A DNA stretch of 25,839 nt from a virus, in the IMG/VR virus record IMGVR_UViG_3300042485_004491, positions 1-25,839 of that record; one strand, given 5' to 3'. How positions within the stretch are numbered: the stretch's first letter is position 1; every line of letters starts with the position of its first letter. The notes under the pieces are model-generated. The model was not told where the DNA came from. It searched no databases and was given only the letters and a program-made list of their open reading frames with translations. The position numbers and the translations under genes are program-made. Positions 1-25,839 of the stretch are shown one piece after another.

Positions 1-44
1 AGGGCTGCTTGCAAAGCGTCGAGTTGGGTTTGTGAAAAGGACAT
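1..44 (-). CDS. gpW-like head-tail joining protein, N-terminal fragment
   Basis: Only the first 14 codons are in the window (MSFSQTQLDALQAA), running off the left edge. The fragment resembles the start of phage gpW-family head-tail joining proteins, which typically open with a short helix of the form M.F...QL.AL..AI. The position supports this: in lambda-like and many betaproteobacterial prophages gpW follows the large terminase subunit and precedes the portal gene. Here it follows the terminase genes on the same strand after two inserted fibre-like genes. With so few residues the call relies mainly on context. Confidence 0.5.
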   Translation of the reverse strand, partial: MSFSQTQLDALQAA

Positions 45-67
45 GGTGGTTGTTTTCTGTTGGCGCC

Positions 68-472
68 TCAGCGCCAGACGGTCAGGTTCATCTCTGTGGT
101 GTCGGTGAGCGTCCCGTTTGAGGTGGTACAGATGACCTCCACAAATTGGATGGTCTTGGCTTCTGCTGTGGCGCGCGCGCCGGCATGTTTCATGGCCGAT
201 TGGTTGCCTGCATTGCGTGCGAACGCCTGCCAGCAGTAGCTGGTATCTGGCATGGGGCTCGAAAACGTCACCCGGAATTTGCCAGTGGTTGTGCGGGTGA
301 CGCTATGAACATTGAACCCAGCCCGAACTACCACCGAGGCTTTGCTGCCAGTTCCAATCACCCCGAAACACACCCAGGCTTTGGCAACCCCAGGGTGATC
401 GGCGGTGATGCGGGTCTTGAGTTCAAGAGCCAGGCGCTGTGCCAATTCGGTAATGTGTTGGGCCAGGTTCAT
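68..472 (-). CDS. Phage tail-fibre-like protein (134 aa)
   Basis: This looks like a small phage fibre or receptor-binding-type domain. Residues 1-25 form an amphipathic helix that could trimerise. The rest is beta-rich, with the pattern HPGVAKAWVCFGVIGTGS then FNVHSVTRTTTGKFRVTF and MPDTSYCWQAFARN. This matches the block often seen in phage tail-fibre ends as KAWVNFNGTGT...V.SI.DNGTGDYTV.F....PD.NY. It lies six bases after the other fibre-like gene, on the same strand, between the large terminase subunit and the gpW-like gene, where fibre genes are not normally found. The pair therefore looks like an insertion. Host-binding specificity cannot be read from the sequence. Confidence 0.6.
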   Translation of the reverse strand: MNLAQHITELAQRLALELKTRITADHPGVAKAWVCFGVIGTGSKASVVVRAGFNVHSVTRTTTGKFRVTFSSPMPDTSYCWQAFARNAGNQSAMKHAGARATAEAKTIQFVEVICTTSNGTLTDTTEMNLTVWR

Positions 473-478
473 GAATGG

Positions 479-985
479 TCAGGCCAGCAGTGCCGCTTCA
501 AATGCCGCCACAAAATCGGTGTCCGCGTTGCCGATATCCAGCACTGAGACTGCACCGATGTTCTGGCGCGCCTGTTCCTGCTCAAGGGCGGTCAGGGATT
601 GCGCCGCATCAAAGCGCACCCGCTTGTCGACAGCGGCAAGCAAGGCCGCGATACCCGTCTGGTCATCCAGAATGGCCGTTTGAAGCTCTTTGAGCGTGTC
701 AAATGCCGCATCGGCACCACCCAGCAAGTCAGCTTTGAGGGCATCCAGCAAGGAGGTGATCTTGGAGGCAGAAAACGTAGTGGCGGTACCCGCCGCGTTG
801 GCATCGTCAATGATGGTGACGCCAGCCAAAGTGGAGATCTGGCTGCGCAGCTCGTTGATGGAACTGACGAGGTTGGTTTTGTCAGTGGTCGAGAGGTTGG
901 CCAGCGTGCCGACCTGACCGTAAATGGTCTTGAACTCGGCGGCTAGGCGCAGAACCAGGGATTCAAGGCGTGTTTGCAAACTCAT
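479..985 (-). CDS. Phage fibre/appendage-like protein (168 aa)
   Basis: A helical, low-cysteine protein with a signature common in phage head- or tail-fibre stalks: a segment resembling ALKADLLGGADAAFDTLKEL (about residues 82-101), then RVRFDAAQSLTALEQEQARQ and NIGA (about 126-150). In phage fibres these blocks sit in trimeric stalk regions. The N-terminus (LESLVLRLAAEFKTIYGQVG) is a likely coiled coil. The start is supported by GGAG nine bases upstream. An intrinsic terminator lies just upstream at 1020-1038, between this gene and the terminase. The assignment as a virion appendage is inferred from pattern and context. Confidence 0.6.
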   Translation of the reverse strand: MSLQTRLESLVLRLAAEFKTIYGQVGTLANLSTTDKTNLVSSINELRSQISTLAGVTIIDDANAAGTATTFSASKITSLLDALKADLLGGADAAFDTLKELQTAILDDQTGIAALLAAVDKRVRFDAAQSLTALEQEQARQNIGAVSVLDIGNADTDFVAAFEAALLA

Positions 986-1019
986 GGGGGAAACTCCAAA
1001 AAATGTGGCGATGGAAATG

Positions 1020-1038
1020 AAAAAGGCACCGAAGTGCC
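1020..1038 (-). terminator. Intrinsic terminator after the large terminase gene
   Basis: On the minus strand the sequence reads GGCAC-TTCG-GTGCC followed by TTTTT: a five-pair stem closed by a stable UUCG tetraloop, then a U-tract. It lies about 30 bases after the terminase stop codon and about 35 bases before the start of the 168-aa fibre-like gene, inside what should be one late operon. Confidence 0.75.
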
Positions 1039-1070
1039 AGGGTTAGACAGCCAACAAGTGACCACAACCC

Positions 1071-3119
1071 CTAGCGTTTAAGCCAGGGACTGCGGATAAC
1101 ACGCCGACTGAATATGGGTGACCCAGAAGCAGCGATGCCAGCGGGAACATCACGGTTCTGGCTGGCATCACTCGCTTTCTGGGGCATGGTCATTGGCACA
1201 GGCATCACCTGCACTGGCACAACATCAGGTGGCGAGAGGCCGAGTTGTTTTTCTAATTCGCGCCAGTGGCGCTCCTCAAAGCGGTCCAGACCGACACTCG
1301 ACGCGGCCGCCCGGGCGTACACATAGCAGTCCAGCGCCTCGTTGCGCTCGCGCATCTTTTGCCACTCGCGGTGGGCAAAGCCGTTTCGGTCGTGCCGCGT
1401 GATCAAGCTCTCCGCGCACAACTGCTGCACGTATTCCGCGTCAACCTTGGGCAAATGAACAAACCCGGCCGGGTAAAGCGGTGTGCTGCCATCAGACCCA
1501 AAATCAGCTGCTTTGCGCAGGTTGTTGTAAAGCTCCATCTTGGCCATGCCCACAGCCACCGAAAACAGCTTGATGCCGCGGCGCAGCTTTTTCCCGCCCT
1601 GTGTCACATCGACCGCCGTGGGCGTGCCAATCAAGGCCGCGCCGCCCATCGCACCGCTGCGAACCCCTTTTACTGGCATGAGTCGCGGGTCGTGGCAACT
1701 GCGAGCGAACGCATAGGTCTCCTGGGTGGCAAAGCCGGTGTCCAGCGCCAGCCGGGTCAAAGGCATCAAGACACCACTGGCGTGCGTCCAACGCTCGGCG
1801 AGTAACTCTGACAGGCGTTTCCACACCGTATCCCGGGCGGTGTCCCCCATCAGCACGCGGTGCTCCACCAGCCAGGACTCCTTGCCGCGACCAAAGGCCC
1901 AGATGGACACCTCAATTCGGTCTTTCTGCACGTCCGCACCGGCCACCAACAACAAACCACCCGTGGGTACTGTGCCGATTCGGTAATCTTCCCGACGCTC
2001 AATCAATCGCTGCCAGTCCGGTGCCTCGCCTTCTTCGAGCCAGGTTTCGCCCAATTCGGTGTTTTTGAAGGTCTTGATTGCAGCAGCGGAACCGGATTCC
2101 TTGCTGACTGCACTCTCCCAGGCGGCAGCCACATCGCGCCAGCTGCGCCAGCCGACCGGGCTGTACAGGCTGGAGAGGTGAAACCCAGCGGTCTTTTTAC
2201 GACCTTTGCCGCTTGTTGCACCCTCTTGCGCGATCATGCTGCGCCATTGACCCAGCTCCAACATGCGCGTCTTGTGGTGTTCCGCAATCGGCTGCTCACA
2301 GGACTCGCACACATAGGCTGCTGTCTCCGGCTTGGCTTTTTCCCAGCGAAGTTGCTCAAAGCGCAGCCACTGGCGGTGGTCGCAGTGCGGACAGGGCACA
2401 AAGTAGCGCCGCTGGTCACTGCCCTCGTACTCGCGCTCAATAGCCGAAACCCCAGAGATGGTCGGAGTCGACACGATAAATATCTTGCGCCGGGTGAAGG
2501 TGCGCGTGCGGGCCTCAGCCAGGGAAATCGCATCGCCCTCGCCTTCCACATCCAGCGGATAACCGTCCACCTCGTCCAGGAACAAATACCGCACAGGCAT
2601 GGAGCGCAGGCCCACCGCGCTGTTAGCCCCGGTCATCACCAGCACGCCACCCCTGAACTCTTTGGCCAGAATGGTGTTGCCGGAGTCCCGAGACCGGGCC
2701 GGTGATATCAATTCACGCAGCGCCGCCGACTCCTCAATCAAGGGGTCGATCCGCTGCTTGGAGTTGCGTTTGGCCATGTCCACCGTTGGCCAGACCGCCA
2801 TCATGGGCCCGGGCGCATGGTGGATCACGTAGCCAATCCAGTTGCTGCCCATCTCAGTCGCGCCCAACTGCGCCGCCTTCATGAACACCACGCGCTCTAC
2901 CGGCGAGTTGGGCGAGAGGCAATCCATGATCTCTTTCAAGTACGGCGTGCGGCTGGTGCGCCAGCGACCGGGCTCGGCGGAGGCTTTGCTGGAGAGCATG
3001 CGATGCTGATCAGACCACTCGGACACCGAGAGCAGTGGATCTGGCGTCAGACCATCGCGCCAGACCCGCTCGATCTCATTTGCGCCATCGTAATGATCGG
3101 TTTCGGATTCTTTGTTCAT
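1071..3119 (-). CDS. Phage terminase large subunit, GpA family
   Basis: This is the packaging motor and nuclease that cuts concatemeric phage DNA and pumps it into the prohead. The 682-aa length suits the lambda GpA family. The N-terminal ATPase has a variant Walker A (KAAQLGATE, about residues 81-89) and a Walker B (LFLDEVD, about 179-185). A CPHC...CESC pair at about 243-274 looks like the zinc-binding insert of this family. The C-terminal nuclease domain begins around VAGADVQKDRIEVSIW (about 392-407), with Asp396 a likely metal ligand. The start overlaps the small-subunit stop as TGATG, indicating coupled translation. A terminator follows at 1020-1038. I see no sign of decay. Confidence 0.95.
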   Translation of the reverse strand: MNKESETDHYDGANEIERVWRDGLTPDPLLSVSEWSDQHRMLSSKASAEPGRWRTSRTPYLKEIMDCLSPNSPVERVVFMKAAQLGATEMGSNWIGYVIHHAPGPMMAVWPTVDMAKRNSKQRIDPLIEESAALRELISPARSRDSGNTILAKEFRGGVLVMTGANSAVGLRSMPVRYLFLDEVDGYPLDVEGEGDAISLAEARTRTFTRRKIFIVSTPTISGVSAIEREYEGSDQRRYFVPCPHCDHRQWLRFEQLRWEKAKPETAAYVCESCEQPIAEHHKTRMLELGQWRSMIAQEGATSGKGRKKTAGFHLSSLYSPVGWRSWRDVAAAWESAVSKESGSAAAIKTFKNTELGETWLEEGEAPDWQRLIERREDYRIGTVPTGGLLLVAGADVQKDRIEVSIWAFGRGKESWLVEHRVLMGDTARDTVWKRLSELLAERWTHASGVLMPLTRLALDTGFATQETYAFARSCHDPRLMPVKGVRSGAMGGAALIGTPTAVDVTQGGKKLRRGIKLFSVAVGMAKMELYNNLRKAADFGSDGSTPLYPAGFVHLPKVDAEYVQQLCAESLITRHDRNGFAHREWQKMRERNEALDCYVYARAAASSVGLDRFEERHWRELEKQLGLSPPDVVPVQVMPVPMTMPQKASDASQNRDVPAGIAASGSPIFSRRVIRSPWLKR

Positions 3120-3682
3120 CAGTCCACACCGGCCTGTAAATTGCCCAATTCCTGCAAGTGCTCGCGCACCGCGTTCTCCAGCGCCACGTGCATGGTGTGC
3201 GCATCGATTTCCAATTTGGCTGCCATCTGGGCAGACACGCGTGCGGGCCAGTTCAGCCAGGCGTCGCGTTCACTGCGCGCCAGCTTGAAAACGTGGGCAA
3301 TGGCCTGCGGGCGATCAATGAGCTCCCCCTTGAGCCGGGCCAGTCGGACCTTGTTTGTCTGTGCTTTGACCACCTCGTTGACGGTTCTAGCTTGCAGCAG
3401 CGAGGTTCCGCTACCGCCGCCGGAACCCGTATTGGGTGCTGCACCAGCGCCGCTTCTGTCACCACCACTGTCGCTATCAACCTCTGGCACTTTGACTTTG
3501 ACGGTGGGCTGCCGCGTGCCTGTCTTAGGCGCACTGGTGTTGCGCGCCCATTGGGCATCGGCCTGATCCGAATCAATCGTGCCGTCGGGGAGAGCCTCAA
3601 TTCGCCCGCTGCGGATGGCCTTATGAACGGCGGTGTCGGTAACCCCGCGGTGGCGGGCGTAGGCGCGAATCGAAAGTCCCAT
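3119..3682 (-). CDS. Phage terminase small subunit, gpNu1-like
   Basis: This is the DNA-recognition subunit of the packaging enzyme, which binds the packaging site and recruits the large subunit. Residues 1-48 form a winged-helix/MerR-like domain (LSIRAYARHRGVTDTAVHKA then IRSGRIEALPDG), as in lambda gpNu1. A Ser/Gly/Thr-rich linker covers about 55-95. A helical C-terminal half (about 95-187) has the KVRLARLKGELIDR and RSERDAWLNWPARVSAQMA features typical of the family. It is coupled to the large subunit by a TGATG overlap. The stretch upstream, with a 24-base palindrome and repeated TGCGTCAGG, is the obvious place for its binding site. Confidence 0.88.
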   Translation of the reverse strand: MGLSIRAYARHRGVTDTAVHKAIRSGRIEALPDGTIDSDQADAQWARNTSAPKTGTRQPTVKVKVPEVDSDSGGDRSGAGAAPNTGSGGGSGTSLLQARTVNEVVKAQTNKVRLARLKGELIDRPQAIAHVFKLARSERDAWLNWPARVSAQMAAKLEIDAHTMHVALENAVREHLQELGNLQAGVD

Positions 3683-3715
3683 GGGTGTGTTGAGTTCTTT
3701 TCATCTCAGAAATGA

Positions 3716-3733
3716 TGCGTCAGGTGCGTCAGG
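3716..3733. repeat. Direct repeat TGCGTCAGG x2 upstream of terminase
   Basis: Two back-to-back copies of TGCGTCAGG lie about 35 bases upstream of the small terminase start, next to the perfect palindrome. Repeated short sites beside a small terminase gene could be subunit-binding sites (cosB-like), but this is inference from position only. Confidence 0.4.
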
Positions 3734-3757
3734 CAGAGATGCAAATTTGCATCTCTG
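3734..3757. repeat. 24-bp perfect palindrome, candidate cos or operator
   Basis: The 24 bases are perfectly self-complementary: arm CAGAGATGCAAA followed by its reverse complement TTTGCATCTCTG, with no loop. It sits between the small terminase gene and the divergent plus-strand genes. Lambda cosN is also a roughly two-fold symmetric site upstream of the small terminase gene, so this could be the nicking site. It could equally be a dimeric regulator operator for the divergent genes. Confidence 0.5.
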
Positions 3758-3768
3758 GTCGAGTACAT

Positions 3769-3790
3769 CCTCCTGAAAATTTCCAGGAGG
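3769..3790. repeat. Inverted repeat CCTCCTG/CAGGAGG
   Basis: Seven-base arms CCTCCTG and CAGGAGG flank an eight-base AT-rich spacer. The plus-strand side is followed by TTGAGGTTTTT, so it could act as a weak plus-strand terminator, although no plus-strand gene lies immediately upstream in this window. With the neighbouring palindrome it makes this intergenic stretch unusually symmetric. Confidence 0.45.
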
Positions 3791-3810
3791 TTGAGGTTTT
3801 TGTTTGAAGC

Positions 3811-3882
3811 AAAAAAAAGATTCAAAAATGATCGAAATTGACTTGGCTTCACCAACCAACAGCGCGTTACTAGAGGCATCGC
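3811..3882 (+). repeat. ~70-bp repeat, copy A
   Basis: Copy A of an intergenic repeat with fixed internal spacing: AGATT, 23 bases to ACTTGGCTTC, 17 bases on to AACAGCG and 32 bases on to GAGGCATCGC. It aligns without gaps to copies B (4921) and C (5382), and in its core to the coding stretch at 21507-21560. Read in the frame of the next gene it gives LGFTNQQRVTRGIA after a stop codon, matching the LGFS..QRVH tail encoded at 21524. Confidence 0.8.
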
Positions 3883-3904
3883 AACAAGCAAACGGAACAA
3901 ACAA

Positions 3905-4144
3905 ATGAAAACCATCACAGCCCAAGTCACAGACACCAACCACCGCGCACGGGGCGATATGCAAATCAATGTCGATCTTGACCCGGTCGGCCCCAGCCTG
4001 GTCGAGCACAACGGGAAAACCTACTGCTTCACGCACAAGACAGGCACCAACCTCAGCACTGGATTGGAAGTGCGCGAAATGGCCACCTTTGACGATGCCC
4101 GCCTTTGGATCACGCTGGACGGCACCAAGGTCTGGGAAGACTAA
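3905..4144 (+). CDS. Hypothetical protein (79 aa)
   Basis: A small soluble protein I do not recognise. It has no membrane segment or signal peptide and looks beta-rich: MKTITAQVTDTNHRARGDMQ at the start, a central HNGKTYCFTHKTGT and a C-terminal LWITLDGTKVWED. The start follows copy A of the ~70-bp repeat with only a weak GGA upstream. The next plus-strand gene (DUF3489) begins 35 bases after its stop, so the two are probably co-transcribed. It points against both flanking phage operons, suggesting cargo or a moron rather than a core phage gene. Confidence 0.65.
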   Translation: MKTITAQVTDTNHRARGDMQINVDLDPVGPSLVEHNGKTYCFTHKTGTNLSTGLEVREMATFDDARLWITLDGTKVWED

Positions 4145-4179
4145 ACAACCTCACATCCACTAACACGCAGGAGAAAATC

Positions 4180-4920
4180 ATGAGTACCACCACACTGACC
4201 ACCACCCAACACGCCATGCTGGCCCATGCCATCCATCACACAGAAGGCCGCATCGACTGGTTTCCAGAAAACATCAAAGGTGGCGCACGCCAGAAAGTTC
4301 TGCAAGGACTTTTCAATCGCGCCTTAATCACTCCACTTGGGCCAGACTGGCTTGTCGCCGCCGAAGGCTACGACGCGCTGGGCTGCGCCAGACTCAACGC
4401 TTGCACCGTCGCACCAGACACAGAACTTGACGCAGCCGTGGCGCAGGCAGAGGCCTCCTGGGTGCAAGAGGTGAACAGCGACGCTGCTGATCAAGAAGAC
4501 ACCGATGCCAACGATACAGCGCCAGCAACTCCAGTCGACGCAGACGACGTTTGCATCCAAACCGAAATTCAAGTAAGTAAGCACGACAATGCCACAGGTT
4601 ACAACGAGCACCCAACTGGCACCGACGTACCAGCACAGGGTCTCGACGCGCCACAGGGCCAGCCCGAGCCCACCTTGGCGCCAGCAGATCAACCCCTTAC
4701 GAAGGTGATCCGCACCCGAGAACATAGTAAGCAGGCGACCATCATCGGGATGCTCCAGCGAACCGAGGGTGCCACCATTGCCCAGATTTGCGAGGCAACT
4801 GGTTGGCAGGCCCACACCGTGCGCGGCACCTTTGCTGGAGCCTTCAAGAAGAAACTTGGCATGACCATCACATCGGACAAGGCCGAAGGCGGCGTGCGTA
4901 CCTACCGCGCAGCAGACTAA
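4180..4920 (+). CDS. DUF3489 domain protein (246 aa)
   Basis: The C-terminal part (about residues 170-246) is a clear DUF3489 domain: REHSKQATIIGMLQRTEGAT, then IAQICEATGWQAHTVRGTFA and the GAFKKKLGMTITSD block, a winged-helix-like DNA-binding fold of unknown role. The N-terminal ~70 residues resemble another small helical domain (TQHAMLAHAIHHTEGRIDWF). The middle is acidic and low-complexity. I chose the ATG at 4180 because AGGAG lies six bases upstream; an in-frame ATG at 4105 would overlap the previous gene. In other genomes DUF3489 genes often neighbour DUF2924 and a serine recombinase. Here those genes lie on the same strand but some 17 kb away (21583-23414). Confidence 0.88.
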   Translation: MSTTTLTTTQHAMLAHAIHHTEGRIDWFPENIKGGARQKVLQGLFNRALITPLGPDWLVAAEGYDALGCARLNACTVAPDTELDAAVAQAEASWVQEVNSDAADQEDTDANDTAPATPVDADDVCIQTEIQVSKHDNATGYNEHPTGTDVPAQGLDAPQGQPEPTLAPADQPLTKVIRTREHSKQATIIGMLQRTEGATIAQICEATGWQAHTVRGTFAGAFKKKLGMTITSDKAEGGVRTYRAAD

Positions 4921-4990
4921 AAAATAGATTGAAGAAGAAGCCGAATCAACTTGGCTTCTCAAGCAAACAGCGTCTTCATAGAGGTGTCGC
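4921..4990 (+). repeat. ~70-bp repeat, copy B
   Basis: Copy B begins immediately after the TAA of the DUF3489 gene and ends about 30 bases before the next ATG. AGATT, ACTTGGCTTC, AACAGCG and GAGG have exactly the same spacing as in copies A and C. Its frame is open and reads NQLGFSSKQRLHRGVA, ending at a TAA just before the ribosome binding site of the 119-aa gene. Confidence 0.8.
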
Positions 4991-5021
4991 GATTGACGAC
5001 GGCATTTAAAAGGAAAACGTA

Positions 5022-5381
5022 ATGAACACCATGACCCTGACCATTGAGCGCACACCACGCACCCTTCAACTCGACGGAAACGTCCTGCAAGTCGAAGAAT
5101 TGGGCATCACCCTGCCCTTTGCCCGCAAGCCCTGCGACCTGAGCGAACTCGGCGGCGGCAAACCTGAAAAAGTGTTGGTCACGGACACCCGGGAGATGAG
5201 CACCGCTGAATTTGACGAGTTTGCCTCCAACCTGCTGCGCTCACGCCCCTGGCTCAGCGGCAAGGGTGGCTCCAACGCCATGGGCAACTTCTGCGTCGAG
5301 GTCTGCGCCCCCGGACGCCCTTACCTTTACATCAACCCAGAAGGCGGCGATTACGCCCGGTACGTTGCACGCCTGGGTTAA
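5022..5381 (+). CDS. Hypothetical protein (119 aa)
   Basis: An unrecognised soluble protein with a good ribosome binding site (AAGGA seven bases before the ATG). It contains a conserved-looking DTREMSTAEFDEFASNLL helix and RPWLSGKGGSNAMGNFCVEV, then PGRPYLYINPEGGDYARYVA at the C-terminus. No membrane segments or known catalytic motif were found. It lies between repeat copies B and C, so gene and repeat alternate like cassettes. It is the last plus-strand gene before the convergent phage operon. Confidence 0.7.
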   Translation: MNTMTLTIERTPRTLQLDGNVLQVEELGITLPFARKPCDLSELGGGKPEKVLVTDTREMSTAEFDEFASNLLRSRPWLSGKGGSNAMGNFCVEVCAPGRPYLYINPEGGDYARYVARLG

Positions 5382-5448
5382 AAAGATTGGAAAGAGGCCA
5401 AGATCAACTTGGCTTCTCCACCAAACAGCGCGTTACTTGAGGCAGCAC
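5382..5448 (+). repeat. ~70-bp repeat, copy C
   Basis: Copy C starts at the stop codon of the 119-aa gene and keeps the spacing of copies A and B. Its reading frame gives DQLGFSTKQRVT then a stop. No plus-strand gene follows: the next gene is convergent, and I see nothing supportable in 5449-5525. A downstream cassette may have been lost when the phage block was joined here. Confidence 0.75.
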
Positions 5449-5525
5449 AGCCCAGGAAACTGGCATCCCCGCGGCAGGGCCTACTTAACCGGATTTTTGG
5501 TTCTGGCTGCTCTTGACAAGGGGAC

Positions 5526-5747
5526 CTATGCCTGACGAGACCGCAGGGTTTCAAAAACCCTGCGAAGCAAAAAGCTCCTGACCAGCGACACGCCGGTGAA
5601 GATCAACCCAATCATCAGGTTCTCGCGCAGCGTAGCATGCATGCCAAAGAGCGGGAACACCACCAACTGGGCGCCCACCGCCACAACGTAGCCAACAACC
5701 ACGTTGGCAATTGATTCAAGCAAAGACATCCACAGGGATTGCTTCAA
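5526..5747 (-). CDS. DUF7220 family small membrane protein (73 aa)
   Basis: A small inner-membrane protein with two predicted transmembrane helices, around SIANVVVGYVVAVGAQLVVF (residues 12-31) and LMIGLIFTGVSLVRSFLL (about 44-61), and a basic C-terminus. The opening MKQSLWMSLLESIANVVVGY pattern and the SLVRSFLLRR motif match phage proteins annotated as DUF7220, whose function is unknown. It overlaps the upstream methyltransferase stop as ATGA and ends that operon. A perfect 10-bp hairpin (5542-5564) lies within its last codons. Confidence 0.8.
   Translation of the reverse strand: MKQSLWMSLLESIANVVVGYVVAVGAQLVVFPLFGMHATLRENLMIGLIFTGVSLVRSFLLRRVFETLRSRQA
5542..5564. repeat. Perfect 10-bp hairpin at operon ends
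   Basis: Arms CGCAGGGTTT and AAACCCTGCG flank a three-base loop. The hairpin is inside the last codons of the DUF7220 gene, where the plus-strand cluster and the minus-strand operon converge. Neither side has a clean U-tract, so it may be a pause or terminator structure or a 3'-end stabiliser. Confidence 0.5.
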
Positions 5748-7021
5748 GACTGCGTCTCCATAGTTTTCTCGTCAACCAGGCCGGCCAACTCGTTGAAGCT
5801 GATGTTATCTACCTCGCGACAGGCAAGTTTTCCTGTCCAGTCCTGCCAACGCCGCACAATCACATCGACATACTTTGGATCGAGTTCCATCAGCCGTGCC
5901 ATGCGGCCTGATTTTTCTGCGGCGATCAGAGTCGTGCCGGAGCCGCCAAACGGGTCAAGCACCACGTCACCGGGCTTGCTGGAGTTGCGAATCGCACGCT
6001 CCACCAGTTCAACAGGCTTCATGGTCGGGTGCAAGTCGTTCTTGTGGGGCTTTTTGATCTGCCACACATCGCTCTGGTCACGGTCGCCGCACCAGTGGTG
6101 CTTACCACCCTCGGGCCAGCCGTACAAAATTGGTTCGTACTGGCGCTGGTAGTCCGAGCGCCCCATGGTGAAGGTGTTCTTTGCCCAGATGATGAAGGTC
6201 GACCACTTGCCACCAGCCTCGCGAAACGCTGCTTGCAGGACATCCAGCTCACTTGACGACATGGCCACGTAGACCGCACCGGTGCAGTTGGCCATGATGG
6301 GTGTCAGTGCGGCCAGCAGGAAGTCATAAAAACCGTCGCCCAGGTTGTCGTTGAGGATGGCGCGGTCTTTGCCACGCATTTTGTCCTTGGCGCTGTTGGC
6401 ATAGTTGACGTTGTACGGCGGGTCGGTGACCGTCATGTCCACCGCTTTGCCTTGCAACAACTGGTCGTAGCATTTGGCATCTGTGGCGTCGCCACACAGC
6501 ACACGGTGGCCACCGAGCAGCCACACGTCGCCTGGGCGCGAGATTGAAGCCTCTTGTGTCTCGGGTACCTCGTCATCACCCGTTTGGCCCACGTCGCCTT
6601 CCTCGCCCTCGAACAGGTCGGCCAGTGCATCGGCATCAAAGCCGGTGAGCGACAAATCGAAATCGTCATCGCGCAACGCATCGAGTTCCACCCGCAGCAT
6701 CGCATCGTCCCAGCCTGCGTTCTCAGCAATGCGGTTGTCCGCAATGATCAGGGCTCTGCGCTGAGTGGGTGTCAGATGGTCAAGCACGACTACCGGCACG
6801 ACTTCCAGTCCTAGCTTTTGCGCTGCTGTCAGTCTGCCGTGACCGGCCACGATGATGCCGTCGCTTCCAGCCAGAATGGGGTTGGTAAAGCCAAACTCGA
6901 CGATGGACGCAGCGATTTGAGCGACCTGCTCATCAGAATGGGTGCGCGCATTTCTAGCGTAGGGCAGCAGTTTGCCGGTTGGCCACTGCTCGATTTTGTT
7001 GGCCAGCCAGGATGCGGTCAT
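5744..7021 (-). CDS. ParB-domain DNA methyltransferase, DPPY type
   Basis: A fusion of an N-terminal ParB/Srx-like domain and an amino-methyltransferase (425 aa). The ParB part covers about residues 10-100 (LLPYARNARTHSDEQVAQIA, the GHGRLTAAQKLG signature and IIADNR). After an acidic linker comes the catalytic DPPYN (about 200-204). The AdoMet-binding DPFGGSGTT (about 356-364) lies C-terminal to it, which is the beta-class order of N6-adenine/N4-cytosine enzymes. No restriction endonuclease lies nearby, so it is probably an orphan enzyme protecting phage DNA from host restriction or regulating it. It overlaps the next methyltransferase as ATGA. The target sequence cannot be read from the protein. 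Confidence 0.93.
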   Translation of the reverse strand: MTASWLANKIEQWPTGKLLPYARNARTHSDEQVAQIAASIVEFGFTNPILAGSDGIIVAGHGRLTAAQKLGLEVVPVVVLDHLTPTQRRALIIADNRIAENAGWDDAMLRVELDALRDDDFDLSLTGFDADALADLFEGEEGDVGQTGDDEVPETQEASISRPGDVWLLGGHRVLCGDATDAKCYDQLLQGKAVDMTVTDPPYNVNYANSAKDKMRGKDRAILNDNLGDGFYDFLLAALTPIMANCTGAVYVAMSSSELDVLQAAFREAGGKWSTFIIWAKNTFTMGRSDYQRQYEPILYGWPEGGKHHWCGDRDQSDVWQIKKPHKNDLHPTMKPVELVERAIRNSSKPGDVVLDPFGGSGTTLIAAEKSGRMARLMELDPKYVDVIVRRWQDWTGKLACREVDNISFNELAGLVDEKTMETQS

Positions 7022-8469
7022 GGATTTACCTTTGCGGATTCAATTGTTGGGGTTGCTGGCGCGAGTCGCTCTGAGGCGACCGCCTTGAAGGTCTGGCCGG
7101 TCGCTGCAAGCGTCACCGGCACATCGGGGAAGTTTTGCTGGAAGCGAATGACGGCCACGTCCACGTACTGCGGCGCGATCTCCACTAGTCGGCACTGGCG
7201 ACCACTGCGCTGTGCGGCCAGCATGGTTGTGCCGCTACCGCAAAAGGGTTCGAACACAATGTCGCCTCCATCCGAGTAGGCGTCCATCACAAACTGGGGC
7301 AGCGCCACCGGAAAAACGGCCGGGTGATCGATGTCCTGACCGATCTTGCCTTTGTGACGCATGATGCGAATCACCGAGTCGGCGATCTTGGTGTCTTGCG
7401 TGAGCGTTCCGACGTGGTTCCACGATGTTTTGCTGCCATCTTTGTTGCGCATGCCACCGGCACTGGTGCCGTCACCACGCAGATGGGTGTCACGACCAGC
7501 GTAGATGCAGGGCACGTTCTTGTTGGGCCTGCGCACCTCGGAATCCTTGCGATTGAAATGAAACACGAACTCAAACGCTGGCGCAAAGCGCCCACTCCAG
7601 TCGCCCGGCAGGCCCGGGCCCTGGTCCCAAACGTACCAGCCAAAGCGCCGCCACCCCTGCTGGCGCATCCATGACAGCCAGCAATCCCAGTACGGCATGA
7701 CTTCCTGCTCGCGGTGGATCAGACCCAGGTTGACCAGCACCTGACCGGTGGTAGCCATGGGCAGGTTCGCAAAGACCGAACGCATCAGCGCGTCCCAATC
7801 AACAATCGTGTCGGTGTAGTCGCGCTGGGTACCGTAGGGCGGCGAGGTGAAGCAGAGTGCAGCTCTTTCAGATTGCATCAGGGCGGCGATCACCGCCGAG
7901 TCACCGGCATCACCACAGATCAGACGGTGCGCACCGAGCAGCCAGACGTCCCCAGTTCGGGATACGGGATTGACTTGCGCGTCTGGAACTTCGTCACCTG
8001 CGTCAGGTGCGTCGTCGGAATCATCATCGCCCGCCTGATCGTCGTTGTTCCCACCGTCGATGTGCTCGGCCATCATGGCTTCAATCTCAGCATCCTCAAA
8101 ACCGGTGAGCGCCAGGTCGTAACCGGACTCACACAGTTCGGTGAGTTCAAGGGCCAGCATCTCTTCGTCCCACCCGGCATCGAGTGACAGGCGGTTGTCG
8201 GCAATGACGTAGGCGCGCTTCTGGGTGGGCGACAGGTGTCCCAGTTCAATGACCGGAACTTCTGTCAACCCCAACTTGCGGGCAGCCGCCAGACGACCGT
8301 GCCCGGCGATCACGCCGCTGACACCATCCACCAGCACCGGATTTGTCCAGCCAAACTCAGCGATGCTGGCGGCGATCTTGGCCACCTGCTCCTCGCTGTG
8401 GGTACGAGGGTTGCGGGCGAACGGGAGCAGCGCTTCAACCTTGCGGTACTCGACGTTGAGTGGATTCAC
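7018..8469 (-). CDS. ParB-domain DNA methyltransferase, SPPY type
   Basis: A second ParB-methyltransferase with the same architecture as its neighbour: ParB/Srx domain (about residues 8-95, GHGRLAAARKLG), a very acidic linker (about 138-165), catalytic TSPPYG (about 208-213) and AdoMet-binding FEPFCGSGTT (about 406-415). SPPY in place of DPPY is typical of N4-cytosine and some N6-adenine enzymes, so the two probably modify different sites. I chose the GTG at 8469, with GGAAG ten bases upstream, because the protein then starts the same short distance before the ParB domain as its paralogue. The longer TTG start at 8550 would translate through a terminator hairpin. Confidence 0.9.
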   Translation of the reverse strand: MNPLNVEYRKVEALLPFARNPRTHSEEQVAKIAASIAEFGWTNPVLVDGVSGVIAGHGRLAAARKLGLTEVPVIELGHLSPTQKRAYVIADNRLSLDAGWDEEMLALELTELCESGYDLALTGFEDAEIEAMMAEHIDGGNNDDQAGDDDSDDAPDAGDEVPDAQVNPVSRTGDVWLLGAHRLICGDAGDSAVIAALMQSERAALCFTSPPYGTQRDYTDTIVDWDALMRSVFANLPMATTGQVLVNLGLIHREQEVMPYWDCWLSWMRQQGWRRFGWYVWDQGPGLPGDWSGRFAPAFEFVFHFNRKDSEVRRPNKNVPCIYAGRDTHLRGDGTSAGGMRNKDGSKTSWNHVGTLTQDTKIADSVIRIMRHKGKIGQDIDHPAVFPVALPQFVMDAYSDGGDIVFEPFCGSGTTMLAAQRSGRQCRLVEIAPQYVDVAVIRFQQNFPDVPVTLAATGQTFKAVASERLAPATPTIESAKVNP

Positions 8470-8484
8470 TGGTTTGTTGCTTCC

Positions 8485-8531
8485 AAAAAAAGTGCGGCCC
8501 GCACAGGTCTGTAAAACCAGTGACGGGCCGC
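8485..8531 (-). terminator. Intrinsic terminator just before the methyltransferase start
   Basis: On the minus strand GCGGCCCG pairs with CGGGCCGC. An inner CAC/GTG and GGT/ACC extend the stem, and AC then TTTTTTT (8485-8491) follow. The U-tract ends only about 16 bases before the chosen GTG start, so transcripts from the upstream genes must pass a strong terminator to express both methyltransferases. Confidence 0.75.
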
Positions 8532-8569
8532 GAGGATCGCTTGTCGCCAAGCGCAGGAGTTGAACGAGA

Positions 8570-8603
8570 GAACCCGCCGTCAGAAAACTCCGAGGGCGGG
8601 TTC
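8570..8603. repeat. 9-bp inverted repeat GAACCCGCC/GGCGGGTTC
   Basis: Perfect nine-base arms flank a 16-base loop, about 40 bases from the terminator hairpin at 8485-8531. There is no U-tract on either strand. It may form a tandem or alternative structure with the neighbouring terminator. Confidence 0.5.
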
Positions 8604-9001
8604 AGAAAAAGTCAGGAAACGAAAACTTGGATGTCAGGTCGGCAAAGGGTGTGAATTGAATTCCCCCCCTTGTGTGCCAGGGTGCAAACCTGCCGCTGGT
8701 GCAAACCGCTGCAAACTCTGGTTTGCAGTCTGTCGGTGGGCGGGTCTTGCGCTGTTGCCCCCCGCATAGGATTTTCCGAAAGAAGGACCCCTTTTTCCTG
8801 GGACGCCATGACTAATTAGCAACAGTTTCTCAGGGGCTTTCTCCATCCATAGCCGTAAATATACCGAAAAACAGGCTGGATGTTTCACCTCAATTGGCGG
8901 GCAAAAGGGACAAACTCCAAATCAAGGGACAGAGTGCCAAAGCATTACTCTGCGTGACCCAATGGCTCGGATGATTTGTCGGGCAATTGGGCCTTGTCGG
9001 G
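8604..9001. other. Non-coding stretch between DUF6362 and methyltransferase genes
   Basis: About 400 bases with no convincing gene on either strand. It holds a cluster of TGCAAAC repeats (8683-8728). I saw no clear -35/-10 pair or tRNA. Its length is unusual in an operon whose other genes overlap, so it may carry a promoter or regulatory RNA for the methyltransferases. Confidence 0.5.
8683..8728. repeat. TGCAAAC repeat cluster with hairpin
   Basis: TGCAAAC occurs three times in direct orientation (8683, 8700, 8710) and once inverted (GTTTGCA at 8721). The last pair forms an 8-bp stem, CTGCAAAC/GTTTGCAG, with a four-base loop. This resembles an operator cluster or a regulatory hairpin in the leader of the methyltransferase genes. 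Confidence 0.5.
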
Positions 9002-9400
9002 TCACTTTCTAGTGCTGTGATTGAGTTTTTCGGCCATCAACTCCATGGCCTGAGTCCAATGCCGCCATGCCGTCGAGCGTCCGATGCCAAAGCGCGTGCA
9101 GATGTCACGCCAGCCGTACCGCTTGGCACGCATCCAGACCAAGTGACGTCGCTCGACCTCAAGCCACTGCACCCATAGCATGACCTCAAGCATCTGCTCC
9201 ACGTCCTTCGGTGATGGTGGAAAGCGACAGACCTCACGCTCATCGGTTACCAGCATCTCCCACTGGCTGCGCACGATGGTGGGCCAGGCATTGGAGTAGC
9301 CCTGCACGTTGGCCGAGGGCAGTCGCCTTGCTGTGGCCGCAGCGTCCTCGAAGCGATTGGCAACGTCATCGGGTGTCCATGGTGTGTTGCGCTCAGCCAT
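9002..9400 (-). CDS. DUF6362 family phage protein, HTH-like
   Basis: A 132-aa protein matching the DUF6362 pattern: WTPDDVANRFEDAAATARRL at the start, VQGYSNAWPTIVRSQWEM, PPSPKDVEQML, LEVERRHLVWMRAKR and a C-terminal helix-turn-helix-like GWRDICTRFGIGRSTAWRHW (about residues 95-115). The role is unproven. The terminal HTH and its place between replication genes and the long leader region suggest a DNA-binding, possibly antitermination or late-activation, role. It overlaps the preceding 69-aa gene by eight bases, within the same operon. Confidence 0.8.
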   Translation of the reverse strand: MAERNTPWTPDDVANRFEDAAATARRLPSANVQGYSNAWPTIVRSQWEMLVTDEREVCRFPPSPKDVEQMLEVMLWVQWLEVERRHLVWMRAKRYGWRDICTRFGIGRSTAWRHWTQAMELMAEKLNHSTRK

Positions 9401-9602
9401 GGCGAGTCCTTGGTGTGCCGTACAGACGCTCGCCTATGCGTCGCACCAGTTCGCGCTCAAGGTAGTCCAGTCGCTTGTCTTCGGCGTTGACCACCAGGAT
9501 GTTCTGGTCACGCCAGCCACGTTCCTTGACGTCGTCCAGGTCCGTCACGGTTGGCTGCAAGCGCCCCAAGGGGCAGCGGTAGTTGTGTTGCGGAACCTTC
9601 AT
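9393..9602 (-). CDS. Small conserved phage protein (69 aa)
   Basis: A short hydrophilic protein with charged helices (LDDVKERGWRDQNILVVNAE, then DKRLDYLERELVRRIGERLY). I do not recognise a family. The ATG at 9602 is chosen because GGAGG lies six bases upstream; longer in-frame starts lie inside the resolvase gene and lack that support. It begins right at the resolvase stop and runs eight bases into DUF6362. An accessory role to its neighbours is possible but unproven. Confidence 0.65.
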   Translation of the reverse strand: MKVPQHNYRCPLGRLQPTVTDLDDVKERGWRDQNILVVNAEDKRLDYLERELVRRIGERLYGTPRTRHG

Positions 9603-9603
9603 G

Positions 9604-10080
9604 TCATACCTCCAGATCATCGTTGTTGCTGTCGAGTGCCCAGTGCAGGATCGCCAGGGCATCGGCTTCGTTGTCGTCAGTGACGGGGTGACCAAGGGCA
9701 CGCATGGCAGCAATGACCTCTGCCTTGCCTGCGTTGCCTTTGCCCGTGGCGTGCTTCTTGATCGTCCCCACTGGCACGCCTTGGTAAGGAATGCGGTGGT
9801 GCTCGCACCAAGTGGTGAGAGTGGCCATCAAGCCGCCGTAGACATGGGCGGCGTCGACTCCAACGTGGCGGCGCACCTCCTCGAAGTACACGGCGTTGAT
9901 CTCGCCAGTCATGACCTTCAGTTCTGCCAGCCAGTGTTTGAAGCGCAGGTAGCGCATGCCACCGCCTTCGAATCGTTGGGACTTGAAGCTCACAAAGCCG
10001 TGGGCAGTTGGTCCGTTTTGTGAACGTAAAGCCCAGCCAGTGGTAGTGCCCAAGTCCAGGGTCAGGATGGTGCTGCTCAT
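9604..10080 (-). CDS. RuvC-like Holliday-junction resolvase (phage type)
   Basis: A 158-aa RNase H-fold nuclease expected to resolve branched DNA during phage replication and recombination. The first strand carries the catalytic aspartate (ILTLDLGTTTGWA, Asp9). The second acidic site is in VYFEEVRRH (Glu67/68), and a C-terminal DDNEADALAI (about residues 135-144) supplies the remaining acidic ligands. Size and motif order fit phage RuvC-like enzymes. The start at 10080 has GGAGG just upstream and overlaps the previous gene's end. An in-frame extension to 10299 is out of character and lies within that gene. It belongs with the primase, nuclease and ATPase upstream. Confidence 0.88.
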   Translation of the reverse strand: MSSTILTLDLGTTTGWALRSQNGPTAHGFVSFKSQRFEGGGMRYLRFKHWLAELKVMTGEINAVYFEEVRRHVGVDAAHVYGGLMATLTTWCEHHRIPYQGVPVGTIKKHATGKGNAGKAEVIAAMRALGHPVTDDNEADALAILHWALDSNNDDLEV

Positions 10081-10358
10081 TTCGCACCTCCGATCTTGAG
10101 CGAGATGCCCCGATAGGCGCGAGCGTTGCCCGAACTCACCACGCAGCGCTGCAAGCCAAGGTAACCCAAGATTAGTGACAGACAGCGAGCAGACGCGGCA
10201 AAGCAATCGTTGGCAGCGCTCCAGGTCAGCCAATCTGCGTGCAGTGCAGAAAATCGGGTTGTTGCGCGGTCGTCCAGATCGCAGTTGACTTTGAGCCACT
10301 GCTGCATGTCGCGTGCAGTGCGTGTGTCAGTGACCAATGCATTTTCAATGTTTTTCAT
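10077..10358 (-). CDS. Stand-alone winged-helix protein like the primase C-terminus (93 aa)
   Basis: The pattern QQWLKVNCDLDDRATTRFSA, LHADWLTWSAAN, then LGYLGLQRCVVSSGNARAYR GISL resembles the winged-helix domain at the C-terminus of D5/P4-type primase-helicases. The adjacent primase has the comparable GRWLEERCVRVNSARSLTTE, LFADWKQWAEAAG, RGLEKWRNSAGVRGYQGVGL. The gene therefore looks like a detached or duplicated copy of that DNA-binding module. ATG 10358 follows AGGAA; an in-frame ATG at 10475 would add 39 residues without similarity to the domain. It overlaps the resolvase start by four bases. Confidence 0.65.
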   Translation of the reverse strand: MKNIENALVTDTRTARDMQQWLKVNCDLDDRATTRFSALHADWLTWSAANDCFAASARCLSLILGYLGLQRCVVSSGNARAYRGISLKIGGAK

Positions 10359-10439
10359 TTCGATTCCTGTTGTTGGGTAAGACGCACAGCGTTGTTGGGC
10401 TGGCGTATCGAAGGTGCAATTCGGGTCGGTTTTGCCATT

Positions 10440-10534
10440 CCGACGTAGTCGACACATCTCAGGGTTAACTTCCATAACCTGCGCGTCACGCGCCCGCGTA
10501 AGGAACTAACCATTGGCTGCGCCGACTACGTCGG
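10440..10534. repeat. 12-bp inverted repeat flanking 71 bp
   Basis: CCGACGTAGTCG (10440-10451) is perfectly inverted as CGACTACGTCGG (10523-10534), and flanking bases extend the match imperfectly to about 17 bases. It lies in the 270-base gap after the primase gene, where an origin, an operator or transcript-folding element could sit. Confidence 0.5.
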
Positions 10535-10626
10535 ATTGATGTCCCACCGACACAGCCGACCCATGTTTCGAATGCTTCAAGCACTGTTTCAAGAGGCTGC
10601 TTTTGAGCGTTCTTTTGCTGCGTCAT
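10486..10626 (-). CDS. Possible small protein (46 aa)
   Basis: A short frame beginning six bases after the primase stop: MTQQKNAQKQPLETVLEAFE followed by a basic tail. The start has only weak ribosome-binding support (GGA at a distance) and I recognise no family. It is listed because the surrounding operon is otherwise compact, but it may be chance. One arm of the 12-bp inverted repeat lies within it. Confidence 0.3.
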   Translation of the reverse strand: MTQQKNAQKQPLETVLEAFETWVGCVGGTSIRRSRRSQWLVPYAGA

Positions 10627-10631
10627 ATGCG

Positions 10632-12944
10632 TCAGTTGTCCGCGTAAGGCGTGTAATTGGGGCGAGTCTGCTGTGCTAAACCCACGCCCTGGTAGCCGCG
10701 CACACCAGCTGAGTTGCGCCACTTTTCCAGTCCGCGAGTGAGCAGCAAGTCAGAGAACCGGCGCTGAGAGCCCACAAACTCACCTGCGGCCTCTGCCCAC
10801 TGCTTCCAGTCGGCAAACAACTCTGTGGTGAGTGATCTGGCACTGTTGACTCGCACACAGCGCTCCTCCAGCCAACGGCCCAGGGCATCCTCCGACTCGA
10901 AATACTCCTTGGTCGCACTGACCACACTCTCGGGCGCAATCAGCCCTTCGCGTTGCCAGGCCAGACAACCCTGCACACCCCACTCAAAGATGGCATTGCG
11001 CTCGATCAGCAGCTTGGCCTGCAACTGCTTATCGCGTTTTTCAGGCGGCACAGTGATCGTGAACGGGATCAGGTGCAAGCGCCTGCGCATGGCCTCATCG
11101 ATGTTGCGAATGGCCGGTTTGTGGTTGCCCGCGATGACCAGTTTGAACTGCGGCAAGTAGGTGAAGAAGTCCTGGCGCATGAAGCGCGCCGAAACGCGGT
11201 CGCCACCGGTGATCTCCTTGATCTTGGACTCGTTCCAGCGCCTCCCCTGCTCTGTCTCTGTCGCCCCGACAAAGCGCGCGCCGCGCAGGCCTGCCAGATC
11301 GGTTGGATGGCGGTCACCGCGCGATTCCATGAACGTGTCCATGGGCGCATTGGCCGCATAGTCGCCCATCAGCGTGAAGATGGTGTTGACGAACACGGAC
11401 TTGCCGTTGGCACCGGTACCGTACAGAAAGAACAGCGCGTGCTCTTGGGTGGAGCCTGTCATGCAGTAGCCGAACACCTTTTGCAGGTAGTGGATTTGAT
11501 CGGCATCCCCCCCGGTCACATCGGCCAGAAACGCCAGCCAGTTAGGACAGGTGCTGCCCGCCTGAATCGTGGCCGTGCAGATTTTGGTCATGCGATCAGT
11601 GCGGGAGTGGACTCGCACTCTGCCGGTCCGCAGGTCAACCACGCCACCGGGCGTGTTGATCGACCACTCATCAGCATCCCACTCGTCAGTGGTACCCGCA
11701 TGCTTGCGGTCTGCACGGGCCAGTCGCTCGACACCGCTGATGGTGCCCGAAGCTGCCAGTTTGGCTGCCAACTTGGGGTTGTCCGACTTGAGCGATGCGA
11801 AACGACAGACGTGGCGCACCAGGTCAGATGCGGCCAGAGTGTCCTCACTGCGCCAGCGCTGGCCATCCCACATCAGCCACTTACCCCACGCCGCAACGTA
11901 ACGCCAGTCGTTTTGATACCGGTTGGTAAAGCTCAGTGCCAGCGCGTCCTCACTGCCCCACACCGTCGCGTCCTGGTGGTCACCACCGCTGTCCGGGGAT
12001 TCATTGCCGTGGTTGTTGGCACCGATGTCCGGCAGATGCACTGCCAGGTTCGGCCCGGTGGCCAGCCTTTCCTGGACATTCATGCCCTCAATCACCGCAT
12101 CGGCACTGTCCCAACCATCTGCTTTGTCCTCTGGCGGGTACAGGATGACGCAACTGGTGGCTTTAGCTGCCAGAATGGCCTGTGCCGCGTTTTCTGCATA
12201 CGTCCAGCCGGGCTTATCCTTGTCTGGCCAGATGATCACGGCTTTACCAGCCAGCGGTGACCAGTCGGTTTTATCGACCGGCGCGTTGGCACCAAACATG
12301 GCGGTAGTGGCGCAGATGTCCGCATCGATCAAGGCTTTAGCGCACTTTTCGCCCTCGACCACCACCACCCGATCTGACTTGAGCATGCCGGGCTGGTTGT
12401 AGAGTGGCCGTGGATCAGGTGGCGCTGCCTTCTTGCGTTTGACATCCCAGGGGCGGAACTCCTTCTTTTGCCCTGGCGGGTCATAGCGGTACACGATGGC
12501 GATCAGCTTGCCATCAGCATCCTGATACTCCCATTTGGCAGTCGCTGGCCCGAGATCGTCCATGGGAGGCTCGACCTTGCGTTTGCGCGTTGCCTCCTGC
12601 GGCACTTTGCCGACCAGTTGCGCCGCAAAGCTCAGCACCTTGGCAAAGTCAGAATGCACGTTGAGGACCAAGTGGCCGGAAATCAAGTCAAAGATGTCAC
12701 CGCCCTGACCAGTCGCACGATCTGTCCAGAGACCTGCCTTATCGCCGGTGACCACGATCTCCAGACTATCTCCCGGGCTGCCCAGGATGTCGCCGACCAG
12801 GAACTGGCCGCGCTTGACCTTGCCAGCGGGAAACATGTCCATCAGCACCGACTCAAGTCTCGACAGCAAGCTGGCGCGAATCTCCTCGCGATTGCCATCG
12901 CCTGACGGTGTTGGCGTCGGTGTCACATCGTTAAAGTCCATCAT
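10632..12944 (-). CDS. Phage P4-type primase-helicase (770 aa)
   Basis: The replication initiator protein of the element. The N-terminal half carries a TOPRIM-type primase core: VVVVEGEKCAKAL (about residues 193-205), a second acidic site IIWPDKDKPG (about 237-246) and a primase-like ATGQGGDIFDLI (about 77-88). The C-terminal half is an SF3 helicase with Walker A GTGANGKS (about 509-516), GARFVGATETEQG and the sensor-type KLVIAGNHKPAI. A winged-helix D5-like domain ends the protein (about 677-755). I chose the ATG at 12944, with GGAGGG eight bases upstream, over the GTG nine bases earlier. It overlaps the preceding regulator gene. Confidence 0.93.
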   Translation of the reverse strand: MMDFNDVTPTPTPSGDGNREEIRASLLSRLESVLMDMFPAGKVKRGQFLVGDILGSPGDSLEIVVTGDKAGLWTDRATGQGGDIFDLISGHLVLNVHSDFAKVLSFAAQLVGKVPQEATRKRKVEPPMDDLGPATAKWEYQDADGKLIAIVYRYDPPGQKKEFRPWDVKRKKAAPPDPRPLYNQPGMLKSDRVVVVEGEKCAKALIDADICATTAMFGANAPVDKTDWSPLAGKAVIIWPDKDKPGWTYAENAAQAILAAKATSCVILYPPEDKADGWDSADAVIEGMNVQERLATGPNLAVHLPDIGANNHGNESPDSGGDHQDATVWGSEDALALSFTNRYQNDWRYVAAWGKWLMWDGQRWRSEDTLAASDLVRHVCRFASLKSDNPKLAAKLAASGTISGVERLARADRKHAGTTDEWDADEWSINTPGGVVDLRTGRVRVHSRTDRMTKICTATIQAGSTCPNWLAFLADVTGGDADQIHYLQKVFGYCMTGSTQEHALFFLYGTGANGKSVFVNTIFTLMGDYAANAPMDTFMESRGDRHPTDLAGLRGARFVGATETEQGRRWNESKIKEITGGDRVSARFMRQDFFTYLPQFKLVIAGNHKPAIRNIDEAMRRRLHLIPFTITVPPEKRDKQLQAKLLIERNAIFEWGVQGCLAWQREGLIAPESVVSATKEYFESEDALGRWLEERCVRVNSARSLTTELFADWKQWAEAAGEFVGSQRRFSDLLLTRGLEKWRNSAGVRGYQGVGLAQQTRPNYTPYADN

Positions 12945-13194
12945 GGCTGGCACCCTCCGATTGGTCTGTCTGGGTGTTGGAATCGCCAGCGGCGCTGCTT
13001 TTGGCGGCCCAAGTGCTTAACTCATTCATGCGAAAGCGAACCAAGCCGCCCAGCAGGTAATGCGGAATGCGGTGTTTGGCGCGCATTTTGAGGTCACCAA
13101 ACCAGTACAGTGGCAACCGAAGCGCGCACGCAGCCTGCTTGGCATCGATCATGGGCTCGGCATCCATTTGGAAGTCTTTTTTTGGTGTGTTCAT
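12931..13194 (-). CDS. AlpA/excisionase-like HTH protein (87 aa)
   Basis: A small DNA-binding protein with a MerR/AlpA-like winged helix: MIDAKQAACALRLPLYWFGD then HRIPHYLLGGLVRFRMNELS (about residues 16-57), followed by a Ser/Asp-rich tail. Such proteins act as excisionases or as local regulators. The ATG at 13194 has GGAGG nine bases upstream and overlaps the nuclease stop as ATGA. It lies between nuclease and primase, so it may steer replication or control this operon rather than excision. A second protein of identical length and similar fold heads the operon at 16706-16969. Confidence 0.75.
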   Translation of the reverse strand: MNTPKKDFQMDAEPMIDAKQAACALRLPLYWFGDLKMRAKHRIPHYLLGGLVRFRMNELSTWAAKSSAAGDSNTQTDQSEGASHDGL

Positions 13195-13928
13195 TGGGTT
13201 GTCCTCCAGCAGCGGCTCTGCCAAGCGCAAAACTTGCATTCAAAATGGGTGGCATCAAGGTTGGCGCGAGGAAGCAACTCACCTGCCTCCGTGGCGGCAA
13301 TGACCTTCACGCCCCGGTCGGACATGCGCTGGGCCAGCGCCGCATCGAACGGCACCAACTCGGCGTAGATGTCCATCGTGTCGGCGTTGACCGCCGTGAA
13401 GATGGCCGGGTTCTCGTGCAACTCCAGGTAGGCCTGGTAGATGGCCACTTGCGCGGCGTAGACCGGCTTGGAGACCGCGAGCTTGTTTTTCTCCAGATCA
13501 CGCCAGGATTTGGAGCCCAAGCACTTGTTTTCCCAAAGCGCCGGATAGGTGAATCCTTCAGGCCCGCCGACAAAGACACCATCAATGTGACCCTGCAAGC
13601 GACCATCAGCCGTTGAAAATCCAAACTGCTCGCCATTGGGTTTGTGGGTGCGCAAATCAAAACCGGCGGCGCGCAGCCACGCCACCATGCTGTCCTCGTT
13701 GACGTGGCCACGCTCAAAAATGCGCAGAATGCGACCCTGCGTCTCGCGACCCGGGTCCACTGGTGCTTGGGCGTACTCGTATTGCAATGCGCGCTCGCAC
13801 GACACGCCCAAACGGGATGCGCCCAAATACTGGCGGGATTTCTCCTTGGCTCGGGTCTTTTGCAGACCCAGATCGACCAGTGTGCTGATCTGGCCGCTGA
13901 CGCTTGATGATGAGTTGAAGTCCATCAT
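13191..13928 (-). CDS. Cas4-like PD-(D/E)XK exonuclease with Fe-S cysteines
   Basis: A 245-aa RecB/Cas4-type nuclease, probably trimming DNA ends for recombination. The catalytic core is GHIDGVF (His114, Asp116), LWENK (Glu133, Lys135) and the downstream YAAQVAIYQ (Gln160). Cysteines follow the Cas4/AddB scheme: one early (Cys44 in GVSCERALQ) and three at the end (CKFCAWQSRC, Cys231/234/240), expected to hold a 4Fe-4S cluster. No CRISPR genes or arrays are present, so this is a phage recombination nuclease, not a CRISPR adaptation protein. It sits with a Sak4-like ATPase, an ssDNA-binding candidate and a resolvase. Confidence 0.9.
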   Translation of the reverse strand: MMDFNSSSSVSGQISTLVDLGLQKTRAKEKSRQYLGASRLGVSCERALQYEYAQAPVDPGRETQGRILRIFERGHVNEDSMVAWLRAAGFDLRTHKPNGEQFGFSTADGRLQGHIDGVFVGGPEGFTYPALWENKCLGSKSWRDLEKNKLAVSKPVYAAQVAIYQAYLELHENPAIFTAVNADTMDIYAELVPFDAALAQRMSDRGVKVIAATEAGELLPRANLDATHFECKFCAWQSRCWRTTQ

Positions 13929-14401
13929 TTGGCATCCTCCCAGGGCAGATCGTTTTCCATGTCGGCAAACGGATTGGCCATCGGATCAGCCACTTCGGGA
14001 AGGCCCCGAACTGGTGGGTACTTGGATTTCTCGTGGTGCTCCACCATGGCCTGCGTAAAGCAGGTCACGATGGAGTCAATCACTGCCAAGGCTTCGGATT
14101 CAGAGTAGTCACCCAGTGGCTTTGTGAACCCAATGGTCCCGGCTGCTTCGCCGAAGGCCTTAAGGCACTTGAGCATGGCGTTTTGCTCGACTTCAGAGAG
14201 ATTGACCATGGTCACCCCCTTGGAGTCGACGAGGTCGTCCTTCAATCTGACCCAGTTCCCGTACATGACGTGAAACGCTTTTTGACAGCGATCGGAGCAA
14301 AAGGTCCAGTCCAGCGGATACCGCTGGGCCTGTCCTGTGCGATGCCGGTTGTCGGTATGACCATACCCCCGGGCTTGACGTGAGCAGACCCAGCATTTCA
14401 T
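13925..14401 (-). CDS. DUF6511 family protein with N-terminal zinc finger
   Basis: A 158-aa phage protein with a zinc-binding N-terminus: CWVCSRQARGYGHTD, then DWTFCSDRCQKAFHVMYGNW, giving two CxxC/CxxxC pairs. The middle (AMLKCLKAFGEAAGTIGFTK, then PLGDYSESEALAVIDSIVTC) matches what I recall of DUF6511. The acidic C-terminus includes MANPFADMENDLPWED, a tail reminiscent of acidic-aromatic tips that recruit partners, though that is inference. ATG 14401 is preferred to a TTG further upstream. It overlaps both neighbours by four bases. Function is unknown; nucleic-acid binding is plausible. Confidence 0.72.
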   Translation of the reverse strand: MKCWVCSRQARGYGHTDNRHRTGQAQRYPLDWTFCSDRCQKAFHVMYGNWVRLKDDLVDSKGVTMVNLSEVEQNAMLKCLKAFGEAAGTIGFTKPLGDYSESEALAVIDSIVTCFTQAMVEHHEKSKYPPVRGLPEVADPMANPFADMENDLPWEDAK

Positions 14402-14673
14402 CGCCTGCCTTTCTTCTTGCAATTGACAAGACGTTCACTGACCGGGCGACGACCCTCGGTGTAACCGTCGCAGTCAACAAAGAAGCGGGTTTTGGCGTGC
14501 AGGCAACGGCTCTGCTTGATCATCTGGTGCTGATAGGCACGGGTGCAATCAGTGCAGTAGTCGCTGTCACCAGCACGGGTCTTGACGGCATAGGTGCGCC
14601 ACTGTTGGTACTGCGACGCGTCAGTGAAGCAGCCTGGGTGGGTGGTCTGCTCCGTGGGTAAAGAGGCATTCAT
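14398..14673 (-). CDS. Small cysteine-containing phage protein (91 aa)
   Basis: The central DYCTDCTRAYQHQMIKQSRC (C-x2-C...C) suggests a metal-binding knuckle, and the C-terminus is strongly basic (KKKGRR). No family is recognised; such small zinc proteins are common in phage recombination operons and often bind nucleic acid. The ATG at 14673 follows AAGGAG by eight bases. An upstream in-frame GTG would add three residues. The stop overlaps the next gene as ATGA. Confidence 0.65.
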   Translation of the reverse strand: MNASLPTEQTTHPGCFTDASQYQQWRTYAVKTRAGDSDYCTDCTRAYQHQMIKQSRCLHAKTRFFVDCDGYTEGRRPVSERLVNCKKKGRR

Positions 14674-14685
14674 GGCTGACACTCC

Positions 14686-15357
14686 TTACTGCGCCCAGGC
14701 GGGTTTGCCGGAAACGGGCGCGCGTTGGGGCGCTGGCGCTTGGTGTGTAGGTGGTGTTCCTGCACTTTGGGCAGCAGGAGCATGGGGCGCTGAATTAGCT
14801 GGCGCTTGTACGCCGGGTGCCAATTTCGACGGCACACCAAACGTGCGTGCGTAATCAGGGTGGTCGGGCTCCACGGCCATCTTGACCACGTTGCGGTCAT
14901 CACCCCGGTCATCCTTTTCGATATCCACGCGCACCAGAAACTCCAACCCGTCGAGGTCAACAAAGCCTTGGATGCGCCTTGCGTCAGCAGCTTGGGGGCT
15001 GTTGTCCTGCGGCAGCACGTTTCTGGCACTGTTCAGTGCGGCGCGCACGAAGGTTCTGCCCATCTGCGTCCAGGTTGGACCCTTGGGCGAGTACAGCCCG
15101 ATGTTCGACCACATCTTGCGTTTGGCGTGTTCGCCGCCGGTGACGACAAACTCGGCAGCCAGGTAGACCGCACCCGTTTTGGATGACTGGGTGGGATAGC
15201 CGTCCGTCCAGCCAAGGCTTGCGTCATAGTGGCCACCGGGTTTCAGTGTCATCAGCACCGGCACGAGCGCGCCCTTGGGGATCAGGTTAAAGCCTGACTG
15301 CTGAGCTTCTGCGTCGTTAAAGTCTGACCAGGCATTGGTGTTGTTGTTGTCGTTCAT
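14686..15357 (-). CDS. Probable ssDNA-binding protein, DUF669-like
   Basis: A 223-aa protein with the outline of phage DUF669/SSB-like proteins: an N-terminal SDFNDAEAQ, a beta-rich core (GALVPVLMTLKPGGHYD, the GAVYLAAEFVVTGGEHAKRK block, KMWSNIGLYSPKG) and a distal DGLEFLVRVDIEKDDRGDDR strand region that would complete an OB-like fold (to about residue 175). The tail is a long Ala/Pro/Gln-rich disordered segment, as in many SSBs, but lacks the usual acidic tip. It lies directly after the Sak4-like ATPase gene, the usual pairing for phage annealing proteins. ssDNA binding is inferred. Confidence 0.65.
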   Translation of the reverse strand: MNDNNNTNAWSDFNDAEAQQSGFNLIPKGALVPVLMTLKPGGHYDASLGWTDGYPTQSSKTGAVYLAAEFVVTGGEHAKRKMWSNIGLYSPKGPTWTQMGRTFVRAALNSARNVLPQDNSPQAADARRIQGFVDLDGLEFLVRVDIEKDDRGDDRNVVKMAVEPDHPDYARTFGVPSKLAPGVQAPANSAPHAPAAQSAGTPPTHQAPAPQRAPVSGKPAWAQ

Positions 15358-15362
15358 TTGAA

Positions 15363-16208
15363 TTACTCTTTGGAATCAGTGGGGGTTGGGGCTTGTGGGT
15401 TCTGTTCAGGGGTGCCAGCGCCAGCGCACTTGGCGATGAGCGCACCCAAGTCGGGCGGCTCAAGCAGGTCAAGACGACCGCTGCGGTCTTTGGCCGGATA
15501 TCCGTAAGGGTTGATGGTCTGGGTGACGAACGCTCGGTAAGACGTGCCGTCTTCAGCCTTGATCTCAGCCAACGTCACCACCTCGTCCACGATGCCCGGC
15601 AACTGCAATGCAGTGGCGCTGCCCTCGATCTGCGGCACAAACACCTTGCGGCCAAAGTCGTCGGTCTTGGTGTCTAAGATGGCCACGAACACCACGTTCT
15701 TGCCACGAGCGTGCTGCAAATGAGTGAGCGCAGTGACCATTTCCTGGCCTAAAAGGCCATATGCACCACGCGAATCCGGCTTTCCAGTGCGGTCGGAGAA
15801 CGCTGCTGGCTGGCTCTTGGCCCAGTTAAAGCACAGCCGTGATAGCGCCGTGATGGAGTCGCAAAAGTAGGTCCGATACTTGTCCAGGCTGGCCGGGTCG
15901 CCATAAACCGAGCAGACATGATCGAAGTGCGCCTGTGAGAACGGTGACTGCTCGGGCAGCGCCGGGTTGGGCCCAGCCAAATAGACCACCAGATCCCGAA
16001 ACTCGGGCCAGGTGCGCGGCCGCAGACAATCGCCTTCCCAGTCTGAGACAGACAGGTCACCCGCCTCCAAGTCAATGAACAAAGTGGACTGGGTATCGAG
16101 GAATTTCAGCTGTGTCGTTTTGCCGATGCCACTCACACCCAGAATGACGATCTTGACACCACGGCGCTGCGCGCGCCGCTGGTCAGCAGTAATGATGGGA
16201 AGTGCCAT
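15363..16208 (-). CDS. Sak4-like RecA-fold ATPase
   Basis: A 281-aa ATP-binding protein of the phage Sak4 type, RecA-core single-strand annealing or recombination ATPases. Walker A is ILGVSGIGKTTQL (about residues 22-34). An early DLEAGD (about 46-51) matches the acidic motif after strand 2 in this family, and TYFCDSITALSRL (about 113-125) is a Walker B-like strand. The rest continues the core (NVVFVAILDTKTDDFGR; VDEVVTLAEI). The C-terminal ~30 residues are Pro/Thr-rich and disordered. It starts right after the previous stop and is followed by the probable SSB, supporting a recombination role. Confidence 0.82.
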   Translation of the reverse strand: MALPIITADQRRAQRRGVKIVILGVSGIGKTTQLKFLDTQSTLFIDLEAGDLSVSDWEGDCLRPRTWPEFRDLVVYLAGPNPALPEQSPFSQAHFDHVCSVYGDPASLDKYRTYFCDSITALSRLCFNWAKSQPAAFSDRTGKPDSRGAYGLLGQEMVTALTHLQHARGKNVVFVAILDTKTDDFGRKVFVPQIEGSATALQLPGIVDEVVTLAEIKAEDGTSYRAFVTQTINPYGYPAKDRSGRLDLLEPPDLGALIAKCAGAGTPEQNPQAPTPTDSKE

Positions 16209-16709
16209 TTAAGCCACCTCCGGATCAATAGTCAGGGTGAAAGTCGGCTTTCCGGCTTCCACGGTTCTGGCCAGCGCAAACTGCTGCTGCAACGCTGGTG
16301 GCCAGTTCGTATACCGTGACTCAGAAACTGTGAGCTTGATGTCGACGTAGCTCCTGACTTGCTCGCCCGATGCCACCACACGCTCTGCAATCTCGCCCAG
16401 TTGCTTTTGGTCCCAGGTGATCTTTTTAGGAAGCTCGAACTTGATACGAAGGGATCCGTCGCTAATGTGGGTGGTGCCAAAATCACGGCCGGATTCCAGC
16501 AGCGCGGCTTTGGCTTGTTCTTCATAGCACTGCTTCAAAGCGGCGTCGAATTTGGTACGGGCCTGTTTGAGCCAGGCAATGGCTTTGTCCAGATTGACAT
16601 CCACTTCAAGTTTTTGAGCGGGTGTCAGCTGGGCCAGTTGGCTCACGGACATTTCGGCGATGTCGGCAGGAAAGATGGTGAGATCAGTCATGGTCACAGC
16701 CGCCTTCAT
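16209..16709 (-). CDS. Hypothetical early phage protein (166 aa)
   Basis: No family recognised. The N-terminal half is helical and probably a coiled coil (about residues 25-70: LTPAQKLEVDVNLDKAIAWL, then KQARTKFDAALKQCYEEQAK). The C-terminal half is beta-rich (SLRIKFELPKKITWDQ, YVDIKLTVSESRY, PTFTLTIDPEVA). The start overlaps the HTH gene stop as ATGA; a second ATG 18 bases later (16691) has AAGGCGG upstream and is an alternative. It abuts the Sak4-like gene, so a recombination-accessory role is possible. Confidence 0.7.
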   Translation of the reverse strand: MKAAVTMTDLTIFPADIAEMSVSQLAQLTPAQKLEVDVNLDKAIAWLKQARTKFDAALKQCYEEQAKAALLESGRDFGTTHISDGSLRIKFELPKKITWDQKQLGEIAERVVASGEQVRSYVDIKLTVSESRYTNWPPALQQQFALARTVEAGKPTFTLTIDPEVA

Positions 16710-16969
16710 TGGTAAACCGAAGTGAAGGTGGAGTGCCGCGACACGCGGCGCTCATAGGCTTCGATCTCTGAGATGAGATATGTGACCCGGGCCCCCATCT
16801 TGCAGAAGATGGGTCCGAGTTTTTCCTGCCTCCAGCGGCGCAGGGTTTTGACTGAAAGCCCCCAACGCTGGGCGAGCTCGTTTTCATCGATTGCGATACG
16901 TTGCACCGCTGGACGAGCTAACTGCCGGCTGTGCCGTTCAGAGTGGACAAAAGATGTGGTGTTTTGCAT
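16706..16969 (-). CDS. AlpA-like HTH regulator heading the early operon (87 aa)
   Basis: A small DNA-binding protein with an AlpA/excisionase-type winged helix: IDENELAQRWGLSVKTLRRW then RQEKLGPIFCKMGARVTYLI and SEIEAYERR (about residues 37-82). ATG 16969 follows GGAGG by nine bases. As the first gene of the long minus-strand operon, with three phased GAACTTATG repeats 45-90 bases upstream, it may bind them and control its own operon. That binding is inference; the repeats are visible. It overlaps the next gene as ATGA. Confidence 0.78.
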   Translation of the reverse strand: MQNTTSFVHSERHSRQLARPAVQRIAIDENELAQRWGLSVKTLRRWRQEKLGPIFCKMGARVTYLISEIEAYERRVSRHSTFTSVYQ

Positions 16970-17013
16970 TTCGGTGTACCTCCTAGTTGGAATGCACACC
17001 GATCTTTTTGCCG

Positions 17014-17057
17014 GAACTTATGGCGAACTTATGCCCGAACTTATGGTTTTTCTTATG
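17014..17057. promoter_or_regulatory. Three phased GAACTTATG repeats (operator candidate)
   Basis: GAACTTATG occurs at 17014, 17025 and 17037 with 11- and 12-base periods, and CTTATG again at 17052. The period is about one helical turn, so bound protein would stack on one DNA face. The block sits between the end of the SOS-box operon and the first gene of the early operon, where that operon's promoter should lie. Confidence 0.7.
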
Positions 17058-17061
17058 AGTT

Positions 17062-18003
17062 TCAAATCAGACCCCGGCGAACGCAATATTTGCCGTACCC
17101 GACCTTCTCGATGACATGCTCGCGGCGAGCTTGATCTACAAAAGCGTCATCAAATGACTGATAGCCGGTTTTGGCTAGCTTGTTGACTGCGCTCCAGGAC
17201 ATGACTGGGGGCAACTTTTGCGGCGCGCCCCACATGTGTTTGATGATGTTGGATTGCTCGTCACTGAGCACCAGAGATTTGGTGAAGTGAGCCAACTTGA
17301 GCCGGTTGACTTCAAAGTACTCCTGCGGTTCACTTTCTGCTTTGATCGATGCATATCGCATCAAAATCCGATCAAGTGCATTGCGATCAAAAGTGCTGTT
17401 GCTACCATCAAACTCCACCAAATCGGCAAAGCAGCGCTCAATGTGCTCACCGTACAGCTTTGGGCTGGACGCCTTGTCGACAAACAAGATGCCACTGCCA
17501 GGATCGACCTTGTCGTCAAGTAATGCCTTGATCTGTGCGCTGGCCTCACCCTGGCTGTTCCGGGCGACATACACCTGGACTAACTTGTGGGTTTTGCCAA
17601 CTCGCACCGCACCCAGATGCCAAAGGTGACCAGAAATCAGCTCACGCTTTTTGATCATGGCACCGGGCTCGAGCCCAATGAAATCCCCAAGGTCTTCAAG
17701 CCACTTGTCCATGCAGACGCTGTAATGCGTGACCTCCCAAAGTGGGGCAACCACGATGTGCCCCCTGCGCTGGGGATTGGGATAGCGATAGACCTCTGCA
17801 GCCTCGTCGATTTCAACCTCAACTTCCATCTCATCGCCAAAGAGCTCCGCCATGTGAAAGCTGGAATAACCCACCACACGGACCCACCCACGGCTAAGCA
17901 ACTCCGCGCGATGGCTCTGCAGTTTGTTCTCAAAAAACTCTGTGTGCACGTCCTGCAAACTGTCCAGCAGTTCTATCAACCGAACAAACGGCGACAGTCT
18001 CAT
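17062..18003 (-). CDS. Unknown protein, second gene of SOS-box operon (313 aa)
   Basis: I do not recognise this protein. It is soluble, with no membrane segment. Visible features: an N-terminal helical segment, an acidic run (FGDEMEVEVEIDEAAEVYRY, about residues 55-74), a central alpha/beta region (HKLVQVYVARNSQGEASAQI then GILFVDKASSPKLYG) and a C-terminal winged-helix-like end (SAVNKLAKTGYQSFDDAFVD, then HVIEKVGYGKYCVRRGLI). The start overlaps the upstream 481-aa gene's stop as ATGA, so the two are made together. Phased GAACTTATG repeats follow its stop. Possible roles include lysogeny control, anti-host or defence function; none is shown by sequence. Confidence 0.8.
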   Translation of the reverse strand: MRLSPFVRLIELLDSLQDVHTEFFENKLQSHRAELLSRGWVRVVGYSSFHMAELFGDEMEVEVEIDEAAEVYRYPNPQRRGHIVVAPLWEVTHYSVCMDKWLEDLGDFIGLEPGAMIKKRELISGHLWHLGAVRVGKTHKLVQVYVARNSQGEASAQIKALLDDKVDPGSGILFVDKASSPKLYGEHIERCFADLVEFDGSNSTFDRNALDRILMRYASIKAESEPQEYFEVNRLKLAHFTKSLVLSDEQSNIIKHMWGAPQKLPPVMSWSAVNKLAKTGYQSFDDAFVDQARREHVIEKVGYGKYCVRRGLI

Positions 18004-19445
18004 GCCAGCGCGACCTCTTTCATGACACCCAGACTGATCAGCTGCAGCCTTACCAACTCACGGTCTTGGGCTGTTTTACAGCGGCTGCTCAGTCCATTTG
18101 GTCGGGTAATCTGAACAGAAATGTTGTGTGCCTTGCGGTTTAACGCCTTGGCAACTGACAAACTGAGATTGACGCGGCTGATGTCGTCACCAGAAAGGGC
18201 CTTGAACTGGTAGGCGTCAGATGCAACCGTGTAGAGGTCACGACTATCGCGCCGATCACGGGAGATTTCCATCTGACTTGTCAGTTGACGCCTGTTTTCG
18301 CGCCCCCGTATGGGCAGGGGGTTTGCCAAGCGAGTGACGTTGGTCAGTCGAATCTTTTGAATGGCCACCGCGCTGACGCCGACCACCAACGCGCCCTCAA
18401 TCTTGTTGATGATGGAGCTTGTTGCGAACTCTTTGAGTTCAAAAGTGCACATGGGCACGTTGGATATCGCCTCGGAGCTACCAAGCACGGTGCTTTGAAA
18501 AATGCTCGCCAGTTGCGCTCGAATGGTCTTGTCTGGGCAAAAAACACCCAACATTCCGGTCTCAGGCTCCCAAGAAAAGACAAACTCAACGGCGGCGGGC
18601 TCTTCCATTTCCACTACTTCTTTGTTGTTCACCTGCTTATAAAAGGCCATCGTGCCGTTGAAGGTGGCCGTAATGGTGTGCTGAAGCTTGTGAAATTTAT
18701 TCTGCTCTGGCTCGCTTTCATGGCGGCTGGCGTGCGAGCGATCAACGTGTTTAAAGTGATGCAGCAAGATGTCTTGGGGATCAACGCCACCAAATAGTCC
18801 GGCAATATTTATGCGCAGTTGCTCAAACATCTCCTCGTTGGGTCTAGGAATTGCTTCCTTGGGGCCAAGAAAGTGACTGGCATATTCCATGCTACTCCAC
18901 TGCTGGTTGATCGCCTGCTGCGACTCAGCCTGGTCAAATCGCTGATCGGGTAACAACCCAACTGCCGGAAACTCTTGAGCTAGGAAAAGGTACAAGGCCC
19001 GGGTGAATTTATCTGTTGGTTGAACCAGCGCCAGCGCATCGGCTTCGCTTTGTGGGTCCAGCAATGACAAAACAGACTGGATTCCAAACTCATCTTTGAG
19101 CGAGTCGATCCGGTCTGAGGCGTGCTCCAATTTGGCTAATAATTCTGGCGGTACAACTGCTATCCACTCGTAAAGCTTGCGCCGCTGCGTTGGAATCAAT
19201 GCGGCTTTGGATGCCCGAGCGGTATCAATCAGCTCCTGCGGAACATCTGCACAGCAAAATCGTTGAGCCATTTCGAGCAGCCTAAGGGGTTGCTTTACTC
19301 TGCGCGTCAAAGTGACAAAGTGCTCCATGGTTGGCAGCAGGTCTTCGCCGGAGTCGTCGCCGCGCCTCCGCTTTGGCGAATCGTCTGTTGGTCCAGTCTG
19401 TGCTGGCGAAAGAATTGCGTTGTTTAGTCCCTTTTTATCTTCCAT
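18000..19445 (-). CDS. Unknown protein, first gene of SOS-box operon (481 aa)
   Basis: No family recognised. The first ~40 residues are polar and likely disordered (PTDDSPKRRRGDDSGEDLLP, containing a basic patch). Residues ~40-200 are mostly helical. A central beta-rich part spans about 265-400 (KLQHTITATFNGTMAFYKQV; VEFVFSWEPETGMLGVFCPD; EGALVVGVSAVAIQKIRLTN). A C-terminal domain includes DISRVNLSLSVAKALNRKAH and RELVRLQLISLGVMKEVALA. The start has AAGGA nine bases upstream and lies 19 bases after a LexA-type box overlapping a -10 element, so expression is probably SOS-induced. It is coupled to the 313-aa gene by ATGA. Confidence 0.82.
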   Translation of the reverse strand: MEDKKGLNNAILSPAQTGPTDDSPKRRRGDDSGEDLLPTMEHFVTLTRRVKQPLRLLEMAQRFCCADVPQELIDTARASKAALIPTQRRKLYEWIAVVPPELLAKLEHASDRIDSLKDEFGIQSVLSLLDPQSEADALALVQPTDKFTRALYLFLAQEFPAVGLLPDQRFDQAESQQAINQQWSSMEYASHFLGPKEAIPRPNEEMFEQLRINIAGLFGGVDPQDILLHHFKHVDRSHASRHESEPEQNKFHKLQHTITATFNGTMAFYKQVNNKEVVEMEEPAAVEFVFSWEPETGMLGVFCPDKTIRAQLASIFQSTVLGSSEAISNVPMCTFELKEFATSSIINKIEGALVVGVSAVAIQKIRLTNVTRLANPLPIRGRENRRQLTSQMEISRDRRDSRDLYTVASDAYQFKALSGDDISRVNLSLSVAKALNRKAHNISVQITRPNGLSSRCKTAQDRELVRLQLISLGVMKEVALA

Positions 19446-19464
19446 CAGCCTTCGTCCTTATTTT

Positions 19465-19509
19465 TACTGATTAAAAACACAGTATAAAACGGGATCAGAT
19501 TTTTGGGAA
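19465..19509 (-). promoter_or_regulatory. SOS (LexA) box overlapping a promoter
   Basis: TACTGATTAAAAACACAGTA (19465-19484) fits the CTG-N10-CAG rule and keeps both TACTG and ACAGTA arms of the classical SOS box. On the minus strand it overlaps a good -10 (TATACT, 19486-19481), with a weaker -35 (TTCCCA, 19509-19504) 17 bases away. Transcription would start near 19474, giving a short leader before the ATG at 19445. LexA binding here would block the two-gene operon. Confidence 0.8.
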
Positions 19510-19731
19510 ACATTTGCTTGCTTTTTGAAGTCCGTGCCCAAAGATGACGCATGATTGAACCGAGCCGGTTGGGCATGGATGGATTTGCGTGAACCTTAGT
19601 TTTCCGCATGTCCGTCACGAAGACCAATCCAGCAGGCACTCTCTGCGGTGCTTCGCCAGTAAATAGCGCCTAATGACCTCGCTGACAAAAAGACTGGTTT
19701 CCACACAAATAACGACGGACAGAAAATATTC

Positions 19732-20337
19732 ATGGGATTGCAAGACAGGGGCTGGTTTCAAGATGCACAGCGTGAGCTGGAAAAGCAGCGTCAGATTGAC
19801 GAAGCGCGATTCAAATTCTCGCCTTTTTCACGAAGGAATCTGGGTACAAAGTCCAAGTCTTCGACGAAGACGGGGCTGATTCCAATGATGATCTTTTGGT
19901 TGTTGGTGATGGGAGTCTTGTACGGATTGATGACGCACTATCTGAAACCAAAGCAGGCTGAGGTGCTTGCCAACGGTGATCTGGTGATCAACAGGTCACA
20001 GGACGGACACTTTTACACGGCAGGCATCATCAACGGCAGGAAGGTCAAATTTATGGTCGATACAGGGGCATCCCTGGTTAGCGTGAGTGAAAAATTTGCG
20101 CAAAAGGCGTTCATTCTTGGCGGTGTGCCCACTACGTTTAAAACAGCAAATGGTGATCGACCGGGGCGCGTTGTGGATGGTGTGGCTGTATCAGTGGGGC
20201 CAGTAAACGTTACCAACCTTAAAGTGGGCGTTGGCCTGCGACTTGACAACGAAGATGATGCTTTGTTGGGCCAGTCGTTCCTGTCGAAATTCGACATTTC
20301 AATAAAAAACAACCAGATGGTGCTGCGGCCGCGCTGA
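19732..20337 (+). CDS. Membrane-anchored retropepsin-like aspartic protease (TIGR02281-like)
   Basis: A 201-aa protein with a cytoplasmic charged N-terminus, one transmembrane helix (LIPMMIFWLLVMGVLYGLM, about residues 49-67) and a C-terminal retropepsin-type domain. The catalytic FMVDTGASLVSVS (DTG at 110-112), the following GGVPTTFKTANGDR and the late ALLGQSFLSKFDI match bacterial clan AA proteases of the TIGR02281 type. These have one active-site motif per chain and work as dimers. Ribosome-binding support is weak. This family is usually chromosomal, so the gene may mark host sequence or cargo beyond the phage operons. Its substrate is unknown. Confidence 0.88.
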   Translation: MGLQDRGWFQDAQRELEKQRQIDEARFKFSPFSRRNLGTKSKSSTKTGLIPMMIFWLLVMGVLYGLMTHYLKPKQAEVLANGDLVINRSQDGHFYTAGIINGRKVKFMVDTGASLVSVSEKFAQKAFILGGVPTTFKTANGDRPGRVVDGVAVSVGPVNVTNLKVGVGLRLDNEDDALLGQSFLSKFDISIKNNQMVLRPR

Positions 20338-20501
20338 GCGAGTAATTCTGGCCATCACACCAAACACGCCGGGAATTTTCCACAGGCATGACTTGGCGAG
20401 TTCAAATCGGTGTTACCAGATTCATTTACTTCAATCCACCGCAAAGATGAAGTGGTTTTGACCTGCTGGCGTTTTGAAACTGACCGTGCCAGCGGATACG
20501 C

Positions 20502-20780
20502 TTAGTGCAATTTCGGCAACTCACAGCGAAGCTGTTGCCAAAAAGCATGAATGATGGCGAAACTCGCATCATCAGGATTATCTTTTCCCGAATCGTTAAG
20601 CAACTGGTTGTTGCCATCGTAGAAGCCCAAGTTGTTGCGGATCCACAGCCCCAATCCCAAATCCAAATTGATCAGGTCGTCCTCGGTCATCCCAATGATC
20701 TTGGCTTGTTCGCTATCTGGAACCATGGTCTTTAGCAACCGCACCGCAGCCTCGACAGTGGTTGGAAACAGATCAGCCAT
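20502..20780 (-). CDS. DUF6794 family protein (92 aa)
   Basis: The sequence MADLFPTTVEAAVRLLKTMV, MTEDDLINLDLGLGLWIRNN, LGFYDGNNQLL and PDDASFAIIHAFWQQL matches the small DUF6794 family (PTSVEAAV...LL; DLI.LH.GLG.WIRN; PDDAS..II...W). The role is unknown; it is soluble and helical. I chose ATG 20780, after AAAGGG, because upstream in-frame codons lie inside the nuclease gene. It overlaps the thermonuclease stop by eight bases, so the two genes are co-translated, although a functional link is unproven. The 164-base gap to the convergent protease gene holds only a modest GCTGGC/GCCAGC inverted repeat. Confidence 0.72.
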   Translation of the reverse strand: MADLFPTTVEAAVRLLKTMVPDSEQAKIIGMTEDDLINLDLGLGLWIRNNLGFYDGNNQLLNDSGKDNPDDASFAIIHAFWQQLRCELPKLH

Positions 20781-21291
20781 GGTCACCCTTTCGCCAGTCC
20801 CAAGGTGCAATGGGTGATTTTTCGCTCCATAGCCCCTGTTGGCGGGACTGAGCGCCCTGCTCCGCCTTCTCATATTTCGGGTGATCAGCGGCAGGTTGCT
20901 CCTTGGAGTACTTGCGATACCACCATGCCAGCCCGGCGCCCACCTGGCTCAAGCCAGCATCAAATGTCCGGGCACAAGCACTTGAGCAGTTGGGCGACGC
21001 CACCAGCACCTTGCCCACGATACGTTTGTACCGATCAAGCTTTGTCCACTCGATGTCGACCTCTTTGTCGAAAACCAGTCGCGACAGGTTTTCCTTTGAC
21101 ACCTGACCGAATGCCTGCTTTTTTTCGGGCGCATCTATTCCAGCGACCCGAATCTTGTGCTGTACCTTTGCTGCATCAAGCACCGTGATGGTGTCGCCAT
21201 CGGAGACACCGACCACACGGCCCGTCAGCACCTCTGCACCGACTGGGCCCAAAGCCAAGATCAGCGCGAGCGCAAGTCCAAAAATCCTCAT
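20773..21291 (-). CDS. Secreted thermonuclease (SNase-like)
   Basis: A 172-aa staphylococcal-nuclease-type enzyme that would degrade DNA/RNA outside the cytoplasm. The N-terminus is a Sec signal peptide (MRIFGLALALILALGPVGA, likely cut after residue 19). The OB-fold core has VSDGDTITVLD (about residues 29-39), KIRVAGIDAPE (Arg48, Asp53, Glu56) and LDRYKRIVGKV (Arg90), covering the expected catalytic Arg, Glu and Arg and the calcium-binding Asp residues. A CSSAC pair could form a disulphide. The C-terminal GLWSEKSPIAPWDWRK is typical of bacterial YncB/nuclease-type proteins. It is followed by an overlapping DUF6794 gene. Confidence 0.92.
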   Translation of the reverse strand: MRIFGLALALILALGPVGAEVLTGRVVGVSDGDTITVLDAAKVQHKIRVAGIDAPEKKQAFGQVSKENLSRLVFDKEVDIEWTKLDRYKRIVGKVLVASPNCSSACARTFDAGLSQVGAGLAWWYRKYSKEQPAADHPKYEKAEQGAQSRQQGLWSEKSPIAPWDWRKGDHG

Positions 21292-21343
21292 CCGATTACC
21301 CTCTGTTGCCCTACGTTACCCATCGTCTTGGAGGATTTGATTC

Positions 21344-21586
21344 ATGATTTCTGGGTCTTTCAAATGCCCTTTGCAAACCATGAAACCTATCAAACTCACT
21401 CCCCCAGAACAGATGTCAGCGCGCCAGCGAGCAGCCGAGATCACATCCATCCTGTCGGCAGCCATTATGCGTACTCACGCCAGTGGTCAGGCCGCGACAG
21501 ACCAAATAGAAAGACAAGTTGGACTTGGCTTTTCTGGTGACCAGCGCGTTCATACGAACCCCTATCAAACAAGGAGTTCCAAATGA
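21344..21586 (+). CDS. Small protein of the recombinase operon (80 aa)
   Basis: First gene of the plus-strand recombinase operon. Its pattern, KLTPPEQMSARQRAAEITSI, LSAAIMRTHA and a tail VGLGFSGDQRVHTNP, resembles small proteins that commonly precede DUF2924/recombinase genes; their function is unknown. The start at 21344 has GGAGG nine bases upstream; a shorter start at 21380 lacks one. The stop overlaps DUF2924 as ATGA. The 3' end of the gene is the coding counterpart (copy D) of the ~70-bp repeat in region 3811-5448. Confidence 0.72.
   Translation: MISGSFKCPLQTMKPIKLTPPEQMSARQRAAEITSILSAAIMRTHASGQAATDQIERQVGLGFSGDQRVHTNPYQTRSSK
21507..21560 (+). repeat. ~70-bp repeat, copy D (coding)
   Basis: Within the 3' end of the 80-aa gene, ACTTGGCTTttctggtgaCCAGCGCGTT aligns without gaps to the core of copies A-C (ACTTGG at 21523; AGCGCG 20 bases on). 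In frame it encodes GLGFSGDQRVH. Copies A-C are 10-20% or more diverged from it by eye but keep the spacing and much of the peptide. Confidence 0.7.
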
Positions 21587-22038
21587 ACCAAACCACCACT
21601 TCAGTGTCAGCCCAAGTGACTGAACTCTCCAGCCTGTCAATGCCAGCCCTGTGGGCGCTATGGGATCGATTTTTCAAGCGTCGCCCGGATAATCCCAACC
21701 GCAAATACGTTGAGTCGCGTGTCGCCTACACGCTCCAGGAACAGGCGTATGGCGGCTTGAGCGCAGAGACGCAGCGCCGACTGGTCAACATCGGCATGCG
21801 CCACTCCAAGATCAAAGGTAGGCAGATTGCACGCGATATTGAACTGGCACCTGGCACCGTCTTGATACGCGAGTGGGGCGAGCGTGACCACAAGGTGACC
21901 GTGACCGCCGAGGGCACCTTTGAATATATGGGCAAGTTTTTCAAGAGCCTGTCTGCGGTGGCCAGGCACATCTCCGGCACGCCATGGTCCGGGCCGCTGT
22001 TTTTTGGCTTGAAGACCAACCGCAAGGAGGCAGCATGA
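21583..22038 (+). CDS. DUF2924 domain protein
   Basis: A 151-aa protein matching DUF2924: VTELSSLSMPALWALWDRFF, NRKYVESRVAYTLQEQAYGG and LIREWGERDHKVTVT, EGTFEYMGKFFKSLSAVARH, ISGTPWSGPLFFGL. The C-terminal part is the region that in this family looks like a small beta-rich DNA-binding module (HKVTV...F.Y.G..F.SLSA.AR.I.G). DUF2924 genes are commonly found directly before a serine recombinase, and here it overlaps that gene as ATGA. An accessory role in recombination is likely but not shown. Confidence 0.92.
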   Translation: MNQTTTSVSAQVTELSSLSMPALWALWDRFFKRRPDNPNRKYVESRVAYTLQEQAYGGLSAETQRRLVNIGMRHSKIKGRQIARDIELAPGTVLIREWGERDHKVTVTAEGTFEYMGKFFKSLSAVARHISGTPWSGPLFFGLKTNRKEAA

Positions 22039-23414
22039 GCGCAGCCACCCAAATTGCATCACCCAAGCCCCGCAAACGTTGCGCCGTGTACTGCCGCGTC
22101 TCAAGTGACGAGCGGCTGGAGCAGGAATTCAACTCCATCGATGCGCAGAAAGAGGCAGGCCAATCCTATGTTGCCAGCCAACGCTCGGAGGGCTGGATTC
22201 CGGTGGTGGACGACTACGACGACCCCGGGTTTTCTGGTGGTAACACCGAGCGGCCTGGACTCAAGCGCCTGATGGCAGACATTGAGCGCGGTCTGGTCGA
22301 TATTGTGGTGGTCTACAAAATTGACCGACTGACCCGCAGCCTTGCCGACTTCTCCAAAATGGTCGAAGTGTTCGAGCGCCAGGGCGTGTCATTCGTATCC
22401 GTCACTCAGCAGTTCAACACCACCACGTCCATGGGCCGCTTGATGCTCAACGTGCTGCTCTCGTTTGCACAGTTCGAGCGGGAAGTCACCGGCGAGCGGA
22501 TCCGCGACAAGATTGCCGCCAGCAAACGCAAGGGACTGTGGATGGGTGGTGTGCCGCCCTTGGGCTACGACGTGGCCAGCCGGTTGCTGGTGGTCAACGA
22601 AACTGAAGCCAATCTGGTGCGGCGCATCTTTCGCGAAATGCTCACGATTGGGTCGCCGACCCGCATCGCGCAGGGCTTGGCCAGCGAGGGCATCACGACC
22701 AAAGCCTGGACGACCCAAGACGGTCAAGTACGCAGTGGCACCCAGATGGACCGGAAATACCTGTACAAACTGCTGCGCAATCGCATCTACCTGGGTGAGT
22801 TGTCGCACAAAGGTAGCTGGTTCCCGGGCGCGCACGCGCCGATCGTTGACCATGGTCTTTGGGGTCAGGTACATGAAGTGCTGGCGCGCGACCCGCATGT
22901 GAGGTCCGTGGACACGCAAACGCGAGAGAGCACGGACGCACTGTTACGTGGTCTGCTCTTTGGCCCCAGTGGTGACCCGATGTACCCGACCTATGCCAGC
23001 AAGAACAAACGCAAGTACCGCTATTACGTCTCTAAGGCAGAGATGCGATTTGGTGCAGCGGGTAAAACGCACGAGCGCATTCCGGCAGCAGAGGTGGAAG
23101 CCGCAACGGTCAACCAAGTCAAAACGGTGCTGTCCAGTCCCGAAGCCATCACCGCCGTTTGCAAATCACTTGAACTGCAGGGTGTCCAGATCAACGAGGA
23201 CGAGATCGTGATGGGACTTCACAAGCTTGAGGATGCTTGGGAGCAGCTGTACCCGGCCGAGCAGATCAGAATCGTCAAACTGATGATTGAGAGGGTTGAT
23301 CTGGTCACCGGCGGGCTCAAGATCAAATGGCACGCCCTGGGCTGGAAAGAACTGATCAAGGAGTTTGCAGCGAAAGGCATTGGTGCTGAACTGGTGGAAA
23401 TGGAAACAGCATGA
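22035..23414 (+). CDS. Large serine recombinase (459 aa)
   Basis: A site-specific recombinase that would cut and rejoin DNA through a serine. The N-terminal resolvase/invertase domain has AVYCRVSSDER (catalytic Ser23), DDYDDPGFSGGN, DIVVVYKIDRLTRSLADF and a central GRLMLNVLLSFAQFEREVTG helix. It is followed by a Recombinase domain (GLWMGGVPPLGYDV; LYKLLRNRIYLGEL) and a region where large serine recombinases carry a zinc ribbon. Here that part (LLRGLLFGPSGDPMYP) lacks the cysteines. It has AAGGAGG before ATG 22035 and ATGA overlaps on both sides. Its target site is unknown; it could move this element or the cassettes at 3811-5448. Confidence 0.94.
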   Translation: MSAATQIASPKPRKRCAVYCRVSSDERLEQEFNSIDAQKEAGQSYVASQRSEGWIPVVDDYDDPGFSGGNTERPGLKRLMADIERGLVDIVVVYKIDRLTRSLADFSKMVEVFERQGVSFVSVTQQFNTTTSMGRLMLNVLLSFAQFEREVTGERIRDKIAASKRKGLWMGGVPPLGYDVASRLLVVNETEANLVRRIFREMLTIGSPTRIAQGLASEGITTKAWTTQDGQVRSGTQMDRKYLYKLLRNRIYLGELSHKGSWFPGAHAPIVDHGLWGQVHEVLARDPHVRSVDTQTRESTDALLRGLLFGPSGDPMYPTYASKNKRKYRYYVSKAEMRFGAAGKTHERIPAAEVEAATVNQVKTVLSSPEAITAVCKSLELQGVQINEDEIVMGLHKLEDAWEQLYPAEQIRIVKLMIERVDLVTGGLKIKWHALGWKELIKEFAAKGIGAELVEMETA

Positions 23415-23773
23415 ACGCTGATCTCGAATCCCTTGTGCCCCTCACTTATTCACGACGTGGCGTGCAGCGGCTGGCCACCACCAGTGCGGCTGCTCCAGAC
23501 ACGACGTTTTTGGATGGTCTCAGTCGTGCGTTTTACTGGAAGAGCCTGCTTGACACAGGTGCCATGAAAAGTGGCTCTGAAATCGCCAAGAATGAAGGCC
23601 TTCACCACTCGGTGGTCAACGAACTGCTGCGTCTGACATTGCTGGCTCCGGACATCATCACGCAGTTGATGTCTGGCACTCAACCACGGCGGCTCAATTT
23701 GATGTGGTTTCAGCGCAACCGGTTACCTGTGGACTGGCACGCTCAGCGCGCAATCATTGATAGCTTCAAGTAG
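23411..23773 (+). CDS. Recombinase-operon helical protein, paralogue 1 (120 aa)
   Basis: A small helical protein following the recombinase, which it overlaps as ATGA. Residues ~36-85 (LSRAFYWKSLLDTGAMKSGS, EIAKNEGLHHSVVNELLRLT, LLAPDIITQLMSGTQP) form a helix-turn-helix-like block. The downstream 165-aa protein shares it: LAHYWQRLLDERKYRSLTAI, AAIEGIDLGQASRISQL, APEIVESCLAG. Such HTH-like proteins regularly accompany DUF2924/recombinase genes. They may bind DNA near the recombination site, but this is inferred. Confidence 0.75.
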   Translation: MNADLESLVPLTYSRRGVQRLATTSAAAPDTTFLDGLSRAFYWKSLLDTGAMKSGSEIAKNEGLHHSVVNELLRLTLLAPDIITQLMSGTQPRRLNLMWFQRNRLPVDWHAQRAIIDSFK

Positions 23774-23781
23774 GAATCGAC

Positions 23782-24279
23782 ATGGCAAAAAATGACAAGG
23801 GCATGGTGACTGGCGATCCAGTCACGTACCAAATTCCAGCGCCAGCAGGCGGTGTGCAGATGGAGACGTTCATACCTTGGACGTTGGTCAAGCGAGGTGT
23901 CCGGCGGCAAGTGATCACGCCAATTGACGCGCCAGAGCATTTTCAAAGGGAAGCTCTCGTTGAACGAAGCGCGCGCAAAGAGGCAAAAGACAGCCCGTTG
24001 ATCCGGGCGTTGGGACTGGCTCATTACTGGCAGCGGTTACTGGACGAGAGGAAATATAGGTCACTGACTGCGATTGCCGCCATTGAGGGCATCGACTTGG
24101 GCCAAGCAAGCCGGATCTCTCAACTTGCACGGACTGCGCCGGAGATTGTTGAATCTTGCCTCGCTGGTGATCGCGGCGGGGTGAATATGGAGCAGTTGTG
24201 TCGTGTCTGTCTTACCGGCAGCTGGAACGATCAAGTCCGAATGCTGCCCCTTGGACAGCAAGGTCGGCAAGCACCCTGA
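23782..24279 (+). CDS. Recombinase-operon helical protein, paralogue 2 (165 aa)
   Basis: A longer paralogue of the preceding gene. The N-terminus (PWTLVKRGVRRQVITPIDAP) corresponds to YSRRGVQRLATT in paralogue 1; its core (about residues 72-125: LIRALGLAHYWQRLLDERKY, IAAIEGIDLGQASRISQLAR, TAPEIVESCLAGD) is the same helix-turn-helix-like block. The start has AGGAA seven bases upstream and lies eight bases after the previous stop, ending the operon. Two tandem versions suggest duplication and perhaps a heterodimer or division of roles. Confidence 0.75.
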   Translation: MAKNDKGMVTGDPVTYQIPAPAGGVQMETFIPWTLVKRGVRRQVITPIDAPEHFQREALVERSARKEAKDSPLIRALGLAHYWQRLLDERKYRSLTAIAAIEGIDLGQASRISQLARTAPEIVESCLAGDRGGVNMEQLCRVCLTGSWNDQVRMLPLGQQGRQAP

Positions 24280-24693
24280 TTCCTGACACTCGAAGTCACC
24301 AGGGCCACGGTCGGCCATAGACCCTTAGCGGGTGCTCACCACTGGCAGCTTTCGGGTTATCCAGTTCAAACCCCTTCAGAAGCCGTTCGCAGCATTCGGC
24401 TACGTGCCCGAAGCCGTAATCCATCAATAGACAGAGCGGACATTTAATTTCCGATCGATTATGAGAAAGCGGTCATTCGAATACCAGGCCTGAATTTCTC
24501 GTTTGGCCGTCTCTTGAGCAGCGTAGGAAGCGGTCGGTCGTCATTGCCTGCTTCCTGGTAAGCCTGTTTCATGCATTCCGAAAACTATCAGCCGACCGTT
24601 GCAGTCTTCAGAAACTTCCACCCTTGAGTTAACCCGCACAAACTGCTGATTTCAAGCTGTCCAGTTCGACAAGTTTCGCCACGCTACTTAGCT
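24280..24693. other. Intergenic stretch between convergent genes
   Basis: About 410 bases at the junction of the recombinase operon and the lower-G+C repeat gene. Apart from one possible short frame (24296-24424) it holds only imperfect inverted segments (GGAAGCGGTCGG near 24530 against GCTTCC and CCGACCG downstream). I saw no tRNA, promoter or clean terminator. This may be the edge of the recombinase element. Confidence 0.45.
24296..24424 (-). CDS. Possible small protein (42 aa)
   Basis: A short minus-strand frame, MDYGFGHVAECCERLLKGFE followed by LDNPKAASGEHPLRVYGRPW and a final PW. The composition looks protein-like rather than random (Gly/Pro turns, paired cysteines), but there is no convincing ribosome binding site and I recognise no family. 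It could be a tiny gene or the end of a decayed larger one. Confidence 0.3.
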   Translation of the reverse strand: MDYGFGHVAECCERLLKGFELDNPKAASGEHPLRVYGRPWPW

Positions 24694-25839
24694 CTACGCA
24701 ATCCCACAGAATTGGTCATCAGGGAAATGATAAGCCATAATTTCAACAATGTCCGATGTACGGAGCAGAGGCAGGGAAAGAGCTTTGTTCGCGAAGAGAA
24801 ATTCCCAATTCCATCGATCTGCAAAACGTTTAATCAGTACCAATGACCACCTCAGGGCTTCATTTTGAGATAGACAAATCCAATCCCAGCGATTCTGATA
24901 GTAATCGATCAGATCGATCGACCAAGGAAGTGCTGCATTGCTAGAGAGTCCTCCGTTAAAGTCAACGCCCCAGTCCCACTGATCAGAAAAATATTTGATC
25001 AGTTCAAGCGACCAAGGCAGTGCTTCATTTTCAGACAATGTCCGCCAATCCCAGCGATCCGCATAGCGCTCAATCAGGACAATTGACCAAGGCAGAGTTT
25101 GATTCTCGGATAGTTCCCTCCAGTCCCATCTATCCAAAAACCGTTCGATAAGTTCGAACGACCAAGGCAGGTCGCCTTTCGAGGAGAGTCCTGGCCCGCC
25201 GCTGCACCCCTTCCAGAGCGGATACTTTTTATAACGTTCTGTAAGTTCAATTGAACATGTCAGCGCATTGGCAGGGAGCCAATCCCATCGCCACCGATCC
25301 TTGTAGCGTTCGAGCAGCTCATGTGACCACGGTAGGTCTGCATGAAGGGAAAGAAGACTCCAATCCCAGCGATCTTCAAAGCGTTCAAGCAGCTCATATG
25401 ACCACGGCAGACAATTATCAGAGAGTCCGGGTTCATCATCGCCCCAACGACTCCAGCACCATCGATCCTTAAAGCGTTCGATCAGATCAATTGACCATGG
25501 CAGGGCACGATTCACTGATAGCGCCCTCCAATCCCAGCGTTCTTCAAAGCATACGATCAGATCACGTGACCATGGTAAGTCACCAGACTGAGATAGCAAT
25601 CGCCAGTCAAAGCTATCCGAAAGGCATTCGAGTAGCTCAAGCGACCAAGGCATAGCTGGATTATCAGAGAGTCCGTACCCTCTCTCTTCGTCCCCATAGC
25701 TATAAATTGAATAGCCCCAAGCCCAAGAGTCAATATAACGCTCGATTAGCGCAAGCGTCAAGGGCAGGGCTTCATTCAAAGACAGACTAGCCCAGTCCCA
25801 GCGATCCGTAAAGCGTTCAATCAACTCTTTTGGCCAAGG
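24694..25839 (-). CDS. LPWS...RWDW tandem-repeat protein, 5'-truncated by window
   Basis: The frame is open to the right edge, so the N-terminus is missing. The visible 381 residues consist of about 13 units of the form LPWS.ELIERF.DRWDWR.LS.N.A (about 24 residues each). Several units carry a longer loop such as RWGDDEPGLSDN or YSYGDEERGYGLSDN. A short non-repeat end follows (DIVEIMAYHFPDDQFCGIA). Units average two or three tryptophans, and repeats at DNA level are evident. Similar LPWS-type repeat proteins of unknown function exist in other bacteria; a solenoid-like binding surface is likely. Base composition is visibly more AT-rich than its neighbours, suggesting separate acquisition. Confidence 0.82.
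   Translation of the reverse strand, partial: PWPKELIERFTDRWDWASLSLNEALPLTLALIERYIDSWAWGYSIYSYGDEERGYGLSDNPAMPWSLELLECLSDSFDWRLLSQSGDLPWSRDLIVCFEERWDWRALSVNRALPWSIDLIERFKDRWCWSRWGDDEPGLSDNCLPWSYELLERFEDRWDWSLLSLHADLPWSHELLERYKDRWRWDWLPANALTCSIELTERYKKYPLWKGCSGGPGLSSKGDLPWSFELIERFLDRWDWRELSENQTLPWSIVLIERYADRWDWRTLSENEALPWSLELIKYFSDQWDWGVDFNGGLSSNAALPWSIDLIDYYQNRWDWICLSQNEALRWSLVLIKRFADRWNWEFLFANKALSLPLLRTSDIVEIMAYHFPDDQFCGIA

Follow-up and report, generated by a model that had tools for sequence, protein, structure and literature searches.

The window, a virus record of 25,839 bases (abbreviated W in locus lists), carries a gene pair, A and B, which somewhat more likely than not encodes one DNA-binding regulator. 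The pair would act as lytic trigger in a prophage of the AcaML1/WO type, with host LexA in the place of the phage repressor. The signal that wakes the virus thus seems to have passed to its host.

The two genes overlap by an ATGA and form a translationally coupled pair (Table 1). Two coupled genes behind a promoter with a -10 overlapped by a LexA box, as reported in the preliminary description, were confirmed. Its statement that neither product belongs to a known family also holds, since both window proteins gave insignificant matches only in Pfam, NCBIfam, PHROG and PADLOC, and no PADLOC model of a known anti-phage defence system matched the pair. Relatives of A matched phrog_37634 (function unknown). 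A Pfam search with all 43 A and 39 B members yielded scattered weak matches only, a PDB sequence search with A and B was negative, and Rfam gave zero matches in the window.

Table 1. Features of the window and of the predicted proteins (window positions, unless residues are given).
Feature	Position	Strand	Remarks
Promoter P_A, TTCCCA-17-TATACT	19481-19509	-	-10 (19486-19481) overlapped by LexA box
LexA (SOS) box TACTGTGTTTTTAATCAGTA	19465-19484	-	11/12 arm bases match TACTGT-N8-ACAGTA
Gene A	18000-19445	-	481 aa
Protein A, helical N-part	residues about 33-182		AF2 model
Protein A, beta-rich C-part	residues about 186-480		AF2 model
Gene B	17062-18003	-	313 aa
Protein B, C-terminal winged-helix-like domain	residues about 248-308		AF2 model
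Four iterons (CATAAG type)	17017-17058	-	directly after B; spacing 0, 12, 24, 35
RNA hairpin enclosing Shine-Dalgarno of gp9-like gene	16971-17002	-	between iterons and gp9; predicted
gp9-like HTH_17/excisionase-type regulator	16706-16969	-	first early-operon gene
gp10-like protein	16209-16709	-	phrog_2480
Sak4-like recombinase	15363-16208	-	synteny anchor
Cargo region	19732-21291		between recombinase and switch
Repeat-containing protein	24694-25824	-	376 aa

The LexA box of the window has a single arm mismatch (TCAG). P_A was the sole sigma70-like site found in 16600-20000, and a match to a promoter does not by itself exceed what chance would give (2.2 expected); a LexA site as good as that of the window arose in 1% of 300 simulated windows of the same dinucleotide content. 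A scan of related loci (2.38 Mb) yielded seven sites in which 11 or more of the 12 arm bases matched. Six of these lay in the A promoter, 13-20 bp before A (two of the six being one locus fetched twice). The preliminary description had tied its SOS reading to the retention of CTG-N10-CAG in homologues. The motif was kept before A in W, L102, L103, L008, L100, L178 (10/12) and L180 (degenerate yet palindromic), and the -10/LexA box overlap (TATACTG) was found again in relatives. These loci make up one clade of A; the motif is not kept across all homologues, most of the others inspected carrying phage-encoded damage-sensing repressors at this place. By its conservation within the clade, the LexA box before A is judged to be real. 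In L066 and its copies, the XRE gene is also preceded by a CTGT-N8-ACAG site; as this site runs into the ribosome-binding site, it was taken to be a coincidence.

Boxes of the same kind were compared in Rhodoferax genome G003, the host of the relative L008. In this genome just four sites deviate by one base or less, and they precede lexA, imuA, an SRAP/YedK-like gene and the prophage gene A. The lexA, imuA and SRAP-like (SOS peptidase) genes were identified by reading protein sequences and not by HMM. Box conservation together with the match to the lexA and imuA boxes supports control of the A-B promoter by host LexA, in line with the SOS control proposed earlier.

At this position, sister phages carry other regulators. 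An XRE gene and a protease gene of the ImmA/IrrE type (HTH_3, Peptidase_M78) come before most other A genes, L135 and its relatives have a divergent XRE-M78 pair before A, and in L012/L108 an S24 repressor with a LexA-type HTH stands directly before A. The motif TTAACN3-5CRCGCAA was present in 56 copies in 2.91 Mb. All copies with an assignable gene start were located just before the XRE gene or A, and those with no assigned start were at the same paired positions. The motif looks like the XRE operator and, given this placement, the visible targets of the XRE repressor would be its own gene and A-B, without direct control of the early operon.

In the tree of A, the genes with a LexA box formed a single clade (100/100) nested inside the XRE-ImmA phages (99/97 and 96/92). 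HMM searches for HTH_3, Peptidase_S24 and Peptidase_M78, the three models by which repressor absence is defined here, detected none of these domains in the window, G762 (54 kb, from the recombinase to the capsid and beyond), G763, G764 or contig G003:C145 (75.7 kb, containing the L008 prophage from lysozyme to recombinase). Within the scope of these models, the earlier remark that a CI-type repressor is not visible holds. Because the LexA-box clade is single, is nested among XRE-ImmA phages and has no detectable repressor domains, one replacement of the phage sensor-repressor by host LexA is the simplest reading. The lysis/lysogeny switch considered in the preliminary description gains support, as the LexA box replaces the phage repressor module at the same place.

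Structure prediction, proposed earlier for both proteins, gave models in which A has a C-part with RdgC/CENP-N as best matches, at low TM-scores, and B a winged-helix-like end. The AF2 model of A had a mean pLDDT of 86.5. Foldseek against the PDB returned RdgC of E. coli (2owl) as top match (E 2.8e-4, prob 0.99) and CENP-N as well; TM-scores were low (0.2-0.35), and RexA itself was absent from the top 50. No sequence profile match to the RdgC family (PF04381) was obtained with A, and the A-RdgC profile comparison was negative. The C-part of A, as modelled, may thus resemble RdgC/CENP-N (RexA fold). Lambda RexA has the RdgC/IML3/CHL4 fold, binds DNA non-specifically and tilts the switch toward the lytic state (PMC11077077); CENP-N/L relatives of RdgC have also been noted (PMC4080450). 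The model of B (mean pLDDT 91.2) is of mixed alpha/beta type. Its best Foldseek match was Can2 (weak, prob 0.91, low TM), and comparison with viral models brought no usable match. That B might be a nuclease, an idea prompted by the Can2 match, was rejected, as the alignment has no conserved D-(D/E)XK residues. A and B are probably DNA-binding.

The fold of A also raises the question of a Rex-like exclusion module, in which a RexA-fold protein stands beside the immunity repressor as in cI-rexA-rexB. Besides the fold match, the position of A directly after the S24 repressor in L012/L108 fits such a module, as do two distant relatives near a multiubiquitin-ThiF operon and restriction genes, respectively. 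However, the modelled B is unlike the membrane protein RexB, the RexA sequence family had zero matches among the 43 A members, and in lysogens of the LexA and XRE types the prediction is that A-B is silent and not expressed. The exclusion module is considered highly improbable. The anti-phage alternative of the preliminary description likewise found no positive support in phage contexts; the two distant relatives just mentioned lie near a ubiquitin-like operon of bacterial type and near restriction genes, respectively.

Downstream of B, the arrangement of four iterons was matched by none of 300 dinucleotide shuffles (0/300). In relatives the spacing of 0, 12, 24, 35 is kept and the sequences differ (CCATAAA or TCCGGAG). 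The gp9-like protein was rejected as iteron reader because its HTH hardly varies between phages whose iteron types differ. L080 has a final third of B and iterons of the L157 type (84-96%), and both flanks are of the L076 type. By this pattern, the B C-terminus and the iterons were exchanged as one cassette, which is one clear event. Since the iteron type is exchanged together with the B C-terminus, the winged helix of B is suggested to read the iterons; physical adjacency alone could explain this single exchange. The iterons are degenerate in L008, L044 and L006. In AcaML1 they are absent near gp9, and the A-B fusion gene is oriented away from the early genes. In L023 and L066 the A-B pair lies apart from gp9, so that binding to an adjacent site cannot apply to all members.

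Four regularly spaced iterons are typical of origins, and a D5-type primase is encoded further downstream in the same early operon. On these grounds A-B was weighed as a replication initiator, with B binding the iterons as an origin by the replication genes and damage starting replication. A Pfam search of the 43 A and 39 B members detected no helicase or initiator-type domain, the iterons stand immediately 5' of a gene start, and some A-B lineages have none near gp9, which together make an initiator quite improbable.

It was also considered that LexA itself is the lysogeny repressor through read-through from P_A into one long early operon, A and B being accessory proteins rather than regulators (e.g. 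helpers in recombination). The genes for A, B, gp9, gp10 and Sak4 are co-directional, no consensus promoter or terminator was found between B and gp9 in the window, and RdgC acts on RecA and recombination (PMC11077077). The linkage of A-B to the early operon is nevertheless not general, because a terminator-like sequence follows B in L009 and L030, the pair is located elsewhere in L023 and L066, and AcaML1 gp6 points away. Read-through with accessory A and B is therefore regarded as unlikely.

The hairpin in the gp9 leader had a folding energy of -18.8 kcal/mol (z -4.95). Its arms covary strongly between lineages, and 0 of 20,000 arm permutations were as good. On sequence grounds, it is a conserved translational control element across AcaML1/WO-like prophages with no Rfam match. 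The Sak4-like protein shared 74% identity with gp12 of Acidithiobacillus phage AcaML1 and was about half identical to proteins of Wolbachia phage WO.

Several further genes of the window were recorded. In the cargo region, Pfam identifies a gag-type aspartyl protease, and the opposite strand has a gene that is secreted-thermonuclease-like by eye; at the same position L008 carries other genes and a broken thermonuclease-like gene. The 376 aa protein consists of repeats of about 27-30 aa (LPWSxxLIERFxDRWDW) and gave a weak Sigma_1s match only.

Direct sequence searches yielded nothing for A in phage and plasmid records and nothing for B in plasmid records, and pattern scans for relatives of A and B found at most one. 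Relatives were recovered by anchoring on the adjacent Sak4-like gene, resulting in 160 loci, many of them possibly incomplete contigs, with the closest named ones from Rhodoferax. A was present in about 30 of the 160 loci and was then followed by B. Proteins of 667-791 aa, among them AcaML1 gp6, form a family of A-B fusions (hhalign 99.7% and 99.1%), and two additional families represent distant A and distant B. In the wider set, B adjoined or was fused to A in 54 of 58 full A matches; of the other four, one lies in a locus with a truncated end and three are genes of the fusion type. The pair was counted in 10 of 301 genomes at the level of the Rhodoferax family, 12 of 90 at that of the genus and 7 of 369 at that of the class, some matches being weak or partial. 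It occurs in prophages of Betaproteobacteria and Gammaproteobacteria that are akin to AcaML1 and to phage WO of Wolbachia.

Individual relatives showed particular arrangements. In a Dactylopiibacterium endosymbiont prophage (L057:5094-6459) a frameshift breaks A and B is still open. In genome G635 (L208:4862-9543) a distant A-B pair lies outside a phage context, directly 5' of genes for multiubiquitin, for a small unassigned protein and for a ThiF/E1-like protein; KfrA is encoded close by. Weak A relatives occur in chromosomal regions of Rhodoferax genomes (L206:10622-12109, also L203 and L207); the one in L206 adjoins Type I R-M-like and Mrr-like genes and a Toprim/DUF3987 pair. Toxin-antitoxin-like PIN-domain and HTH_17 genes stand beside fused A-B genes in L094 (2693-3834, minus strand) and in AcaML1 (gp7/gp8), where the HTH gene is annotated as excisionase.

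For the regulator favoured here, the following course is proposed. In the lysogen, host LexA would sit on the -10 of P_A and keep A-B off. Upon DNA damage LexA would be removed and A and B would be made, a step expected from the box and from known SOS biology. The winged helix of B, with A as a DNA-wrapping partner of RdgC/RexA-type fold, would then bind the four iterons at the head of the early operon and switch on gp9, gp10, Sak4, exonuclease and primase; read-through from P_A may help or replace this activation. In sister phages, the XRE repressor with the ImmA/IrrE protease, or the S24 repressor, would act in the role of LexA, and the clade of the window would have lost the phage repressor module and use host LexA instead. 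We infer LexA binding, the A-B complex, DNA binding, activation, induction and the direction of the effect on the early operon. More broadly, A-B may be a new class of lytic master switch, with an RdgC-fold and a winged-helix protein acting on precisely spaced iterons and with an exchangeable sensor (XRE-ImmA, S24, or host LexA by itself once the phage repressor had been lost); this wider proposal is made tentatively.

In a prophage lineage documented by phylogeny, a box for host LexA has apparently taken over from the phage's own repressor at the same promoter, and this opens the evolution of induction circuits to testing. The uncharacterised pair of phrog_37634 and its partner in AcaML1/WO-related prophages obtains a likely role, and the model of A suggests that the RdgC/RexA/kinetochore CENP-N fold has a relative in prophages. 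With RexA, RdgC and IML3-CHL4 (CENP-L/N), the possible likeness lies in the predicted fold of the A C-part, together with the position beside the immunity module; no sequence homology was detected, A has an extra helical N-terminal domain and B is not RexB-like. AcaML1 gp6 is a fused homologue in an AcaML1-type prophage. It differs from the window pair in being a single protein of 751 aa, listed as hypothetical, transcribed away from the early operon and located beside the PIN/HTH pair.

Switches of the ImmR-ImmA type (XRE repressor and IrrE/ImmA protease) occupy the same place in sister phages, with the operator before XRE and A, and are absent from the clade of the window. Tum of phage 186, AntC of N15 and GfoA/GftA of Gifsy are LexA-controlled antirepressors of phages that retain their own repressor (PMC3121763). 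As predicted for A-B, induction in these systems is set off by a phage gene that LexA controls directly. There, however, a small antirepressor inactivates the phage's own repressor, whereas the clade of the window has no detectable repressor and its genes are large and unrelated. In Bacillus phage GIL01, host LexA represses phage transcription together with the phage co-repressor gp7 at several SOS boxes (PMC4551915), and host LexA is likewise the predicted repressor of phage transcription in the window. GIL01 depends on this co-repressor and on its several SOS boxes. In contrast to GIL01, the window represents a tailed prophage whose sister phages show the repressor module that was replaced.
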